Source of the DNA: a virus
Strand: one strand, 5' to 3'
IMG/VR virus record: IMGVR_UViG_3300021338_000003
Location: 62,001 to 126,000 of that record
DNA: 64,000 nucleotides
Below the pieces are notes generated by a model, which saw only the letters and a list, made by a program, of their open reading frames with translations, was not told the origin of the DNA and ran no database searches. Position 1 is the first letter of the stretch. Every line of letters begins with the position of its first letter. The position numbers and the translations under genes are program-made. Below, piece after piece: positions 1-64,000 of the stretch.

Positions 1-998
1 GGAATGGGGTTGAGGTGGTGGTTATTCCTCGTGTTGACCTTATTCAGAAGCTCCGGTCCATGGGCCTGTCGGATTCTGGTGTATACAAGCTCTTCAGCCG
101 TGGTGTGTCCAAGGTGACCATCGATTCTCAGGAAATCCGAGAGGGGGACAGTGAGGACACATTGCCTGGGGCCTTCCTGTCCACTCCCTATCCAGGAGAG
201 ACAGCCCGAGCCCTGACCGCCGAGATTCGGATGTATCCTGGTGTTGGGGGCCGGCTCAATTCGGGGGTAGAGGTGTATTTGGCCCCTATCTTGGTGTTGG
301 CTCGGGCCATTGATTTGAGTCAGACCTTTGCCAGTCAGGATGTTATGGCCCGCACTTCGACCAAGATAGGGGCCGACGCCCAAGTGGGTCAGGCAGCACT
401 AGCGGCCCAGGAAGTTCAATTCACTCAGATGACTCAGACATTTGGGGCTTTTCAGCAGAGCGCTGACTTCTTCATCGAGCAGGCGGCCCTAGCTGAAGAG
501 ACAGCCGCGTTTTTTGGTGTCGGTGCTGATTGTGGCCGCAATTCGGGTACTGGCGGGTTTGGTGACTTTGATTTTTGGGGTACGGTCTTGTCCGACCTCC
601 AAAGTCAAAGCATCGACAACCTCGTGAAGGAATGGAAAGATGTGGCTACCAACATCAACTTCGGCGGTGACCTCATAAACGACCTCTCTTTCAACATGGT
701 GTCTTTGTCCTGTGAGGCTGTCTCGCTGAATTGCCAGGGACAGAATAACCTCGAAGACCTTGGCGCCGAAGGCGGACCATACGATACCGATGGCGGCACC
801 AACATGGCTCTCGAAGATGTGTCGGACGTGCTCAAGAGCACAGAGCGCATGCTGGAGGCGTTCCAGCAAATAGGGCCCAACCTCTCGTTGGCTTCCATTG
901 GCTTGGGTCAGCTAGAGAGCTTGACTACCGAGCCATGTGAGAGTCCCGCCAACATCTCCTTCCTTCAGTCCATCCGAGGCAACGGGACTCTGGGATGA
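1..998 (+). CDS. Unrecognised virion-region protein, 5' end outside window
   Basis: The frame is open to the left edge, so the first visible GTG (15) is probably internal and the gene is truncated by the window. About 330 residues are visible. The first 100 residues look like mixed beta structure. A middle stretch (about 110-165) is rich in Ala and Gln and looks helical. The C-terminal third has several Cys residues and is acidic. No family was recognised. It lies at the head of a run leading to baseplate genes, so a virion or assembly role is inferred from position only. Confidence 0.7.
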   Translation, partial: NGVEVVVIPRVDLIQKLRSMGLSDSGVYKLFSRGVSKVTIDSQEIREGDSEDTLPGAFLSTPYPGETARALTAEIRMYPGVGGRLNSGVEVYLAPILVLARAIDLSQTFASQDVMARTSTKIGADAQVGQAALAAQEVQFTQMTQTFGAFQQSADFFIEQAALAEETAAFFGVGADCGRNSGTGGFGDFDFWGTVLSDLQSQSIDNLVKEWKDVATNINFGGDLINDLSFNMVSLSCEAVSLNCQGQNNLEDLGAEGGPYDTDGGTNMALEDVSDVLKSTERMLEAFQQIGPNLSLASIGLGQLESLTTEPCESPANISFLQSIRGNGTLG

Positions 999-1063
999 TT
1001 TCGAAGGTAGAAGTTTGACGATTGGACTCGGGAGTGATAGGATCCCTTCATCAGGGAACACTT

Positions 1064-2269
1064 ATGACCAAAAGCATCGAAAAAGTAATCAAAGCGGCCA
1101 CTCAATCCCAGATTGTCGAGGCCATTGAAGAATGGCTTCACTGGCCCGAGACCGCCCATGGTGTTGACGTACAGTGGCTTAACCGTTTCTTCACTGGGTT
1201 CTGCCGTGACGTTGCCTACATCGATGGTGTCCGGAAGCATGCCCAGCTCAACAGGGCCGTCAGTCCTGAGGCATGGGATGAAGTCCTAGAGGTTGTTCAG
1301 GACTACACTCTGGCGACCTTTGTGAAGGACTCCTATGTCAAACAGAGAGGCGGAGGTCAGCATCACAGGGATTTTGAGATTCTTATCCAAGGGAGGCGTC
1401 CCTTCAAGGTCCCATCGACCCTCGACAAAAATCAACGCGGAAATCTGTACAGGTATCTCTATGACTTCCTCAAGACCAACCAAGAAATCAAATCCGTCAG
1501 GTCTGGAGTCACCTTCTTCATCCTCACTACCGATACCGCCGCTGACCTTAATAACATAACCAAGAGATGGGTCAAGAAGAATGTTGGCAAGGTCTATAAG
1601 CTTGACAACCTCTTGTACATGTTCGGTTCAGGACCGGGGTTCTTCTCTGCTCATGCCTCTCAAAATACGATAGTGCCAATCCTGATAGAGCGGTTCGGTG
1701 ACCACATCGAGGAGATTGACGGCGGAGGTGGATATATTGAAGGTTACCGCACCAGCAACAGGGAGTTCTATAACCGAGTCAAGCAATGGTACAAGGACTC
1801 CAGGGTTTGGGGTCTGCCCACCAGCGCAAAATGGAGTACCTTCTCCGGCTGGCCACAAGAGGAAATGAGATTGTGGTGGAAAGGGTTGGATGACTCTGAT
1901 GCAAAGGAGATTGAACACCATATCATCGAAGCCATACCCTTCAACGTCATCCCTTCTGCGAGTGGTAAGGCAATCATCGTTGAGAATTGTGGCGACTGGG
2001 ATTTTGTCTCTTTCTACATGGAGCAGCTAGAGACCGTCTTCGACGAGGAGAAAGATGACTTCGTCGTTCCCTTCAAGGAGATCGAAGAGCGTGTCCGTTC
2101 CAACTTCTCGCAGGATTCTATGGTAGGAGCGACTGTCCACAGGGCCTTGGATGCATCCTTGAACCTCAATATAAGGATTGATACCTATCTTACCGACCAA
2201 AATGAAGCAGCCTTGCAAGAGGTGCTTGATGTGCTCATCAAGCACCAGAACGTACTGGGGTTAAAATAA
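1064..2269 (+). CDS. Unrecognised 401-residue protein
   Basis: ATG 1064 is chosen over an upstream in-frame TTG because AGGGA lies about 8 bases before it. The protein is soluble-looking, with an N-terminal helical part (residues 1-60), a Gly-rich turn near residue 225 and many aromatic residues in the centre (several Trp around 245-290). No signal peptide or membrane segment is seen. The stop overlaps the next start by one base (TAATG), so the two are probably translationally coupled. The family is unknown; a structural or assembly role is inferred from the upstream position relative to the baseplate genes. Confidence 0.75.
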   Translation: MTKSIEKVIKAATQSQIVEAIEEWLHWPETAHGVDVQWLNRFFTGFCRDVAYIDGVRKHAQLNRAVSPEAWDEVLEVVQDYTLATFVKDSYVKQRGGGQHHRDFEILIQGRRPFKVPSTLDKNQRGNLYRYLYDFLKTNQEIKSVRSGVTFFILTTDTAADLNNITKRWVKKNVGKVYKLDNLLYMFGSGPGFFSAHASQNTIVPILIERFGDHIEEIDGGGGYIEGYRTSNREFYNRVKQWYKDSRVWGLPTSAKWSTFSGWPQEEMRLWWKGLDDSDAKEIEHHIIEAIPFNVIPSASGKAIIVENCGDWDFVSFYMEQLETVFDEEKDDFVVPFKEIEERVRSNFSQDSMVGATVHRALDASLNLNIRIDTYLTDQNEAALQEVLDVLIKHQNVLGLK

Positions 2270-2793
2270 TGGCTGACCTCACACCAGAGCAGATTCGCGA
2301 AGTCCAGAAAGTCCAGGCTAGCGTGGAACGGCCCACGTACTACTCGGCCATCCTTCGCCAGGATATCCAGATCTCGGAAGATTTCGAGGCTTTCGCTATC
2401 CTAGTCGAGCCTGACCTTCGAGAAGAAATCATCGACCGCCTCGGTCAGGCCAATGAGGGAGACCCAGTCCGTCGCCGGCTATACGAAGAGGCCATCTCTT
2501 TCGAGCAACAGGACGCCCAAGAACGTCTTTTGGTGCTAGAGCGGCAAGTAGCAGGATTCGGTGCTTTTCGCCAAAACGTAATAGCCTCTCCTGCTGGGTC
2601 TAGCCCTGACATCGCACCTCTTATCCAGGACGTCCAGCGCAATATTGGTATTGTGGCTGAAGACCGGGAAAGGATGTACCACCGTCTCCAGGTGGCCCGA
2701 GTACTAGAGTCCCTAAACACTCGCCAAGAAGGTGGCGATAATATACAAAAACAGCGGGACTCATGGGAAGAAGTCCTGTCCACCTATCGATGA
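2269..2793 (+). CDS. Unrecognised helical protein
   Basis: 174 residues, strongly charged and predicted almost all-helical. Residues 85-165 carry Glu/Arg/Gln-rich heptad-like runs consistent with a coiled coil. The start overlaps the upstream stop by one base and the stop overlaps the next start by four (ATGA). No family was recognised; a chaperone or structural adaptor for the preceding 401-residue protein is possible but unproven. Confidence 0.75.
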   Translation: MADLTPEQIREVQKVQASVERPTYYSAILRQDIQISEDFEAFAILVEPDLREEIIDRLGQANEGDPVRRRLYEEAISFEQQDAQERLLVLERQVAGFGAFRQNVIASPAGSSPDIAPLIQDVQRNIGIVAEDRERMYHRLQVARVLESLNTRQEGGDNIQKQRDSWEEVLSTYR

Positions 2794-3002
2794 GCGAGGA
2801 CAATATGCCTACGTGGTTTTGTGGCAACATCGAGAAATATCCGCACAGGGATGACAACATCGACCCCTGTGCGGATGCCGAGATTGACTGCTACATTCGA
2901 GACCCCCATGAGAGTCTGAACACCTGCCCGCACTATGGGTTTGATATTGTCGAATATGGTTCCTGGAAGGTTCTAGTATATACGGACTGTTCTCTCTGGT
3001 AA
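2790..3002 (+). CDS. Small Cys-containing protein
   Basis: 70 residues from ATG 2790, which overlaps the preceding stop (ATGA); an in-frame ATG at 2805 is the alternative. Five or more Cys residues (near positions 11, 28, 35, 46 and 67) suggest metal binding, but the spacing matches no zinc ribbon I can name. Rich in acidic and aromatic residues. Function unknown. Confidence 0.6.
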   Translation: MSEDNMPTWFCGNIEKYPHRDDNIDPCADAEIDCYIRDPHESLNTCPHYGFDIVEYGSWKVLVYTDCSLW

Positions 3003-3023
3003 AGAAAGCCAGAGGAGGACAGC

Positions 3024-3341
3024 ATGGGTGTAAAGAAGTGGCCCGAGGAGGGAGGCACGGACCTCTATTTTCGAGGTGCCGAAGAAGGTGAGCACGGCGG
3101 GGTTGTTGTTGGGAGATCAGTGGATTTCCCGGAGGGTATCTGGATTCAGGGTAGTGCCACTCTAGATACGACAATGGCCCGGAAATTGGCTGCGGCCCTT
3201 CTTGCTGGATGCGATGCCCTAGAAGGGACTACTAAGATGGCCAACGGAGATGAGTGCCCGAATCCAGGTTGTGAGGATGGTTGGGACCGCCTATCTGAGT
3301 TGTCCTGCAATGAGCCCAAATGTCCGGCCAGGAGCCTCTGA
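3024..3341 (+). CDS. Small protein with C-terminal Cys4 zinc-ribbon-like motif
   Basis: 105 residues with a good ribosome site (GAGGA) before ATG 3024. The first 70 residues are Gly/Glu-rich and may be a beta-type domain. The last 30 carry CPNPGC, then CNEPKC, a CX4C-CX4C arrangement typical of a structural zinc site. Its stop overlaps the next start (TGATG). Function unknown. Confidence 0.65.
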   Translation: MGVKKWPEEGGTDLYFRGAEEGEHGGVVVGRSVDFPEGIWIQGSATLDTTMARKLAAALLAGCDALEGTTKMANGDECPNPGCEDGWDRLSELSCNEPKCPARSL

Positions 3342-3691
3342 TGGGGTCCAACTCCCAATTCTTCTTCATGACTCCTCCTGGTGGGCCTGTCCAGTCTCCG
3401 CAACTTCAAGCGTCCAGCGTCGAGCATGCATATTGGGGGCCTCGCTGCCTTTCCCAGGAAGAGATTGAAACAGCCGTCCATATGTTCAATTGGGCATCTC
3501 GCATGGCGGAGCGGGAGGGGTCTATGAAACTCCTCGACGCGGAATTGAAGGACTTCAACAAGGTCCTGAATGACCATGTCTTCACCCAGATGCGGCGTAA
3601 GTACGATCGCCTCTATCGACCCCACTATACCGCCGCTATGCGTCGTGCTACAGCTCGTCGACGCATGCAGAGAGCCAGGAAGAATCAATGA
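3341..3691 (+). CDS. Small basic-tailed unrecognised protein
   Basis: 116 residues from ATG 3341, chosen over ATG 3320 because AGGAG at about 3330 is well placed and the start forms a TGATG overlap with the upstream stop. The N-terminus is low complexity (Pro/Gln/Ser), the middle is helical, and the last 20 residues are an Arg/Lys-rich tail that could bind nucleic acid or an acidic partner. The next gene is strikingly acidic. No family was recognised. Confidence 0.65.
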   Translation: MGSNSQFFFMTPPGGPVQSPQLQASSVEHAYWGPRCLSQEEIETAVHMFNWASRMAEREGSMKLLDAELKDFNKVLNDHVFTQMRRKYDRLYRPHYTAAMRRATARRRMQRARKNQ

Positions 3692-3978
3692 AGGACCAAC
3701 CTGAGGTCATCGTATTCGTCTGTGACCTCCCCTATTGGGAGACCCTGGGTATGTGGCCTTGCCCTCGTTGCCTCCAGCTCACATACTTCGAGCATGGGCC
3801 CGGGTGTGGCCGGACTCCCGAGGAAGTTGAGGAGGACGAAGAGGAAGCCCGTAATGAGAACAGACCTGATGCCGACTATTACGAGGTTGAGGCAATGCTC
3901 GGTCCCTGTCTTATTTCCTTTGAAGACCCAACCGACCTGTATGAAGGTCCGGCCGAAGATGACTGGTACCTCCAATGA
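3688..3978 (+). CDS. Small acidic protein with Cys motif
   Basis: 96 residues. CPRC near residue 25 and a further Cys about 15 residues on suggest a zinc site; the segment after it is a run of Glu/Asp. The start overlaps the preceding stop by four bases and the stop overlaps the next start by four. Function unknown; it could pair electrostatically with the basic upstream protein, which is inference only. Confidence 0.6.
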   Translation: MKDQPEVIVFVCDLPYWETLGMWPCPRCLQLTYFEHGPGCGRTPEEVEEDEEEARNENRPDADYYEVEAMLGPCLISFEDPTDLYEGPAEDDWYLQ

Positions 3979-4271
3979 GTGAACCACGTCCCAAAGGTAA
4001 CAGCTGGGCCTTCCAGGGTCAAAAGTCGATGTCCGGATTGAGTGTTTGGAATCACGTCATCCATAACACGACCATTGAGATTGCCAATAACGACCCGTTT
4101 TGGCATTTCCGGGTGTACCCTTCGAATCGTGAACATGCCCGGCGGGCCATGAAGGCTCTCGGGTTTAAGAAAAACCCTCCCATGACTCAACGAGTCAAAT
4201 CTCCGGATGGTGAGTTCATTGAATTCATCAAGCCAATGACCCCTCCCAAGGTAGACGAAGATGTGGATTGA
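3975..4271 (+). CDS. Unrecognised 98-residue protein
   Basis: Coupled on both sides (ATGA at 3975; next start inside it at 4261). The sequence alternates beta-like segments and one amphipathic helix near residues 52-65. It has neither Cys pairs nor membrane segments. No family was recognised. Confidence 0.6.
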   Translation: MSEPRPKGNSWAFQGQKSMSGLSVWNHVIHNTTIEIANNDPFWHFRVYPSNREHARRAMKALGFKKNPPMTQRVKSPDGEFIEFIKPMTPPKVDEDVD

Positions 4272-5055
4272 CCTCGTGGAGTTTCAGTCTTGGACTGAAG
4301 ATGATTTGATGTCTTTTGTGGTTCGCCAGGAATGGTGGAAGTGGGCAGATGGTATCCTCACCAATATGGGCAGCCGCACCATGGGCAGCCCGATCCTTCC
4401 TCTGGTTGATGGTAAGCCCCGGTATACCGACCCGAAGCTTGAAACTGGGACCATTCCTATCTGGCTGGAAGAATACAAAGAAAAGGATGACCCTCTCCCT
4501 GTAGCCAGTGATCCTGTCTTCCTGGCCTGGTTGCGCCATACCGCCAGTGAAATGGTAGGTGGCCCAGTGTCTATCATCTTCTCCGCCGATGGCAAAACGG
4601 TCCGGGCTCGGCACTGTACCCAGGCATCAAACTCCGAGGTGTATGGACCATCCGAAGCCCACGCTCTGGTCGGATTCATCAGCCGCGTGTATGGCTACAC
4701 CGACCGCAAAACTGCCGTGATTTCACTGGATGACCGTTCCAGCTGGGGTAACATCCCTATCTCTGCTGAGCCCAGGGTGGTCAATGGGTTCGAGGTGTAC
4801 AGTGATTGGGTGATGCCCGACCCACCGATTAAGGGGGCCTACGCCTGTTTCCAATTCCACGGGACTGATGGTATCTCCCTGTTTTGGTGGCATCCGGAAT
4901 GGGGAAGGTATGCCAACGAACATTCAGCCTGGACCAGGGCTAAGGAGTTGGGCTTCGATTGCTATATCAATGACAATCCTCTCTGTGACCCCGATTCGGG
5001 GTCCAATTACAAGGCGTGTGAAGATGCCTATCGAGAATTGGGATTCAAAGGATGA
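4261..5055 (+). CDS. Unrecognised 264-residue Trp-rich protein
   Basis: Starts 11 bases inside the previous gene. The protein is unusually rich in Trp and Tyr, looks mixed alpha/beta and has no signal or membrane segment. Such aromatic-rich soluble proteins are common among unassigned large-phage accessory genes. The stop overlaps the next start (ATGA). Function unknown. Confidence 0.7.
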   Translation: MWIDLVEFQSWTEDDLMSFVVRQEWWKWADGILTNMGSRTMGSPILPLVDGKPRYTDPKLETGTIPIWLEEYKEKDDPLPVASDPVFLAWLRHTASEMVGGPVSIIFSADGKTVRARHCTQASNSEVYGPSEAHALVGFISRVYGYTDRKTAVISLDDRSSWGNIPISAEPRVVNGFEVYSDWVMPDPPIKGAYACFQFHGTDGISLFWWHPEWGRYANEHSAWTRAKELGFDCYINDNPLCDPDSGSNYKACEDAYRELGFKG

Positions 5056-5360
5056 ATTCCCATCAGCGAAGAATAGCCCGCCGAGCCGCGGCACGTGAGG
5101 GCGAGGCGTTCATTCATCGTCTCACCCTGGAGAAGCGCGAAAAGGCCAGAATCGTGGCCAACCATATATACGACTTGGCCTTATTGGGACATGAGGCCGA
5201 ACTTCGTCCCTGCGAATTCATTGAGACCCCGGTTCAGGGTATGCCCTGGGGCCTGTACGTCTGGCCCGAGGTCATTGAATTCGTCAAGGAAAGGGCCGAG
5301 ACCATCGGGAACTCGACATCATGGAAGAAGGAGCAAGCGACTAATGAAAACCACAAGTGA
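5052..5360 (+). CDS. Unrecognised basic N-terminal small protein
   Basis: 102 residues. The first 35 are Arg/Ala/Glu-rich and helical, the middle appears mixed, and the last 15 are polar. It overlaps the next gene by 17 bases. A longer competing frame (GTG 5095) covers the same DNA, but its first 83 residues are Arg/Pro/Ser-rich shadow sequence, so this frame is preferred here. Confidence 0.6.
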   Translation: MNSHQRRIARRAAAREGEAFIHRLTLEKREKARIVANHIYDLALLGHEAELRPCEFIETPVQGMPWGLYVWPEVIEFVKERAETIGNSTSWKKEQATNENHK

Positions 5361-5871
5361 GCTGAAAGAAGATGTGAGGAAGACCAGAGAGGACCTAGCC
5401 ACGGCCGCGCTGGCTATGGATACCCACGACTGCGTAGCATCACGTGATCGCTTCAGCCAGGCTGCTGAAGCTGTGCGTAGAGCAGAGAAGGCTCTCAACC
5501 ATCGAGTGTCTATGGTCCCTCAAAGGTCAGGCACGTACTACCTGGCCAATAACAATCCTGTTGTGGTACGGAGACGTGCAGGGCGCCTGGTGGCATGCAT
5601 TATAGAAGGCCCCGACCCGTCTGTGAACAAACTTGCTTGGGCAGGAAAGAGGGTTCCTACTCTTACGGAGTGGACAGACGCTTGTGACCTTCTCAATGAC
5701 GCCCAGAGGGGGTGGGACCATGTTCGTTCTCTAGTGGAGAGGGCAGAGGGGGTCGCCAAGGAGGCACTAATGACCGCTGTGCCTCTACTTGACCATGATG
5801 ACACTCGGGATACTGGAGAGGCCCTGATCGACCTCGCCAACGAAGTGCTTGCTGTATTGAAGGGGGAGTAA
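5344..5871 (+). CDS. Unrecognised helical protein
   Basis: 175 residues from ATG 5344 (ribosome site GGAG about 12 bases upstream). The N-terminal 60 residues form a charged helix. A central beta-like stretch (about residues 65-90) is followed by a helical C-terminal half. The stop overlaps the next ATG by one base. No family was recognised. Confidence 0.65.
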   Translation: MKTTSELKEDVRKTREDLATAALAMDTHDCVASRDRFSQAAEAVRRAEKALNHRVSMVPQRSGTYYLANNNPVVVRRRAGRLVACIIEGPDPSVNKLAWAGKRVPTLTEWTDACDLLNDAQRGWDHVRSLVERAEGVAKEALMTAVPLLDHDDTRDTGEALIDLANEVLAVLKGE

Positions 5872-6458
5872 TGTCACGTCCTACTAAAGAGGGGCTTAAG
5901 GCCGCAATCAGCAAGTTCCTTGATGAATGGATCGACGACGTACCGGGGAGTATGGAAAGGCTTATTAAGGCCAAGAGGGCTTACCAGAAGTTTGGGAGTC
6001 CCGTGCCGTCAGAGCCTGGACCTTGGTATCTCGCAAGTGGTCAAATCGGGTGGGTGGCCCAGGACAACATGACGGCTACCTATTTCGTGGAGGGAGAGAC
6101 CCAGGTCACGGACAAGCATACCTTGACTTGGGCCACTACTTTGGATGGGGAACCCATAGGGGTACCGGAGCTTGAACGCTGGATAGCAGTGATGAATGCC
6201 CGAGATGGCAACTGGGTCCAAATTTCAGTAGAGCGAAATGAGGCACGTGCTGACCGAAATGCTGCCCAGGCCGAAAATCGTCGACTTCGAGAGTCCATCA
6301 GAGATATAATGGTGGCTATGAATGGGTCCAATGAGTCTCGAATGCGCGCCACACGTTCTAGACTTGACCCCCTCATCCAAGCTCGGAAGGAGGAATGCAC
6401 TCATTGGTTGGGTCATTTGGCGGCTATCCTAGAGGAAGCCGATGATGTGGGTATGTAG
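5871..6458 (+). CDS. Unrecognised protein with C-terminal coiled-coil
   Basis: 195 residues. Residues 1-45 are helical. About 50-95 looks like a small beta domain that includes a Gly-Pro-Trp-Tyr turn. Residues 115-195 are a long charged helix, probably coiled coil. The arrangement resembles its upstream neighbour (helix, short beta module, helix), so the two may be diverged paralogues; this is a visual impression, not an alignment. Confidence 0.65.
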   Translation: MSRPTKEGLKAAISKFLDEWIDDVPGSMERLIKAKRAYQKFGSPVPSEPGPWYLASGQIGWVAQDNMTATYFVEGETQVTDKHTLTWATTLDGEPIGVPELERWIAVMNARDGNWVQISVERNEARADRNAAQAENRRLRESIRDIMVAMNGSNESRMRATRSRLDPLIQARKEECTHWLGHLAAILEEADDVGM

Positions 6459-6472
6459 AAGGGAGGTGAAAG

Positions 6473-7279
6473 ATGGGTAAGTGGGCTCTATTATCTGGAG
6501 GCGGAGCATCTCGCGGAGCAGTACAGGTGGCACCACTGGAGACGCTATACGCCGAACATGGGCCCCCATCAATAGCGGTAGGCACTTCTATCGGGGCCGT
6601 TACCGTTTCAGCTCCTCCTAGCATGCTCAGAGAGGCATGGAGCACCGTCGATGGTGCCAAGACTTTCCAGTCACTGTCATGGTCACCATGGCGTGGTCTG
6701 TATACCTTGTCTCGCCTTCGGGCGATGCTTGACCGGTATGACGCGTGTACCGACCTTGTCTGTCCCACCTGGGTCGGCGTATATGATATGAGCCATCAAA
6801 AATATGAGCTGATCGCACTACATGACCTTGGCAACGTAGCGGACCGTCGTGATGCCGTAGTCGCCTCGTGCTCCATCCCTTTGATACACCAAGCGTGGCA
6901 CTTCCGAGGCCGTCCTCTGGCAGATGGAGGTGTTCGGTCGGTACTGGGAAGATTGCCCCGCACCGTAGACCCGACGACTATTGACGCAGTATGTGTGTTG
7001 GCATGTTCTCCGGTTGGTCGCCCCGCTCGCCGCAAAATACGCCCTGAACCAGCGGTTACCAACCTTATCGGTCAGATTGAGGTTTGCTACGAAGAATGGC
7101 AGTCTTCTGTGTCAGCAGCAGACCTCGGATATTTGCGCGAGCTTCCGACTCCAGTATACTTATGGTCACCGGAAACCTGGGAGGATATCGGTCCTTCTTT
7201 CGATGCTTCTGCAGCACGCGTTATGGACCGTCTTAGTCTGGGTGGTCGACTGCGGCCATTGACAGTATCTCGTGGTTGA
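6473..7279 (+). CDS. Patatin-like phospholipase
   Basis: 268 residues with all three hallmarks of the patatin family of Ser-Asp acyl hydrolases. The oxyanion loop GGGASRGA is at residues 9-16, the nucleophile elbow GTSIG at 37-41 (Ser39), and the catalytic DGG at 151-153 (Asp151), preceded by a patatin-typical ASCSIP segment. Patatins cleave acyl chains from membrane lipids. There is no signal peptide, so it acts in the cytoplasm or as a virion component. It sits directly before the baseplate genes with a clear ribosome site (GGGAGG). In a phage it may help breach or disrupt the host membrane, or counter a lipid-based defence; these roles are inference. Confidence 0.88.
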   Translation: MGKWALLSGGGASRGAVQVAPLETLYAEHGPPSIAVGTSIGAVTVSAPPSMLREAWSTVDGAKTFQSLSWSPWRGLYTLSRLRAMLDRYDACTDLVCPTWVGVYDMSHQKYELIALHDLGNVADRRDAVVASCSIPLIHQAWHFRGRPLADGGVRSVLGRLPRTVDPTTIDAVCVLACSPVGRPARRKIRPEPAVTNLIGQIEVCYEEWQSSVSAADLGYLRELPTPVYLWSPETWEDIGPSFDASAARVMDRLSLGGRLRPLTVSRG

Positions 7280-7325
7280 TTCTGAGGTGTAGTCTTATTC
7301 ATAGAAGCGTTGTGGAGTCGCTACT

Positions 7326-7757
7326 GTGTCTAAGACTTTCGCCATCGTTAACGGCGACCTCAACATGTTGTCTACTGGCCAGCCTCAAATGCTTGAGGCA
7401 TATAACAAGCTCCAGCAGGATATCAACCAGGCCCTGGGGACTCCCTATGACGTCGACCGAGATTACGGAAATTCCTTGGTGACGGAGGGGGTCCTTCTAG
7501 CGGCTCGTGTTGCCATTCCGGCCCTGGTTCAACGCGAGGTTGGCCAGGTCATGTCACGCCTACGTCGGTTTCAGTCATATATACCCCGTCAGTATCTCCC
7601 AAGCACAGAAAAGATCGACCGGGTCAAATCGATTATTGTTTCCAGGCAGCAAAATCTCGGGGTAGCCTATCTGGTTACCGTTGCGGTCGTGTCCAAGCAG
7701 ACCCCTGATATCCGGTCCGTCTTCCGGGTGCGCAACGAGCACCTGAAGGAAAGGTGA
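7326..7757 (+). CDS. Baseplate wedge protein, GPW/gp25-like
   Basis: 143 residues, GTG start. The N-terminus (IVNGDLNML, then repeated small polar residues and a DYG segment) and the length fit the T4 gp25 / P2 gpW family, which forms the inner baseplate and starts sheath assembly. The baseplate J-like gene follows three bases after the stop, the usual W-J order in contractile-tail phages. Assignment rests on order, size and general pattern rather than a decisive motif. Confidence 0.65.
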   Translation: MSKTFAIVNGDLNMLSTGQPQMLEAYNKLQQDINQALGTPYDVDRDYGNSLVTEGVLLAARVAIPALVQREVGQVMSRLRRFQSYIPRQYLPSTEKIDRVKSIIVSRQQNLGVAYLVTVAVVSKQTPDIRSVFRVRNEHLKER

Positions 7758-7760
7758 TGT

Positions 7761-9158
7761 ATGGCGAGGACTCCCGATGAAGTCGTTTCCGACTTTGAAG
7801 ATGAATACCGTATTATCGACCCCTCGGTGGATGTACAAAAAGGGCCTGTGTACGACTTTGTACTTCGGCCCAACTCGCGTTTCGTTGCCGAATTGGAGGA
7901 AAGCCAGGATCGGACCGACCGACTTTCCAGCGGCGATTTCGCTTCTGCGGCTACGTCAGAAGAACTCATTCGGATGGCCGGGTCTGTGGGCACGGGACCG
8001 CTTTCTGGTAACGCGGCAACGACCACCCAAGTGTTTGGAACATATTCTCGGCCGAAGGCTGGACAGATAATCCCAATTCCTCAAGGAACCTTGGTGTCTT
8101 CCAGTGATGGTCAACTCATATTTCAGACAACCGGACCAGCCCAAATAGACGGCAACTTCTCTGACGTCTACTTCAATCCTTCTCGTCGTACATATGAGGT
8201 TGAAGTACCTATTCAAGCCGTCGCCGCGGGGTCAGTGTATAACCTTCCTCCCTTCCGCATTCGGAGTTTGGTGACGCCTATCAGCGGTATCGACTATACC
8301 GAGAATCGGAAACAAATCGATGATGGCCGCGCAGCGGGTACGGTCGAGGATCTTGTCGACAGAGCCCAGGCGGCTTTCCAAGGTCGGGAGCTTGGGACTA
8401 TTGGCGGACTAGAGCGTGCGGTCAAGGAAGCATTTGAGGGTGTAATCACCGACACTTCGGTGGTTACCTCTGCCGACCAAGTTTTGTTTCGGCGCATCGT
8501 TTCCGGACCTGCCTTGGATATATACTACGTAGGTAGTCGGTCGGTTGACGTATCCACAACCTTCACGGCAGACGGCGGAGAGCTGACTCTTACAATCCCT
8601 CAGAAACCGGTTCTGTCGGTAGAACAACTCTTGGTCAACGGGTCTGCTGTCACCTGGGAGCTTGTGGTTGATACGGACCCGGCCACTCGTGGATCCCTGA
8701 ACGACCAGTCATACATCTTGCTGCAAACGGCTCTTACCACTGGTGATGCTGTTTTCATCCGGTACAAATACGATTCCCTCACAGAGGCTATCAACACTTC
8801 ATTTGCAGGTGACCAGTCCTTGTTTGCAGTGAATACCCTCCCTCGTCGTCCTGTGGTTCAAGCCCCCAAACTTCAGATAGAAGCCAGGGCTATGTCTAAC
8901 TTCAACCCATTCACCCTGCGTTCCAACATCGAGTCCGTCACTGTGGATTTCTTTGTAGACGCCGGACTTGGGGCCTCGTTCTTGCCCACTTCCTTCTTGG
9001 ACTATTTGGAGAAGGAAGTGGTGGGTCTCGCGGGTCGCCCTACCTTGTCTATCTTTCAACTTCCGGCAAGATCCTTCTTGGACATTGAGCCCATATCCTT
9101 GAATGAAAACGAGGTCATAGAAATAGACTTTGACATCATAGACTTGGATGTCCAGTAA
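7761..9158 (+). CDS. Baseplate J-like protein
   Basis: 465 residues. The region around 125-180 shows the pattern typical of P2 gpJ / T4 gp6 proteins: a VPIQAVAAGSVYNLPP stretch followed by an ISGID turn and an Asn-containing segment. The N-terminal 90 residues are helical and the C-terminal half is beta-rich. J-like proteins form the wedge of contractile-tail baseplates. ATG 7761 follows three bases after the gp25-like gene. This is the main evidence that the phage has a contractile tail. Confidence 0.8.
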   Translation: MARTPDEVVSDFEDEYRIIDPSVDVQKGPVYDFVLRPNSRFVAELEESQDRTDRLSSGDFASAATSEELIRMAGSVGTGPLSGNAATTTQVFGTYSRPKAGQIIPIPQGTLVSSSDGQLIFQTTGPAQIDGNFSDVYFNPSRRTYEVEVPIQAVAAGSVYNLPPFRIRSLVTPISGIDYTENRKQIDDGRAAGTVEDLVDRAQAAFQGRELGTIGGLERAVKEAFEGVITDTSVVTSADQVLFRRIVSGPALDIYYVGSRSVDVSTTFTADGGELTLTIPQKPVLSVEQLLVNGSAVTWELVVDTDPATRGSLNDQSYILLQTALTTGDAVFIRYKYDSLTEAINTSFAGDQSLFAVNTLPRRPVVQAPKLQIEARAMSNFNPFTLRSNIESVTVDFFVDAGLGASFLPTSFLDYLEKEVVGLAGRPTLSIFQLPARSFLDIEPISLNENEVIEIDFDIIDLDVQ

Positions 9159-9196
9159 GGTTCAATGTGGCAGTTGAGCCACCAAAGGAGCAGAAA

Positions 9197-9409
9197 ATGT
9201 CCAACAAGGCAACCGATTTCAACGACGTCGAGGTCATTCACCGTCGTCGTCCCACCCGGGAAAACAACTCCACTGTTACCGGCCCCGGTGTAGTATATGG
9301 CACTCCTGTTTCTCCCGAGGAGATCGATGAGAATGAGGATGGCGTGACCAACCCTGCCCGCACCCCCCGCACCCCGTTCTCCACCGGTGTTGTAGAGGTT
9401 AAGGGCTGA
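9197..9409 (+). CDS. Small disordered virion-region protein
   Basis: 70 residues from ATG 9197, chosen over GTG 9167 because AAAGGAG lies 8 bases upstream. Rich in Arg, Pro, Thr, Asn and Glu with almost no hydrophobic core, so probably disordered. It overlaps the next gene by one base, between baseplate genes; a linker or plug in the baseplate is possible. Confidence 0.6.
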   Translation: MSNKATDFNDVEVIHRRRPTRENNSTVTGPGVVYGTPVSPEEIDENEDGVTNPARTPRTPFSTGVVEVKG

Positions 9410-10743
9410 TGAGCCTCGAATTCGACCCGGTCCTATATACCGAGAGTTACCAGCGTCTCCTCAACGAGGTGCCGAAGAGTCTTTCGTATCTGGTGTCGGT
9501 GGTCGATATGGTTGTACCTCTCGAATTCCGTGGGGTCGAATTCAGGCTGAAGGTATCCGAACCTGGGATACCAGTGACCATTGTTATCGACCGTCCGGAT
9601 GAGGCAGGACTTGAAAACCCTGTCCCTCCGAAGCGGTTGGTGGTGGTCCCCAAGCAGGAAGTGGAAAACATCCGTGTCCCCCTGGTGTCCGGAGTGAACC
9701 GGATTCGGGCTATCTCGGATGTCGGTGACTCTTCTATGCGCATCGGAGTGGCTCACTGGGCTACCTGGCTTCATCTTTTCTCCAACGGCCTTCGTGGTGT
9801 GGAGATTCGGAATCAGGAACGACAGGATGCCATCCTGTCGTATACCGGGTCCCTGCTCACCGAGCGGTGGTTCCCTGAAGCGGACCTTCTACCCCGATCC
9901 AATTCCCTGCATCGCCTTGGTATGCGGATGATCGTCGATGGTATGCGTCGATCCGGCACCAATATTGGTATCCGGAAGGTGGTGTCTGGACTAACTGGCA
10001 GCTACCCTCACATCGTTAGTCGCCAAGCCCCCAGGATAATCGAGGGGCCTACTACCCCTCTTCCTACGGTGGGAGAGGACGTTGCCGGAGTTGACATCCA
10101 TTTGTGGCTCTTCGATGTTTGCACTATGGGCTTCATCACAGCCGGTCGATACATTGAAAACACCACCGAATACAACGACGTCCTTCAGATGTCCGAGCTT
10201 GCGGTGTCCTATCGGCAAACGGATACCGATACCAACCACGTCATGGTCAACCCAACCAATAGGATATCTTGCTCTACTGAGGACCTTCTTCTATCGGAAG
10301 GGTGCTTTGACTCCATACGCCCTTTCATTCGGGCAACCCGGCGAAAGAAGTTTGTCATTTGTCAAGCTTCGTATATTCTCGATACGGCAGTGGAGATTTG
10401 TTCTCCACTTGGGGCTGTGTACTGGGATTGCGGAGGGTCCCTGACCACCCTCGTCCATGACCCGGACGCGGTGGATGAAGAAGACCCTACTGGAGACGGG
10501 TGGGTAGGCCACGCTCTGGATGGCCGCTTTGACTATCCCTATGGCGGTTCCTTTGACACCTTCGGGGTCATCGAGGGGTTCTTGGCCGATCAATGCCCTT
10601 ATGAGCAGGGCATTGTGGTAACGCCCCTTTTCACTACTGCTACCACTGCCCAGATCGACATCGACATGGTGGCTTTTGGTGAATACGAGATCAACCCGGT
10701 CCCGTCCACTGAAGGCGAAGGCGCCATCCTCACAGCCATCTGA
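9409..10743 (+). CDS. Baseplate/tail-region structural protein
   Basis: 444 residues, beta-rich with a helical segment near 110-190. It follows the J-like gene and precedes fibre-type genes, the place where gpI-like or other wedge/adaptor proteins occur in contractile-tail phages, but it is longer than gpI and shows no recognisable motif. Several Cys residues cluster around 290-345. Role inferred from position. Confidence 0.65.
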   Translation: MSLEFDPVLYTESYQRLLNEVPKSLSYLVSVVDMVVPLEFRGVEFRLKVSEPGIPVTIVIDRPDEAGLENPVPPKRLVVVPKQEVENIRVPLVSGVNRIRAISDVGDSSMRIGVAHWATWLHLFSNGLRGVEIRNQERQDAILSYTGSLLTERWFPEADLLPRSNSLHRLGMRMIVDGMRRSGTNIGIRKVVSGLTGSYPHIVSRQAPRIIEGPTTPLPTVGEDVAGVDIHLWLFDVCTMGFITAGRYIENTTEYNDVLQMSELAVSYRQTDTDTNHVMVNPTNRISCSTEDLLLSEGCFDSIRPFIRATRRKKFVICQASYILDTAVEICSPLGAVYWDCGGSLTTLVHDPDAVDEEDPTGDGWVGHALDGRFDYPYGGSFDTFGVIEGFLADQCPYEQGIVVTPLFTTATTAQIDIDMVAFGEYEINPVPSTEGEGAILTAI

Positions 10744-10755
10744 TTGGAGGGGTCC

Positions 10756-12078
10756 GTGCCCTATCGTACAGTCAAAATTCCTGCCAGAGCTTGTCTTGCT
10801 GCCGAGACCCGTGTTGGTCCTCCAGCATATCAGGCCGCGGAGTATACCAAGGTCACAGGCACCAACTTCGACTTTGGACAATGGGCTTTTGACTCGGCTA
10901 CGACCGAAACCATTTTTGTTCAAGTCCAGGTCCCCTCTTACTATTCGGGAGGTGGGCACAAGCTCCGTCTCCGTTGGAAGTCTTCCTTGACTTCCGGCCA
11001 GATATATTTTGGTTGTGGGATTCAGAAGAAGGCTGATACGGATACATATGACACCGCGTTCACTTCTACCGTTTCTGGTCCTTCTACGGCCGCAGGTGTG
11101 GTTGGTGACTTGGTAGAGTTGACCCTGACCCTTCCCGATATCGGAATGGTGGCTGGTGATACTCTCATCATGTCCATATACCGGGACGTTCCCTCCGAGC
11201 CGGGAACCCATGCGGCTGATGCCTTGCTGGTGGACATTGACTGGCTGGTAGACGCCACTGGCCCTGCCTACATTCCTGTGCGACTGGCTACCCCTATTGG
11301 TACCAACATTGCCAATTTCAACGCGACTCCAGACGTTCTGGATGGAAAATCTCTAGCCGTGGGTGATCTTATCCTGGCTTGGCAGCAAACCACAGCATCC
11401 GAGAACGGCATATATCAAGTAGACACGGTGGGTACAGGGTCCAATGGTGTCTGGACCCGATCTCCACTCATGGATGACAGCACCGATGCCGTCCCTGGTA
11501 CGCAGGTGTTCGTGATAGAGGGAGACCAGATGTTCAGGTCTCCAATGTACCTCATTAGCACCGGAACACTGACTATTGGTGTCAGTAACCTCGAATTCCT
11601 TCCCGGGAGGCCCCTCGTGCGCTCTGACCCCGCAGCCATCGCTGGACCCACTGCCGTTGCCCTTACTGACAGCGTCTCTACTACCGGTGGGTCGGGGTGG
11701 ATAGACGTTACTGGCTATACTGATATTGATGTGTACATCAAAGTCGATGCTGGTACCATTACAGGGACTCTGGACGAACTTCAGGCTTTTGCACGAGTTA
11801 GAGATGGGGTTCTGTCTGCCGGGGCTGGCCAGGAGGCATTCGTACACGCTGGTTCTGAATATTCCAACTGGATCGCAGACAACGGGGGAGTAGGAGAGTC
11901 TGCAGACATTATGTCTACAGCTGGTATTTTGTTTAAGACCACCCCCTATTTTGGTACCCTTTTCTATCACTTCAATTTCAAATGCTTCGGAGACCAAATG
12001 CAGGTGTTTGTTGGGACCGATGGGGTTGGACCCCCTACTGTGTCAGTAGACTTTGCATACAAACGGCATGTCCGTTAG
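10756..12078 (+). CDS. Tail fibre/appendage protein
   Basis: 440 residues from GTG 10756, preceded by GGAGGGG; an in-frame TTG at 10744 would fall on the ribosome site. Rich in Thr, Ser, Gly and Val with many short beta segments, typical of fibre or decoration domains. The middle (around 170-290) has repeated GTG/GTN turns. No catalytic or lectin motif is recognised. Confidence 0.65.
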   Translation: MPYRTVKIPARACLAAETRVGPPAYQAAEYTKVTGTNFDFGQWAFDSATTETIFVQVQVPSYYSGGGHKLRLRWKSSLTSGQIYFGCGIQKKADTDTYDTAFTSTVSGPSTAAGVVGDLVELTLTLPDIGMVAGDTLIMSIYRDVPSEPGTHAADALLVDIDWLVDATGPAYIPVRLATPIGTNIANFNATPDVLDGKSLAVGDLILAWQQTTASENGIYQVDTVGTGSNGVWTRSPLMDDSTDAVPGTQVFVIEGDQMFRSPMYLISTGTLTIGVSNLEFLPGRPLVRSDPAAIAGPTAVALTDSVSTTGGSGWIDVTGYTDIDVYIKVDAGTITGTLDELQAFARVRDGVLSAGAGQEAFVHAGSEYSNWIADNGGVGESADIMSTAGILFKTTPYFGTLFYHFNFKCFGDQMQVFVGTDGVGPPTVSVDFAYKRHVR

Positions 12079-12109
12079 TCTGAATTCAGACACCACAGAT
12101 TCCTATTGT

Positions 12110-12130
12110 AGCCCAGGGCCGCCCTGGGCT
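12110..12130 (+). other. Stem-loop between fibre genes
   Basis: AGCCCAGGG and CCCTGGGCT pair perfectly around a 3-base loop in the 72-base gap between the genes ending at 12078 and starting at 12151. There is no T-run after it, so it is probably a processing or mRNA-stability element rather than a terminator. Confidence 0.5.
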
Positions 12131-12150
12131 CTCGCGTATGAGAGCAAACG

Positions 12151-12588
12151 ATGGCAGTCCAGCTTATTGCGACACTCACAAATACCGCACGTCAAAGGGA
12201 AGCCCAGGGGACAGTCACTGGGAAGTCCTTCAAGATAGTGTCCTTTGAGGTCGGTACCGAGGGTCACGATCCTTCAGACCCATTGGTTGCGCTGCCTCCG
12301 GACCCTACGATCAATGAGCTTCCAGGTCGTGTATTTGGTCCTGAGCCGGTAGACAACCTTGGGTACCTTAGCCCCACATGTCCCTATTGGGAACTCACAA
12401 TCGAGGATGGGGAGGCCAATGGTACTCTCATTTCTAGTATTGCTCTGATTGCCGAGATTGTTAGCAATGGTGACGATGCTGTCGATGAGGTAGGAACCAC
12501 TTTCATATATGCAGTGGCCCACTTCCCCCGTGTTCCTAAGGTGCCCGGTGATACGTTCGAGTACCTAGTCGGAATCCAGGTCGGCTGA
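12151..12588 (+). CDS. Small fibre-associated protein, paralogue of 17966-18568
   Basis: 145 residues. The block FKIVSFEVGTEGHDPSDP matches FKIVGFRVGSTGYDPNDP in the protein at 17966, and both continue with a Pro-rich loop and an Ile-rich segment. Both sit next to a long fibre gene, so they are probably adaptor or N-terminal attachment modules of tail fibres. The sequence is beta-rich, with no signal peptide or membrane segment. Confidence 0.65.
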   Translation: MAVQLIATLTNTARQREAQGTVTGKSFKIVSFEVGTEGHDPSDPLVALPPDPTINELPGRVFGPEPVDNLGYLSPTCPYWELTIEDGEANGTLISSIALIAEIVSNGDDAVDEVGTTFIYAVAHFPRVPKVPGDTFEYLVGIQVG

Positions 12589-12620
12589 AAAACTCTCTTT
12601 CTTTCTCCAGGTGAGCAAAA

Positions 12621-15600
12621 ATGGCCTTCGAGCTTTTCATTCCCTACCGCAGCAACGGCAACGACGCCTCGTTGGACATCATCTCGCGGTTTGCCCGTAT
12701 CTTGCGCAAGGGCTTCGTGAACGCCTGGCAGGACTCGACTCAGAATGTAGTCAGTGAGTCTATCGCCCCTCTCATCGTTCCTCGCTCTGGGTCCCTCAAT
12801 GTGGATGTTACTCCGGGTTCTGGTATCGGGTGGATGGCCCTATCCAACGACGGGATGGTCATCCGAGAGCAGACTAGCACCCATGGGCCTCTCACGGTTG
12901 CAGCAAGCACCAAGAATTACATCGTGCTCCGCGCGTTGTACGCTCCCTCTACTGGCGGTGAGGTTGTTGAGTTTCAGTCCCTGACTGAAGCCGACTACAA
13001 TGCATCTCCAGTTAAGAGCCAACTTATCATTGTCGGGACTTTGACTCTGGGCGCCACCTCGGATGCCTCCACGGGTACGGTGTCCTATGATGAACGGGAC
13101 CGAGTTGAAGGATTCTTCGACACTCCCTGGCGCCCTTCGGTGGACACCTTCGCCAACCTCCCTACTTCCAGCAATGATATCTTGAAGACTGGTGATACTG
13201 TCATTGTTCGGGATTCTTTCACCATGTATGTGTGGAATGGGTCGGCCTGGGTCACCGCTGGCGGTGCTGCATCCCTACATGTGGCCGCTGGCATCACTGA
13301 TGCTTATCGGGTGGACCAAGATCGGGCTGTTCAGGGAAGTGGTATCCTGGCTGGTGGTCTGGATTCAAGCCAGCCTTTTGCTCGTCTCCCCGGCCTCCAG
13401 GTCCATAGCATGGCCGCTGCACGCACTATCGGCCTTGGTGAGATGCGTCTCATCATCAATGGATTTGGGTTCAAAACCAAGCACATCGACTACCAGATGA
13501 CGGCCCCTCCCGGTGTTGGGACCCGGTATGACCTCTTGTACTTGGAGATGTACCGGATGGAGGTCGCCAGCCCCTCGGCCGTGACCTTCGACAATTACAC
13601 CGGGTCCTCTGTGTCTTTGGGTACGGTCATTACCGCCATGGAGAGCCTGTCAGCCAAGAGTGATGAGACCGGAGCATCCATTGATTTTGGGCCCATCGAA
13701 CGGACCGCTGACAACAAATACCTCATCACTGTCTACTCCATTCGTGAGGAGTCGGACCTCTCGGCCAGCACCGTGGCTGACCCCTACGACCTCGCCACCT
13801 ACTCGGTGGCTCCCACCAATTCTGATGGGAATACCTGGTCTTATGGTGCCAACTCCTATGATGACCGTGTGTGGTATGCCACACACTCTTCGGCCTATGG
13901 CACCCATTCCTATGGCATGCCTTTGGTGATGATTAAGCGGGACTCCAGTGAGAGTCTGGGCGTTCTGACCAGCCTGAGTGGAGAGAATCTCATCTTCCCG
14001 ATTCATCCAGTGTGTGATACGGGCGGCTACATTCGTGGGTTGCTGGAAGGTTTGTCCAATGCCCGGAGTTCCTCCCAGGATGCCCGCCTACCCTCCGGTG
14101 TTAAGGAGACCACGCCCTGGAACGGTCCGTCCAGTGGGTACAGTGGTGGTATGAAGCTTTCTATTGCTGGGTACAACCTCGAAGTGACCGAGGCCACTAC
14201 CCGACCCATCAGCACGCCGAGTGCCCCCACTACCGGTGCACGGCGTGACTTGGTGTATGCCACCCTGAACCTCGTGGCCTTCACCGACCCTGCGGGCACC
14301 GGTCGTCAAATCATCCCACTGGGTGAATTTCGTGAGGTTCCCTATTCTAGCACGTATATGAAGGAAGTTTATGCTCAGGTCGAGTTCCACATGGAGGGCG
14401 TGGGTCAGGTAGAGGATGTTGATGACGCTTTTGCTGCCCTGGGGTATTCCCGCATACCTGGGGACCCGGGACTATTTGGTATCGCAGATGTCAGCTTCGA
14501 CCCACGTCTCAACTTTGACCAGGTGACGTATGCCATCCCGATCGCAGTGGTTGAGCGTCGCAACACTGGTACTTGGGATGCCTCTACTAACCCCAATGGC
14601 GGTGCCTCTCGTCCTGACTCCCTCACGACTTCCATTGTGAATAAGGACATCACCAGTTGGTCCCACTTGGTGGGTCTGGATCGCCATGACATAGAACAAC
14701 TCCTACACCGTTCGACGGATTCCCTCTTGCGTGGGGATCTTCCTACGAACATTGTGAGGCATCCGACTCACTCTGGAGTGGCTGGCCGACGTTTCCTGAT
14801 GACGGAGGCTATTGGTGTAACCTCGGCTGGATATCGGGAGCTTCCCGCTGCACCTGATGGTTTCCGGACGGCCTGGTCCGATGCCGTGGAACTCCGTCCT
14901 TTTGGTACCTCGTTTCTGGTTCACACCGGGTCCTTCTCTGGTCCTATCTTCTCATATGACTCGGGTACAGGCCAGCTGGACATCGTCATGCCTACAGGGA
15001 TGTCGATATACATCACCGCTACGGATCCGACGGCCTTCCACTTTGTGGGATACGAAAGTGCTGGGCCGCCTTCTCTTCCGAAGGTTAGCACCGCAGGCTG
15101 GAATACCGTCGGGTCTGAGTCTGGAGCAGTCACCGGTATTTCCGGATTCACCATCAACAATACGGATTCCTTTGGGTATCCGACTGATGTGACGTGTACC
15201 CTGACTTTCACTGGTACAGGATTGGTACGGTTCTTCTTCTGGGCCATTATGCAGAGGTCGGACACCGACGTACAGCATCAAGACAATGGCGGCCTCCTCC
15301 TGCCTCCGGATGATATCATCCAGATCGAAACCGGTGGTGGGTTCACCACGCCCATCTCCACCACTCCGTTGGTGGCATCCTTGGAAGCCACCCTCTCTGG
15401 TGACACGGCAACCTTCGACCTGGCCAACCTCACCGCGGCCATTGATACCCCTGGAACCCCGACGTACTTGGGCGTGATGGCTGCCTCTGTGGAAAATGTC
15501 TCTCGGTCTGGTTATTCCTACACGGCCACAATCAACGATGCTCAGACCGAGGCTGTCGTAACCCTGTCTACGGCTGCTCATACCGGTGAGACGTGTCGAA

Positions 15601-17030
15601 TCATGGTGGCCTACGAGACTAGCACCGTAACCCAGTGGCTAGAGTTCTCCCGGTCTGCCAAATCTGTGATTGGTCCTTTCCAGTGGTCCGAATATACCTG
15701 GACTGACCAGACCACTGCCCGGAAGGTGATGGGTGTCCCGCAGGCCAAGAGTCAGGGGATGATGGGCGGCTGCTTGATGTGGCGAACCACCTCTACCTCC
15801 AACGATTGGGAGATCTCGAACAGCCCCGAGTTCAACCGCTGGCAAATCGATGAGGGTTCTGCCCAAATAGAGCTGCGGGATATATCCGGAGCAGCCTTGA
15901 ACACCGGTATTGATCTCAAGGCGGTATTCGTGACCCTGGAGCCTTTTGAGGCGGCCGATGAGATTCGGATATACTACGAGGCGACCCCCTATATGGGCAT
16001 CTCCGGTCTCCAGAGTGCTGCATCCAAGCGAGCAGCTATTGTGGACCGCCTGCAGGGTGAGGTTCTCCTGCCCGGCAAGGTGTTCGTCACCTCGGGTGGA
16101 TATGCTCCTTACTACGTGTTTCCAACTGATGTATCCGAGGCCGCCCCTGCCCGTTCCGGATATGATCAGGATTTCATGAGTAATCACCCCAACCGGGCCC
16201 TGGCCTTCATTCAAGCAGGCTCCGGTTTCCGTCGCTACCGTGACCCCAACGTCCCGGATGTGACCAACGAAGAGGTGGGTAATTACTCGATGGTCATGCA
16301 CATTCCTAAGAATGGAATGGACGCTCTGCCCGAGCGTCTGCCTTGGCCGGATTATGCCAATATGTCCGTGACTGTGAACACTTCTACCGACTGGGAAGCC
16401 GGCACTGTCGAGGCTTGGGAACTCACGTATGAGCCTTTCACCGCTGCGAACAATGGCAACATTGGCGGAGGGTACTTCTATTGGTGTGATGACCGTAATA
16501 TCGCCGAGGAAATTAGCGGTCGACGCCCGACTCCCGGCCTGGAAATAGGGTATGGTGACCTGACCAACGCCCAGAAGAACTCCTTGGAATCGGTGTTCAT
16601 GGTGGATGGTGATCGAGGTGTGGCCACCACCATGCTGGCCTATGATCTCACCAATACTACGGCGGACACCTTCATCAGCACCGGAGTTGCCTTCCTGGCT
16701 CCTGGCAGTGTTGAGGGACTACTTACCAGTGAGATGGACCAGGGCCACATAGGCTACCTGATCCCCCAGACGCTGCCTACCTTCCTCTCTGTGGGTACTG
16801 GATTCCGTATCTCCGGGTCCGGAACGACCGTCAATTACTATGGCGGTCATTCTACCTTCATTCGGGCCACTACTGGCACCCAGGAGGGCGTGATCCATAT
16901 GCAGGTCTCTGGTTCTCCGCGTAAGGTTTCGCAGGCGCCCCCTGCCGGTCCTTACGCTGTACAGGTGGGAGGTGTATACGACGCCTTCTGGCCCCTCTAC
17001 CGACCCCTCTTGCCCGTGCGCAAGGTCTGA
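12621..17030 (+). CDS. Very long tail fibre/appendage protein
   Basis: 1469 residues, the longest gene in the window, with ribosome site AGGTGAG before ATG 12621. It is rich in Thr, Ser, Gly and Asp throughout, with repeated short beta-strand and turn patterns and no coiled coil beyond the N-terminus. The first 40 residues are helical and probably the attachment part; the rest may hold several beta domains. No intramolecular chaperone, peptidase or glycosidase motif was recognised. Host-receptor binding is the expected role; a long structural or decoration protein is the alternative. Confidence 0.75.
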   Translation: MAFELFIPYRSNGNDASLDIISRFARILRKGFVNAWQDSTQNVVSESIAPLIVPRSGSLNVDVTPGSGIGWMALSNDGMVIREQTSTHGPLTVAASTKNYIVLRALYAPSTGGEVVEFQSLTEADYNASPVKSQLIIVGTLTLGATSDASTGTVSYDERDRVEGFFDTPWRPSVDTFANLPTSSNDILKTGDTVIVRDSFTMYVWNGSAWVTAGGAASLHVAAGITDAYRVDQDRAVQGSGILAGGLDSSQPFARLPGLQVHSMAAARTIGLGEMRLIINGFGFKTKHIDYQMTAPPGVGTRYDLLYLEMYRMEVASPSAVTFDNYTGSSVSLGTVITAMESLSAKSDETGASIDFGPIERTADNKYLITVYSIREESDLSASTVADPYDLATYSVAPTNSDGNTWSYGANSYDDRVWYATHSSAYGTHSYGMPLVMIKRDSSESLGVLTSLSGENLIFPIHPVCDTGGYIRGLLEGLSNARSSSQDARLPSGVKETTPWNGPSSGYSGGMKLSIAGYNLEVTEATTRPISTPSAPTTGARRDLVYATLNLVAFTDPAGTGRQIIPLGEFREVPYSSTYMKEVYAQVEFHMEGVGQVEDVDDAFAALGYSRIPGDPGLFGIADVSFDPRLNFDQVTYAIPIAVVERRNTGTWDASTNPNGGASRPDSLTTSIVNKDITSWSHLVGLDRHDIEQLLHRSTDSLLRGDLPTNIVRHPTHSGVAGRRFLMTEAIGVTSAGYRELPAAPDGFRTAWSDAVELRPFGTSFLVHTGSFSGPIFSYDSGTGQLDIVMPTGMSIYITATDPTAFHFVGYESAGPPSLPKVSTAGWNTVGSESGAVTGISGFTINNTDSFGYPTDVTCTLTFTGTGLVRFFFWAIMQRSDTDVQHQDNGGLLLPPDDIIQIETGGGFTTPISTTPLVASLEATLSGDTATFDLANLTAAIDTPGTPTYLGVMAASVENVSRSGYSYTATINDAQTEAVVTLSTAAHTGETCRIMVAYETSTVTQWLEFSRSAKSVIGPFQWSEYTWTDQTTARKVMGVPQAKSQGMMGGCLMWRTTSTSNDWEISNSPEFNRWQIDEGSAQIELRDISGAALNTGIDLKAVFVTLEPFEAADEIRIYYEATPYMGISGLQSAASKRAAIVDRLQGEVLLPGKVFVTSGGYAPYYVFPTDVSEAAPARSGYDQDFMSNHPNRALAFIQAGSGFRRYRDPNVPDVTNEEVGNYSMVMHIPKNGMDALPERLPWPDYANMSVTVNTSTDWEAGTVEAWELTYEPFTAANNGNIGGGYFYWCDDRNIAEEISGRRPTPGLEIGYGDLTNAQKNSLESVFMVDGDRGVATTMLAYDLTNTTADTFISTGVAFLAPGSVEGLLTSEMDQGHIGYLIPQTLPTFLSVGTGFRISGSGTTVNYYGGHSTFIRATTGTQEGVIHMQVSGSPRKVSQAPPAGPYAVQVGGVYDAFWPLYRPLLPVRKV

Positions 17031-17051
17031 AGCGAATAGGAGACTCTCACA

Positions 17052-17966
17052 ATGGCCGACTACAGCCGCACTGGCACTAGTGTTGCCTCCCTTCAGGATA
17101 TCATCGATACCATGGTGTCCTTCCTAACCGCAAGTGGACCCGGGCCTACCTGGGTCCAGGATGCTACTTTCACGGCAGCCTCCAATGCAGGAAATCTCTT
17201 CCTGCAGACCGCTGGTGCTACCACCATGTATGTGTCATTCAAGGCAATCACAGTTGACTCCGAGGATATACTGTTCTGCCATTGGAATCCCGGGACTTCC
17301 AATGGGTATGGGGGTGGGGCTGGTCCTACTGCTGCTCGCACCGCATTTGGTTCGTCGTTTCGCATGGACCCCGTCAACGAGACATATCAGCTCCACCTGT
17401 TTGCCGATGACGAGCGGTGTGTGGCCGTCCTCGAAGGTACCCCCAAGCTCGGCACTGTGACCGCCGGGATTCGTCCTCGGTCCTCAGCCCAAATCCTGTA
17501 CTTTGGGGAATACACTCCCCATGCAGGTGCAGCGGATGATCCATATCCTCTTATCATCGCTGGTAATAGTCGTTACTTCCAGGCAGACCCTGTCACTGGT
17601 CTGCAGCTTGGGCATTGGCCCGAGACTGTCTTCAAGACGGCTGGCCCGGACGATAAGTTCTTCGACCGGGACGAAGGTATGGGATGGCGCAAACTGTATG
17701 GGCCCTCTTTCGACCCACCCCGGAATTCTCGTGGTAGTGAGGGGTTTGTGTACCAGCAGGACATCTATCTGGATGGTCCAGGTCTAGAGGAATCTCTTTC
17801 TCTAATTGGGTGCCTGGTAGGCAACAAGGACCATGGCATCTACCAGACGATCACCATCTCCGCCAACGACTATCTGACTGTTCCCAGCATTCTATATGTC
17901 ACACCCGAACCGGGGACTGACACCAGTGGTCATGTCTACCTGTTCCCGATCGGAGTGGCCATCTGA
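17052..17966 (+). CDS. Tail appendage protein
   Basis: 304 residues, preceded by AGGAG. Aromatic- and Gly-rich, beta-type, with a helical start (residues 10-28). It lies between the 1469-residue fibre and the small fibre-associated protein, whose ATG overlaps its stop by one base, so the three are probably co-translated. No enzymatic motif is visible. Confidence 0.65.
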   Translation: MADYSRTGTSVASLQDIIDTMVSFLTASGPGPTWVQDATFTAASNAGNLFLQTAGATTMYVSFKAITVDSEDILFCHWNPGTSNGYGGGAGPTAARTAFGSSFRMDPVNETYQLHLFADDERCVAVLEGTPKLGTVTAGIRPRSSAQILYFGEYTPHAGAADDPYPLIIAGNSRYFQADPVTGLQLGHWPETVFKTAGPDDKFFDRDEGMGWRKLYGPSFDPPRNSRGSEGFVYQQDIYLDGPGLEESLSLIGCLVGNKDHGIYQTITISANDYLTVPSILYVTPEPGTDTSGHVYLFPIGVAI

Positions 17967-18568
17967 TGCCACTGGTTTCTACGCCAGGAGTGCCCGGGGG
18001 GTCCTTGGGGTCGAGCATGGGGATTACCTCCTCGTCTACCCCCTCGGTCAGCACACTGCCCTCTACGGGAGTCTATCTTATCACAGCTGGTCTGGTTGCC
18101 CAGAACCTTCTACCAGTGGGTGGGGTGCCGAATACTGTCCTCGTTGCATTGACTGATGTTGGGGCTATTCTTATTGCTCGGCGTCTGGTTGAGGGGCTTG
18201 GGTTCAAGATTGTTGGGTTTCGGGTTGGCTCTACTGGGTATGACCCAAATGACCCGACCCAGGCTGCCCCACTGAACCCTGCTGACACGGCCCTTGGGAA
18301 CACAGTGTTCCCGACACATCTTCTACCTCCAGAGGCCATCGACCGGTACGAGTCCCCTAATGACTATGGGATATCCTTCTTGTGCCGCGTTGCTTCTGGG
18401 GAGGCTATATCGGGTATTGGAGAGATTGGCATCTTTGCGCAGATCACTTCTAGCCCATTGAACCCATCTGAAGTAGGAACATACGTTCTCTTTGCTCACG
18501 CTCACCGTCCCCTCTTCGGGAAGACGACCAATGACGTTATGGTGTGGAGAATGGTGTGCCAGTGGTGA
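17966..18568 (+). CDS. Fibre-associated protein, paralogue of 12151-12588
   Basis: 200 residues. Residues 1-55 are Ser/Thr/Gly/Val-rich and probably flexible. The remainder aligns by eye with the protein at 12151 (FKIVGFRVGSTGYDPNDP, a Pro-rich loop, then an ISGIGEIGIFAQI-type strand pair). The extra N-terminus is the main difference. Probably an attachment or tip module for the neighbouring fibre. Confidence 0.65.
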   Translation: MPLVSTPGVPGGSLGSSMGITSSSTPSVSTLPSTGVYLITAGLVAQNLLPVGGVPNTVLVALTDVGAILIARRLVEGLGFKIVGFRVGSTGYDPNDPTQAAPLNPADTALGNTVFPTHLLPPEAIDRYESPNDYGISFLCRVASGEAISGIGEIGIFAQITSSPLNPSEVGTYVLFAHAHRPLFGKTTNDVMVWRMVCQW

Positions 18569-18572
18569 ACAA

Positions 18573-19736
18573 ATGACCAGTATCGCAAACAAAGAAATCC
18601 TCCTAGCAGAGCATACCCTTGGGCTATCGACCAGGGAAACCGTAACCGCTGTAGCCCTCATGAGTCGGGGTGGTGTTGAAGTAGCAGCCCGTGCATTCCC
18701 GAACAAGAGGGAAGAGATTCTGGCTGTGGCCAGTGACCTTCATTCCCGCAGGGTTATCGAGATCTCTGACCTGGGTGGACAGACGGTTGACCTCCAGGGT
18801 TGCAAGGTCCAGGTCAGCTCCCCCTGCAATTTTGAGTCTTTCAACCTTGTGTTTCGGGATTTCTCCCCGACCCGCACCAAGGTAACCATTCGGTTTGTGT
18901 CTGAGGATACGGCTCTGGTGGTTGGTTCGTCCCTGGATGAGCATGCGGCCATGAAACCTCGGAATGTTATCTCCAATCCGGTTCTACGTCTGGCCGTCGC
19001 CAATAGCCTGACTGCTCTGGGAGGTGTCTACCTCAAGCGTGCCCTTCAGAATCGCGAGGGGATCTCAGGTCATTTCCTGCGCCATCTGGACCGGATATGC
19101 AAAACGGTTATGGACCCCAACAACATCCTTCCGGGCATTCACCTGACCATGACTCCGGTGCCCACCAAGAAGGGAACTCCTAGAAAGTTCACTCTCACGG
19201 CCCAGTTGAGCCTGAGCTTCGAACTTCATATGTATGGTCCCTCAGACCATATTAAGAACTTTGTCAACGTGATCAAGGACCCGGCCTACTTCGAGTTGAC
19301 CGGTGTGGCTAAGGTTTTGGAAGGCGTCAAGGATGAGCCCGAGGCGGCCGACCTTCTTCGTCAGATCCAGGCCCTGGCCCCTGCTGCTCGTCACCACCGT
19401 TCTCGGAGGCTCAAGGAAGAGCCCCAACAGAACCCACCCATCACCGAGGTGATTCACATGGTCGGGGATGATGCCGAAGAGGACCCCATTGCAGTTGAGG
19501 TCGTTGAGCTTGATGAGGATGTGGTTCTGGCAGTCAAGAACCACACCGAGCCTTATCGTGATGTGGATGACGGCTCTCACTCCATTGCTACTGCTGGTAC
19601 CATGGTCTCGGATGTCATCCCTGATATCTCAACTTCGGCTGCTCGTTATGCCGCTGCCTCCTTGATGCTCCAGCTGGTCGACGCTCCGCTCGATTACATC
19701 ATGGCTGGCATTGAGAAACAAGCCAAGGTCTCTTGA
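18573..19736 (+). CDS. Unrecognised protein with disordered C-terminal half
   Basis: 387 residues from ATG 18573, four bases after the previous stop; an upstream in-frame ATG (18492) lies inside the preceding gene and is rejected. Residues 1-270 look mixed alpha/beta and ordered. About 285-350 is a charged linker with basic then acidic runs, and the end is an Ala/Ser-rich helix. It ends the first virion block. A structural role is inferred from position. Confidence 0.65.
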   Translation: MTSIANKEILLAEHTLGLSTRETVTAVALMSRGGVEVAARAFPNKREEILAVASDLHSRRVIEISDLGGQTVDLQGCKVQVSSPCNFESFNLVFRDFSPTRTKVTIRFVSEDTALVVGSSLDEHAAMKPRNVISNPVLRLAVANSLTALGGVYLKRALQNREGISGHFLRHLDRICKTVMDPNNILPGIHLTMTPVPTKKGTPRKFTLTAQLSLSFELHMYGPSDHIKNFVNVIKDPAYFELTGVAKVLEGVKDEPEAADLLRQIQALAPAARHHRSRRLKEEPQQNPPITEVIHMVGDDAEEDPIAVEVVELDEDVVLAVKNHTEPYRDVDDGSHSIATAGTMVSDVIPDISTSAARYAAASLMLQLVDAPLDYIMAGIEKQAKVS

Positions 19737-19816
19737 TGGGACGTGCTCTGGCCTGTCTCTGTTCTGTCGTTGGGTACGATCGATGCCCACACCATCAACA
19801 CAAAAAGGAAATCGAA

Positions 19817-20260
19817 ATGTCCCGTACCCTGAAGGTAGGCCGCATCATGACGCCTGGCCCCCGTATTCTCCCTTGCGTCAAGGCCGGAGAGCCTGACCTT
19901 GATCCTGAGGCTGCTGATCCTGAGGCTGCTGATCCTGAGGCTGCTGATCCTGAGGCTGCTGATCCTGAGGCTGCTGATCCTGAGGCTGCTGATCCTGAGG
20001 ACGAGGAGGACTCGGATGAGGAGGACTCGGATGAGGAGGACTCGGATGAGGAGGACGAGGAGGAGGACGAGGAGGAGGACGAGGAGGAGGACGAGGAGGA
20101 GGACGAGGAGGAGGACGATTTCAACATCGATACCCTCTCTAGTCTAGCCGATGAGAGCAATGGTAAGCCTCTCCGGGCCTACATGGTGAAGCACGGTCTC
20201 ATCGAAAAGGGTTCCAGCATCACCGACGCTCGTGAAGCCGCCAAGGAACTCCTCTCATGA
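19817..20260 (+). CDS. Extremely acidic repeat protein
   Basis: 147 residues from ATG 19817, chosen because AAAAAGGAA precedes it; the in-frame ATG at 19733 overlaps the previous gene. After about 28 residues comes DPEAA repeated six times, then SDEED-type and DEEE-type repeats, so roughly 75 consecutive residues are nearly all Asp/Glu/Ala/Pro. The last 45 residues are a normal-looking helical domain. The acidic stretch could mimic DNA or act as a spacer or chaperone-like tail. Its stop overlaps the next start (ATGA). Confidence 0.75.
   Translation: MSRTLKVGRIMTPGPRILPCVKAGEPDLDPEAADPEAADPEAADPEAADPEAADPEAADPEDEEDSDEEDSDEEDSDEEDEEEDEEEDEEEDEEEDEEEDDFNIDTLSSLADESNGKPLRAYMVKHGLIEKGSSITDAREAAKELLS
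19901..20117 (+). repeat. In-frame tandem repeats coding acidic tract
   Basis: Six exact 15-base units (GATCCTGAGGCTGCT) at 19901-19990 are followed by three units of TCGGATGAGGAGGAC and five 12-base GAGGAGGAGGAC-type units. All unit lengths are multiples of three, so copy-number change would lengthen or shorten the protein without breaking the frame. There are no spacers, so this is not a CRISPR array. Confidence 0.9.
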
Positions 20261-20730
20261 GTGTTCTCCAACATCTGCGAAGGGTCCACCAACGACTTGA
20301 AGCCATTGTGGCCAAGTACACCGCGTGCTACCCTTCCATTGTTGGAAAGGCCGACACCAAACCCTACCCGAAGAGAAGTCCCATGAACGCTATTCAAAAA
20401 GCCATCCTTGCATCCACAGGCGATTCCTATCCCGACTTCGATAGAGTTGACGCCCGTTTTTTTGGTCATCTCGAAGTCGGCAATGTCTATGACATTGAGG
20501 ATGATACCACCGGGCCTCATGAATTCATCAACTGGGTTGACATCGATGGAAATACCACTTTCAGTGACGATCCTGAGGTGGTCTATTTGAAGTTTCACCC
20601 AGTCAACGATTCTCGCGGTCCCCGGTCTGAATGGATGGCATATTGGGATGAACTCGACAATCAATATGTTTTTGGAACTTCGGCCCAGCCACTGAACGTC
20701 CGCGAGTCGGCGGAAAATTACCAGCCATGA
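20257..20730 (+). CDS. Unrecognised 157-residue protein
   Basis: Coupled at both ends by ATGA overlaps. The N-terminus is basic and helical (about 1-45), followed by an acidic, aromatic-rich beta-type domain. An internal ATG at 20383 is a possible alternative start. No family was recognised. Confidence 0.6.
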   Translation: MSVLQHLRRVHQRLEAIVAKYTACYPSIVGKADTKPYPKRSPMNAIQKAILASTGDSYPDFDRVDARFFGHLEVGNVYDIEDDTTGPHEFINWVDIDGNTTFSDDPEVVYLKFHPVNDSRGPRSEWMAYWDELDNQYVFGTSAQPLNVRESAENYQP

Positions 20731-21212
20731 ATCTTCGTATCAAAGCAATCACCGAGCAGTATGGGGTCGAGGGACACCCCCTCTCCGACCTTGTGGGCCT
20801 GCTTCATGCTCTTCGTCTCTTCTACTATTCGCTGCATTGGCAGTCTACCGAGTATGACAAGCACCTTCTCTTTCAGCGCCTATATGGGTGTTCGGATGAC
20901 TCGGCTGTGGACCTTGACGGAAATATTGATACTCTGGCCGAGAAGGTCATGTCCGACTTCAGTCCGAATATGGTCAATGAAATGGTCGTTGTGCAAGGGA
21001 TGTCCTCCTGGCTCTCAAAGTGGGCTACCGGAGAGGATAGTCTCCAGCGAGCCCTAGCGGCCGAGGACGATGTCCAGTCTGTCATCCGAACGGCCTACGA
21101 TTCCTTGAAGGCCGAGGGCACTCTCTCCCTTGGTATGGATGACTTTCTGATGGCTATGGCCAACGCCCATGAGAACCATCAGTATCTTCTTCGTCAATAC
21201 ATCCAGGGTTAA
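20727..21212 (+). CDS. Dps/ferritin-like protein
   Basis: 161 residues, predicted four-helix. The segment LHW (36-38), followed about 30 residues later by DTLAEKV (68-74), matches the Dps helix pattern in which a His-Trp and a D-x3-E pair form the iron-binding ferroxidase site. His37, Asp68 and Glu72 are kept, but the second His and Asp of the classical site are not clearly present. Dps proteins store iron and protect DNA from oxidants. Coupled to the previous gene by ATGA; a hairpin follows its stop. Confidence 0.6.
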   Translation: MNLRIKAITEQYGVEGHPLSDLVGLLHALRLFYYSLHWQSTEYDKHLLFQRLYGCSDDSAVDLDGNIDTLAEKVMSDFSPNMVNEMVVVQGMSSWLSKWATGEDSLQRALAAEDDVQSVIRTAYDSLKAEGTLSLGMDDFLMAMANAHENHQYLLRQYIQG

Positions 21213-21217
21213 GCTCC

Positions 21218-21244
21218 GAGCCCGGTTCATTGCGATCCGGGCTC
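21218..21244 (+). terminator. Probable intrinsic terminator after Dps-like gene
   Basis: GAGCCCGG and CCGGGCTC pair perfectly over 8 bp around an 11-base loop, starting 6 bases after the stop at 21212. Only a weak T-rich tail (ATCTGTATTT) follows. A promoter begins nine bases later, which supports a transcription-unit boundary. Confidence 0.55.
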
Positions 21245-21252
21245 ATCTGTAT

Positions 21253-21281
21253 TTGCGTTCTCCGACGTGCCGTGCTAAAAT
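21253..21281 (+). promoter_or_regulatory. Sigma70-type promoter with conserved TGCCRTGY box
   Basis: TTGCGT (21253-21258), a 17-base spacer, then TAAAAT (21276-21281), with GTGCCGTGC directly before the -10 and GG after it. The ribosome site GGAGG follows and ATG is at 21299, leaving a very short leader. One of a family of near-identical promoters in this window. Confidence 0.8.
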
Positions 21282-21298
21282 GGTTTCGGAGGTACGAA

Positions 21299-21808
21299 AT
21301 GGCAACCATCGAAATCCAGGTAGAGAAGGGCTGGAAGCTCACGGCTGACCAGCTCCCCGAGCATCCTCATATGAAGGCAGCGGTGGGGGCATTCCACCAG
21401 GCCATGGAGGCGTTCCATCACCCGGAGGTCATGTTTGGTGAGTACTACAACGCCCACTTTGACATCAAGAGGTTTGCTCGGGAAGCCTTCAACAAGTCCT
21501 GTCTCAAGAATGATGTCCCGATGTTCGTCATGGGCCAGGGAGACAAGCTGACGTTCCGCTATTTCCCGCAGCCAGACCCTGATCGCTTCTTCTTTCGGGA
21601 GGTGTTCAGCCATATGAACGGGGCGCCAGAAGTCGAGGTCCTGCCTCGCGGGGCAAACATCGACGACCCCGATGGTAGCCCGGATGCCGTTTTGGTTTTC
21701 GAATCGCGGGGCGACGGGTGGAGCATCGGGCTCCCAGGAGGGGAGATCTTTGACACTCTCGATGAGGCCAAGGGCCTAATTCGCAACATCATGGGAATTG
21801 AGCCATGA
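21299..21808 (+). CDS. Unrecognised 169-residue protein
   Basis: ATG 21299 is fixed by the promoter and GGAGG just upstream. Residues 1-75 are helical and His/Phe-rich. About 85-120 has a beta strand pair, and 120-165 an acidic beta-type end. First gene of an operon whose members overlap by ATGA. No family was recognised. Confidence 0.65.
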   Translation: MATIEIQVEKGWKLTADQLPEHPHMKAAVGAFHQAMEAFHHPEVMFGEYYNAHFDIKRFAREAFNKSCLKNDVPMFVMGQGDKLTFRYFPQPDPDRFFFREVFSHMNGAPEVEVLPRGANIDDPDGSPDAVLVFESRGDGWSIGLPGGEIFDTLDEAKGLIRNIMGIEP

Positions 21809-22350
21809 ACTCCGAGATCAAGCAGAAGTGGATTGATGCTCTCCGATCTGGGAAGTACGTCCAAGGCGAGGGGTCCCTTCACGACGCCAAGATGACTGGC
21901 ATGCGACCGGACCAGAAGTGCTGTTGCGTGCTCGGAGTTCTCAACGACATCAGTGGACTTGGGGATTGGGAAGACAACACCTACTTCATCCGAGATATGG
22001 ACTTCGACCAGTACATCGATGTCTGGGCATGGGAGAACACTGTCAGGGACAGCGAGCACCTGTCTTCGAAGTACAAGGTTTCCAGCCACCCCGATGCCGG
22101 GCGCAACACGATGGCCCGGACGCCCACTCCGAAGGACGTGGAAGATGACCCCGTTGTCAAGGAAGCGTTCCTCAGCTGCTTCATGGGCGAGGAGGAGTGT
22201 CTACACAAAAAAGTCGCCAGGTGGGCCGGATTGGATGACCAGGCGGTCACCATCAAGTACAGGGGCAAGTACAAGACCCTCTACGAGCTGAATGACGAAG
22301 AACACCTGAGTTTCGAGGAACTCGCAACCATCATCGAAGAATCGTTGTAA
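21805..22350 (+). CDS. Conserved phage protein (KWxxALRSGxYxQG type)
   Basis: 181 residues. The start pattern KWIDALRSGKYVQGEGSL and the CCCVLGVLNDI segment near residue 40 are familiar from uncharacterised phage and prophage proteins with a WxxALRSGxYxQGxGxL...CCLGVL signature. A helical C-terminus contains two further Cys. No function is established for that group. It overlaps the upstream stop by four bases. Confidence 0.7.
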   Translation: MNSEIKQKWIDALRSGKYVQGEGSLHDAKMTGMRPDQKCCCVLGVLNDISGLGDWEDNTYFIRDMDFDQYIDVWAWENTVRDSEHLSSKYKVSSHPDAGRNTMARTPTPKDVEDDPVVKEAFLSCFMGEEECLHKKVARWAGLDDQAVTIKYRGKYKTLYELNDEEHLSFEELATIIEESL

Positions 22351-22371
22351 GGGACGACAAGGAGGACCATT

Positions 22372-22743
22372 ATGGCAACCGTAACCAACACCCCCAATTT
22401 CACTCCCGTCCAGCTGGAGGCTCTGGGTCACATGTACTCCGGCGTTCGGGTGTCCTACAACTCCAACACCGGAATGGCTGCGGCCATCATCCACGCGAAG
22501 GATGGGGATGTGCCCATGCACAGCAAAACCCTCAACTCCCTCACCAAAAAGGGGATGGTCGAACAGGTGACCATTGGAAGTGACGAGCGCCTTGTCCTGA
22601 CCCGGGAGGGCATTCAGGTCTGCAAGACGCTGACCGCCACTCCGGAGGTGGAACCCAAGCCCGAGCCGGAGTCCAAGAAGAAGAAGGGCGTCGAGCATCG
22701 CTACCGGGGCCCTTCCTGGTTCCTGCTGGCCGAGATCGGCTGA
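22372..22743 (+). CDS. Possible winged-helix DNA-binding protein
   Basis: 123 residues with AAGGAGG before ATG 22372. Residues 40-90 read as helix, turn, helix (LNSLTKKGMVEQV) followed by a strand pair ending in LTREGIQVC, the arrangement of a winged-helix domain where the helix ends in GMV and the wing in LTxEG. The C-terminal tail is Pro/Lys/Glu-rich and then basic. A regulator is plausible. Confidence 0.5.
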   Translation: MATVTNTPNFTPVQLEALGHMYSGVRVSYNSNTGMAAAIIHAKDGDVPMHSKTLNSLTKKGMVEQVTIGSDERLVLTREGIQVCKTLTATPEVEPKPEPESKKKKGVEHRYRGPSWFLLAEIG

Positions 22744-22949
22744 TGATCAGTCTCGACCTTCTCAAGGCAGCCACCGATAGCCCATACTGTCCCGAGTGCG
22801 GTGAGGTGGCTGCCCAAGGCAGTGGTACCCATCACTTCTGCCCCAACCATGACGAGCCCGTCGACTTCGAGTGGGACCCGGAAACGGGCAATTACTTGAG
22901 GCCCAAAACGTTCGAGCCTGTCATCAATCCCAAAGATTCGGTGTTCTGA
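22743..22949 (+). CDS. Small zinc-ribbon protein
   Basis: 68 residues. CPECG (near 16-20) and HHFCPNH (30-36) give a CX2C...CX2H type zinc-binding pair. The rest is acidic and probably loop-rich. It overlaps both neighbours by one base (TGATG). Function unknown. Confidence 0.6.
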   Translation: MISLDLLKAATDSPYCPECGEVAAQGSGTHHFCPNHDEPVDFEWDPETGNYLRPKTFEPVINPKDSVF

Positions 22950-23449
22950 TGTCTGAACTCAGTGAAGCGGATACGATTCTTCTCGAAGTTGCCAACAACG
23001 CCATGGAGCTTTTTTTGGACGGAAGTAACGGTGCCCCCGTTCATTTCACGGCAGGACGCCTTGAGGCCCAGCTAGGGGCTGCCAATTCCAAGAGAGCTGT
23101 CAGGCTTCTTGCTGTCCATCGGGAGAGTTGCACCCACTCCCTTCGGGCACGATGTGAGGGGTGCTACGATTTCACTCTGAACGTTGGTACCGTTCAGAGT
23201 CCTCGTCCCCTACCTGATTGGGGTATGTGCGAAGTGTGTGGGACCGAAATGGAATTCCACGAAGAGGATGTATTCGTGGACATCTGGGAGAACGATCCCA
23301 AGCGGGCGTATGTGCATCTTCGAGATGACGCGTCGAACCTTGCTCGAAAGCTTCGGGACCAAGGAATGGCTGATGTTGCAATCAAAGCTGAAGTCATCAG
23401 TGAAGAACTTCACCAATTGGCTTTTCCTGTAGAGGATACCAGTGTCTGA
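22949..23449 (+). CDS. Unrecognised protein with two Cys pairs
   Basis: 166 residues from ATG 22949 (TGATG overlap); the longer GTG-initiated version lies inside the preceding gene. An N-terminal helical part (1-65) is followed by a Cys-rich middle (CEGC near 70, CEVCG near 92) that may bind zinc, then a helical end. No family was recognised. Confidence 0.65.
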   Translation: MSELSEADTILLEVANNAMELFLDGSNGAPVHFTAGRLEAQLGAANSKRAVRLLAVHRESCTHSLRARCEGCYDFTLNVGTVQSPRPLPDWGMCEVCGTEMEFHEEDVFVDIWENDPKRAYVHLRDDASNLARKLRDQGMADVAIKAEVISEELHQLAFPVEDTSV

Positions 23450-23585
23450 CTACGATTTCACGACCCACGATCGATGGAAAGGTGGCTCGATGTGTGCCCC
23501 CGGAACCCGGTGTGGCAGAAATCAACATGGGGTCCCAGAAGCTCATAGACTATGCCCACAAGCTTGCCAAGCTTATCGACTGTGA
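23442..23585 (+). CDS. Possible 47-residue ORF
   Basis: GTG 23442 overlaps the upstream stop, and AGAGGA lies 8 bases before it. The first 28 residues look protein-like (acidic/aromatic start, then Cys, Gly, Arg). It runs into the next gene in another frame for about 60 bases. It could be a real small gene or the true N-terminus of the next gene separated by a frameshift. Confidence 0.3.
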   Translation: MSDYDFTTHDRWKGGSMCAPGTRCGRNQHGVPEAHRLCPQACQAYRL

Positions 23586-23784
23586 ACTCGATACTGAACA
23601 TGGGCCAGTCTGGGAGAGGGTCTGTGATTCGTATGGTCCTGGGTGGCTCTTGAACACTGACGCTGGCCAACTTCGTTTTGGGTCCCATGAAGATGACGAT
23701 TACGTCACCCTAGGCATTGGGCTCACAAGAGACCCCGTGACGGCCATGACAGTGGCTATTGACCACTGGAGTAACAAGAAATGA
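23527..23784 (+). CDS. Unrecognised small protein
   Basis: 85 residues from ATG 23527; a GTG at 23482 in the same frame would overlap its own putative ribosome site, so it is less likely. A helical N-terminus (QKLIDYAHKLAKLID) is followed by an acidic beta-type half. The stop overlaps the next ATG. Start uncertain. Confidence 0.5.
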   Translation: MGSQKLIDYAHKLAKLIDCELDTEHGPVWERVCDSYGPGWLLNTDAGQLRFGSHEDDDYVTLGIGLTRDPVTAMTVAIDHWSNKK

Positions 23785-24017
23785 GCGACGCCCGCATCTG
23801 CTGCTATTGTCACGCTATTGTCGAAGAGGAATTGCCCACCACCTGCAGTGGGTGCGGGTCCAAACTCACCGTTCCCTGGAGCATGGACCCCGACTCCGAG
23901 TCCTCGGACGTTGACCTTCGCACATTGATGCAGGCTGCCCAGTCCAACGGATATCGACTCAACATCCGATTTGTTGACGATGAAGAGGTCATTGAAGAAA
24001 TGGCCAAAGAGGAATGA
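23781..24017 (+). CDS. Small zinc-ribbon protein
   Basis: 78 residues. CCYCH near residue 7 and CSGCG near 22 form a classic four-ligand zinc ribbon. The acidic C-terminal half contains an amphipathic helix. It is the third zinc-ribbon-like protein in this 1.3-kb stretch. It overlaps the upstream stop by four bases. Confidence 0.6.
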   Translation: MSDARICCYCHAIVEEELPTTCSGCGSKLTVPWSMDPDSESSDVDLRTLMQAAQSNGYRLNIRFVDDEEVIEEMAKEE

Positions 24018-24021
24018 TGAA

Positions 24022-24690
24022 ATGAAATACGGAGGGCCCGGTTCGCGGCTAGACCAATCACAACTCAGATTCAATAAGACTCTGGATCAACTTGCACAAC
24101 ACCTCAAGGAAGAACGCAACATGACCGAGATGATGACCACCGAAGGACTGCGGGTTTGTTTCCGCAACCGCTTTTTCACCTTTATTGCCTCCTGCTCGGT
24201 GATCGAGGGTGTTCCCCAAACTTTGTGCCCCAATGAAATTGCCGTCATTGTTCAGGAAAAGTTGGACACCCATTACCAACGTTGTTTGGCACAGGGGGAG
24301 AACGACCTTTTCCGCAAAAAATCGACCCGGTTCTGGCTGGAGCTGGCCGCCCTGGTGGTTCAGAATTCCAAGTGGACCGAAACTCGAATGCGAGAGGCTG
24401 CCGATCTCTTCACCCAGAAGCGCATCGACTATGGCCACCAGAACATCACGTCCTTTGGGCAGGTGGGTATCTGCGTTCGGGCCACCGATAAGACCCACCG
24501 CATTTCCAACATCGTTGCCCGCGACGGGTATTCGGCCGTCGGAGAGGGCCTTGAGGATGCCCTCAGTGACATCGTCGGGTATTCGGCTGTGGCCTTCCTC
24601 TACCTCAATGACCAGATGAGCGATGAGAGCGTCCGCCAGGTGATGCGAAATATGGTCACCGGTGTCACCGGAGGTTCCAATGGAGAGTGA
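24022..24690 (+). CDS. Nmad1 (DUF1599)-type nucleotide-modification-associated protein
   Basis: 222 residues from ATG 24022 (GAGGA 8 bases upstream). The C-terminal 95 residues carry the signature of the all-helical DUF1599 / Nmad1 domain, related to MazG-type NTP pyrophosphohydrolases: KRIDYGHQNITSFG (133-146), GICVRATDKTHRISNI (149-164) and EGLEDALSDIVGY (175-187), including the conserved acidic pairs. Nmad1 genes often occur with phage DNA base modification. The N-terminal 120 residues are helical and unrecognised. Here it may control a (d)NTP pool together with the PurZ-like enzyme at 29983; this link is inference. Confidence 0.7.
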   Translation: MKYGGPGSRLDQSQLRFNKTLDQLAQHLKEERNMTEMMTTEGLRVCFRNRFFTFIASCSVIEGVPQTLCPNEIAVIVQEKLDTHYQRCLAQGENDLFRKKSTRFWLELAALVVQNSKWTETRMREAADLFTQKRIDYGHQNITSFGQVGICVRATDKTHRISNIVARDGYSAVGEGLEDALSDIVGYSAVAFLYLNDQMSDESVRQVMRNMVTGVTGGSNGE

Positions 24691-25072
24691 TTTCGAACGG
24701 CTCTTGGACCGGATCAGTATGGAACTTTCCCTTCGTGCTGGAGGGTGTGGTCTCCACAACTCGATTCGTACTGTTGTCTCCGCCGAGGCAGATCGAGGTG
24801 ACTTTCACATAACCGTCTACCCAAGGAGGTCGCCATCGGACAACGAACCAGAGTGTGAATTCGTCTTTTTGGCAGGGAATGGTCCGCTCTCCCACCGATC
24901 CCGTCGGTGCCTGCCAAAGTGCTCTCTGGAGCTTCGGGAGGAATTCCTCAGTCGGAAGATTTGGGACCACGCCGCGATCCAAATCAATATGGAGTCCGAA
25001 AAGGAATCTGGGTTTCGTTCGCGGGTTCAAGCCCTTCTTCAGAGCCGACCAATCTTGGAGTCCAAGTCATGA
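24680..25072 (+). CDS. Unrecognised 130-residue protein
   Basis: ATG 24680 lies inside the end of the Nmad1 gene with GGAGG just upstream. Cys- and Arg-containing, mixed alpha/beta, no motif. ATGA overlap with the next gene. Confidence 0.6.
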   Translation: MESDFERLLDRISMELSLRAGGCGLHNSIRTVVSAEADRGDFHITVYPRRSPSDNEPECEFVFLAGNGPLSHRSRRCLPKCSLELREEFLSRKIWDHAAIQINMESEKESGFRSRVQALLQSRPILESKS

Positions 25073-25455
25073 ATCGAGAAGAACTCATCAAGGTACTTGT
25101 AGCGTATATCTCCTCGGATCCGAGCGTAGTACCTGACGTGCTGAATGCCGTCAGTGAAGGGATGGTCGCTTGGGGGAATAGGGTCAGGGCCAGCCTGGAC
25201 TCGGCGGCCGACTGGGGCATCTCGGCGGCCCTGAATATGCCTACTGACTCTCGATATTGGAACGTCAAGAAGCATGGTTCCACAGCCCGAATGGTGGCCG
25301 TGGGCTGGAACCTTGGACGTCGAAACAACCTCTCGCAGGAAGAAAAGGAACTCCTTGCTTTTGTCCGTAGGGCAGACCTGGATGACCCTGAAAGCGCATT
25401 GGGTCACTATCGAATTTTGGATGCTGAGCCCATGCCGCAGGAGATATCATCGTGA
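25069..25455 (+). CDS. Unrecognised helical protein
   Basis: 128 residues from ATG 25069 (ATGA overlap); the longer GTG-initiated frame overlaps the previous gene and is rejected. Predicted mostly helical, with a basic surface around residues 75-105. No motif. Confidence 0.6.
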   Translation: MNREELIKVLVAYISSDPSVVPDVLNAVSEGMVAWGNRVRASLDSAADWGISAALNMPTDSRYWNVKKHGSTARMVAVGWNLGRRNNLSQEEKELLAFVRRADLDDPESALGHYRILDAEPMPQEISS

Positions 25456-25814
25456 AGCGTTGGGAATACAAGGTTTTGGAAGGTGACCCCCTTCAGTATG
25501 AAGTTGACCTAGACTCAGAGGGGGCCCTAGGTTGGGAACTCGTTTCTATCCAAAGTAGACCCGATGGGTCTATAAGTTCTACCACCTTCAAACGTGAGGT
25601 GGTCGAGCCCACCGTAGACTTCCGGTTGTTGTTGATGAAATATGTAGCCCATGTGTCCGACCAAGAGGGTATCGACTTCATTAACCGTCTTAAGAATGAG
25701 TGCCCCTGGATGTCTGATCATGAATGGAAGGCTCTGGTTGAGGTGTCTGATGGGTACAGCAAGTATCTTAATACAAACAACCAGATCTATGACTTCACGG
25801 ACTACAAAGAGTGA
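25452..25814 (+). CDS. DUF4177-like small protein
   Basis: 120 residues, GTG start overlapping the upstream stop. The first 50 residues (WEYKVL, then GALGWELV, then a Phe-Lys-Arg strand) fit the DUF4177 pattern: a strand with Tyr, a helix ending in GWELV, and a last strand with KR. The C-terminal 65 residues are an extra helical part not typical of the family. Function of the family is unknown. A related pattern occurs at 37797. Confidence 0.55.
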   Translation: MKRWEYKVLEGDPLQYEVDLDSEGALGWELVSIQSRPDGSISSTTFKREVVEPTVDFRLLLMKYVAHVSDQEGIDFINRLKNECPWMSDHEWKALVEVSDGYSKYLNTNNQIYDFTDYKE

Positions 25815-25957
25815 TTGACCTTGAGTCTGAGGTCGTTCAGGGGTGGTTTGTAACATGGATAGACCTGTGCGGCATTTCTTTTGGTCTATTTGTGGCCCTA
25901 CCTTTGACTCTCTTCTTCTTGTGGGCTACTGATCCTGATAGAGGAGCCCAAAAGTGA
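25811..25957 (+). CDS. Single-pass membrane microprotein
   Basis: 48 residues, GTG 25811 overlapping the upstream stop (GTGA) and its own stop overlapping the next GTG start at 25954 (GTGA). The gene fills an otherwise empty 140-base gap. Residues 13-40 are a continuous hydrophobic stretch (Trp, Phe, Leu, Val, Ile, Ala) flanked by acidic residues, consistent with one membrane helix. Function unknown; small phage membrane proteins can act in lysis or superinfection control. Confidence 0.65.
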   Translation: MIDLESEVVQGWFVTWIDLCGISFGLFVALPLTLFFLWATDPDRGAQK

Positions 25958-26529
25958 GACTGATGGTGACCGGCCACCGGCCTGGAAGGGTCGGTCACCA
26001 CAATGAAGAGTGGGTCAGGTCTCGATTCAGGGTCATACTTCGTCGGGGCCTGAAGTTTTTTGGGCCTGACTTAAAGGCTGCATCAGGCATGGCCCTGGGA
26101 ACGGACCAGTGGTGGGCTGGTGAGGCCATTGAGTTAGGCATTCCAGTATGTGCTTACCTCCCACTGGAACCCAAGGGGTGGTCATCCTGGTGGTCGAAGT
26201 CCCAGGCCGCTCACTTTTTTGACCTCCTTGACGGGTGTTCGGAGGTCAAGCTTCTGCACGACGGTCATTGGACCTCGAATGCTGATAACATCCATTTCTT
26301 TAGACGCAATGTGACCATGTGCCAAGAATCGGATGACCAGGTGACGGTTTGGGATGGCCAACGGTCCGGTGGGACATGGCATGCTCTCAAATGGTGGCAT
26401 GAGAATATCAAAAGACGATACATCTGGGTGCATCCGGAAAAACGCTTCGTCCGATGGACGGAAACGATTCGGGCCGTGAAGAAGACGCCCCCTCTTCGCC
26501 CTGGCGTCCAATCCTTATTCGGTGATTGA
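25954..26529 (+). CDS. SLOG-fold (YpsA/DUF1273-like) protein
   Basis: 191 residues, GTG start. TGHRP at 6-10, SGMALGTDQWW near 44-54 and a late SGGTWHA segment match the YpsA/DUF1273 branch of the SLOG superfamily, Rossmann-like proteins that bind nucleotide-type ligands. Related proteins occur in phages and in nucleotide-signalling defence systems, but no reaction is proven for this branch. It ends an overlapping gene string just before a promoter, whose -35 lies in its last codons. Confidence 0.7.
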   Translation: MRLMVTGHRPGRVGHHNEEWVRSRFRVILRRGLKFFGPDLKAASGMALGTDQWWAGEAIELGIPVCAYLPLEPKGWSSWWSKSQAAHFFDLLDGCSEVKLLHDGHWTSNADNIHFFRRNVTMCQESDDQVTVWDGQRSGGTWHALKWWHENIKRRYIWVHPEKRFVRWTETIRAVKKTPPLRPGVQSLFGD

Positions 26530-26554
26530 CACCTTAGACGTGCCATGTTAAAAT
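26526..26554 (+). promoter_or_regulatory. Sigma70-type promoter with conserved TGCCRTGY box
   Basis: TTGACA (26526-26531, perfect consensus), a 17-base spacer ending in TGCCATGT, and TAAAAT (26549-26554) followed by GG. GGAGG and ATG 26571 follow directly. Near-identical to the promoters at 41184 and 21253. Confidence 0.85.
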
Positions 26555-26570
26555 GGTAGTGGAGGTGTCA

Positions 26571-26867
26571 ATGATTTCCTTCATCCGAAGGCTCCTGAAT
26601 TGGGTCAGTGCTGAGCCCAAGAGGCTCAGCACGTTCTGGATTGATCTTCTGCCTGAAGAAGGAGGGGAAAGTACGCGCATTGTAATTGATGCTCGGTGCG
26701 TCAACATAGCATATATTCAACACCAAGAAAATGACCATGAGCAGCTTGCTGTGGTCATCGAAGCAGTCCATCGACCACGTGCGAATCTTTCGATTCGAGT
26801 TCCAAATGTGGAGGCAGGCATGAACCTCATCGACCGCATTATGGGTATCAAGGAGGAATACACATGA
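26571..26867 (+). CDS. Unrecognised 98-residue protein
   Basis: ATG 26571 is fixed by promoter and GGAGG. A basic N-terminal helix is followed by an acidic beta-type body. Its stop overlaps the start of a 57-residue gene. No family was recognised. Confidence 0.65.
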   Translation: MISFIRRLLNWVSAEPKRLSTFWIDLLPEEGGESTRIVIDARCVNIAYIQHQENDHEQLAVVIEAVHRPRANLSIRVPNVEAGMNLIDRIMGIKEEYT

Positions 26868-27037
26868 ACAAGTTCCTTTCCGAATTCGTCCGCAAGTACA
26901 GAAAGAAGCTGACTCATCGCTGGATAAGTGACGATTCCTTGGAAACCCAATTCATGGTCCCTCGTGAAGAACTCGTCCAACTTTTGGACGCCATCGAATC
27001 AATCGATACCACTACCGAACAGAAGGAGCAGCCATGA
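26864..27037 (+). CDS. 57-residue charged protein
   Basis: ATG 26864 overlaps the upstream stop (ATGA) and its stop overlaps the next start (ATGA), with AGGAGG before the start. The first 20 residues are strongly basic, the rest acidic and helical. It is too short for a domain assignment; the double overlap makes it a convincing gene. Confidence 0.65.
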   Translation: MNKFLSEFVRKYRKKLTHRWISDDSLETQFMVPREELVQLLDAIESIDTTTEQKEQP

Positions 27038-27567
27038 ACGCCGGAACCGTGCTGAGTATGATGAACCAGGCCATCGAGGAGCGACCCAATCTTCGGTTGT
27101 ACACAGTCATCGTTCTGACCGAACGGTACCTCAAAGAGGGTGACCTGCACCGGGCCGTGCGCTGTGTCGAAACGGACCTGGACAAGCTCAGGTCCTATGA
27201 TGACACTCCCAAGTCGAAGGAGTTGTATGACTTCTTCATGATGGCCTCCGATTGCCTTCGGGCAGCTCGAATCATCCATGCTCAGAACCTGGAAACGAAT
27301 GTGCCCCGAGGTTCGATGACTGCGAAGACCATCATCTCGTATCTCGATCGGTTCGATCTAGAATCCGCGAAGGCGGTATACCGGAACGATGGAGACAAGG
27401 TATACCAATACCCAAAGCTCAAGACGGCCATCGAGTCTACGGTGATCGGGTGCCGAGATCATGGCATTTGTTGTTGCTATCATTGCAATTGGATGAAGGA
27501 AGGGGATGATCTGTCCCCTCCCTGGACACATGCTCACAATTCCTATCTTCCACCCAAGGGGAAGTAA
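27034..27567 (+). CDS. Unrecognised helical protein with Cys-His cluster
   Basis: 177 residues. Residues 1-130 are helical, with TPR-like alternation but no clear repeat. Residues 140-155 contain a cluster of five Cys and a His (ending CCCYHC), likely metal binding. The next gene starts two bases after the stop. No family was recognised. Confidence 0.6.
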   Translation: MNAGTVLSMMNQAIEERPNLRLYTVIVLTERYLKEGDLHRAVRCVETDLDKLRSYDDTPKSKELYDFFMMASDCLRAARIIHAQNLETNVPRGSMTAKTIISYLDRFDLESAKAVYRNDGDKVYQYPKLKTAIESTVIGCRDHGICCCYHCNWMKEGDDLSPPWTHAHNSYLPPKGK

Positions 27568-27569
27568 CC

Positions 27570-27839
27570 ATGTACCGTCGTTTGGCCGTTGTTGTCTTTG
27601 TATCCCTGGTAATTGGGGTGATTCTTGCCAAAGGGTACAGAGCCATTCAGGATTACAAGGACTTGAATGCATGTAAGTCCGACTGTTCCGAACGTGATGG
27701 TTGGGTTGAGATGACCGTCTACCAATTCTATGAAGTAGAACCCTCCCATGTATTTCACCGCCCTGAAGCAGTGCTCCGTGATGACATTTGTTACTGCACC
27801 AATCTTTGGGGTGTTCAAGTTCGTGAGACCCCTCTGTAA
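27570..27839 (+). CDS. Membrane-anchored small protein
   Basis: 89 residues. Basic start (MYRR), then a hydrophobic helix at about 5-21 (Val/Ile/Leu/Phe), then a polar domain with four Cys (near 35, 39, 74 and 76) that could form disulfides outside the membrane. Either an uncleaved signal anchor or a cleaved export signal. It precedes the exported-protein cassette but belongs to the upstream string by spacing. Confidence 0.65.
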   Translation: MYRRLAVVVFVSLVIGVILAKGYRAIQDYKDLNACKSDCSERDGWVEMTVYQFYEVEPSHVFHRPEAVLRDDICYCTNLWGVQVRETPL

Positions 27840-27850
27840 TCACATCATAG

Positions 27851-27879
27851 TTGTATTCTAAGACTGTCCCCCATATACA
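27851..27879 (+). promoter_or_regulatory. Promoter of the exported-protein cassette
   Basis: TTGTAT (27851-27856), exactly 17 bases, then TATACA (27874-27879). It lies in the 63-base gap before ATG 27903, which has GAGGAG upstream. It lacks the TGCCRTGY box of the other promoters, so it is probably regulated separately. Confidence 0.65.
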
Positions 27880-27902
27880 AACGGCAGTCGAGGAGATATA
27901 CT

Positions 27903-28286
27903 ATGACGAAGTTTACTCGACGGGCTTTGTCCGTCGTAATGCTCGCCAGCGTACCGATGCTGCTCGCCGCAGAAGGCAGCAGCTGTACCCCATGCCCTAC
28001 GGGCACCTGGTGTGGGCCCCAGCTGGTCATCCCTGCCGAGTCGAAGTGCGGGGACGGCGCCACGGCCGAGCAGAACAACAAAGCGGACAAGACGTGCGAA
28101 GAGCAGCACGAGTGCCCCGAAGGGGAAGTCGGTTACTGCCCGCACGATCGCACCATGCCGAATGGCAAGGACGAGAATTGCTATACCTTCTGTGTCCAGT
28201 GCGCTTGCAAGCTCCAGGGCTTCACTGACCCGAGCCTCACCGACGACAAGTGGATCGAAACCATGTCTTCCCCGTCCACCTGGTAG
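27903..28286 (+). CDS. Exported Cys-rich protein
   Basis: 127 residues. A classic Sec signal peptide: basic start (TKFTRR), hydrophobic core (LSVVMLASVPMLLA), small residues before a likely cut near Ala22-Ala23. The mature part has about 14 Cys and is acidic and highly polar, consistent with a small disulfide-bonded periplasmic or secreted protein. First of two exported proteins between a dedicated promoter and a strong terminator. Base composition is visibly richer in G+C than the flanking genes. Function unknown; possible roles are host-envelope alteration or superinfection exclusion. Confidence 0.75.
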   Translation: MTKFTRRALSVVMLASVPMLLAAEGSSCTPCPTGTWCGPQLVIPAESKCGDGATAEQNNKADKTCEEQHECPEGEVGYCPHDRTMPNGKDENCYTFCVQCACKLQGFTDPSLTDDKWIETMSSPSTW

Positions 28287-28295
28287 GAGCAACCA

Positions 28296-28973
28296 ATGTT
28301 CGCTTTCCTTTTCATGCTGCTGTCGCTGGCACAGGCGACTACGTACAACGCCAAGATCTCATTCGAGATCCCGCTCAACCCCCCTCCTGCCGCCCTCGGC
28401 GACACCACGTACACGTACGTGGTCGGAAACGGTGTGGTAGATGACACCACCTTCTCTACCGACATCGTCGTCACTTCCACGTGGAGCAAGCTGAAGTGTC
28501 ACATCACCGAAGATGGTCTTCCGGTGATTGCCATCACGGGCAACAACTCCACGTGGCCGACTTCCGTTCCGGGAACCAACCCGACGTGCACCCACACGTA
28601 CAACGGAGACACCTTCGTCCTGACGATCGTACTCACCGAAGGTGATGACCACTACTGGCTCCCCCAGAAGTTCGACTGGACCAACGGCTGGGAGATCGAC
28701 GGTCCGGAGGGCTACTACCGTACGTGGCGTCCTCTTCCGGTGGAAACCGGAGGCTGGACGTACAAGTTGGGCCACTGGCCTGCAGTCAAGTCGGGCAACC
28801 CCTGGGACGGTGTGTGGTGCGAGGTGCAGGAGGTCGACAGCGGGACCCACCACTGGCTCATCATGCGCGCTCTGGTCGGTACTGCCGCACCCGAAGGTAC
28901 CGGCCACTGCGTCATCCAGCGCATCGGAACCACCAACGCACAGGTCGATATCGACATCGACGAGCTTCCCTAG
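28296..28973 (+). CDS. Exported beta-rich protein
   Basis: 225 residues with AGGAG before ATG 28296. A short hydrophobic signal (residues 2-14, ending in AQA) suggests export. The mature part is rich in Thr, Trp, Gly and Asp with beta-strand periodicity and a few Cys, like a small secreted adhesin or binding domain; no lectin or hydrolase motif is identified. It uses many ACG and TAC codons and is G+C-richer than its neighbours, suggesting joint acquisition with 27903. Confidence 0.7.
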   Translation: MFAFLFMLLSLAQATTYNAKISFEIPLNPPPAALGDTTYTYVVGNGVVDDTTFSTDIVVTSTWSKLKCHITEDGLPVIAITGNNSTWPTSVPGTNPTCTHTYNGDTFVLTIVLTEGDDHYWLPQKFDWTNGWEIDGPEGYYRTWRPLPVETGGWTYKLGHWPAVKSGNPWDGVWCEVQEVDSGTHHWLIMRALVGTAAPEGTGHCVIQRIGTTNAQVDIDIDELP

Positions 28974-29001
28974 AGAATACAGCTGATTAACTGATTAAAC
29001 G

Positions 29002-29036
29002 CGCCCCACTAACCGATCGGTTAGTGGGGCGTTTTT
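29002..29036 (+). terminator. Strong intrinsic terminator
   Basis: A perfect 30-base inverted repeat (CGCCCCACTAACC pairing with GGTTAGTGGGGCG around a GATC centre) is followed at once by TTTTT. It closes the exported-protein cassette 25 bases after its last stop and is by far the best terminator in the window. Confidence 0.95.
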
Positions 29037-29043
29037 GTATTAA

Positions 29044-29263
29044 ATGCTCATCGTGAAATTGATATGTCAAGTTTTCGGTCATAAAATGGTTCGATGCGGT
29101 CCATGCGGTCGAAGTATATGTTCGACATCCTGCAGACCCTACTGACGACGAGTACAGGCTAGGAGTATTCGACGAAAAGATGTGTACTCGATGTGGTCAA
29201 CAATCGAGGATTCTTAAAAAGGTCCTAGAACGCTGGTATTCTGACCTTGAAGGAGATTGGTAA
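29044..29263 (+). pseudogene. Split small Cys-motif ORF (DUF1660-like pattern)
   Basis: Frame 1 (29044-29145) begins with KLICQVFGHKMVRCGPCG. Frame 3 (open 29063-29263, no usual start codon until ATG 29180) continues with VEVYVRHP, later DEKMCTRCG and a charged helix, ending just before the next gene. Joined by a +1 shift near 29110 they give a protein of the LxCxxFGHK...CxRCG type seen in DUF1660 phage proteins. It is therefore probably a broken gene, or a sequencing error or programmed shift. The terminator directly upstream would also silence it. Confidence 0.4.
29059..29087 (+). promoter_or_regulatory. Possible sigma70-type promoter after terminator
   Basis: TTGATA (29059-29064), a 17-base spacer, TAAAAT (29082-29087) followed by GG, as in the other promoters but without the TGCC box. 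Its position just after the terminator suits a restart of transcription for the genes from 29266. It lies inside the split ORF, so the two calls compete. Confidence 0.55.
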
Positions 29264-29265
29264 CC

Positions 29266-29601
29266 ATGGCAAAAATTGTGTACATCTCAGGTCCACCTCG
29301 ATCCAGAAAGACCACCATTCTGCTTTCTGTCATGTGGTGGTCTTCAAAGGAAGAGGAAAAGCATGCCTACCTGTCCCCCTTCCCTGACTACGTGGACACT
29401 CCTTCCTATGTGACCAACATCCGGTTGGGGGTTGACGACGGTTTGGCCAACGTGGTGCATAAGTTGAAGTCGAGAGGTATCGAAAATCTCTTCGTCGATG
29501 AGATGGATTCGGTTTTCACTCGCTATCGACAGGCCGAGATTCTACAAACCCTTCAAGAGGTCAAGACGATCAAGCACATCTATTGGGTCCGCTATGAGTA
29601 G
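29266..29601 (+). CDS. Small P-loop-like protein with altered Walker A
   Basis: 111 residues from ATG 29266 (AAGGAG upstream). A strand leads into GPPRSRKTT (9-17), which matches GxxxxGK[ST] except that Arg14 replaces the second Gly. LFVDE (75-79) fits Walker B. The size and order recall a minimal P-loop NTPase such as the core of thymidine kinase, but no zinc site or lasso follows. It may bind nucleotide poorly or have another role. The next gene starts within its last codons. Confidence 0.5.
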   Translation: MAKIVYISGPPRSRKTTILLSVMWWSSKEEEKHAYLSPFPDYVDTPSYVTNIRLGVDDGLANVVHKLKSRGIENLFVDEMDSVFTRYRQAEILQTLQEVKTIKHIYWVRYE

Positions 29602-29953
29602 ACCCTGGGTCAATCAATACCGACAGCCCATCGGCTTTGACCCCTCTCATTCGGGCGGGTTCACTCCTCCTGTCCAACATCGGACATTTGAAGTCAAGAT
29701 CGGATTCAGTATCCATTTGTGGGAGGGGTTTGTATTCGTGAGAAACCCTCCGCCCGGTATCCTTCGGCAGTGGCTCAAGACGGACCGTCTCTGGACGAAC
29801 AAAAAGATTCGGAAGACACCCCTGTCGGCCATTCGTCGTATATGGCGCAACGAGGTGTATAGGCACCCTGTGTCAGCTAGGGACATCACTACTTCCATTA
29901 CCAAAGACATGGATGAAAGAATCATGGTGTCTATCCTCGGAGGCAATGCCTAA
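29594..29953 (+). CDS. Unrecognised basic protein
   Basis: 119 residues from ATG 29594, overlapping the upstream stop by 8 bases. Rich in Arg, Lys, Trp and Ile, so nucleic-acid contact is possible; no motif is seen. It lies between the P-loop-like protein and the PurZ-like enzyme and is probably co-transcribed with both. Confidence 0.6.
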   Translation: MSRPWVNQYRQPIGFDPSHSGGFTPPVQHRTFEVKIGFSIHLWEGFVFVRNPPPGILRQWLKTDRLWTNKKIRKTPLSAIRRIWRNEVYRHPVSARDITTSITKDMDERIMVSILGGNA

Positions 29954-29982
29954 ATCCGGTGTTCCAACCTGGAGACTCTCAA

Positions 29983-31131
29983 ATGCAGCACGGCAAGTTC
30001 AACATCTTCCTCGACAGCCAACACGGTAGCAGCGGGAAGGGTCTCATGACCCCTTTTCTGGCTGACCGGTATGAGTCCCGGTGTGTCAGCACTGCCAACT
30101 TCCCCAACGCCGGCCACGTCACCCGTCGTGCCGATGGGTCTGTGTTCATGGCCAAGGCCATTGCTACGGCAGCGTTCCTGAACCGGTATGGACAGACCGT
30201 GGACGCCTACATCTCCCCTGGTTCGGGGTTCTACCCCGAACGGTTCCTCTTCGAGTGGAACGAGTGCGGACGGCCCGATGTCTACATCCACGGCCGCGCT
30301 TCTGTGGTCACCGAAGACCATGCTGCTCGGGAGCGGGAAGGCAAGCAGTCCACCAAGCATATCGCGTCCACCATGCAGGGGTCTGGGGTTGCCATCTCCG
30401 ATAAGGTGATGCGGGGTCAGGGTATCCTTCTGGCTCGGAACATCGATTGGGAGCTTGAGGCCAAGAAGGTTGGCATCGATGGCGACCTTTCCTCTATCCA
30501 CGTTCTGTCTGCCCAGGACTTCCGAAACCGGGTATTTGAGGAAATCCCCAAGACTACGTGGCTTCACGAGGGTAGTCAGGGGTATGCCCTATCCATTGAC
30601 CACGGAAGCCACTACCCCCAGTGTACCTCGCGCAACTGTTCTGCCCAGGCAGCCATGGACTACATGGCCATCCCCCCGAAGATGGTCGGGGATGTCTACT
30701 TGAACGTTCGCACTTTTCCAATCCGGGTTGGCAACGTCAAGGATGACGATGGCAATGTCCTGGGATATTCTGGAGACTTCTACCCTGACCAGACCGAAAT
30801 CACCTGGGACAAAATTGCCGATGACGCCGGATTCCCCCCGGAGGCCAAGGCCGAGCTGTTCAAGAAGGAACATACCTCGGTCACCAAGCGCCTGCGCCGG
30901 GTCAGCACCCTATCCTATTCGGCGCTCCGCGACGCTGTCCGAGTCAATGGTTGCACGAAGCTTGCTTTGAACTTCGTGCACTACAACGACTACAAGGACC
31001 TTGGAGTGACCGAGTTCGCCAAGCTTTCCCAGAAGACTAGAGAGATGGTTGACCGCTTGGAAGATGAGACCGGCGTTCGAGTGGCTCTCATTGGTACCAG
31101 CGCCTTCCACGAGACGGTAATCCTACGGTAG
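29983..31131 (+). CDS. purZ: Adenylosuccinate synthetase family, PurZ-like
   Basis: 382 residues from ATG 29983 (GGAG 8 bases upstream). Landmarks of PurA are in order: the GTP loop QHGSSGKG (13-20), NAGH (42-45, catalytic His45), an IASTMQGSGVAISDKV segment matching the IMP loop, EGSQG (196-200) with IDHGSHYP, and C-terminal TSVTKRLRR. In PurA the first loop reads QWGDEGKG; here the catalytic Asp is Ser16. Asp-to-Ser is reported for PurZ, which ligates aspartate to dGMP on the way to 2-aminoadenine (Z) nucleotides in Z-DNA phages; it is also shorter than PurA (about 430). Host PurB would finish the step. No DatZ is seen here. The family is sure; PurZ activity is inferred. Confidence 0.8.
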   Translation: MQHGKFNIFLDSQHGSSGKGLMTPFLADRYESRCVSTANFPNAGHVTRRADGSVFMAKAIATAAFLNRYGQTVDAYISPGSGFYPERFLFEWNECGRPDVYIHGRASVVTEDHAAREREGKQSTKHIASTMQGSGVAISDKVMRGQGILLARNIDWELEAKKVGIDGDLSSIHVLSAQDFRNRVFEEIPKTTWLHEGSQGYALSIDHGSHYPQCTSRNCSAQAAMDYMAIPPKMVGDVYLNVRTFPIRVGNVKDDDGNVLGYSGDFYPDQTEITWDKIADDAGFPPEAKAELFKKEHTSVTKRLRRVSTLSYSALRDAVRVNGCTKLALNFVHYNDYKDLGVTEFAKLSQKTREMVDRLEDETGVRVALIGTSAFHETVILR

Positions 31132-31141
31132 TGGAGAAAGC

Positions 31142-31477
31142 ATGGACAATGGTACCCGGTTTGTCACTCTCAATGGTGGCAAGCATACCCTGGCTCTCAT
31201 CGAGAGCCTGGACATCATCGCCAAGAACACTGGTGAGGTGGTCAAGTCGCTGAAGAATTTGGAGAAGAACAGCCTTGCCTCTTCTCTAGAGAAATCAGTA
31301 CATGATGAGAAGCAGGAAAAACTTCAAGCCGATGCTGAAGAGCTTGAATGCGTTCGGATGTACCTGGATAGTATAGACGCCCCACTATGGGGCGAAGATG
31401 ACCATGGCAACACTGTGAAGTTGACCACTGTAGGCCGCGTCATGAACGCCATTCGAGCGGTTAAGGAGGGGAGGTGA
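31142..31477 (+). CDS. Unrecognised helical protein
   Basis: 111 residues, ten bases after the PurZ-like gene. Residues 20-85 form a charged helix with heptad-like Leu spacing, probably coiled coil. The GTG start of the next gene overlaps its stop. Co-transcribed with the PurZ-like gene; no functional link is evident. Confidence 0.6.
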   Translation: MDNGTRFVTLNGGKHTLALIESLDIIAKNTGEVVKSLKNLEKNSLASSLEKSVHDEKQEKLQADAEELECVRMYLDSIDAPLWGEDDHGNTVKLTTVGRVMNAIRAVKEGR

Positions 31478-31929
31478 TTAAACTCCTCAACAGGATTCTT
31501 GCGCGGGTAGGATACGAACTTCGTAGCACTAGTGAAGAGTGGTGGCCAGCCTGGGAAGGTTTGCCGGAGCTTCCACCAACACCGTACGATACTCTACCGA
31601 ATTTTCGGGGAGCAGATGACGAGGCTTTGGCTTTGCTTATGCTCCACGAAGTGGTGATGGTCAGCCCAAGGGGAAAGTTGTTTGTTCTGGCAAGCGATAC
31701 GTTCTACTGGGCTTGTGCGGATGCAGAGGATCTTCCAACATGGCCTGAGATGGAGGACGGTTCGCCGTTGTGGAATCTCTATGACCTCTTCCGTGCACAT
31801 GGTCATTCAGGGGTTACGATATGGCTTGTGCAGCAACGCAAGCAACGACCCATTGCTCCTATTGTAGAGCGTCTCAAAGCAAATGGGCTGTGGTCAGATG
31901 AAATGGATACCTATCCGGAGGCGTCATAG
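31474..31929 (+). CDS. Unrecognised 151-residue protein
   Basis: GTG 31474 overlaps the upstream stop (GTGA). A basic N-terminal 20 residues precedes a Trp/Pro-rich stretch and a helical C-terminus. The beta/Phe-rich centre (about 65-80) could be a small domain core. No family was recognised. Confidence 0.6.
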   Translation: MIKLLNRILARVGYELRSTSEEWWPAWEGLPELPPTPYDTLPNFRGADDEALALLMLHEVVMVSPRGKLFVLASDTFYWACADAEDLPTWPEMEDGSPLWNLYDLFRAHGHSGVTIWLVQQRKQRPIAPIVERLKANGLWSDEMDTYPEAS

Positions 31930-31930
31930 G

Positions 31931-32170
31931 ATGTTTGAATATATCGTCAAAGAACGGATGTATGAGGCTGGGGTTATGCTTGTGGTATTGTCTGCCGTGT
32001 GGATGATCACAGTGGCTTCTATAGCCACCACTCTCCAAAACGTATATGGCAAGGTAGACCCATGCCCGGTTACTCCATACCGGTGCTCCTCGGGGTGCAA
32101 GCCCCTGACCATGAGCAACAACACCTGCACTGAATGTCAGTGCGGAGACCAGTTTGTAATCTCTGAATAG
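31931..32170 (+). CDS. Membrane-anchored Cys-rich small protein
   Basis: 79 residues from ATG 31931, one base after the upstream stop. A hydrophobic helix at about 14-36 (Val, Leu, Ala, Trp, Ile) is followed by a short domain with six Cys (CPVTPYRC, CKP, CTECQC), likely disulfide-bonded outside the cytoplasm. The architecture resembles 27570: one helix plus Cys-rich tail. Confidence 0.65.
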   Translation: MFEYIVKERMYEAGVMLVVLSAVWMITVASIATTLQNVYGKVDPCPVTPYRCSSGCKPLTMSNNTCTECQCGDQFVISE

Positions 32171-32182
32171 GAGGTCCAGAAA

Positions 32183-32374
32183 GTGGGCAAGCGAAAGAAG
32201 CCATCCACCCAGTACCACATGCAAGTCAACCAACTCATTCTTGCCGGGTGGAAGATGAAGAACCACAAGGCTCGGTGTTTCAATACCCGAGGTGCCATCC
32301 TCGCTAGGGATGGCAGCCAGAAGTTCGTAGCCTGGAATGGGAACGTGTCTGATGTTCAGGAGGCTATGACATGA
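32183..32374 (+). CDS. Small basic protein
   Basis: 63 residues, GTG 32183 with AGGAGG upstream. Lys/Arg-rich, with a possible beta hairpin at residues 35-52. ATGA overlap with the next gene. No family was recognised. Confidence 0.6.
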   Translation: MGKRKKPSTQYHMQVNQLILAGWKMKNHKARCFNTRGAILARDGSQKFVAWNGNVSDVQEAMT

Positions 32375-32727
32375 TGGACCCGCCCTCGGCCCCCGAAGAG
32401 ATGGCCACTCAAGAGGATTTCGATATCTTTCAGGCTCAAGCATCTTTCCCGGATGCCAAGAAAGCCCGCGCCATGACCTTGGAAGTCACTCTTATTGATG
32501 GACGAATACTGCGGTGTGATAATACCCAAATGAACAGAAATAACTTGTGCAATTATGGATGGTCCACGGCATATGGTCTGTTCATTGACGTCAAGGAAGT
32601 GGTAGACTGGAAGTTCTGTCACACCGACAAGTTGACCGATGGGGATATCGCCGGGAACATGCGGGACCAGAGAAGAGGCGCTTTTCCTTTCGGGGGTGAG
32701 TCTGACACACTATTTTGTCCGAGTTAG
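32371..32727 (+). CDS. Unrecognised 118-residue protein
   Basis: Starts with an ATGA overlap at 32371; a second ATG follows immediately. Acidic N-terminus, then an alternating beta-type body with Cys and Trp. No motif. Confidence 0.6.
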   Translation: MMDPPSAPEEMATQEDFDIFQAQASFPDAKKARAMTLEVTLIDGRILRCDNTQMNRNNLCNYGWSTAYGLFIDVKEVVDWKFCHTDKLTDGDIAGNMRDQRRGAFPFGGESDTLFCPS

Positions 32728-32966
32728 AACATGTACTGGGTCTCCCTCCTAATGTGGGCATTTTGGAGTGGGCCAGTAAGACGGCCAACCTTGCTAATCT
32801 GGCCGAAGCCAAGTATGTTGGCCACACGTACAGGACTGGTTTTGATAGCCGCAGTAGCCTTCACAAGGCGGCGGATGACCGGGATCAACTGCGGATTCCC
32901 GCAGTTGAGGTGAACCAGACTTACGTATGGCCCAATCCCGAGTGGCCGACTCCAGACGAGGGCTGA
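32715..32966 (+). CDS. Possible small protein with TTG start
   Basis: 83 residues from TTG 32715, overlapping the previous stop. There is no ATG or GTG in frame and no convincing ribosome site. The product is soluble and helical at its start. The next promoter begins just after its stop. Lower confidence because of the start. Confidence 0.45.
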   Translation: MSELEHVLGLPPNVGILEWASKTANLANLAEAKYVGHTYRTGFDSRSSLHKAADDRDQLRIPAVEVNQTYVWPNPEWPTPDEG

Positions 32967-32978
32967 CGATCTTTGCAC

Positions 32979-33007
32979 TTGCGCCTCCTTGTGTGCCATG
33001 TTATAAT
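32979..33007 (+). promoter_or_regulatory. Sigma70-type promoter with conserved TGCCRTGY box
   Basis: TTGCGC (32979-32984), a 17-base spacer ending in TGCCATGT, and TATAAT (33002-33007, perfect). AAGGAGG and ATG 33027 follow. Member of the recurring promoter family. Confidence 0.85.
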
Positions 33008-33026
33008 GACTACACAAGGAGGCAAA

Positions 33027-33446
33027 ATGCACAACGAAGCATTCGACCACATCCTCGAAGAGATCGTATCCCTGGAGCGTCGCTCCGCTGAGTGTCGTAA
33101 GATGTACGACGAGAGTCCCAAGGCCGACGCTGTCCGGAACGCTCGCCTGAGTGGGAAGCGGATGGCCTACGACCACTCGGCGAGCCTGATGCGCAACGCC
33201 CTGGGTCGTGCCGAGTCCATTGAGGCCGCCGCCCAGAATGAAGACGTCGGCCGGCACCAGGAAGCCATCCTTCTGCTGCGCCGCATCCTGGAATGGGCTG
33301 AGGATAGCGGCGAAATGCAAATGCAAGTGACCGCTGACAAGATCCGAGAGTTCCTGGACAACGAGAAGATCAGCCAGGCGACTCAGGACCACAAGCTGAT
33401 GAACGGACTCCGAAACCTCGGACTCGTTCGGGAGACACCCAAGTGA
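33027..33446 (+). CDS. Unrecognised helical protein
   Basis: 139 residues from ATG 33027, fixed by promoter and AAGGAGG; the earlier in-frame ATG lies in the promoter. Almost entirely helical and charged, with coiled-coil character over 1-60 and 75-110. First gene of an operon, with TGATG overlap to the next. G+C-rich third positions compared with genes just upstream. Confidence 0.65.
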   Translation: MHNEAFDHILEEIVSLERRSAECRKMYDESPKADAVRNARLSGKRMAYDHSASLMRNALGRAESIEAAAQNEDVGRHQEAILLLRRILEWAEDSGEMQMQVTADKIREFLDNEKISQATQDHKLMNGLRNLGLVRETPK

Positions 33447-33553
33447 TGACCAGTGACGCCGAAACCGATCGTGCGTTGGAGAAGGACTGGGACGACCTGG
33501 CCACCTCAATGCCGATGCGCGACGACGCACTTCCTGATGACATTCCCTTCTAG
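33446..33553 (+). CDS. 35-residue microprotein with SSB-like acidic tip
   Basis: ATG 33446 overlaps the upstream stop (TGATG). The product is very acidic and ends in DDALPDDIPF, closely resembling the C-terminal tip (DDDIPF) of bacterial single-stranded-DNA-binding proteins, through which SSB recruits repair and replication enzymes. It has no DNA-binding domain, so it could act as a free decoy for SSB-tip-binding host proteins, or be coincidence. Next gene starts 9 bases later. Confidence 0.6.
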   Translation: MTSDAETDRALEKDWDDLATSMPMRDDALPDDIPF

Positions 33554-33562
33554 GAGTCAAGC

Positions 33563-34153
33563 ATGTTCACCAATACTGTTGTGTACGCCGGAATCGGAGA
33601 GGGCAAGGGCAACTGGGTCAAGGCTCAGGTCAAGGCTCACCTCGACTTTCACCCCGACAACAACGCCATCGTCTTCGACGTGGAAGGGAATTGGCAGCCA
33701 TCGGACGAGATGATCCAGATGTTTGGCCAGCGGGAAAACCAACGTCTATTCGTCCTCTTGGGCATCCGGTCTGCCCAAGGAATCATGAACAACATCGAGG
33801 AGCACATCCGAGTCCCTCTCTGCAACGAGACCGAGGGGATGCTGGTCGTGGTCACGAGTGTTGAGGCCATCCGGGTATCCCCGGACTACGGGAACATCGG
33901 TGGGTTCATCAGGTGTCTTCATGCTGACGACCGATTCAGCACCCTGGTCACCCGCTTCGTGGTCAAAAACCCTCCCTTCATCAAGGACCTCGGTGTCAGG
34001 AGCTTCGCCCACACCTATGCCCTCGGCAATCACATCCCTTCCTCCGAGGTGAGCACCAGGGTGTTCCTTGAGAAGGAGAATGAGTCCACCGGAGCAGGTG
34101 CGAAGGCCCTGGCCTACTTCCCCCAGGATACCTGCACCGATCGGGATGAATGA
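33563..34153 (+). CDS. Possible degenerate P-loop protein
   Basis: 196 residues with GGAG upstream of ATG 33563. A strand leads to GIGEGKGN (10-17), like a Walker A loop but with Gly where Ser/Thr should follow Lys; AIVFDVEG (35-42) resembles Walker B. The body looks alpha/beta. It could be an inactive or divergent ATPase of the FtsK/Zot style, but the motif is too weak to be sure. It follows the SSB-tip microprotein in the same operon. Confidence 0.45.
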   Translation: MFTNTVVYAGIGEGKGNWVKAQVKAHLDFHPDNNAIVFDVEGNWQPSDEMIQMFGQRENQRLFVLLGIRSAQGIMNNIEEHIRVPLCNETEGMLVVVTSVEAIRVSPDYGNIGGFIRCLHADDRFSTLVTRFVVKNPPFIKDLGVRSFAHTYALGNHIPSSEVSTRVFLEKENESTGAGAKALAYFPQDTCTDRDE

Positions 34154-34340
34154 CATGAAGCTCAAGAACAGGGTCACCAAGCTTCAGGCTGAGTTAGATG
34201 AGGCAAGGTCTCATCTGAAGGATATGGAGGAGAGTCTCTATATCCTCGTCACCGAAAGTCCCCTAGCCAACAACAAAATTGCCCTCGGTGTCATCCGAGG
34301 ATGCTTTCTGACCTCTCTGAAGAAGATGGAGAACCCATGA
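34146..34340 (+). CDS. Small coiled-coil protein
   Basis: 64 residues from ATG 34146, overlapping the upstream stop; ATG 34155 is the alternative. Residues 5-35 form a Leu-heptad coiled coil. ATGA overlap with the next gene. Confidence 0.55.
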   Translation: MNDMKLKNRVTKLQAELDEARSHLKDMEESLYILVTESPLANNKIALGVIRGCFLTSLKKMENP

Positions 34341-34885
34341 ATGCTCTCGAACAGGCCCTCCGGAAGAAGGGTTTCAAGAACTCCTGTGATGCCCACGAGG
34401 GCTGGCTGTACATGGATTTGCAGTTCTCTTACCCCCGCCGGCTGCCCCATGGTGATGGTCCTCCCTGTAGGAGCATCCATTCTGGAGGTGTACATGTCAG
34501 TTTCGCTACCAATGAGGAGGTAGAGGTCAACGCACTTCTCATGGCCGAGAAGTGCGTTGATAAGGCCCTGACATTGGCTTGTGCCAATAACGGATGGGAG
34601 TATGCCCATGCATACTCCTACCCAGACGGGTCCCTTTACCAGTATGTCCGGGTACCCTTCGATGAATCTCGGACTGAGGCCAAGGTATACGAGGAAGTTC
34701 AACATGAAGTTGGCAGCCTCGTTCGCAGTCTGTCTCTTCATGAGGTCAGTCAGGGCCAGGAGGACGACCCTCGCGGAATCGACCCTGAATGGGTGATTGA
34801 TGTGGTCAAGGTATTCCCTGTAGACCCGAGTGATAAGGTCAACAACCTAGACAACAAGAGTTGGCATGGGAGTTCCAATGTCTGA
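34337..34885 (+). CDS. Unrecognised 182-residue protein
   Basis: ATG 34337 overlaps the upstream stop. Aromatic- and His-rich first 60 residues, an acidic helical stretch around 60-85, and an acidic C-terminus. No family was recognised. Confidence 0.6.
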   Translation: MNALEQALRKKGFKNSCDAHEGWLYMDLQFSYPRRLPHGDGPPCRSIHSGGVHVSFATNEEVEVNALLMAEKCVDKALTLACANNGWEYAHAYSYPDGSLYQYVRVPFDESRTEAKVYEEVQHEVGSLVRSLSLHEVSQGQEDDPRGIDPEWVIDVVKVFPVDPSDKVNNLDNKSWHGSSNV

Positions 34886-35195
34886 TTCTGAACTCGATCC
34901 TGGCAAGGAGTGGTCGACCGGAGAGCCTATCACCTTCATGAAGCCCCAGGGTGATGAATCCGAATCCGATGGGTGGGTGGTCTGGCATATTTGTGACATG
35001 ACATATGTGCTCCTCTGTGAGGATGGGGCTATCACTACCGACCCCACCATGTGCAAGGTGTTCGACACCCATGAAGAGGCGAATGAACTTGTCAACAAGG
35101 TGCGTGAGTCCTGGCCCAAGGCCGACGATTTCGGAATCGGCGTATCGGGCCTCACCGATCGCCAGGGATTCTTGAGCGCCGGGGAAACGTGGTAG
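34878..35195 (+). CDS. Unrecognised acidic protein
   Basis: 105 residues from ATG 34878, which overlaps the upstream stop and has GGGAG five bases ahead; ATG 34866 is the alternative. Acidic, with a central beta-type segment (VWHICDMTYVLLC). Ends before a hairpin and the topoisomerase gene. Confidence 0.6.
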   Translation: MSDSELDPGKEWSTGEPITFMKPQGDESESDGWVVWHICDMTYVLLCEDGAITTDPTMCKVFDTHEEANELVNKVRESWPKADDFGIGVSGLTDRQGFLSAGETW

Positions 35196-35217
35196 GGTTC
35201 CTGGGCTAAACAGGACC
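35193..35217 (+). other. Stem-loop upstream of topoisomerase gene
   Basis: GGGTTCCTG and CAGGACCC pair with one bulge around a 7-base loop, overlapping the upstream stop and leaving 28 bases to the topoisomerase start. No T-run follows. It could weakly attenuate or protect the downstream mRNA. Confidence 0.4.
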
Positions 35218-35244
35218 CATTCACCTGATTGAGAGGCTCCAAAA

Positions 35245-37143
35245 ATGGCCAAGAGCAAGGAATATAACAAGGACTCCATTCGCCAGCTCCAAGGGCTGGA
35301 ACCCATCCGCCTGCGCCCCGGCATGTATGTGGGTGGTTCGGGCAAGGGAGGATTCCACCATATCCTATGGGAGGTCATCGACAACTCGGTCGATGAATTC
35401 CTGGCCAATCACTGCACCAAGATTCGGGTTCGGATCGATACCAAGCGCAACGTGGCTTCTGTCGAGGACGACGGACGAGGCATTCCTACCGAGACTCACG
35501 CCCAGACTGGCGAACCCACTATCGTATCGATCTTCACCAAACTTCACATGGGCGGGAAGTTCGAACGAGGTGAGGCGTATGCCCTATCCGGCGGTCTCCA
35601 TGGTGTTGGTGCCAAGGCCACCTGTGCCCTATCCGATCGGATGACCGTTTGGTCCTTCCGGGGTAAGAGGGTATACCGGGCTGATTTCTCGAAGGGAAAG
35701 ACTGTCAAGCATGGTCCTGACAAGAAGTCCAAGCCTCGGCCACATGGAACCAAGGTCATGTTCCACCCAGACCCTGAGATCTTCCGAAAGATCAAGTTCG
35801 ACGTGGACCTCATCCGGAATCGAATCCGGTCTACCTCTCACCTCTGCCCAGGTCTCACCATTCTGTTGGTGATCGATGGTAACAAACCCGAGGTATTCAA
35901 GTCCTCTGAGGGTCTGTCCGGTCTTCTGCGGGAGCACTTGGGCAAAGAAGAGCCCCTGTTCGATGAGCCTCTTACCTTCAACCTCCATGACTCGGAGACC
36001 AAAGAGGGCATCGAGGTCTCCATGTGGTGGACCGATGGTGATGGGGAGAAGTGGTACACCTTCGTCAATATGATTGACATCGAAGGTGGGTCCTATGAGC
36101 CTGGTGCTAAGTCCGCAATCACCAGGGAACTCAAGAAATTCTGCAAGGCCGACAAGGTGTCGGGTGATGATTTCCGAGACGGTATGCGGGTGGCCTGTCA
36201 CATCAAGCTCCGGGACCCCCAGTTCGAGGGCCAGACCAAGAACAAGCTCAACAACCCGGAGATGTCCAGTATTGCGGAAAGGGTGTTTGGGGCGCGGCTC
36301 CGAAACTTCCTATCGAAGAACCCGGCCATTACCAAGAAGATCATTACCCGTGCCACTGAGCTTGCCAAGGCCCGGGCAGCCTACAAGGCCAGCCGGAAGA
36401 TCGCCACCCAGACAGCCTATGCCAAGGACCCATCCTCTCGTCGAGGGCTGCCGATGAAGCTCACGGCTGCGCTGGGATGCAAGGCCGAAGACCGCGAACT
36501 CTTCATTGTTGAGGGTGGGTCGGCTGGTGGCTCCGCTATCCGCGGTCGCGACGGAAAGTGTCAAGAGGTTTTGGCACTTCGGGGAAAGATCCCCAATGTC
36601 ACTCCCATCACTGACATGGTGAAGCTTTCGAAGGTGTTCGAGAATGAGGAGATCGACGCCATTATTCGGTCCGTAGGGGCAGGACACGACCTGGAGATGC
36701 CTGGTGAGTCCTGTGACCCCGAGAAGGCACGGGTAGGCAAGGTGGTTCTCTTGACCGATGCCGATGCCGATGGTGGCCACATCGATGCCCTCCTCCTAGG
36801 TTTCATGCTTCGATTCATGTACCCACTGGTGGAGAAGGGTATGGTGTGGGTGGCCCGTCCTCCCCTTTTCGTGGCCAAGTGGGGCAACAACCGGGTATAT
36901 GGTGACTCCCGGGAGGAGGTCATCGGTCTGGCTCAGAAGAAGGGCGTGAAGAAGCCCCAGGTAAGCCGGTTCAAGGGTCTAGGTGAGATGAATGCAGCCG
37001 AGTTGGCCGAAACCAGCATGAGCCACAAGACCCGCCGTCTACAGCAAATCACCGCCGATCGGTCTAGCATTCAGAAGGTCATTGACCTGATGGGGTCGGA
37101 CTCGACCGCCCGTAAGCAACTCTTGCTGGGGGATGACGCGTGA
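35245..37143 (+). CDS. Type II topoisomerase ATPase subunit (GyrB/ParE family)
   Basis: 632 residues, about the length of ParE. GHKL ATPase motifs: EVIDNSVDE (43-51, with the catalytic Glu43 and Mg-binding Asn47), DDGRGIP (75-81) and GLHGVGA near 117. The TOPRIM metal site has EGGSAGG near 422 and DADADGG near 505. All residues for ATP binding and DNA cleavage support appear intact. The partner GyrA/ParC subunit is not in this window, so it lies elsewhere or the host supplies it. Phage type II enzymes relieve supercoiling during replication. A GTG-started gene overlaps its stop. Confidence 0.95.
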   Translation: MAKSKEYNKDSIRQLQGLEPIRLRPGMYVGGSGKGGFHHILWEVIDNSVDEFLANHCTKIRVRIDTKRNVASVEDDGRGIPTETHAQTGEPTIVSIFTKLHMGGKFERGEAYALSGGLHGVGAKATCALSDRMTVWSFRGKRVYRADFSKGKTVKHGPDKKSKPRPHGTKVMFHPDPEIFRKIKFDVDLIRNRIRSTSHLCPGLTILLVIDGNKPEVFKSSEGLSGLLREHLGKEEPLFDEPLTFNLHDSETKEGIEVSMWWTDGDGEKWYTFVNMIDIEGGSYEPGAKSAITRELKKFCKADKVSGDDFRDGMRVACHIKLRDPQFEGQTKNKLNNPEMSSIAERVFGARLRNFLSKNPAITKKIITRATELAKARAAYKASRKIATQTAYAKDPSSRRGLPMKLTAALGCKAEDRELFIVEGGSAGGSAIRGRDGKCQEVLALRGKIPNVTPITDMVKLSKVFENEEIDAIIRSVGAGHDLEMPGESCDPEKARVGKVVLLTDADADGGHIDALLLGFMLRFMYPLVEKGMVWVARPPLFVAKWGNNRVYGDSREEVIGLAQKKGVKKPQVSRFKGLGEMNAAELAETSMSHKTRRLQQITADRSSIQKVIDLMGSDSTARKQLLLGDDA

Positions 37144-37385
37144 AAAAGGTCAAAGTAACCATCGAATTTGACTACAGTGGAGATTCCTTCCGGCATAACG
37201 ATGAATTTCACGTTGTCATGGACCAGGCCATTGACAAGGCTCTGAACGTCATCTTGGACCGACAACCACACCCCTTCAGTCCCGCTACTCTCATCGGGAG
37301 AGGCCCGGAATTGAAGGACAGCCATGGAAATATGGTCGGACGGGTCGAGGTAACGAAGTATACCAAGGCCACGGATGAAACATGA
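37140..37385 (+). CDS. Unrecognised 81-residue protein
   Basis: GTG 37140 overlaps the topoisomerase stop (GTGA). Beta-type start (KKVKVTIEFDY), a helix near 25-40, then polar. Coupled translation ties it to the topoisomerase, but no role is evident. Confidence 0.55.
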   Translation: MKKVKVTIEFDYSGDSFRHNDEFHVVMDQAIDKALNVILDRQPHPFSPATLIGRGPELKDSHGNMVGRVEVTKYTKATDET

Positions 37386-37669
37386 GACTTCCCACTTTCC
37401 TCCTAATGGCTTTGGCATCTTTGGACTCGGAGGAAATCAAGTCGCTTCCAAGTTCACCTTTGCCTCCGACTCCCCCAGATGGGGATCAGGACCGGGATTG
37501 GACGGCAGACCCAGTTCTGGACGCCTGGCTGCGAGGGCTTCTGCGCCCTAAGAAGAGGGATAACCGGCCACCCAAGGACTCGGAGGAGGGATCTCGTAAG
37601 ATGAGTGCTGCTGAGGCCAAAAGGGAGCGAAGAAGACAGAGAAGACAGAAGAACATGAAGAAGAAATGA
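37382..37669 (+). CDS. Small protein with basic tail
   Basis: 95 residues, ATGA overlap. A weakly hydrophobic start (PTFLLMALASL) is followed by a Pro/Asp-rich linker and a very basic end (Arg/Lys/Gln, last 20 residues). The tail could bind nucleic acid or membrane. Last gene before a 127-base gap. Confidence 0.5.
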   Translation: MRLPTFLLMALASLDSEEIKSLPSSPLPPTPPDGDQDRDWTADPVLDAWLRGLLRPKKRDNRPPKDSEEGSRKMSAAEAKRERRRQRRQKNMKKK

Positions 37670-37682
37670 CCGCATTTCTGTA

Positions 37683-37711
37683 TATTGTAAGTCTTCTTTT
37701 CCGGTCAAAAT
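37683..37711 (+). promoter_or_regulatory. Weak candidate promoter
   Basis: CAAAAT (37706-37711) is preceded at 17 bases by TATTGT, with a GGTC just before the -10 as in the candidate at 29059. The -35 match is poor. It lies in the 127-base gap before the gene at 37797 and is listed for completeness. Confidence 0.25.
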
Positions 37712-37752
37712 AAGCAACTCCCTGACGGGTCATGGAAACTGGAGTAAGTACG

Positions 37753-37800
37753 ATGGTTTCTCTCACTCCCTTCGAAACTCCACCCAGGAATGAAAAATGA
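37753..37800 (+). CDS. Possible 15-residue leader peptide
   Basis: ATG 37753 with GGAG 9 bases upstream encodes MVSLTPFETPPRNEK; its stop overlaps the next start (ATGA at 37797). The arrangement would make translation of the next gene depend on this peptide. No attenuator-type codon run is seen. Confidence 0.3.
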   Translation: MVSLTPFETPPRNEK

Positions 37801-38039
37801 ATGACATACCAATGGATCAAATATTCCCAAAAACCCTCCCACTGGATATGAACATTCTAGACAAGGCTCTGTCTGATGGCCTCCCCAAATATGAGACGGT
37901 CGAATATGAGACGTTTGGTAACATGACCATTTTCGACCTCCAGAACATTGGTGCAGAGGGATGGCGCCCTGCCTGTCTTCAGTTCGATAGACGTGGTATG
38001 ACCTGGTCCGGGCTCTTCTACCGGGTTTCTTTCCAGTAG
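37797..38039 (+). CDS. DUF4177-like small protein
   Basis: 80 residues. YETVEYETF, then a helix ending in GAEGWRPA, then strands with Arg and Tyr repeat the layout of the DUF4177-like domain at 25452, suggesting two diverged copies in one phage. The N-terminal 28 residues are extra. Function unknown. Confidence 0.5.
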   Translation: MNDIPMDQIFPKTLPLDMNILDKALSDGLPKYETVEYETFGNMTIFDLQNIGAEGWRPACLQFDRRGMTWSGLFYRVSFQ

Positions 38040-38041
38040 AC

Positions 38042-38070
38042 TTGCACCCTTCCTCCTGCCGTGCTAAAAT
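38042..38070 (+). promoter_or_regulatory. Sigma70-type promoter with conserved TGCCRTGY box
   Basis: TTGCAC (38042-38047), a 17-base spacer ending in TGCCGTGC, TAAAAT (38065-38070). GGAGG and ATG 38087 follow. The -35 begins two bases after the upstream stop. Confidence 0.8.
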
Positions 38071-38086
38071 AGTGTAGGAGGTAACG

Positions 38087-38581
38087 ATGGAAGACAAGAT
38101 TCTGGTTATTGCTACCGAGGGACTCTTGGTAGACGAGGATGGGGTCAAGACTCTGCCGGTCAATGATCGGCATAATGGTTGGTCTGGAGTTACACTGGGA
38201 GGGTGTGGTATCCTCGCCGATGAGGATGGTGTGTCCTGCTACTTCCCAGACCAATATGGGGCCGCGAGGATGGGCATCGATGAGCTGTGTGTCAACGTCC
38301 GGATCGCGGAGGTCCGTGACCGTATGATGCGAGCCATCTACAACCAACTCATCAATGAGGGTGTAGAGGTCTGGGAGATGGAAGGGGTGGATGGCTACTT
38401 CAATTACTTTGCTGATGCGGCTGCAGAAAGCCGCATGGGGAAGTATTCGGAGAAGGTCAATGACCTTCTCCCCTGGGGTGGTAGGAAAGCCCGAGAGACA
38501 GTCCTGCCGGGTGGCTCTGCTACCCTACAGGATGTGTTGGCGCTCCAAGCAGTCTGGAAGCTGATGTTCGAGGAGGAGTGA
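38087..38581 (+). CDS. Unrecognised 164-residue protein
   Basis: ATG 38087 is fixed by promoter and GGAGG. A beta-type acidic N-terminal half with Gly turns (about 1-65) is followed by a helical C-terminal half. Heads a string of overlapping genes. No family was recognised. Confidence 0.65.
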   Translation: MEDKILVIATEGLLVDEDGVKTLPVNDRHNGWSGVTLGGCGILADEDGVSCYFPDQYGAARMGIDELCVNVRIAEVRDRMMRAIYNQLINEGVEVWEMEGVDGYFNYFADAAAESRMGKYSEKVNDLLPWGGRKARETVLPGGSATLQDVLALQAVWKLMFEEE

Positions 38582-39081
38582 TGTTTCCCTGGTCGGCCGA
38601 CCCGTTGGATGATGACCCGGACCCATTCCCTGAGTGGGTCTGGACTCTGAAGTTTGATGTCAAAATCAAGAAGATTCGGCTCATCGTGTTTCGGGAACTC
38701 CTGTACAACATGGACAGTCGGATCCGAGTGAAGTGGTTCTGCGGCAGCACCGAAATGGAAACGCTGGTCACTCGCGAAGAGGCTGACCAAATGCAAAACT
38801 TCGAGTATGCTCAAGAATTTTGGGTGGCCCGATGGGAAAAGACTGTCCAAGACAGTCGAGTCATCTTCGAAGAAGACCTTGCAGCTGCAGAGCAAGCTCT
38901 GCTCACGGCTCAGGCTAATCTTCAAGAGTGTCATAGACACCTCGAAGTTCAAAAGCTTAATGAGAGGGATCTCCCCTTGGTTGCTCAAGCAATCAGGAAC
39001 CTTCCAACCCAAGCCCCCCGAGGGGGAGAGGTGTCTATGGTGCCTATCGTTCCTTCCTCATTGGCAGTGGTAGAAGAATGA
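38581..39081 (+). CDS. Unrecognised protein with coiled-coil segment
   Basis: 166 residues from ATG 38581 (GGAGGAG upstream, TGATG overlap). Residues 1-70 are beta-type and Trp/Phe-rich. Residues 95-135 form an Ala/Glu/Gln-rich coiled coil. The tail is hydrophobic (IVPSSLAVV). No family was recognised. Confidence 0.6.
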   Translation: MFPWSADPLDDDPDPFPEWVWTLKFDVKIKKIRLIVFRELLYNMDSRIRVKWFCGSTEMETLVTREEADQMQNFEYAQEFWVARWEKTVQDSRVIFEEDLAAAEQALLTAQANLQECHRHLEVQKLNERDLPLVAQAIRNLPTQAPRGGEVSMVPIVPSSLAVVEE

Positions 39082-39647
39082 ATCACCCGGCAAATGAAGT
39101 TTGTGGCGATCCGTGGGAAAGAGCCAAGCTGGTGACCACCCGGGAAATTTGGGACCCCTACGATCGCGGTATTCTATTCGCTGCTCCCGGTGACACAGCT
39201 GTCGTAGTATATGTGGATGGTTTTCTGCACCTTCACGTCGACGGAGATGTTCGCCATATCGAGGGGTTTGATTTCTCTGATTGGGTACTGGACCTTTCTG
39301 ACCCACTCAGTTTTGCTGGATTGAAGATCAGGCTGACAAGTCGTCTTGGTCTTGACAGCGTTGACCAAGCCGATAAGGTCATACGCCTGATGCCTTATAT
39401 TCCCGACTACATGCAGGACGGGTCGTTCAAGGCTATCGTGTCCTGGCTTGCCAGCTATTTTTCTCTCATCGACCAAGTATGTAAGAAATTTGACGTCTTC
39501 CTCGGGCCTAGTGAAGCACCCAGTATAGAACGACATCCACGTGGGTATTGGTACATGCGTACCAACCGGTCCACTATGTTTTTGGGTCATGCTGGCTTGG
39601 ACACCATTGATACACTCACCGCTTTGCGGCAGGCGGTTAAGGCATGA
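39078..39647 (+). CDS. Unrecognised protein, possible paralogue of 39879-40523
   Basis: 189 residues, ATGA overlap. The second half has MQDGSFKAIVSW, then IDQVC about 10 residues later, and a final WY-strand plus helix. The protein at 39879 has MKDGTVVAWVSR, then SDRLC, and a similar end, so the two look like diverged tandem copies with an unidentified domain. No enzymatic motif is seen. Confidence 0.6.
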   Translation: MNHPANEVCGDPWERAKLVTTREIWDPYDRGILFAAPGDTAVVVYVDGFLHLHVDGDVRHIEGFDFSDWVLDLSDPLSFAGLKIRLTSRLGLDSVDQADKVIRLMPYIPDYMQDGSFKAIVSWLASYFSLIDQVCKKFDVFLGPSEAPSIERHPRGYWYMRTNRSTMFLGHAGLDTIDTLTALRQAVKA

Positions 39648-39886
39648 ACAAGCACGAAAAGAAGCAATTCGATACAGTGGTTGTCATCGTCAGCCTGGTA
39701 TTTGTCCTAACTGTTGGGATGCTGGCCCGGGCTGGGGCATACCTGATTGGGCTGGACCCCAACTTCCTTCAAACCGTGGTGATGACCTTGCTGTGCTGGC
39801 TCATGACTATGGGGTCCATCCAAGCCGAGGCCAATGATAAGGCAATCAACGCCGATAGTCAGAGCGATGGGGGCCAAAGTGAGTGA
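39644..39886 (+). CDS. Two-helix membrane protein (holin-like topology)
   Basis: 80 residues, ATGA overlap. A basic start (MNKHEKK) is followed by a hydrophobic helix at about 11-34 and a second at about 42-58, then a short acidic tail. Small size, two membrane helices and charged ends fit class II holins, but many phage membrane proteins share this shape and no endolysin is found nearby. Lytic function is speculative. Confidence 0.55.
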   Translation: MNKHEKKQFDTVVVIVSLVFVLTVGMLARAGAYLIGLDPNFLQTVVMTLLCWLMTMGSIQAEANDKAINADSQSDGGQSE

Positions 39887-40523
39887 CAGGTATGTTCCCT
39901 TCAAGGAAGTGATCGGGGGTATCCCCAACAATCCACCATGCCCTGTCGTTGTCCACGGCCATGGGTTTGGGTCCTTGATTCGCGCCGAGAGCAAAACGGC
40001 ATGGGTGATGCACGAGGATGGGGTTGACCTCTATTGCACCTCTACCGACTTGGTGTTTCTCCGTGCCGACACTCTGGAGGGGGTCTTTGCCCTAGCCGGC
40101 CAGATTGCCGAACGGGTTGGAGATTCTAGGCAGGATACCCTATACGTGGGTGTGCTAGAACTGACTGACTGGCTCCAAAAGCAACCCTGGTATGATGGCC
40201 CCCAGGGGTTCATGAAGGATGGGACTGTTGTGGCCTGGGTATCTCGATATACAGCTTTGTCTGATCGTCTCTGTCACCTCTTGGGGTTCACCATCGAGGA
40301 TTTCGATGTAGCCACCCTGGAGGTCGACCCCTCCGACCAGGACCATCCCTGCTGGTGGTTCTCAACCGAAAACCAATCCGTCAACATCTGCACCAAGCCC
40401 AAGGACCCAAATGAACACAGCAGGCACCTTCACGTGCCCCATCTGGAGAAGGATACCCCATGCCTGGATGTCATGAGGCATGCTATCAACGTTCTTGAGG
40501 CCCAGGCCGAGGGGGCCAAGTGA
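39879..40523 (+). CDS. Unrecognised protein, possible paralogue of 39078-39647
   Basis: 214 residues from GTG 39879 (GGGGG six bases upstream, overlapping the previous stop); ATG 39867 is an alternative. The similarity to 39078 is limited to the segment MKDGTVVAWVSR...SDRLC and the C-terminal strand-helix. The N-terminal half is beta-type with His/Gly turns. Function unknown. Confidence 0.6.
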   Translation: MSDRYVPFKEVIGGIPNNPPCPVVVHGHGFGSLIRAESKTAWVMHEDGVDLYCTSTDLVFLRADTLEGVFALAGQIAERVGDSRQDTLYVGVLELTDWLQKQPWYDGPQGFMKDGTVVAWVSRYTALSDRLCHLLGFTIEDFDVATLEVDPSDQDHPCWWFSTENQSVNICTKPKDPNEHSRHLHVPHLEKDTPCLDVMRHAINVLEAQAEGAK

Positions 40524-40747
40524 AGTTCACATTCATCCTCGATGCCAAACCTGGCCAGTTGCTCAAGCTGTCGAACAAGATATATGAAGCCGGGTGTGAT
40601 GACGTTCTGGTAGGAAAGGCTGATGGTGAGGTATACGTGGACTTTGATACTGATGATTTCAAAGTAGCGGGGGATATGCTTAACCGCGTTGAAACAGCCT
40701 GTGGCGTGAAGGTTACCGGAGGAATTTTCTTCAGGGAGAAGCAATGA
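40520..40747 (+). CDS. Small conserved-looking protein
   Basis: 75 residues, GTG start overlapping the upstream stop. The beta-alpha-beta pattern with EAGCDDVLVG in the middle is reminiscent of small uncharacterised bacterial and phage proteins with a (L)YEAGCDD signature; I know of no established function. Its stop overlaps the next start. Confidence 0.55.
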   Translation: MKFTFILDAKPGQLLKLSNKIYEAGCDDVLVGKADGEVYVDFDTDDFKVAGDMLNRVETACGVKVTGGIFFREKQ

Positions 40748-41187
40748 CCAAGCCGTTACTGATTCCGGCCGGAGACGAGACCATCGGGAAGTGGGAGGGC
40801 CGTGTAGTCCTGCACTGGTTCGATGGTAACATCGAACAATCCGTATTGCGCGGGTCCAAGGTGTGGTCCGACGATGCATGCCAGTGGATTTCTGTGGAAG
40901 ACAACGATGACCTGACGGTATATCTGGACCTTCGATACTTGGAAGTCCAAGACCATCTCGGGAGAGTGTGGTGGGATCGCAGCCATGTCTGGCTAGGAGG
41001 TCATCACCTGGCTTCTACTGGTATCACGCTTCATGCTTCCATCACTGTAGTGGCCAGGCAAGTTCCTACATTTGATGAACTTGGACGCCCGAGAAATGGT
41101 GCCATTGTACCGGCTCTAGCCGATCTGCCACCCAACGATCCAGTAGCCTGGGCTATGTGGGAATACTGGCGATCCGAGAAGGCTTGA
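40744..41187 (+). CDS. Member 1 of a four-protein paralogous family
   Basis: 147 residues. It ends in VPALADLPPNDPVAWAMWEYW, a block shared with the proteins at 42347 (VPELANLPGENTDAWAL), 44820 (VPFLAKIP, later TSWALWRYW) and 45362 (VPTLATLPEEHQLAWALWEFW). The body is beta-type and Trp-rich. Function unknown; the conserved helix probably mediates a shared interaction. A promoter starts just before its stop. Confidence 0.65.
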   Translation: MTKPLLIPAGDETIGKWEGRVVLHWFDGNIEQSVLRGSKVWSDDACQWISVEDNDDLTVYLDLRYLEVQDHLGRVWWDRSHVWLGGHHLASTGITLHASITVVARQVPTFDELGRPRNGAIVPALADLPPNDPVAWAMWEYWRSEKA

Positions 41188-41212
41188 CGTCTTCCTAGTG
41201 CCATGTTAAAAT
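41184..41212 (+). promoter_or_regulatory. Sigma70-type promoter with conserved TGCCRTGY box
   Basis: TTGACG (41184-41189), a 17-base spacer ending in GTGCCATGT, TAAAAT (41207-41212) followed by GG. GGAGG and ATG 41233 follow. The 16 bases TGCCATGTTAAAATGG are identical to those at 26541-26556. Confidence 0.85.
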
Positions 41213-41232
41213 GGTGTTGGAGGTATACACCG

Positions 41233-41709
41233 ATGCCATTTCTCCCCCTTCCGAAGCCCCCCGGTCCCCCACCCCGCCCCGGGACCACCACTGCCCAATC
41301 CGAGGTGGTCTGTCCCTACTGCGATGCTACCGAGCCGTTGCCTGGCGACCAAACCTGCGGGTGTGGTGCTACCACCTTCCCCAAGCCGCCCTTGCTGAAG
41401 CCGGCCCGCCGGGACCTCCGAGAGTCGGACTACTGCAACGCCAACATCACCGGCAGTGACCTCAGCAATGCTGCCCTCTCGGGTTCGGACTTCACGAACG
41501 CTCAGGTCCTGCATGTCGATTTTCGTGGTTCCGACCTCACCGGCGTCGACTTCACGAACGCCAACCTCGTTCGATGTCGCTTCAATGGTGCAAACCTGAA
41601 TGGCGTCGACTTCACGAACGCCACCTTGAGGTTCTGCAACCTGGACGACACTTCGATGCGAGGCGTCGATTTCACCAATGCCACCCGCATCAAGTGCACT
41701 GGAGTCTAG
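41233..41709 (+). CDS. Pentapeptide-repeat protein with zinc-ribbon N-terminus
   Basis: 158 residues from ATG 41233. The Pro-rich start is followed by CPYC and CGCG (27-44), a zinc ribbon. About 18 pentapeptides (61-150) show the A(D/N)LxX pattern as SDFTNA, ADL- and GVDFTNA-type units; GVDFTNA occurs three times with nearly the same DNA. Pentapeptide repeats fold into a right-handed beta helix that in Qnr/MfpA mimics DNA and binds gyrase. Since this phage carries its own GyrB-type gene, control or protection of a topoisomerase is possible, but most such proteins have other or unknown roles. Confidence 0.85.
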   Translation: MPFLPLPKPPGPPPRPGTTTAQSEVVCPYCDATEPLPGDQTCGCGATTFPKPPLLKPARRDLRESDYCNANITGSDLSNAALSGSDFTNAQVLHVDFRGSDLTGVDFTNANLVRCRFNGANLNGVDFTNATLRFCNLDDTSMRGVDFTNATRIKCTGV

Positions 41710-41710
41710 T

Positions 41711-42004
41711 ATGTCCGCGCCCAAGCATAGCAATCGGGAATACCTGGAGTTCATTAAGGCCGTCGATGAGGCCATGACTCGGATTGAGGGTATCTTGGTT
41801 ACTCACGACCAACTGGAAGAAGTCAAGAACTCTCGCCAGGTGTACTACACGCTTGCGAGCAGGTTGGGGGGTGAAAGCGTTCAGGTGGATTCCCGGTCCG
41901 TATCGGAATCCCTGGAACGCACTCTGGGTTTGTGGAAGACCAGAGCGGGCGAAAGCCTGAAGACCATCCGCAGGATGCTCGACGCCCTCGAAGAGGAGGA
42001 CTAG
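41711..42004 (+). CDS. Unrecognised helical protein
   Basis: 97 residues from ATG 41711, one base after the upstream stop and with GGAG before it. All-helical, charged, probably coiled coil over 12-40 and 65-95. Same operon as the pentapeptide protein. Confidence 0.6.
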   Translation: MSAPKHSNREYLEFIKAVDEAMTRIEGILVTHDQLEEVKNSRQVYYTLASRLGGESVQVDSRSVSESLERTLGLWKTRAGESLKTIRRMLDALEEED

Positions 42005-42006
42005 CC

Positions 42007-42354
42007 ATGGCACAGGAAGTTGGATATTTGGAAGATGATGTGGTCTTCACCGAGGGTCCGTTCGTCTACGTGTATGCCCATGGGTATCGTATCGAATGCG
42101 AATACCGCCCGGGCCCTGGTCAGGTCGCGCCGAAGTGCAATGCGGTGTTTCCGCATGCATCCATCTATCGGCTCCGGCAGGCCGAATGGCCTGAATGGCC
42201 GGGCGGCAAGACTGATGACAAAGACCTTGCAGAGAAGACGTGCGATTGGCTGAACAGCCTGGTCAATGCGGACCGTATTGTTCTGCTGAAGGGGCGCCGA
42301 TGGGTGTGCCCCGAGTACATGGAGGACACGGAGAGGGAGAGGTACAATGTCTGA
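42007..42354 (+). CDS. Unrecognised 115-residue protein
   Basis: ATG 42007 with GAGGA upstream, two bases after the previous stop. Beta-type first half (a Tyr/Val-rich strand pair), then a helical stretch, and a Cys near each end. The next gene starts inside its end. No family was recognised. Confidence 0.6.
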   Translation: MAQEVGYLEDDVVFTEGPFVYVYAHGYRIECEYRPGPGQVAPKCNAVFPHASIYRLRQAEWPEWPGGKTDDKDLAEKTCDWLNSLVNADRIVLLKGRRWVCPEYMEDTERERYNV

Positions 42355-44080
42355 CTTCATCACACAGGGCACCTGGATTCGAGGCTGTCCCATCGAGCCC
42401 GGAAAGTATTGGGTTACCGCCGAAGATCAGGGTGGTCATCCCGGAACGTACAAGATGGTCATCTATATGGGCCCTCAGCCGGGACCTCAGCCCAAGACCA
42501 TGGCCGAACTCCGTGAGGCCAACAAGAACCTCCGGAAGATGGCGGTGGTCAATGATGGCACCCCCGTCCCGTTCGGGGAGATTCGGAGGGTGTCGGCCTG
42601 GATGCCCTACACGGAGCCGACGCCGTTCAATGGAAAGACCACCCCTGTCGACCCCTGGGAGACCGACGACGAGGCTCAAACCCTATGGGGAGAAGCCCCT
42701 CTGTACCATGTAGGCAACCTCTCTCTGCTGGCTTGGTCTACTCTTCCAGTGGTCATCTTCTCCTCCGAGCGAGGGGCCTACTACCGAGGTGTCCATATGT
42801 TCGATGGGTATGTCTGTACCTTCGGACAGGCTCCTCTCAAGTGGGAAGACACCTTCTTGGATGATGAGTTGTTCATCGACTTCAGTGACCCAGAGATTGC
42901 TGCCTTCATTCGAGCCGAGATCGCCAATTTCTTCGATATGGACTATACCAAGGGTGTCCAACTGGTCAGGTGGTGTGGTCCCGAGGACCCTGGTCCTACT
43001 GTGTATATGCTCCGTGGTGACACGGATATCCCCTTCTCTTCTGATCCGGCCTTCTACGGAGACAGTGCTGGGGTACACGTTCCGGAGCTTGCCAACCTCC
43101 CCGGAGAGAACACCGACGCATGGGCTCTGCTGCGCATCTGGCAGAATGTGTATTCCGACCGCACTATCAGGGAATTGGAGGAGGTCGGGTCTCTGTCCCG
43201 CCTCCTTCAGGAAAAGGAGGCTGAGGAAAATAGGAAAGCACTGGAGGATGAGCAAGAGGCTCGGACTATGGGGGAGGTCACTCAAGCCATGAAGGACCTC
43301 ATCCCAGAAGGTAGCACGATGGTCCGTTGCGATCATTGTAAGATGGTCGGAATTGGTGTCCCCGGTGAAGTGCATCCCCAAGACGACCTGTCTCCTTTTT
43401 GCAAGGGGCGGTGGGTGGATGCTTCTGCCGCCTTCTCTATCCCTATTGACCCTGAACCCAATCTTTTGAAGTCGTGGGGTGACCTCAGCCGTATGTCCAC
43501 CACCTTCCATCATCAGGCGGATATGGCCTGGCGTCTGTCCCCGAAGGTCATCCCCACTTTGGAAGACGTTGAGGTGATGAACGTCATCCAGGATTCTATG
43601 GTCATCCATGTCAAGGATCGAGAACCCAAAAGTCAGGAAGGGCTATACTGGTCCCTTCCCGAGCACTTGGTTCCAAGCCAGTCCCTAGTGGAAGGAAAGC
43701 CGGCCGAATCTCCTCCTCGTCGCTCGGGCTACGATCTTGAGGACTTCAAGAAGGTGTGCCCCACCCCTGAAGGCCATGACGAGGTTGAAACCGACCCGCC
43801 TCGTCTCGTTTGTAGGAATTGTGGTTTCGATGAGGCGGATGAATTGGCCTTAGAAGGTGATGGGGACACCCTCAATGGGGCATCCTGCCGGTTCTGCAAA
43901 GTTGGAGTCATGCGACCTGTTGGGGTTGGGCACAAATGTCCCGATCGTACCTCCTGCACGAACCCGTTCGGGTGTCGTAGTAAGGGGTCATGCTGGAAGG
44001 TGAGTCACACTAACCTCAACTGGCCCAAGTACACCATCGCTGCGCATCCTAACCGTTGGGACGATAAGGAGGACGAGTGA
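42347..44080 (+). CDS. Multi-domain zinc-ribbon protein; paralogous-family member 2
   Basis: 577 residues. Residues 1-90 resemble small phage domains of the 'GxWxxG...PGKYWV' type. About 115-270 matches the paralogous family seen at 40744, ending in VPELANLPGENTDAWALLRIW. Residues 280-315 are a Glu-rich helix. The C-terminal 250 residues hold three Cys clusters: CDHC...C (near 326), CRNC (near 490) and a six-Cys knot (CRFC...C...C...C...C, near 515-555). It looks like a fusion scaffold of modules also found as single genes here. Function unknown. Confidence 0.65.
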   Translation: MSDFITQGTWIRGCPIEPGKYWVTAEDQGGHPGTYKMVIYMGPQPGPQPKTMAELREANKNLRKMAVVNDGTPVPFGEIRRVSAWMPYTEPTPFNGKTTPVDPWETDDEAQTLWGEAPLYHVGNLSLLAWSTLPVVIFSSERGAYYRGVHMFDGYVCTFGQAPLKWEDTFLDDELFIDFSDPEIAAFIRAEIANFFDMDYTKGVQLVRWCGPEDPGPTVYMLRGDTDIPFSSDPAFYGDSAGVHVPELANLPGENTDAWALLRIWQNVYSDRTIRELEEVGSLSRLLQEKEAEENRKALEDEQEARTMGEVTQAMKDLIPEGSTMVRCDHCKMVGIGVPGEVHPQDDLSPFCKGRWVDASAAFSIPIDPEPNLLKSWGDLSRMSTTFHHQADMAWRLSPKVIPTLEDVEVMNVIQDSMVIHVKDREPKSQEGLYWSLPEHLVPSQSLVEGKPAESPPRRSGYDLEDFKKVCPTPEGHDEVETDPPRLVCRNCGFDEADELALEGDGDTLNGASCRFCKVGVMRPVGVGHKCPDRTSCTNPFGCRSKGSCWKVSHTNLNWPKYTIAAHPNRWDDKEDE

Positions 44081-44823
44081 CTTTCAACCACCTGTACCCA
44101 TGGATTGTTCAGATGGATGGTCCTCCTGCTAGGACCGTGGCCGTCCTCTGTGAAACCCAGGAGAGGGCCATCCATGCGGCATGTCTATACCAGGCCATGG
44201 AGGACACCGTGCCCCATGACAGCAACGCTCCACATACTGCGGCGACTGACCCTGCCGGAGTGTCATCCGCCGTACTGCTGTCCGAAGTCATGAGCAGCCG
44301 TGGTATCCTTAACAAGGAAATCGCCCTTCAAGGTTGGGCGAAAAGCGGATATGTCATCCTTGATGCCCGAGACCACCTCTCGCAGGCGGATATCGATATG
44401 GATACCGAGGTAGACAAGGCCCTACTTGATGGTATCATCGATGTTCTGGGTGTTCCTAAACATTGCAAGCCTATCTATTGGGCTAAGGAGTGCAGAAAAG
44501 CAGCAGAATGTTGCCTGACTGCGTTTCTTAGTAGTAGCAGTGTCATCCCAGATGCCACTACTATCGGTCAAACCCTTCATAAAATGACCAAAGTCCCCTA
44601 CCCTCAGAAGTCTGGATGGTATTGGCTTAGAAGACATGTTACCGTAAGTGGTAGAGTGTACGACAAAATTCCGGCCAATGTAGAGAAGGGTAGAGGCGGC
44701 TTCTATGTCTCCACCATTGTAGGTACCCCTGTCGTCGAGGACTGTGAGTGGTATCTCTTACCTGATGGAACTCCCGAGCCCTGTCGAAGGTATGACCCTC
44801 CCGAATTGGATGATTTCAAATGA
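44077..44823 (+). CDS. Unrecognised 248-residue protein
   Basis: GTG start overlapping the upstream stop. Mixed alpha/beta with several Cys. The last 70 residues (PYPQKSGWYWLRR, later a CEWYLLP strand) resemble the 'PxxGWYW' module at the N-terminus of the 577-residue neighbour, suggesting shared building blocks. ATGA overlap with the next gene. Confidence 0.6.
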   Translation: MTFNHLYPWIVQMDGPPARTVAVLCETQERAIHAACLYQAMEDTVPHDSNAPHTAATDPAGVSSAVLLSEVMSSRGILNKEIALQGWAKSGYVILDARDHLSQADIDMDTEVDKALLDGIIDVLGVPKHCKPIYWAKECRKAAECCLTAFLSSSSVIPDATTIGQTLHKMTKVPYPQKSGWYWLRRHVTVSGRVYDKIPANVEKGRGGFYVSTIVGTPVVEDCEWYLLPDGTPEPCRRYDPPELDDFK

Positions 44824-45362
44824 CCAAAGAACTTCCCCTCATCCATGCAGAGCAAAACCTCTTACACGGGTGGCGTGGTCCTGTACTCTGGGATAATATG
44901 CCAGCCGTGGTTCTCAATGCATCGGGTATGTGCGGCGAGTTCGGTCCTGTGGCAACCATCCAGCTCATATCGGCAGGACAAGTTCCAGTCCCTGTATCCT
45001 TGCTCCGTATGAATCTCCTCCTACCCGAAGTCACGGACCAAGTATCCCGAATTTGGTTCGGTCGTTCGGGGGTAACCTTGTCTTGTGGGTCCCGAGGCTG
45101 GCACTTGAATGTCCCAAGCATGGGTGGGTACAAATGCGTTGCCATGCAGCAGGAACCAAGAGAAGGGAAGGAACTTACAGACGGACGGCTGCACGTTCCT
45201 TTTCTCGCAAAAATTCCTTGCGACCTTCCTGGAAGCTTTGAGCATAGCAATGAGGCCACCTCTTGGGCCTTGTGGCGCTACTGGATGGCCAGTGGTGGTC
45301 CAAAGCGCGTCATTGAATCGGCCAGAAGTGGACAACCCCCACTTGTCCTGGAGGTCGGGTAA
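44820..45362 (+). CDS. Paralogous-family member 3
   Basis: 180 residues. Shares with 40744 and 45362 an N-terminal 'nnWxGPxxx' strand (GWRGPVLW) and the C-terminal VPFLAKIP...TSWALWRYW block, here with a longer loop and an extra 20-residue tail. Beta-type, Trp-rich. The next gene overlaps by one base (TAATG), and the two are clearly tandem copies. Confidence 0.65.
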   Translation: MTKELPLIHAEQNLLHGWRGPVLWDNMPAVVLNASGMCGEFGPVATIQLISAGQVPVPVSLLRMNLLLPEVTDQVSRIWFGRSGVTLSCGSRGWHLNVPSMGGYKCVAMQQEPREGKELTDGRLHVPFLAKIPCDLPGSFEHSNEATSWALWRYWMASGGPKRVIESARSGQPPLVLEVG

Positions 45363-45772
45363 TGAATGTGCCGCTAGTCACTTCTACGGCAGAAATGCTC
45401 AATAACTGGTGTGGCCCGTTGGTTCTAGCTGACGGTGCCCTCGGAATGCTGTGGCATGATGGTCAACTTTGGGTTGACGATGATGGCCCATACTCCTTGG
45501 GGTTCCCAGATTATACCAGTGTTTTCCTCGACCTCCGCATTCCCGAGGCCCGATGGCGCTTTTGTGACGTGATGTTTGGGAGCCCTATTGCCTATCTCGT
45601 GAAGTACCCAGCGGGGACAGGTCTGGTGATCGGAGACCGCCTAGTGGCAGTGTCGTGGAAACGCGTCGACCTGGGTGGTGCTCCGACTGTCCCTACCCTC
45701 GCCACTCTTCCAGAGGAACATCAACTAGCGTGGGCCCTTTGGGAATTTTGGCGAAACAGGAGCGGACAATGA
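45362..45772 (+). CDS. Paralogous-family member 4
   Basis: 136 residues. NNWCGPLVL near the start and VPTLATLPEEHQLAWALWEFW near the end align with 40744 and 44820; the spacing between blocks is closest to 40744. It probably arose by tandem duplication with 44820. Function unknown. Confidence 0.65.
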   Translation: MNVPLVTSTAEMLNNWCGPLVLADGALGMLWHDGQLWVDDDGPYSLGFPDYTSVFLDLRIPEARWRFCDVMFGSPIAYLVKYPAGTGLVIGDRLVAVSWKRVDLGGAPTVPTLATLPEEHQLAWALWEFWRNRSGQ

Positions 45773-45951
45773 AGGACGTACTACGAGGCGTGCTACCAGT
45801 GAGAACAGCGAAACCCGGTCAGTGCCGGCGACGTCTTCGCATTCGTTGGCTCAAAGCAGTCATCAACACAGAAAAGAAGAAAGTATTTCCGGATTGGATT
45901 TGGATCACCGAGATGGAGGTCCGAATCTCCAGCCTTTCAAGGAGCATGTGA
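45769..45951 (+). CDS. Small basic protein
   Basis: 60 residues from ATG 45769, overlapping the upstream stop (ATGA), AGGAG upstream. The first 35 residues are strongly basic (Arg/Lys), the rest mixed with Trp. Nucleic-acid binding is possible. The stop overlaps a 24-residue ORF. Confidence 0.55.
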   Translation: MKDVLRGVLPVRTAKPGQCRRRLRIRWLKAVINTEKKKVFPDWIWITEMEVRISSLSRSM

Positions 45952-46025
45952 TGGACGTCAACGACAAGGTCAAGGCACTGCATACCATCAAAAGCATCAT
46001 GGGGTGGGACCACGAGAAATTTTGA
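45951..46025 (+). CDS. 24-residue ORF
   Basis: ATG 45951 forms a TGATG overlap with the upstream stop and has AGGAG 6 bases ahead. One amphipathic helix (KVKALHTIKSIM). It fills the gap before the next gene. Plausible but too short for certainty. Confidence 0.4.
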   Translation: MDVNDKVKALHTIKSIMGWDHEKF

Positions 46026-46028
46026 TAG

Positions 46029-46052
46029 GATCCTTTGGAAAGGGGGTCCTAT
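46029..46052 (+). other. Imperfect stem-loop
   Basis: AGGATCCTTT and AGGGGGTCCT pair imperfectly (with G-U pairs) around GGAA just before ATG 46051, so the ribosome site GGGGG is inside the stem. This could modulate translation of the next gene. Confidence 0.35.
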
Positions 46053-46386
46053 GATCATTGTTGCGCCAAGACTCGTCAAACTTTTGTCCATCGTCATCGA
46101 TGCATACGCCATAACCATCTGGCCTATCATCCTGACCTCGGCCCCACTGTCCGAGTCCGGGGAGAACCATGAACGCATTCATCTGCGCCAGCAGACCGAG
46201 CTTCTTGTTCTAGGCTTCTACGTCCTGTACGTATATGACTTCATCGTAGGCAAGATGCAAGGTATGTCCGGCCCGGACGCCTATATGGCTATTCGATTCG
46301 AGAAAGAAGCCTACGAGAATGAGGATGATCCTTCGTATCTTGCTTATCGCCCATTTTGGGCCTGGCGGGAGTACAACCAAGGATGA
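46051..46386 (+). CDS. Membrane-linked HExxH protein (putative metallopeptidase-like)
   Basis: 111 residues. A hydrophobic segment (6-29) is followed by HERIH (40-44), the zinc-binding HExxH motif. A second hydrophobic segment lies at about 50-66, and FEKEAY (83-88) offers a possible third ligand Glu. The combination HExxH, a membrane helix and a downstream Glu in FExEA recalls M48-like and related small membrane proteins, but 111 residues is short for a peptidase. Could be an active mini-protease or a degenerate relative. Confidence 0.55.
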   Translation: MIIVAPRLVKLLSIVIDAYAITIWPIILTSAPLSESGENHERIHLRQQTELLVLGFYVLYVYDFIVGKMQGMSGPDAYMAIRFEKEAYENEDDPSYLAYRPFWAWREYNQG

Positions 46387-46691
46387 AGTGCAAAGGCCAC
46401 AACCCTATGCCAACCCATAGGGAGGGTGGGCACACCCGACTGCCATATGGTCATTTTCAGTGGTGTGACCCCCTTCCTCCTGAGCGGAAGTGGATACGAT
46501 TCAACGATCCTCGGGATTCCCTATATCTTGAATGGGTAGAGTACACTCGCCCTGGTTCCGCATGCTCCTCAATGGGCCTAAACGAGTGCTGGACCGGGCA
46601 AGAGGAGTCCCAGAATGATCGACAGCAATATATCCATGATGCTCTGTGGAGCTGGTTTCACTTTCTTCGCGATGCATTCCGAGCGTGGTGA
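46383..46691 (+). CDS. Unrecognised His/Cys-containing protein
   Basis: 102 residues from ATG 46383 (ATGA overlap). The first 45 residues have several His and Cys (CKGH, THREGGH, HFQWC), a potential metal site. The rest is acidic and Trp-rich. The next gene starts inside it at 46615. Confidence 0.55.
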   Translation: MKCKGHNPMPTHREGGHTRLPYGHFQWCDPLPPERKWIRFNDPRDSLYLEWVEYTRPGSACSSMGLNECWTGQEESQNDRQQYIHDALWSWFHFLRDAFRAW

Positions 46692-47244
46692 GTTTATTCG
46701 CCGATTCTTGTTTCGGCTGGAATACTTCGAGCGGATGTTCGCTTGTGCCTTCTGCACCGGATACTGGGTTGGGCTTTTGTTCAGCCTGTTCTACCACGTA
46801 TTGGTGATGCATCCTGACGGATGGCCCCAGGATGTTCACCATGCAGTCTGGATTCTGGTGGATTGTGTTGCCATGGGTATGGGCACTGGGATCGTAGCCA
46901 TCTTCATCGACAAGGTTCTCGACATTGGAGATGCCGCCATACATGGCGTGAGCCTGGCCCAGAGCCTGGTTCCGGCGGACGACATCTCTTCCCTTGATGC
47001 CCTCGAATCCCTAGTAGAGAATACACAGCCGGTCAGTGAACAAACCTTTGCCTCTGTGGTACAGGGCACTTCCATATCAACGTTGAAAGAAGAGGTAGTG
47101 AAGGCCGCTCGGCAGTGGAATGAAGGTGGAGAGACAGAGGCAGAAGACCGGGCAAACTGCCAAGAGCTTCAATGGGCCGTTGAAGCGCTAGAAAAGGCCG
47201 AAAGAGCCAATGAAGAGAAGGCCCGGGCTCGTGACCAAGACTGA
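46615..47244 (+). CDS. Membrane protein with DUF1360-like core
   Basis: 209 residues. A hydrophobic start (8-20), CAFCTGYWVGLLFSL (about 44-58) and a third segment near 78-98 match the DUF1360 pattern of small membrane proteins with a CxxCxGxWxG motif. The C-terminal 100 residues are an acidic coiled-coil-like tail, probably cytoplasmic. It overlaps the previous gene by 77 bases, more than usual here, so the start could be later. Function unknown. Confidence 0.6.
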   Translation: MIDSNISMMLCGAGFTFFAMHSERGEFIRRFLFRLEYFERMFACAFCTGYWVGLLFSLFYHVLVMHPDGWPQDVHHAVWILVDCVAMGMGTGIVAIFIDKVLDIGDAAIHGVSLAQSLVPADDISSLDALESLVENTQPVSEQTFASVVQGTSISTLKEEVVKAARQWNEGGETEAEDRANCQELQWAVEALEKAERANEEKARARDQD

Positions 47245-47497
47245 CATCAAAGTTGTTGTGCACGAAGGTGGACCACCAGAAGGCGGTACTTACGGTAAGC
47301 CACCAATAGTGGTTGACGAATCATATGACTGCCCAGAATGTGGAAAGGTTCATCTTTTGGAAGCCTGCGCTGAGTGTGGGTCCAATGATATCCACTATGA
47401 CTTTGGGCTTGGTGGTGGCCCTGGGTACGGGTTCTACAAGCAGTGCCTTGACTGTGGACATTCATACAAAGAGATGCTTCCTCATGACCAAGAATGA
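47231..47497 (+). CDS. Zinc-ribbon protein
   Basis: 88 residues, GTG 47231 inside the end of the previous gene. CPECG (near 34), CAECG (near 49) and CLDCG (near 75) form three Cys pairs, enough for at least one zinc site. Gly-rich stretch between the last two. Overlaps the next start by 14 bases. Confidence 0.6.
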   Translation: MTKTDIKVVVHEGGPPEGGTYGKPPIVVDESYDCPECGKVHLLEACAECGSNDIHYDFGLGGGPGYGFYKQCLDCGHSYKEMLPHDQE

Positions 47498-48116
47498 CAG
47501 TGATGAACTCTGGAAAAGTCTCAGTGACGTTGATGAGGCTATGAAGAAGTTCAATGAACGACTAGAAGCTCCTCCCACCCTCAGTCTCAAGGAGCCAGGG
47601 TTTGAGGTTGTTGAAGGTCCCAAGGGGGTGTGCCCCACCCAGGCTTTCGGGACAATCGACGGGAAATGTTGGTACTTCAGGGCCCGACATGGAACCTGGA
47701 GTATCTGCGTGGGCCCCGCCGACCAAAAAATGCCCCATTATGTCAGCCTAACGGAGTGGGCCATAGAGGGCAATGACTCGTCCTGCGGGTGGATGACCAA
47801 GGATGAGGCTCTGTGGTGCATCGGTATTGCTTTGGGCCGATATAGGGAGGACATGGCGTTGTCGAAGAGGGATGGATATTCCAAAGCCGTTTTGTGGGCT
47901 CTCAATCAGGGTGCCGAGAAATTCACCACCCAGGAGTTTGCTGATGGGCTAGACCTGAAGAGCATTAGCCATGCCAGCAAACTCCTCATGAGGCTCCGAG
48001 ACTCCGGCCTAGTCATCGATGTCGGATATCGTATATCCCCTATCACCAAGCGGGCCTCGAACGTCTACGAGTCGGCCATCGCCTGGAGGCGAAACCTTGG
48101 TGCAGGTCTATCCTGA
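47484..48116 (+). CDS. Protein with possible C-terminal winged helix
   Basis: 210 residues from ATG 47484; the upstream in-frame ATG lies inside another gene. Residues 45-125 look like a beta domain with paired Cys. Residues 135-200 read as helix (KAVLWALNQG), helix (FTTQEFADGL), recognition-type helix (SISHASKLLMRLRDSG) and a strand pair, the layout of a winged helix-turn-helix. A regulator of the following virion block is conceivable. Confidence 0.5.
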   Translation: MTKNDSDELWKSLSDVDEAMKKFNERLEAPPTLSLKEPGFEVVEGPKGVCPTQAFGTIDGKCWYFRARHGTWSICVGPADQKMPHYVSLTEWAIEGNDSSCGWMTKDEALWCIGIALGRYREDMALSKRDGYSKAVLWALNQGAEKFTTQEFADGLDLKSISHASKLLMRLRDSGLVIDVGYRISPITKRASNVYESAIAWRRNLGAGLS

Positions 48117-48136
48117 ACACCACCAAGGATTTCTAG

Positions 48137-49594
48137 ATGAGCCAAAACCGCCTCCAAAGACTGGCCCGGGTCATCGAACGGCAGATGCCGCGTCACGTGG
48201 CTGGGACTATCATTCCTCGCGGATATGCCGTCCCTCTAGACAAGTTCATGTCCGGGTTCCAGAGGTTCTCACGGCCTATTGGGTCCGTGTTCCCCGTTTT
48301 GACCCCCTACAACACCATGCGGACCACCTCCGCCGTCCGCCGTGGGTCGAGCATTCTTGAAGTTGACCGCATGCTACCCTCCATCCCTCTGGGGTCCATT
48401 GTCGTCATCAACAACTCCGAGAAGCACTTTGTATCCGATATCGATCGTGTCACTGGGACTATCACCCTGACCGGCGAGATTTTGGTAGGCGGAGATGTTG
48501 GGTCTCTGGTGAGTCTCCACGCGGTGCCGGTCACAGTGGAGCTTGCTGCGGCCGAAGGTGATACGACAATCAATGTCTCGACCCCCTTCATCATGGTCCA
48601 TGGAGACGTGCTGGCCGAGGTGCTCAACCCGAATTCGGGTGGCTCCACTGTGGAAGTCCCCACTGGCAGCCTGGATATCATTCAGGAGGACGAGGTTGCA
48701 GGCAACGTCTATACCCTTGGATTGGAGAAGGCTCTAGCCCTATCTTATGGGGTCGGAGATACTATATACCTCCGGGCCTATCCGGCATACAAGAGTCGGA
48801 AGATCCCTCTCCCCACCCAGCCTACGACGTCCTTGGTGGACAACATCGGCCCATTGGTGTGGGACTATATTGAAGGTCGGTTGCATGATGGAGTCATCGA
48901 TGCCTCTACCAATCGCCCAGACCCTGACGTCACGTATGCAGTCCAGACGTACAGCCCGGCCTTGACCCTTGTGAGTGCGATGGCTCCCATAGAGCATAAT
49001 ACCTTTTCTTTCGGTGGGTCTCTGGACTCCCAGATGTTTTTGTTCTGGGACATTCATGAGGGTACCGCTGAATACCAGGGTCGCAACACGGTGCTCAAAC
49101 CCAATGAGGATGGGGATTTTCTCATCGGGTCTGCCCTTGAGCCTAACTGGCCTGCCAATGTCACATACTATGCTGGATTTGAGTCTAGCACCGATGCCGA
49201 GCTGGTCATAGGGTTCCGCTCCGCTGTACGGCGCCCATTTGGGTATAGTCCACCATCCGGATATTCCTGGGACTTCAACACTCAGACAGCATACCGGTCC
49301 ATGTCTCTGGCAGCTGGGGTCCGCGTCGGGGCTGGAACTCTTAAGATCGAGCCTCCGTTTGACTATGACCATATCAGCATCGGTGGGTATTCTGAAGACC
49401 CGGCTTGTGAATTGACGTTGTTTGACTGGAGCCCCGAAGCCGGGGTCCTTTCATGGGTAGAGTACAGTATCCTGGCCCGGGCCGAGGGCGAATATAGCTG
49501 GGGTGGTTCGGGCCTGGTCGTGAAGAATTTCTTCCGATCCAGGGCAGATCTTCAAAGGGCTGGTGTGGTGGACGGTCCGTTGGCTGCCTTCTAG
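48137..49594 (+). CDS. Structural protein, start of second virion block
   Basis: 485 residues, 20 bases after the previous stop. Beta-rich with repeated 'xxSIVV', 'TGTITLTGEI' and 'VGDTIYL' strands typical of phage tail or decoration proteins. N-terminal 60 residues are basic. No recognisable family. It begins a run of four structural-type genes. Confidence 0.6.
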   Translation: MSQNRLQRLARVIERQMPRHVAGTIIPRGYAVPLDKFMSGFQRFSRPIGSVFPVLTPYNTMRTTSAVRRGSSILEVDRMLPSIPLGSIVVINNSEKHFVSDIDRVTGTITLTGEILVGGDVGSLVSLHAVPVTVELAAAEGDTTINVSTPFIMVHGDVLAEVLNPNSGGSTVEVPTGSLDIIQEDEVAGNVYTLGLEKALALSYGVGDTIYLRAYPAYKSRKIPLPTQPTTSLVDNIGPLVWDYIEGRLHDGVIDASTNRPDPDVTYAVQTYSPALTLVSAMAPIEHNTFSFGGSLDSQMFLFWDIHEGTAEYQGRNTVLKPNEDGDFLIGSALEPNWPANVTYYAGFESSTDAELVIGFRSAVRRPFGYSPPSGYSWDFNTQTAYRSMSLAAGVRVGAGTLKIEPPFDYDHISIGGYSEDPACELTLFDWSPEAGVLSWVEYSILARAEGEYSWGGSGLVVKNFFRSRADLQRAGVVDGPLAAF

Positions 49595-49606
49595 CAGTTC
49601 CGGTGT

Positions 49607-50530
49607 ATGAAACCACTCCACCAAGTTGTAGCCCAAGTGGGCACTTCGAGTCTGCCGCCTGTTTGGGTCATTCGAGACCTTCTACAGGTAGAGGACAAGG
49701 TGAGGACCGAGAGTGAGGGGAAGAGCCCCCTCACTGTCCTGGACCTCACTATACGAGCCCTCTTGGTCTCGAACCCTACTTTGCCTCCTGAACACCTGCA
49801 CCAGTGCGCTGCCATTATGGTGTGGCGTCTTGGGCTGTACGAGAATTGCAAGGCATATGAATGCATCTTGCGATACAATGACCCTCAAGACCAAAAGGTG
49901 GAGTCGAAGCTCGGTCACCGATACTTGGTAATGGGTCAGGAGATCATTGATCCTTTCTTCGACATTCTTACAGAGCGGAGATACGAGCCGTCTCGGCATT
50001 CGGTATTCCGGGTATCAATGATTCCCTCCCAGTATATTTCCCATATGGTCAACAGAGCTGACCTCCATCGGTATGAGGACGAGCGCCGAGAAATCAGTGG
50101 CCTTCCTGCCCGATACGCTCGGGTGTGTTGGCATATCGCTCGCAGCCTGAACCTCCCTCCCAATTGGTGGGCGAGTAAGGACCACCGGACCGTGGCCCAG
50201 CGAATTGACTTCGAGGGTATTCTCAGGAAGTATGTCTACGACGACCTTGTCGACGAAGATCCCGATTGGGGCAACAATATAGTCCGAGCCATCCGGTCTC
50301 TGTGGCCTGCTTGGCCCGAGGAATCCGTAAGGTTCTTGGTCAAGAGAATTCGTCGCCCATTTGGGCCGTCTGTCCCGAAGGGTTATCAACTGACGCCCAT
50401 CGAGAAAATCAATGTGAAGTACCCCAATTTCCAACAGCAGGGCATCCCGCTCTTCCTTGAAAACAATGGGGCTATCGGCTTTGGCGCTGGCCTACACATC
50501 CCCGGAGTGAGCAACAATGTCTACTATTGA
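49607..50530 (+). CDS. Unrecognised 307-residue protein of virion block
   Basis: Mostly helical with many His, Arg and Trp, unlike the beta-rich proteins on both sides. It may be an adaptor or assembly factor for the long fibre that follows. The next gene starts 14 bases before its stop. Confidence 0.6.
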   Translation: MKPLHQVVAQVGTSSLPPVWVIRDLLQVEDKVRTESEGKSPLTVLDLTIRALLVSNPTLPPEHLHQCAAIMVWRLGLYENCKAYECILRYNDPQDQKVESKLGHRYLVMGQEIIDPFFDILTERRYEPSRHSVFRVSMIPSQYISHMVNRADLHRYEDERREISGLPARYARVCWHIARSLNLPPNWWASKDHRTVAQRIDFEGILRKYVYDDLVDEDPDWGNNIVRAIRSLWPAWPEESVRFLVKRIRRPFGPSVPKGYQLTPIEKINVKYPNFQQQGIPLFLENNGAIGFGAGLHIPGVSNNVYY

Positions 50531-53500
50531 CGACAAGATCCCGGGCGCAAACTGGAAGGTTCCCCTCAACTCGGATAACCTCAAGTTCGCCGCGGACCAG
50601 GCGGAGAAGGCTGTCTACGACACCCGCAAGCTCATGGCCGGGTCCTTCACCTCTTTGGCTTCTCCGGGTATCGTCACGGACACGGACCCTGCGTCCCTGA
50701 CTTCCGGTGAGACTTCTGAACCCCTTTTTGTTCAGTTGGACCCGGATAACCAAGCCCAGGTTATCATATACCCGGGCTCCGCGGTCAACTCCCTGAACCA
50801 GCTCATTGAGATTTCTGAACAGCAGACGGTGGATGTTCGTACGCCAGGGACTGTGGGTTCCCAGACCGTTGTGTACGTCCAATATGGGAACCAAGAAACC
50901 ACGCCTGTCCCTACCCGGACCCGTATTGGTGATGTCAAATCCCGGTTTGAGGTCAATGCTGAAGAAGATATGTGTTTCAGCAGCACCCTGAGTGCTTATG
51001 AAGCCCTGTCTGAGGAGACCAAGAAGCGGACGGTGGTGATCGGGTTGGTGACTGTGCAAGAACAGTCCGATGGCAGTACCCTACCCGTTGTGGACCTCTC
51101 CCAGGGGACCCTATCTTACAACCGTCCCTGGTATTCGGTGGTTGATGTTTCCCACCGTTCTATGGTAGGCACCGGATCTTCGACTTCGAAGAACCCTCAT
51201 GGAATCTCCCTCAATGAGGTATCCGTTGCTGGGGACCTTTCCCTATACCATGCCCTGATTGGTCGGGGCATCCTCATTTGCCCGGCCAACTCTCTCCCTG
51301 GTGTCCCAGGCACCCTATGTGAAGAAGAAATTCCCGGGAGCCGCTGGCAAGTGGACACCACCGGTGATATCACAGGTCTGGCTAATAGCCAGTATGTGGA
51401 ACTCTTGGGCTATCCCATTGCCCTGGGCGCCTGCTATGTGGTCGATGGTAATGAGGATACGGATCAGGTCGACCTTTTGGCCCCTGAACTCATCACCAAC
51501 CGCACGTCTATTGGATTCCCCACACGGGGACGCAGCAACATCATTGCGGTTGGTCCGAATGTGACCATCGATTCAGGGGAGACATACAGGCTCCGCTACA
51601 CCTGCGCTTCTATCCTGGAGCCGCCCGCGGCCTACGACTCGGACCAGACTCTGACCTTTGGTTCTCCTAAGGGGCAAGAGGTCGTCATTAGTGATGGCCT
51701 GGCCTTCAACACGGTCGAGGACCCGGAGCTTTCCACCGAGGGCCTCGGGACCATCCCTCGCAACATTTGGGCCGTCTTCGACGATGACCTGGGTCTGGTC
51801 CATGTTCCTCAAGTTCTCGTTCCCTTCACCCGGCTGCGGGACCTTTCCTCAGACCTCATCACCATCTCGGCCACTCCATATGGTGGCGGTCGTATCCGGG
51901 TGTGGATGACGGATGCCATTGCTAACGCCTCCCTCGAAGTCAGCATGTCCATCCAAGGTACCGATGAGTCTGGTGGCCTCATCACCGAGACCATCACTTT
52001 TGATGATACTTGGGTAGACAATCCTGCCCCCTCGGATGTCGAGGAGCCGGCCCAGTGTATTGTGCTGGATTCTACCTTTGCTAACGCTGACCAAATCACC
52101 ATCTCAACCAGGAACAACGATGGCCCAAACACCGCCATCCTAGTCGAGATGATTCCCGACTCGGTGACCACCAGCGGCAACTTCAACCACCCGTTTCTGG
52201 TGTCATCCATCTTCTGGGATGGCTACCGGGCTGCTCGCCTCACCGATGAGCGGGAAGTCACCATTTCCCTCCACAAGCAGGGTCGTCCTCGTGCCGAGGC
52301 CATCGGTGAGGCGGTTCTTACCACTCATGCCTTGAACCCCGAGGTGGGATCGAACATCGTACTTATTGCATCCGAAGATGCAGATCAGATGCTCCACTCG
52401 GACATGCTTCTTACTCAAAGGTGGGCACTCCGGGGCGACAAGGGAATGGAGGACCCGGCACTACCAGCCAGCTCCACTTCGGGGCGCAATTCCTACTACT
52501 ATTCCCGGGCTCTGCGTGCCGCCAATGAAGGGACGGTATGGATTTCGGTTACCCTCCTGGGGATGGCTCGACACTTCAACACCGGAGACACGGCTGAATA
52601 CCGTGTAGCCCGGTCCTCGGACCCCAACACCTGGACTGATTGGCGAAGTTTTGACACCGCCGATATTACCCGCGTCGGAAATCAGGCCAATATATCTTCC
52701 TTCCCTATCACCTTCTACTCATATCTTCCAGAAGCAATCGGTGGTTTTGCATCCGACGATGAGGTGTACAAGTTCCAATTCCGATTCCTGGGGGACTGGT
52801 CATCCTACGTCGTACTTCTTGCTGATGCCGACCTCCGCGAAGGGGCAGGGGACAGCGCGGGGTTGCTCAATCTGAACACAGCCTTCAAGGTTGAGCACTA
52901 TGAATATGGAGCCGGTGCTTCCCTTCGGGGTCTCCACCGCAAAGTGACTGTGGAGCCGCCCTCTGCTGGCGCTGGACTTCTGGCTCCTGATACCGAATAC
53001 CGTGTCCATCTCAAAGCTCATGCATCGGGTGATGGGTATGGGCACCCGATGGTTGTTATCGATGGGCAAGACCCCCTGGGTGCCCCTCTTGATGGTACCA
53101 TCACCTTGCTCAACTCGGGCTATATCATTGCTAGTGGCGGAATCATTGCCGGTGCCAATGGGTCCCTGTCCACTCCTGGAGGGTCCCTTTCGGCCGCTGG
53201 TGTGTTCACTGGAACCTCGGCTTCAATCTCCGGGACTACGACATCGGCCATTTTTGCCTATGCGGCCGAGATGAATGCTATTGAGGTTCTATCCCTGGCG
53301 GAATTCCGAGCGGTTATTGACCAGGCGGATGGGGATTTGGTCCAGGATTGGAACTGGACCAAAGCTTCCGTTGCTTTCCCTGGGGCGGCTCCAGACTTTT
53401 TCGGTCCCACCTCTATTTCCTCGGGGTCCTACATCTGCGTACCCCTGGACGGATCAATCCGTCATGGAACGAAACTCCGGTCCATTGCTCTATGGGTACA

Positions 53501-53789
53501 GCGAGAAGCTGCAGGGGCTGCTCTGACTCTTACTTTGCGGCTACAGCGGGCCGACATTACTGGGAGTGGAACCACATGGACCAACGTAGCCTCCGGCAGT
53601 GAGTCCATTCCGATTGCGGCTGGTCGTCAGGTGTTTGAAGTTTCGATGGGCGACCCAATTGCTGACGTTCAGAACAACCTGTACCGTCTTCGAATCGAGG
53701 CTGATGCCAACGTCAATGCCATGATCGCCCAAATCGGGCTTCTATGGCGTGAAGATGACACGGCAGCCCAACTCAATAAGTTCCCATGA
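50517..53789 (+). CDS. Long tail fibre/appendage protein
   Basis: 1090 residues. The helical N-terminal 45 residues are followed by long Thr/Ser/Gly/Asp-rich beta regions. The early part (strand-turn pattern, then 'TVVYVQYG' and 'RTVVIGLVTV') resembles the corresponding part of the 1469-residue fibre at 12621 in layout. A Gly/Ser/Thr-rich stretch near 870-920 could be a shaft. No enzyme motif. Confidence 0.65.
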   Translation: MSTIDDKIPGANWKVPLNSDNLKFAADQAEKAVYDTRKLMAGSFTSLASPGIVTDTDPASLTSGETSEPLFVQLDPDNQAQVIIYPGSAVNSLNQLIEISEQQTVDVRTPGTVGSQTVVYVQYGNQETTPVPTRTRIGDVKSRFEVNAEEDMCFSSTLSAYEALSEETKKRTVVIGLVTVQEQSDGSTLPVVDLSQGTLSYNRPWYSVVDVSHRSMVGTGSSTSKNPHGISLNEVSVAGDLSLYHALIGRGILICPANSLPGVPGTLCEEEIPGSRWQVDTTGDITGLANSQYVELLGYPIALGACYVVDGNEDTDQVDLLAPELITNRTSIGFPTRGRSNIIAVGPNVTIDSGETYRLRYTCASILEPPAAYDSDQTLTFGSPKGQEVVISDGLAFNTVEDPELSTEGLGTIPRNIWAVFDDDLGLVHVPQVLVPFTRLRDLSSDLITISATPYGGGRIRVWMTDAIANASLEVSMSIQGTDESGGLITETITFDDTWVDNPAPSDVEEPAQCIVLDSTFANADQITISTRNNDGPNTAILVEMIPDSVTTSGNFNHPFLVSSIFWDGYRAARLTDEREVTISLHKQGRPRAEAIGEAVLTTHALNPEVGSNIVLIASEDADQMLHSDMLLTQRWALRGDKGMEDPALPASSTSGRNSYYYSRALRAANEGTVWISVTLLGMARHFNTGDTAEYRVARSSDPNTWTDWRSFDTADITRVGNQANISSFPITFYSYLPEAIGGFASDDEVYKFQFRFLGDWSSYVVLLADADLREGAGDSAGLLNLNTAFKVEHYEYGAGASLRGLHRKVTVEPPSAGAGLLAPDTEYRVHLKAHASGDGYGHPMVVIDGQDPLGAPLDGTITLLNSGYIIASGGIIAGANGSLSTPGGSLSAAGVFTGTSASISGTTTSAIFAYAAEMNAIEVLSLAEFRAVIDQADGDLVQDWNWTKASVAFPGAAPDFFGPTSISSGSYICVPLDGSIRHGTKLRSIALWVQREAAGAALTLTLRLQRADITGSGTTWTNVASGSESIPIAAGRQVFEVSMGDPIADVQNNLYRLRIEADANVNAMIAQIGLLWREDDTAAQLNKFP

Positions 53790-53803
53790 TAGAGGTCTGA
53801 CCA

Positions 53804-54778
53804 ATGGGTGAGCAGCGCTACTTTGACTTTGGACGTCTATACAAGGCTGAGGATCAGAACGAGGTCCAGAAGTCGTTTGCGGATGCCTGTGTGCTGGAAG
53901 GATTTGACCTGGGTGTCAGCACTGATGGGCTCCTGCTAACCATCAGTACCGGTCGAGCCATCACTCCAGAAGGTGTCATTATTACCAATGACAATGACCG
54001 AGAGTTCACCTTTGACCGCACGGCGGATGCAAAGAAGTATACTGTATCTTTGGTCCACACCTTCTCTGCGGTCCAGAATGGTCGAATTTCCACGGTGGAA
54101 CTCCGTGAAGTCACAGACTCCGGCGGTAGTCCCATTTTCAGTGGCACTGTGAATGATTTGGATGGTAACCTAGAAGGGACTGTTCTGGGGTGGGTTGATT
54201 ACCCTGGCGGGTCAATCGATCTTTCGATTGACCACATCTACAACGCCGCCAGACGCCAGGCTCTCCCTCCTACTTCAAATCTTACCTCTAGCCCTTCCCC
54301 GGAGGATGGGTACGTACCGGTCAGTGTAAACGCACCCTACATCTCTTCTCCGGGTCTGGTTGTAGACAGCGACACCCTGACCCCTACTCAGGCGGTGGAT
54401 GGGGATGGGTTTCCCTATACTACCTGGACCAACTCCACCGGATCGGACAAAACCATCCTCTTGACCTTCGTGCCTACCAAGCCTACATACCACAGGCCCA
54501 AAGCAATAGAGCACGACCTCCTCATTTCCGGGTTGGGAGATTCAGTGACCCAATTTCAGGTGACGGCCCCCGGATATAGCGGGTGGAGTGTCTCCAGTAC
54601 CGGGGACATTGCTGCTGGAGACAAGGTCATCAACATTTCGGGCACTACTTTTCCGGTGGCTCCGAATCTTGTGTCCGGGTTCAAGTGGATTGCCCGGCTT
54701 CAGGTGACTCTGAAGCCCAGCTCCTCTATGCGCCTGACATATTTCCGGGTCAAGGCTGGGCCCATACCTCTGCACTAG
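53804..54778 (+). CDS. Tail appendage protein
   Basis: 324 residues. The N-terminus FDFGRLYKAEDQNEVQKSF is typical of phage appendage proteins that start with a short helix linking to a trimeric beta body. The rest is beta-rich (Thr, Ser, Asp, Gly). It ends the second virion block. Role inferred. Confidence 0.6.
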   Translation: MGEQRYFDFGRLYKAEDQNEVQKSFADACVLEGFDLGVSTDGLLLTISTGRAITPEGVIITNDNDREFTFDRTADAKKYTVSLVHTFSAVQNGRISTVELREVTDSGGSPIFSGTVNDLDGNLEGTVLGWVDYPGGSIDLSIDHIYNAARRQALPPTSNLTSSPSPEDGYVPVSVNAPYISSPGLVVDSDTLTPTQAVDGDGFPYTTWTNSTGSDKTILLTFVPTKPTYHRPKAIEHDLLISGLGDSVTQFQVTAPGYSGWSVSSTGDIAAGDKVINISGTTFPVAPNLVSGFKWIARLQVTLKPSSSMRLTYFRVKAGPIPLH

Positions 54779-54786
54779 TGAGAACA

Positions 54787-55362
54787 ATGGATCCTCTGTA
54801 CGATAGAATGGTCACTCTAGTCAAATTTCGAGACCGGAGCAAGAGCATCAAAAAAGTCGAAAAGGTGCGCAAGGGTGTAGCCCCCCACCTTCTCACTCGC
54901 ACGTGCATGAAGATTGGTGTAGTGGACCAAAATTGGCTTCCCCCTTCAGGCATGGAAATTCCGAACCCCGGCGAATGGTGGTTTGTTCACATTGTTCGTG
55001 AGACCCATCCGGGCCAAAACCATGGTGTTCTAATTCTGCGTCCTATTCAGAAGGTCGAGCAGAACTCAATGAACATTTTGGTGCCAGGATTTTTCGAAAC
55101 GGAACGCCCTAATGAGGGCACCCTAGTCATCACTCCCAAGAATGACCCTCATGGCCATTGGTATCTCCCTCTTCGCCTCAAGAATGAGATGATGGCCCGC
55201 AGGGGCCTTTCTGTCATCGTAGTAAATCTTGGTGGTGGGTATTGGAGTAGCTGTGGCCAAGAAGATGGAAAGTCATGTGGGGCAGATGGCGACGTCTCTG
55301 ATAAGAGCGCCGTTGAAAGTGTCCTCCGCACTCATTTGTCGCAGGCCCTGTCAAAGATGTAG
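54787..55362 (+). CDS. Unrecognised 191-residue protein
   Basis: ATG 54787; the longer in-frame version overlaps the preceding gene and is rejected. A basic helical start (about 8-40) is followed by a beta-type middle with His and Trp. The C-terminus is acidic. The next gene probably starts inside its end. No family was recognised. Confidence 0.6.
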   Translation: MDPLYDRMVTLVKFRDRSKSIKKVEKVRKGVAPHLLTRTCMKIGVVDQNWLPPSGMEIPNPGEWWFVHIVRETHPGQNHGVLILRPIQKVEQNSMNILVPGFFETERPNEGTLVITPKNDPHGHWYLPLRLKNEMMARRGLSVIVVNLGGGYWSSCGQEDGKSCGADGDVSDKSAVESVLRTHLSQALSKM

Positions 55363-55687
55363 CGGAGGGGGCTGCGACCACTGTGATGATGGCGTGGAAT
55401 CCTTTGACCCTGCCTCATACCCGCCCTATGTGGCCGAAGCCCTTGTGTTGATGGGCAAGGCGTTCCCGAATGAAAGGGTATACGCCAAGCTCAAGCATTG
55501 GCACGATTCAGGAGAGCCATACTGGAGAGTAGCTGCAAAGACATCCTTGGACGTTGACGCAGCCATGGACCGGATGGACGAATTCGTGCATGGAAAGGCC
55601 CCTGGGGACAAGGAAGGGGAACCACCAATAGTGTATTGCTTTGATGTGGTACAGCGCATATCAACCGAAAAGGTGGAAAATGAATAA
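55319..55687 (+). CDS. Protein with DnaJ-type zinc-finger pattern
   Basis: About 122 residues from GTG 55319; ATG 55286 is an alternative and neither has a strong ribosome site. Near the start CQRCSGGGCDHC gives a CX2C-X4-CX2C cluster like a DnaJ central zinc finger. The remainder is helical, with Trp and Tyr. It overlaps the previous gene by 44 bases. Confidence 0.5.
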   Translation: MSSALICRRPCQRCSGGGCDHCDDGVESFDPASYPPYVAEALVLMGKAFPNERVYAKLKHWHDSGEPYWRVAAKTSLDVDAAMDRMDEFVHGKAPGDKEGEPPIVYCFDVVQRISTEKVENE

Positions 55688-55955
55688 AACCATCAAAGTA
55701 TTGGTCGGAAATGAAGAGGTAGGAACCCTACAAAGGTTTGAAGAAAGAGAACGAGGAAGGTTTCAACAGATTCTGCCTCTAGTTGAGAAACTTCCTATAT
55801 CTTTTCAAGGGACTACTACACACACTATTGGTGTATCAGAAGTGCGTGTGTATGATGCTATGCATGATATCGAGCGTGATTTTGCTCCCCAGCGACAGTG
55901 TTTTCCTCCTTCTCATTCGACCTTTTCAAGACGACCATGGAGAGACCGTGATTGA
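55680..55955 (+). CDS. Small protein, possibly frameshifted with 55876-56349
   Basis: 91 residues from ATG 55680. A beta-type and charged-helix N-terminus looks native to about residue 72; the last 18 residues (Ser/Arg/Pro-rich) look like out-of-frame sequence. In the next frame, protein-like sequence begins at the same point. This stretch is more A+T-rich than its surroundings. Confidence 0.45.
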   Translation: MNKTIKVLVGNEEVGTLQRFEERERGRFQQILPLVEKLPISFQGTTTHTIGVSEVRVYDAMHDIERDFAPQRQCFPPSHSTFSRRPWRDRD

Positions 55956-56349
55956 TCAACAACGACACTGGTGTTTTCTCACCCCTTTCGGATTCAAGAG
56001 TGGGTCTGGCAATCGGTCAGACCTGAATGCTGCTTTCAATCAATTTCTAGTTGACTGGACTTATGACCAAGACGCTATTCCTGAGGTGAAAGGTGACCAA
56101 ATTCCGGAAAATACGTTTTGTATTTTCAACTTTCTAAGCCATGGGCATACCGATAATATACCGAAGGGATATATAGGGCATCAACTTCGTGTTGTTAACC
56201 TCGGGTCAAATCCCAACCCCAACAGGATGAGGGGTCGAATATGTGTTGGATGGATCTCTGACACAGGATTCAATGATGAGGTAGAAGACTTGATGAGACC
56301 CGCTATGACGCCTGTTTCTGTTTCCATTGAGAAGGTGTTGGCATCGTGA
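55876..56349 (+). CDS. Unrecognised protein, possibly continuation of 55680
   Basis: 157 residues if it starts at GTG 55876; the upstream ATG (55783) gives a poor, Cys/Leu-rich lead. From about residue 7 it reads VFLLLIRPFQDD, then a His/Trp/Phe strand region, and mostly beta-type to the end. Joining it to 55680 by one extra base near 55890 would give a single ~222-residue protein. The GTG start of the next gene overlaps its stop. Confidence 0.45.
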   Translation: MILLPSDSVFLLLIRPFQDDHGETVIDQQRHWCFLTPFGFKSGSGNRSDLNAAFNQFLVDWTYDQDAIPEVKGDQIPENTFCIFNFLSHGHTDNIPKGYIGHQLRVVNLGSNPNPNRMRGRICVGWISDTGFNDEVEDLMRPAMTPVSVSIEKVLAS

Positions 56350-56684
56350 GCTGTTGTCGTCGCAAGCCTATCCGTCGATACCGCCCGTTCATGACTGTCC
56401 GGACAGGTGAACCTGTTCTGGACCCTCGTGCGGAGGAGGAGCAGGGTTCTGCATGTTCCGAGGGTAAGAATCTTACCCTCGGTGTTGTTCGGGACACTCT
56501 CGTTGTTGTTCGAGAAGGGTCAAAATACGAGTTCAGAGCTTACCTCCGGTCCCAAGGATGCTCCTTTGATTGGTCGGATTCTTTGTTCGCCAAGTGGAAC
56601 TCTCTAGGGGCCAATGAGAAAAAAGCCGTAGCTGCTCAATTGGGCCAGACGTTCACGGCCGCCCAGTTGGAGAGCGTGCTGTAA
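56346..56684 (+). CDS. Unrecognised 112-residue protein
   Basis: GTG 56346 overlaps the upstream stop. A Cys/Arg-rich start, a middle that contains a perfect inverted repeat in its DNA (56458-56482), and a C-terminal helical part with Phe and Trp. Precedes the polymerase by 23 bases. No family was recognised. Confidence 0.55.
   Translation: MSCCRRKPIRRYRPFMTVRTGEPVLDPRAEEEQGSACSEGKNLTLGVVRDTLVVVREGSKYEFRAYLRSQGCSFDWSDSLFAKWNSLGANEKKAVAAQLGQTFTAAQLESVL
56458..56482 (+). other. Perfect 12-bp inverted repeat inside gene
   Basis: CCGAGGGTAAGA and TCTTACCCTCGG flank a single base. It lies within the coding region of 56346. No T-run follows. It may be an RNA hairpin or a dimeric operator; its perfection is unusual for coding DNA. 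Confidence 0.6.
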
Positions 56685-56707
56685 TAGGGGCACCAGGAGG
56701 CCAATAC

Positions 56708-59700
56708 ATGGACTCGTTGCCGAGAAAGCCCCGCAAGAAGTCGTGCCTGGGATGCCCTCTGAAAGGTCAAAGGAACTCCGAATGGTTGCTTCCTACGGTA
56801 TACACCCCTGACCCCGAGGGACACGTAGACATCCTCTTCGTCTTGGACTCACCTGACTATCAGGCCAATGAGACGAAGAGCCTGAAGAATCATAGTCATG
56901 TGGCTTTCATTAACAAGTGGCTTAAGAAGGGTCTATCCCGTCGGGGGAAGGTCAGAAAGCTAGGACGAGGCATTGCGTTTACCTCGGCGACCCGATGCAT
57001 CCCTTTGGATAAGAAGAAGTCCAAGAGAAAGCCCGAAAGTGAGGAGCTGAACCGATGCATTGACTACACCACTCGGGATATGGCGGAATTGGCCCCAAAG
57101 TTGACGGTTCTATTGGGGTCCTCGGCTATCCACTCGATGTTCCCTCATGCTGGTGGAGCCACTGCATCTGCCGGAACCGTTGAAGAAGACCCCCTAGGCA
57201 ACCTCATCTTCTTTGCTTATAGCCCTGCTTTCGTTGAACTTTCGAATGACCCCGAAGTTCTTCGGGAATGGAAGAAGCAAGTCATCCGGATTCTTGAGCT
57301 GGCCGGCTGGGTCAAGGATAAGCACGCCCCCAAGAGCCGCGGTGTTGTCATCGAAGTGGGCGACGATTTCGAGGTATCTGGGGACTACCCTACCTGTGCC
57401 GAAGAGGTCAAATCCATCTACATCGACGATGTAGAGAAGGTGTTCAAGCTGGCCAAGAAGATGCAAAGTCTGCCTAAGGGCGCGGTCATATGCTCTGATA
57501 CCGAGGCCAACAACCTCTTTCGGGCATTTGATAACAAAATGCTATCCGTTCAGTTCGGATGGGATGGAAAGTCGGGATATGTAGTCCCCTACCACCACCG
57601 GAAGAGTCCCTTCAATGCCGATGACAAGAAAGCCATCTATGACTGCATGCAAGACCTTTTCACGACCCGCACCAAGAACGGCGGGTTGTGGTGTTTTGCC
57701 AATGCAGCATATGATATGCATCAATTTCGACGGGAGTTTGAGTGTGAACTCCTCTCTATGGACAATGTAGACGTTTCCCAGGTTGCCCACCTGTTGGACG
57801 AGAACAGGCTCCAAGGGACCCGGGACCCTGAGTGCTACTACCAAGGAAAGCGAGGTCTGTCTCTAGCCGTCCTATCCGAAGTGTACCTCGGGGTTGTCCT
57901 CTCTTCTGAAGATAAGAGAGAGCGTGCGTCCATCCGCCGTTGGCCTATGAAGCGTTTCGTCCCCTACGCCGCTGGGGATGTTGTGTGGCCCTGGCAAATC
58001 CTCCAGAAACAGCTCCTACAAGCTGATGACCAGGATTACCGGCGGCCTCTGCTCCGCCTAATTCGATTTCTTCTGTCTCCCGCCAACCTCTTGGTGGTTG
58101 AGATGGAACAGAATGGATTTCCGGTCGATCTGGAGCACACTCGGAGAATTCGCGGTGCTGCTAGCCCCCTGATTGCCGAGAAAAAGCGCCTGATGGGCCT
58201 TCTATCCAAGACGCGGGGCGGGAAGAAGGCCAACAAAATTATCAATGGTCGGGCAGCCCGGGGTAATCACTATCTCTTCGGAGAGCCCCCATTCAGTCTC
58301 AAGCCATCCAAGGCCAACCACCGGGAGACATTGTTCCTCGACGTTCTGCGGTACAAGCCACTCACCTTCACCGAGCAGGGTGCACCCCAAATCAACTCCG
58401 AGTTCTACAAAGAATATGGAGTGTGGGATGATAATGATGAACCCCAGAATGAAGCGGCCATCATATCAGATTGGGTCGGGGTCGACAAGCTCCTGTCCTC
58501 GTTTGTCAAGAACTTCTACGCTTTGGTTGACCCCGACCGTGGGCATCCAGACATGGTGTGGGATTGCCGCGTCCGTCCGTCTATTCGTCTGGCTGCCACT
58601 ACATCGGGCCGCCCTGCTATCAAAAACCCAGCCATGCAGCAAATCCCTCGGGCCACCGATTCCTACCGGAAGGACGTCAAGGACATGTTTGTGTCCGAAG
58701 AGGGGAAGGTCCTCATCCTGGCAGACCTCAAGGCCAACGAGGTCCGATGGGGTGCCATCAATGCCCAGGCCAAGATTCTAGGAAACCTGTTTCAGGACGG
58801 TCTCAAGGCAGTCAAGAGATTCCGGAAGTTTGCCGATTCCCTGGAAGGCACGGACAAGAGGGCATATCAGGAGTGGCTGCGTCTCGCTGAGGTCAAGGAG
58901 TTGTCTGGCAAGCAGAAGCGGACCAAGATCAAGATCGAGAGACGGCCGAAGATGAAAAAGCTCTTGAAGCTTGCCGAAGAGGCGTCCCTTCGAGGAGACA
59001 TCCACAAGCAGACCGCCTCTACCTTCTATTCGGTGCCCCTCAAGGAAGTCAGTAAGGGGCTTCGTCAGGATACCAAGGCGGTCATTTTCGGTCATATCGC
59101 TGCTCGTGGACCCAAGGCCATTTCCGAGCAGATTGGAAAGAGCATTGACGAAACAAAGGCACTCCTCCGTGATTTTGACCGCAAGTTCCCGGGCCTTGCC
59201 AAACACCTCAATGATAATGCCCGTCTGGCCGAGTCCCGAGGGTATACCGAAGGACCTCAGGGTCGTCGACGTCGGTTCGCTCGGGCTGTTTGGTCAGACC
59301 CTGAAGAGTGGGTGCAGGCCAAGGCCCGGCGCCAGGCCCGGAACAACGGCATCCAGGGCTCGGCATCTGATGCCTGTCTGGTGGCCGGATTCCAGCTCTT
59401 GGACTACATCCGGAAGAATGACAAGAGCTGGAAGCTCCTGAATATGGTGCATGATGCCCTGTATATCGAAGTCCCTGTTTCCGAACTTCCGGCCGCCCTG
59501 GAGGCCGTCGAGCTATCTTTGACCGATTGGACCATGGAGTGGATGTCCGAGAAGTTTGGAATCAACTTCGTGGCTCCTCTTGAGGCTGATGTGGATGCTG
59601 GTCTATCCTGGGGAACATACGTGACCTGGAACGGCACCCAACCTCATATCGATGTGGTCATGGAGTGGGTCAAAGCCCAGCACACCAAGAAATGGGGTTG

Positions 59701-59764
59701 GGACGGTGTCGATGAATCCATGAGGCCCGATCGAAGTGGCGAGGTCCAGTCTGTCATGCTATAA
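56708..59764 (+). CDS. UDG-like domain fused to family A DNA polymerase
   Basis: 1018 residues. Residues 1-200 resemble family 4 uracil-DNA glycosylase, keeping four Cys for a 4Fe-4S cluster (13, 16, 97, 117) but lacking its catalytic motifs, as in phage SPO1 polymerase. The 3'-5' exonuclease has DTE (264-266), Asn332/Asp336 and Tyr420/Asp424. Polymerase motif A has Asp673 and Glu678; motif B has Arg786, Lys790 and Phe794, but Ala798 replaces the usual Tyr. Motif C reads HDA (915-917) instead of HDE. About 64 extra residues lie between A and B. It should replicate the phage genome with proofreading; there is no 5'-3' exonuclease domain. Confidence 0.92.
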   Translation: MDSLPRKPRKKSCLGCPLKGQRNSEWLLPTVYTPDPEGHVDILFVLDSPDYQANETKSLKNHSHVAFINKWLKKGLSRRGKVRKLGRGIAFTSATRCIPLDKKKSKRKPESEELNRCIDYTTRDMAELAPKLTVLLGSSAIHSMFPHAGGATASAGTVEEDPLGNLIFFAYSPAFVELSNDPEVLREWKKQVIRILELAGWVKDKHAPKSRGVVIEVGDDFEVSGDYPTCAEEVKSIYIDDVEKVFKLAKKMQSLPKGAVICSDTEANNLFRAFDNKMLSVQFGWDGKSGYVVPYHHRKSPFNADDKKAIYDCMQDLFTTRTKNGGLWCFANAAYDMHQFRREFECELLSMDNVDVSQVAHLLDENRLQGTRDPECYYQGKRGLSLAVLSEVYLGVVLSSEDKRERASIRRWPMKRFVPYAAGDVVWPWQILQKQLLQADDQDYRRPLLRLIRFLLSPANLLVVEMEQNGFPVDLEHTRRIRGAASPLIAEKKRLMGLLSKTRGGKKANKIINGRAARGNHYLFGEPPFSLKPSKANHRETLFLDVLRYKPLTFTEQGAPQINSEFYKEYGVWDDNDEPQNEAAIISDWVGVDKLLSSFVKNFYALVDPDRGHPDMVWDCRVRPSIRLAATTSGRPAIKNPAMQQIPRATDSYRKDVKDMFVSEEGKVLILADLKANEVRWGAINAQAKILGNLFQDGLKAVKRFRKFADSLEGTDKRAYQEWLRLAEVKELSGKQKRTKIKIERRPKMKKLLKLAEEASLRGDIHKQTASTFYSVPLKEVSKGLRQDTKAVIFGHIAARGPKAISEQIGKSIDETKALLRDFDRKFPGLAKHLNDNARLAESRGYTEGPQGRRRRFARAVWSDPEEWVQAKARRQARNNGIQGSASDACLVAGFQLLDYIRKNDKSWKLLNMVHDALYIEVPVSELPAALEAVELSLTDWTMEWMSEKFGINFVAPLEADVDAGLSWGTYVTWNGTQPHIDVVMEWVKAQHTKKWGWDGVDESMRPDRSGEVQSVML

Positions 59765-59765
59765 T
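59737..59765 (+). promoter_or_regulatory. Extended -10 promoter at end of polymerase gene
   Basis: TATAAT (59760-59765) is preceded by TGTCATGC, a variant of the TGCCRTGY box, and followed by GG. The -35 (TGGCGA at 59737-59742) is weak. It overlaps the polymerase stop codon. AGGAGG and ATG 59783 follow. Confidence 0.65.
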
Positions 59766-59782
59766 GGAATCCAGGAGGTTTC

Positions 59783-60544
59783 ATGAACGCTGCTGACTTC
59801 AACCAGAACGACCACTTCAAGGTGTGGTGTCTCATTCCACCTGGGGTAGTAGACAAGGATGAGACTGAGAAAATCCTCCCATCACTCATCCACTTTCTCG
59901 GCAACCGACCAGCTGGGACTCCAGAATACGTCGGGGTGGCTGCCAAGACTGCAGAAGATGCTGTGGCCTACTATCGTCACGAGAATCCCGAGTGGGCCCA
60001 CCTGGAATGGGACGTTCGCCTGTACTTCAGTGCAGCTAGGGAGGATGTCACCGAGGAAGATATCATTGTGACGCAGGTGGCCCCTCGACGGGGACCAGCA
60101 GTGTCGGCCAACATGTTGTATTCTCTGGACCGAGAGGACTCATATGACCTCTACGACTGTGGTCTCGATGACTTCTTCTGTGACGTACGTATGTACGACC
60201 TTCCCAACCATGCCCACGAGACCCAGAAGCGAGTGTCAACCCGAGGGGTTGTCACCTACTGGCAAGACTCGGACCGGTCACACTCCATCGTCACGGTATG
60301 GTTCGATGGCAAGCCTATTGGAGTCCTCCAGACAGGAGGCCGAGGGGCCAGCGACCACCTGGAATACTGGGTCACCGACATCGAGGGGTACAGGAATGCT
60401 GAAACCTTCCTTCGATCTCTAGTGGAGGAAGATGAGGAGTACGCCCCTATCGTCCAAGACCCCGATGAGAAACTGCAGGACTTCACTTCCTTCTACGGAA
60501 TGCATCTCATCATTCCCGAGTTTGGGGAGGTCAACAATGACTAG
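59783..60544 (+). CDS. Unrecognised 253-residue protein
   Basis: ATG 59783 with AGGAGG, driven by the promoter overlapping the polymerase stop. Acidic throughout. Residues 1-60 hold a short helix and polar segment, 60-130 and 145-200 are beta-type with Tyr/Asp, and the end is acidic. No family was recognised. Overlaps the next gene by 8 bases. Confidence 0.6.
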   Translation: MNAADFNQNDHFKVWCLIPPGVVDKDETEKILPSLIHFLGNRPAGTPEYVGVAAKTAEDAVAYYRHENPEWAHLEWDVRLYFSAAREDVTEEDIIVTQVAPRRGPAVSANMLYSLDREDSYDLYDCGLDDFFCDVRMYDLPNHAHETQKRVSTRGVVTYWQDSDRSHSIVTVWFDGKPIGVLQTGGRGASDHLEYWVTDIEGYRNAETFLRSLVEEDEEYAPIVQDPDEKLQDFTSFYGMHLIIPEFGEVNND

Positions 60545-60932
60545 GCGTTGTGAAGTCGAAAAGCTCATTACCTTGGCCGAGGAGATCAGGGACTCACCCT
60601 GGGCTGACCGTCTTGTTCACGTGTTGGCAATGAATGACACTATCATCCGTGACCCCTCCCTATCAGACGAGGAAGAGGTCCTTGACCTCATCGTCAATGG
60701 AGGGTGGGTCCGAGAAGCCGCTCTTCGTCACCTATTAGCCGAACTGACTGAGGCCCCTGTGTCCGTGATGTACATCCACGAGGATGACACATGGTTTGCC
60801 GCATGTGCAGACCCGAGAAAGAAGTTCGGAGACGAAGAGCTTGAGAGCGACGTACACGGCACAGAGCTTGAAGCTTTGAAGGATCTGATCGACGAAGTGT
60901 GGAGATCAATTCCAAGGGAGGACCGGCCATGA
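60537..60932 (+). CDS. Unrecognised 131-residue protein
   Basis: ATG 60537 overlaps the preceding stop by 8 bases. Helical first half, then a strand pair (VSVMYIH, TWFAACAD) and an acidic helical end. ATGA overlap with the next gene. Confidence 0.6.
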   Translation: MTRRCEVEKLITLAEEIRDSPWADRLVHVLAMNDTIIRDPSLSDEEEVLDLIVNGGWVREAALRHLLAELTEAPVSVMYIHEDDTWFAACADPRKKFGDEELESDVHGTELEALKDLIDEVWRSIPREDRP

Positions 60933-61210
60933 ATGACCGACGACGCGTGTTCACATTTCAAATCGAGTATTACCGAAAGTCCGGCAAATACTATTCCGAT
61001 GGTGAGGTCAATCTGGAAGTCAAGGTTCTTGGGGGTGGCAAAGGATTTCCCCATATGACCGAAGCTGTGAACGCTATCATGGCTTTGGAAAAAATGCCGG
61101 GATTGACTGGGAGTGGGTGGGATGGCCCCGTTCGAATCACGTGTGACGAAGGATACCCTTGCCTAGTCATGGAAGGAATTCCTAGAAAGGGGATGAACGA
61201 TGTCTTTTGA
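60929..61210 (+). CDS. Unrecognised 93-residue protein
   Basis: ATG 60929 (ATGA overlap; GGGAGG upstream). Beta-type N-terminus with basic and aromatic residues, a Gly-rich turn (VLGGGKG), then a short helix and beta end. Overlaps the next start by 11 bases. Confidence 0.6.
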   Translation: MNDRRRVFTFQIEYYRKSGKYYSDGEVNLEVKVLGGGKGFPHMTEAVNAIMALEKMPGLTGSGWDGPVRITCDEGYPCLVMEGIPRKGMNDVF

Positions 61211-61721
61211 CAAAGACGATCAGCTGGAACGTGACGGGGCATATAACCAGGACTGGACTTTCCGAGTCGGTGACAAAGAATGGTACGTTAAGAACGGATA
61301 TAATCCTCCCAAAGAGAAGGAGGACGATCGCCGAGGAATCGTCGCCTCAGCAATGGTCGAGGCAGCTGCCGAGGCGCAGTGGGAAGCCATTTGCGATGCG
61401 CAGGAGGCCGACGAGGACGTCTACAATTGGATGACCCATGGGGCCCTGAAACCCACACCTATCAGGGGCAACGACGCATACAACAGGCGGCTACAAGAGC
61501 TATTGGAGGATAGTCCACAAGCCGAGGTGGTTAGCCTTAGGCACCTTCAGTGGTCCCGAGTGTTCACTGATGGGGCTGAACCTCCTCGGGACTACCACAG
61601 CATGACCAATGATGAAGTCATTGCATCCTTGCGGGCTGTGGTCAAGGGGTCGGACATGTCCGACCCTCTTACTATCCTGATGGACGTTGTTGCGGACCGA
61701 TTGGAGGCCAAGAATGGCTAA
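61200..61721 (+). CDS. Unrecognised acidic protein
   Basis: 173 residues. Very acidic, with charged N-terminal 50 residues and an Ala/Glu-rich helix near 50-75. No motif. The next gene's start lies 8 bases before its stop. Confidence 0.6.
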   Translation: MSFDKDDQLERDGAYNQDWTFRVGDKEWYVKNGYNPPKEKEDDRRGIVASAMVEAAAEAQWEAICDAQEADEDVYNWMTHGALKPTPIRGNDAYNRRLQELLEDSPQAEVVSLRHLQWSRVFTDGAEPPRDYHSMTNDEVIASLRAVVKGSDMSDPLTILMDVVADRLEAKNG

Positions 61722-62592
61722 CTCGAAAAAGCCAAGCACTCGCCCCGGAGAATGGAGTTGGGCAGTCAAATTCACGTCCTGGTTCAGGAAGCAGGAGGTA
61801 GTCCCTGAAGAAGTCGCCGTTGCCTCTGATGAACTTCAAGACCTTCTCACAGAATGGAAGGAATGGGACGACCAGAGAGTCAAGGAACTGAAGGAGCGGT
61901 TTGAGGACCCCTTGAAAGACCTCTTGGTGGATGTCAAGGGTGGGTTGTTCACTATGTTCCCTGATGCCATCTGGCTCGAAGAAGACATCACCATGGGGAG
62001 CAAAAATCCCACCGCCTTCAAGGATTCCAAATGGTCCAGGTATACCAGTGGGGGTTTCCCCAAATATATGGTAAGATACCGGTCTGGAGGGCTGGATGAG
62101 GAAGGGGCTGACTATACTCTAGACCAAGCTTTGACTCTATCTAAGAAGCACACGGCTGCTCTATACTACGCCAAAAGGGCTCAGAACAGAGTCAAGCATT
62201 CTGCCAAGAAAATGGCCAGGTATGCCCGAGATGTTGACTTCCTTCAGGAGGCGTATCGCACCAGTATTGCACAAGGCGGAGAACTTTCACTGGCTGAAGG
62301 TGATGGCAGTGTGTCACTGGCCGAACACAACAAAGTATTGGCCGAGTTGGACAAGGTTCAGCAAGAGTCTTTGGCGGTTCAAGGCATCAAGGGACCTGAC
62401 GGATGGGAGTGGAATTCGGGGTCCTGCATGTGGATCTCTCACAGCGGGCCCTATGTGCTAGCGGTCGCCGCCAGTGGAAGTTGGTTTGTGAGACACCACG
62501 CTGAATCCCGCCGGGTTGCCCGGGGCACCTGCGAGTCTCTTCTCGGGCAGTACGGAGCTTTCCATGACTGTAAGGTGGCGGTACCCTCTTAG
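61714..62592 (+). CDS. Unrecognised 292-residue protein
   Basis: ATG 61714 (inside the previous end). Basic first 35 residues, a long charged helical part (about 45-85), an aromatic stretch, and a C-terminal beta-type region with several Trp and Cys. No family was recognised; no membrane segment. Confidence 0.6.
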   Translation: MANSKKPSTRPGEWSWAVKFTSWFRKQEVVPEEVAVASDELQDLLTEWKEWDDQRVKELKERFEDPLKDLLVDVKGGLFTMFPDAIWLEEDITMGSKNPTAFKDSKWSRYTSGGFPKYMVRYRSGGLDEEGADYTLDQALTLSKKHTAALYYAKRAQNRVKHSAKKMARYARDVDFLQEAYRTSIAQGGELSLAEGDGSVSLAEHNKVLAELDKVQQESLAVQGIKGPDGWEWNSGSCMWISHSGPYVLAVAASGSWFVRHHAESRRVARGTCESLLGQYGAFHDCKVAVPS

Positions 62593-62604
62593 GAGATAAC
62601 AGCT

Positions 62605-62928
62605 ATGAACGAGTTGTATATCAAGGTTAAGCTCACCGACCTGGTGTTTGACCAGTATGGGTGTGAAATTCTGGACCAGACTATGGATATTGACGCTAAC
62701 AATATCCTTGATGTCTGTAGAAACCTGGGTATGGAAACACATCCTGATGGACACAACGAAACACTGATTGGGACCCCCCAACAGATACTGAGGGTCATGA
62801 AAGGGCTGGTAGCAGCAATAGAGAAGGCCAGAGAAGACCAAGCAATTGCAGAATTGGCCGCTGTCATTCCCTCTTCTGAGACGCAGGTGGCGTTCTCTGA
62901 TAACCACCTTGCTGAGGACCCGTTCTGA
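62605..62928 (+). CDS. Unrecognised 107-residue protein
   Basis: AGGAG precedes ATG 62605. Beta-type start (LYIKVKLTDLVFDQ), a middle with Asp/Asn/Thr, a helix near 70-90, and an acidic end. Its stop overlaps the methylase start by one base, so the two are probably coupled. Confidence 0.6.
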   Translation: MNELYIKVKLTDLVFDQYGCEILDQTMDIDANNILDVCRNLGMETHPDGHNETLIGTPQQILRVMKGLVAAIEKAREDQAIAELAAVIPSSETQVAFSDNHLAEDPF

Positions 62929-63746
62929 TGTGGCACTTCGTTGACCTCTGCTGTGGGTCCGGCGCCATTACGTTGCATCTTCTGGGTGCCCGGAAGGCCA
63001 TTCTACCCTACCAGGGGTCGAAGTGGAAGCTTCGGGGGCATATTGCCTCATACTGTCCGGGAGGGGCACCCCAGACCGTAACCCTAGTGGACCCAAGTCC
63101 CTGGTCCGAAACCCTAGGTGTTGTTATAAACCCCAAGAAGCGAGAACAACTAGTATCGTACCTGGAATGTCTTGCAGCAAAAGACCCCCGGGAAGTGTAC
63201 GACTCTTTGCAGGGCCATTCGGTTCCAGAAGACCTCATTGAAAGGGCTGGTCAACACCTGTTCCTTCAGCGTCTTGCATTTTCTGGGAAAGCGGTAGGGG
63301 TTAACAGAGGCAATTGGAGCAGCCCGGGGTTCAATGGTAGTAGTGCCTATGGTATTCCGGCTACGGATAAGTTTGGGGCCATCAATCCTATGATTCCGTC
63401 CCTCATCAAAACATTGAAGAGTTACAACCTGGAACCCACCCTGGTTAGAACGCGTCGAGGCAGAGCCGCGGTTCCAGAAAAGGTTCCGCCCAACACCTTT
63501 GTGTACATTGACCCTCCATACCAGTTAGCCACACCATACCCGGATGGTTCTCTGGGCCGCGATGAGGTTATCTGGTTGGCTCAACAATGGAGGGAGAGGG
63601 GGGCTAGCGTCCTAATCTCTGAAAGGGAGCCGATTGTCATCCCTGGCGGAGGTTGGTGGGTCAAGAATATTACAGCCGGGCGAGATATTGACTCCCCGTT
63701 CGTCGGAAAGCATAGTGAGTGGCTAACTGGGAGCAACGACTTATGA
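62928..63746 (+). CDS. D12-class DNA adenine methylase
   Basis: 272 residues. FVDLCCGSGAITL (4-16) is the S-adenosylmethionine loop, PYQGSKWKL (27-35) corresponds to the GGK-type motif X, and DPPY (195-198) is the catalytic motif of N6-adenine methyltransferases. The order here, SAM loop first and then the GGK-type motif, is the reverse of Dam, where the GGK motif leads; a similar order occurs in some other phage methylases. The target is unknown. It could protect the phage DNA from restriction. No restriction enzyme is nearby. Confidence 0.85.
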   Translation: MWHFVDLCCGSGAITLHLLGARKAILPYQGSKWKLRGHIASYCPGGAPQTVTLVDPSPWSETLGVVINPKKREQLVSYLECLAAKDPREVYDSLQGHSVPEDLIERAGQHLFLQRLAFSGKAVGVNRGNWSSPGFNGSSAYGIPATDKFGAINPMIPSLIKTLKSYNLEPTLVRTRRGRAAVPEKVPPNTFVYIDPPYQLATPYPDGSLGRDEVIWLAQQWRERGASVLISEREPIVIPGGGWWVKNITAGRDIDSPFVGKHSEWLTGSNDL

Positions 63747-64000
63747 GTGCCCGAGACTTTGAAAATCTCGTGAGGGCCCCTATGCTGACTCGAAAGGGAA
63801 AGGTAACCATCGTTATCTACACCATCTGCGTCTTGGTGATACTTGTGATGGCTACCAAAAAGGCTGTTGACCATCTTAACACCAAGGCCGGGTTCTATGG
63901 CGCCTGCGTTGAGGTCAATGACCCCTACCGGTCCAAAGTGATTGATGGAACGTGCTTCCGTCGCAGCGAGGATGGGTGGGTTGAAATAAACATTCCCAAA
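63743..64000 (+). CDS. Membrane-anchored protein, 3' end outside window
   Basis: 86 residues visible from ATG 63743 (ATGA overlap). A basic N-terminal 20 residues, then a hydrophobic helix at about 21-37 (Val, Ile, Tyr, Leu) and a polar part with Cys. Resembles the single-helix plus Cys-containing tail architecture at 27570 and 31931. Truncated by the window edge. Confidence 0.6.
   Translation, partial: MSARDFENLVRAPMLTRKGKVTIVIYTICVLVILVMATKKAVDHLNTKAGFYGACVEVNDPYRSKVIDGTCFRRSEDGWVEINIPK

Follow-up and report, generated by a model that had tools for sequence, protein, structure and literature searches.

A PurZ-type enzyme encoded by a clade of large phage contigs

The purZ locus

The window analysed here is a 64,000-nt stretch, bases 62001-126000 of a 250,817-bp virus contig in IMG/VR (IMGVR_UViG_3300021338_000003, hereafter G000). 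Near its middle lies an intact open reading frame with an ATG start and a ribosome-binding site, coding for a protein of 382 amino acids that we call P0001. It carries the P-loop Q13-H-G-S-S-G-K-G20, the loop N42-A-G-H45 and the region starting at H195 (HEGSQG..IDHG, in full HEGSQGYALSIDHG). The observation made in the preliminary description, that these motifs are present and that the catalytic Asp of PurA (Asp13) is replaced by Ser (here Ser16), is confirmed. It is not due to chance, as 48 non-redundant relatives keep the same residues.

Besides purZ, the contig encodes a class II ribonucleotide reductase, gyrase/topoisomerase IV subunit A, a DnaB-type helicase, a Toprim primase, a clamp loader, a ligase, a 5'-3' exonuclease, a family A DNA polymerase and a dUTPase-family protein (Dut). 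The contig ends inside recA and is thus incomplete.

Table 1 Features of the window, of the rest of contig G000 and of related records. Positions without a prefix are those of the window; G and L numbers are our labels for contigs and for the sequence records inspected.
Position	Strand	Feature	Evidence
29971..29974	+	GGAG ribosome-binding site, 8 nt before the ATG	sequence
29983..31131	+	purZ (jumbo-phage type), 382 aa, P0001	profile, fold and tree (see text)
30019..30042	+	P-loop QHGSSGKG with Ser16 in place of PurA Asp13	alignment
30106..30117	+	NAGH loop with catalytic His45	alignment
30565..30582	+	HEGSQG segment; Gln199 equals S-2L Gln190 of the base pocket	alignment
30874..30891	+	TSVTKR aspartate-binding loop; Thr298 equals S-2L Thr273, a PurZ-specific residue	alignment; PMC8342488
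24121..24690	+	DUF1599 (nucleotide modification associated domain 1) protein, 189 aa; possible but weakly supported dNTP pyrophosphohydrolase	Pfam PF07659 8e-5, below cut-off; homologue in jumbo PurZ phage G029, 37% over the aligned part
25954-26529		Protein resembling a SLOG/nucleotide hydrolase by eye	no Pfam or PDB match
56786..59764	+	Family A DNA polymerase with N-terminal UDG-like and 3'-5' exonuclease domains; candidate Z-DNA polymerase	Pfam DNA_pol_A 3e-44, exo1 1.5e-8, UDG 1.7e-8
G000:126013-126501		DUF7768 protein just past the window end, NDT-like by eye	no support from hhalign
G000:143375-143809		DutZ-like Dut	similarity (see text)
L007:17577-18266 (G000:156077-156766)		PP-loop ATPase, TilS-like by appearance	shared with both large relatives tested
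L012:7912-8340 (G000:238912-239340)		Small HD protein, probably the HD_4 match	homologue in G029
L051 6572-6958; L177 4157-4546; L047 6703-7110		NDT-family genes (among others) 1-2.5 kb upstream of purZ in a second large-phage branch	
L045 9589-9879; G045:85546-85776		DUF6378 proteins just downstream of purZ in two lineages	
L021 5998-7197 (LR756501, 735 kb)		Ordinary Asp-type PurA of a huge phage	QYGDEGKG motif

P0001 is a PurZ-type enzyme

The best PHROG match of P0001 is the phage aminoadenylosuccinate synthetase family (PHROG 1211, 6e-50). The best NCBIfam model is PurZ (NF038379, 2e-52), ahead of archaeal PurA (149 bits); however, its 178 bits stay below the curated 300-bit cut-off, so that the protein is not a member by that threshold. 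A profile of close relatives finds phiVC8 PurZ (3e-68) and S-2L PurZ (4e-57) ahead of Pyrococcus PurA (2e-53) and PurZ0 (1e-34). The AF2 model (pLDDT 93.9, pTM 0.92) has the phiVC8 and S-2L PurZ structures (6fm1 and 7odx) as its top folds, followed by archaeal PurA (5k7x, TM 0.79/0.89) and then PurZ0. We note that the TM-scores do not separate PurZ from archaeal PurA, and that the E-values do so only mildly.

Residues holding dGMP in S-2L PurZ (PMC8342488) are identical in P0001: Gly15, Ser16, Asn42, Ala43, Thr130, Arg144, Gln199, Thr215, Arg248, Val249, Thr298 and Arg305. They include the counterparts of S-2L Asn49, Ala50, Thr132, Arg146, Gln190, Val241, Thr273 and Arg280, all of them kept. 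Ser16, Asn42, His45, Thr130, Arg144, Gln199, Thr215, Arg248, Val249 (which blocks the ribose 2'-OH in S-2L), Thr298 and Arg305 are invariant across all 49 aligned rows of the clade described below, while Thr298 is Gly in all 12 PurA. P0001 departs from S-2L at Val46 (Thr), Ala128 (Gly; the change is common in relatives), Gln213 (Tyr), His333 (Gln/Asn) and Ser373 (Gly); of these, Val46, Gln213 and His333 are at ligand-contacting positions. In the region of ATP-type base recognition (S-2L Asn305, Phe306 and Gln308), Asn330 and Phe331 are kept but His333 stands where 44 of 49 clade rows have Gln or Asn, a mixed picture that does not settle base recognition in P0001 either way.

The preliminary description also singled out the second P-loop change, Glu to Ser, as notable; this point does not hold, as the change is not unusual. 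The position is Thr in 54 of 58 other phage PurZs and Ser, Cys or Thr in 47 of 49 rows of this clade, whereas Glu is the PurA, PurZ0 and cellular state. Moreover, Ser in place of Asp alone is not diagnostic. Bacteria and archaea (L111-L142, for example Mesorhizobium, Sphingomonas, Leifsonia, Geobacter and Lokiarchaeota) carry Ser- or Gly-type paralogues of 340-585 aa in genomes that also have a normal GDEGKG PurA; their function is unknown to us, and one of them (L112) has an N-terminal P-loop kinase-like extension.

A separate PurZ clade in large phage contigs

Among GenBank phages the best hit of P0001 is PurZ of Bacillus phage vB_BpsS-140 (34.6% identity, 99% coverage), and listed PurZ records are 38-83 kb. 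A direct scan of viral contigs with P0001 alone found nothing, but a scan with an alignment returned close relatives at 38-56% identity. We count 61 contigs in this clade including G000, some of them fragments, all with Ser at the key position. Their median length is 123 kb, 19 exceed 200 kb and the largest reaches 436 kb, against a median of 26 kb and a single contig above 200 kb for the other PurZ contigs returned (Mann-Whitney p 3e-14; lists compiled by hand and not phylogenetically independent). One 286.7-kb contig (L216) has a PurZ of the canonical, not the jumbo, clade, and the 735-kb LR756501, considered as a possible PurZ phage, was rejected because it has an ordinary PurA.

In a 92-row IQ-TREE tree, P0001 lies in a 34-row clade of mostly large-phage PurZs with support 100/100. 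The clade is sister to canonical phage PurZ at only 88/88, the two being joined within a larger 100/98 clade; PurZ0 and PurA are outside (a larger tree was also built), and PurA is separated at 100/100. Placement in a bacterial PurA clade had been named in advance as the outcome that would overturn the PurZ reading, and it was not observed. The interpretation of the gene as PurZ-like is supported, with stronger backing from phylogeny, kept pocket residues, the ATP-type Asn/Gln region of the family and a DutZ-like gene in the same phage than from the Ser itself.

Compared with PurZ (DgsS) of S-2L and Vibrio phage phiVC8, P0001 shares Ser for Asp13, the catalytic His, the base pocket, the Val against the 2'-OH, a TTVTK-type loop and the overall fold, yet the identity is 26-31% and the clade has Ser/Cys rather than Thr after the key Ser. 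The vB_BpsS-140 enzyme has a QVGSEGKG motif and branches outside both PurZ and the jumbo clade. P0001 does not group with PurZ0 and lacks its GSEAKG motif. With PurA it shares the fold and the catalytic His, but Asp13 is lost and the loop and pocket are of PurZ type.

The phage is otherwise far from these relatives: of 301 called proteins, only 12 match at E below 1e-5 in two of the nearest large relatives, and PurZ is by far the best conserved of them at 53-55% identity. This fits horizontal spread of purZ, strong constraint, or both. Three purZ genes of large phage contigs are interrupted by intein-like insertions of about 340-400 aa, two of them in the catalytic NAGH loop (L039 and L059) and one after YPFC (L061). 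In a 160.7-kb contig (L056), purZ lies directly downstream of the ribonucleotide reductase small subunit gene, with dCTP deaminase, RecA-like and helicase genes nearby.

Companion genes

Known PurZ phages have small genomes and adjacent mazZ/datZ. Here no canonical Z-cluster is seen: model searches of the incomplete 250.8-kb contig returned no match to DatZ, MazG, DUF550, DUF5664 or NDT (PF05014). The DUF1599 protein was considered as a MazZ substitute, but such genes are rare in the clade (2 of 34) and its AF2 model is uninformative (pLDDT 43), so that it is kept only as a weak candidate. The proteins at 25954-26529 and G000:126013-126501 were dropped for lack of support (Table 1). The polymerase is only distantly related to DpoZ.

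The Dut, about 50 kb from purZ and outside the window, gives 143, 128, 113 and 103 bits with Dut proteins of four PurZ0 phages but 64 with Dut of Bacillus phage 140. Of 1306 GenBank phage records with a match, a listing at even steps down the ranking shows as its first seven entries Microbacterium, Arthrobacter and Gordonia phages at 44-52% identity (E 4e-37 to 5e-26), then a fall to about 35% and E 5e-14. The three of these inspected for context (ChewChew, AppleCider and Milani) have purZ0 about 0.9-1.4 kb from the Dut gene, as Theresita and Ghobes were already known to. The protein thus groups with PurZ0-phage Dut proteins rather than ordinary dUTPases; this rests on similarity, no tree having been built. 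DutZ enzymes turn dATP into dAMP and dGTP into dGMP in vitro (PMC12884076), an activity not assayed here for the G000 protein. The combination of a PurZ-type, not PurZ0, enzyme with a DutZ-like one differs from the pattern in that paper on Arthrobacter, Microbacterium and Gordonia phages (the PurZ0/DutZ/DmtZ system), where every PurZ0 genome has dutZ and PurZ phages mostly have DatZ.

Across 34 records searched, DatZ/YfbR-like HD proteins occur in 8, near the PolA gene in the seven that belong to the P0001 branch, and NDT-family (DmtZ-like) genes in 13, with no overlap (Fisher p 0.013, not corrected for kinship). The HD proteins of large members were not called true DatZ: their best PHROG is dATP triphosphohydrolase (1e-20), but the best single-sequence PDB match is YfbR (7e-9), with DatZ at 0.016. 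By our reading of the coordinates, nine of the 13 NDT genes lie within about 2.5 kb of purZ, and the aligned NDTs keep Tyr, DWTxHG and the GxHxExG Glu; they are not demonstrably orthologous to DmtZ (hhalign 28% probability). In a second large-phage branch (clade B), the NDT gene is followed by an unannotated conserved protein of about 224-233 aa. The gene between NDT and purZ resembled deoxyribose-phosphate aldolase by eye, an idea dropped as it has no Pfam or PHROG match. Clade B Dut proteins score like an ordinary Bacillus phage Dut and are not claimed as DutZ. In one record (G028), NDT and a Dut gene are about 200 bp apart, as in PurZ0 phages. The DUF6378 genes found in two records occupy the position that mazZ has in canonical Z-clusters.

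A proposed route to dZTP

We propose that the gene encodes a functional PurZ condensing dGMP with aspartate, probably with ATP or dATP as energy donor, to N6-succino-2-amino-dAMP (dSMP). Host PurB and kinases, as known for S-2L-type phages, would turn it into dZTP, and the family A polymerase would put Z, the three-hydrogen-bond version of adenine, opposite T, giving a wholly or partly Z-substituted jumbo-phage genome. In this view the pools are probably steered by the DutZ-like dNTP pyrophosphohydrolase, which would remove dATP and supply dGMP in place of the DatZ/MazZ pair. Sequence and structure comparison establish the PurZ membership, the pocket residues, the large genome of the phage and the DutZ-like sequence; the substrate, the energy donor, the DutZ activity, the role of the polymerase and Z in virion DNA are inferred. 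No biochemical or base-composition data exist, and sequence, which reads Z as A, does not show whether the virion DNA is fully or partly Z, or not at all. The enzyme assignment is strong and we hold the proposed route as a whole to be likely, even though the Dut gene is not beside purZ, the polymerase is not close to DpoZ and P0001 has the three pocket departures.

An ordinary PurA picked up to boost AMP synthesis during infection appears very unlikely. The fold is shared with archaeal PurA and some huge phages do carry a normal PurA, but Asp13 is Ser in all 49 clade rows, the PurA Gly at the S-2L Thr273 position is Thr, the base-donor position is Asn/Gln in most of the clade rather than Asp, and the tree separates the two. 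It is also unlikely that P0001 is of the cellular Ser-type paralogue kind with another substrate, the phage then having no Z-DNA. Although Ser or Gly at this position occurs in those paralogues, they keep Glu after the Ser and Asp at the base-donor position and group outside the phage PurZ clade, except L111; besides, the same phage has a DutZ-like protein and clade relatives have DatZ-like or NDT genes.

A further possibility, which we likewise regard as improbable, is that the phage makes dZTP but Z replaces A only in part, for want of a strong dATP-removing set and a DpoZ-type polymerase. The lack of a DatZ match in the incomplete contig, the distant polymerase and the three pocket departures speak for it. 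However, the DutZ-like gene could supply dATP removal, and S-2L PurZ itself uses dATP and S-2L has no DpoZ, yet its DNA is fully Z (PMC8342488, PMC8065100).

Implications

We found no paper on PurZ in jumbo phages, although priority is not established because the search did not extend to the two 2021 Science papers on the pathway or to most subscription journals. Z-DNA phages described in the papers examined are small siphoviruses and podoviruses (PMC8599892, PMC12884076), and the clade suggests that Z-DNA is not confined to small phages. It is somewhat more likely than not that a whole set of jumbo phages, up to at least 436 kb, has Z-substituted DNA, using a third major PurZ branch and at least three different pool-control sets: DutZ-like (this phage), DatZ/YfbR-like HD hydrolase, or an NDT-family enzyme next to purZ that may salvage or transfer deoxyribose phosphate.

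The clade provides concrete new PurZ, DutZ-like and NDT enzymes to assay, and candidates for Z-tolerant large replisomes. A PurZ branch spread through large phages that otherwise share few genes would mean that Z-genomes an order of magnitude larger exist, and that the trait moves between lineages and is fitted each time with a different set of nucleotide-pool enzymes.
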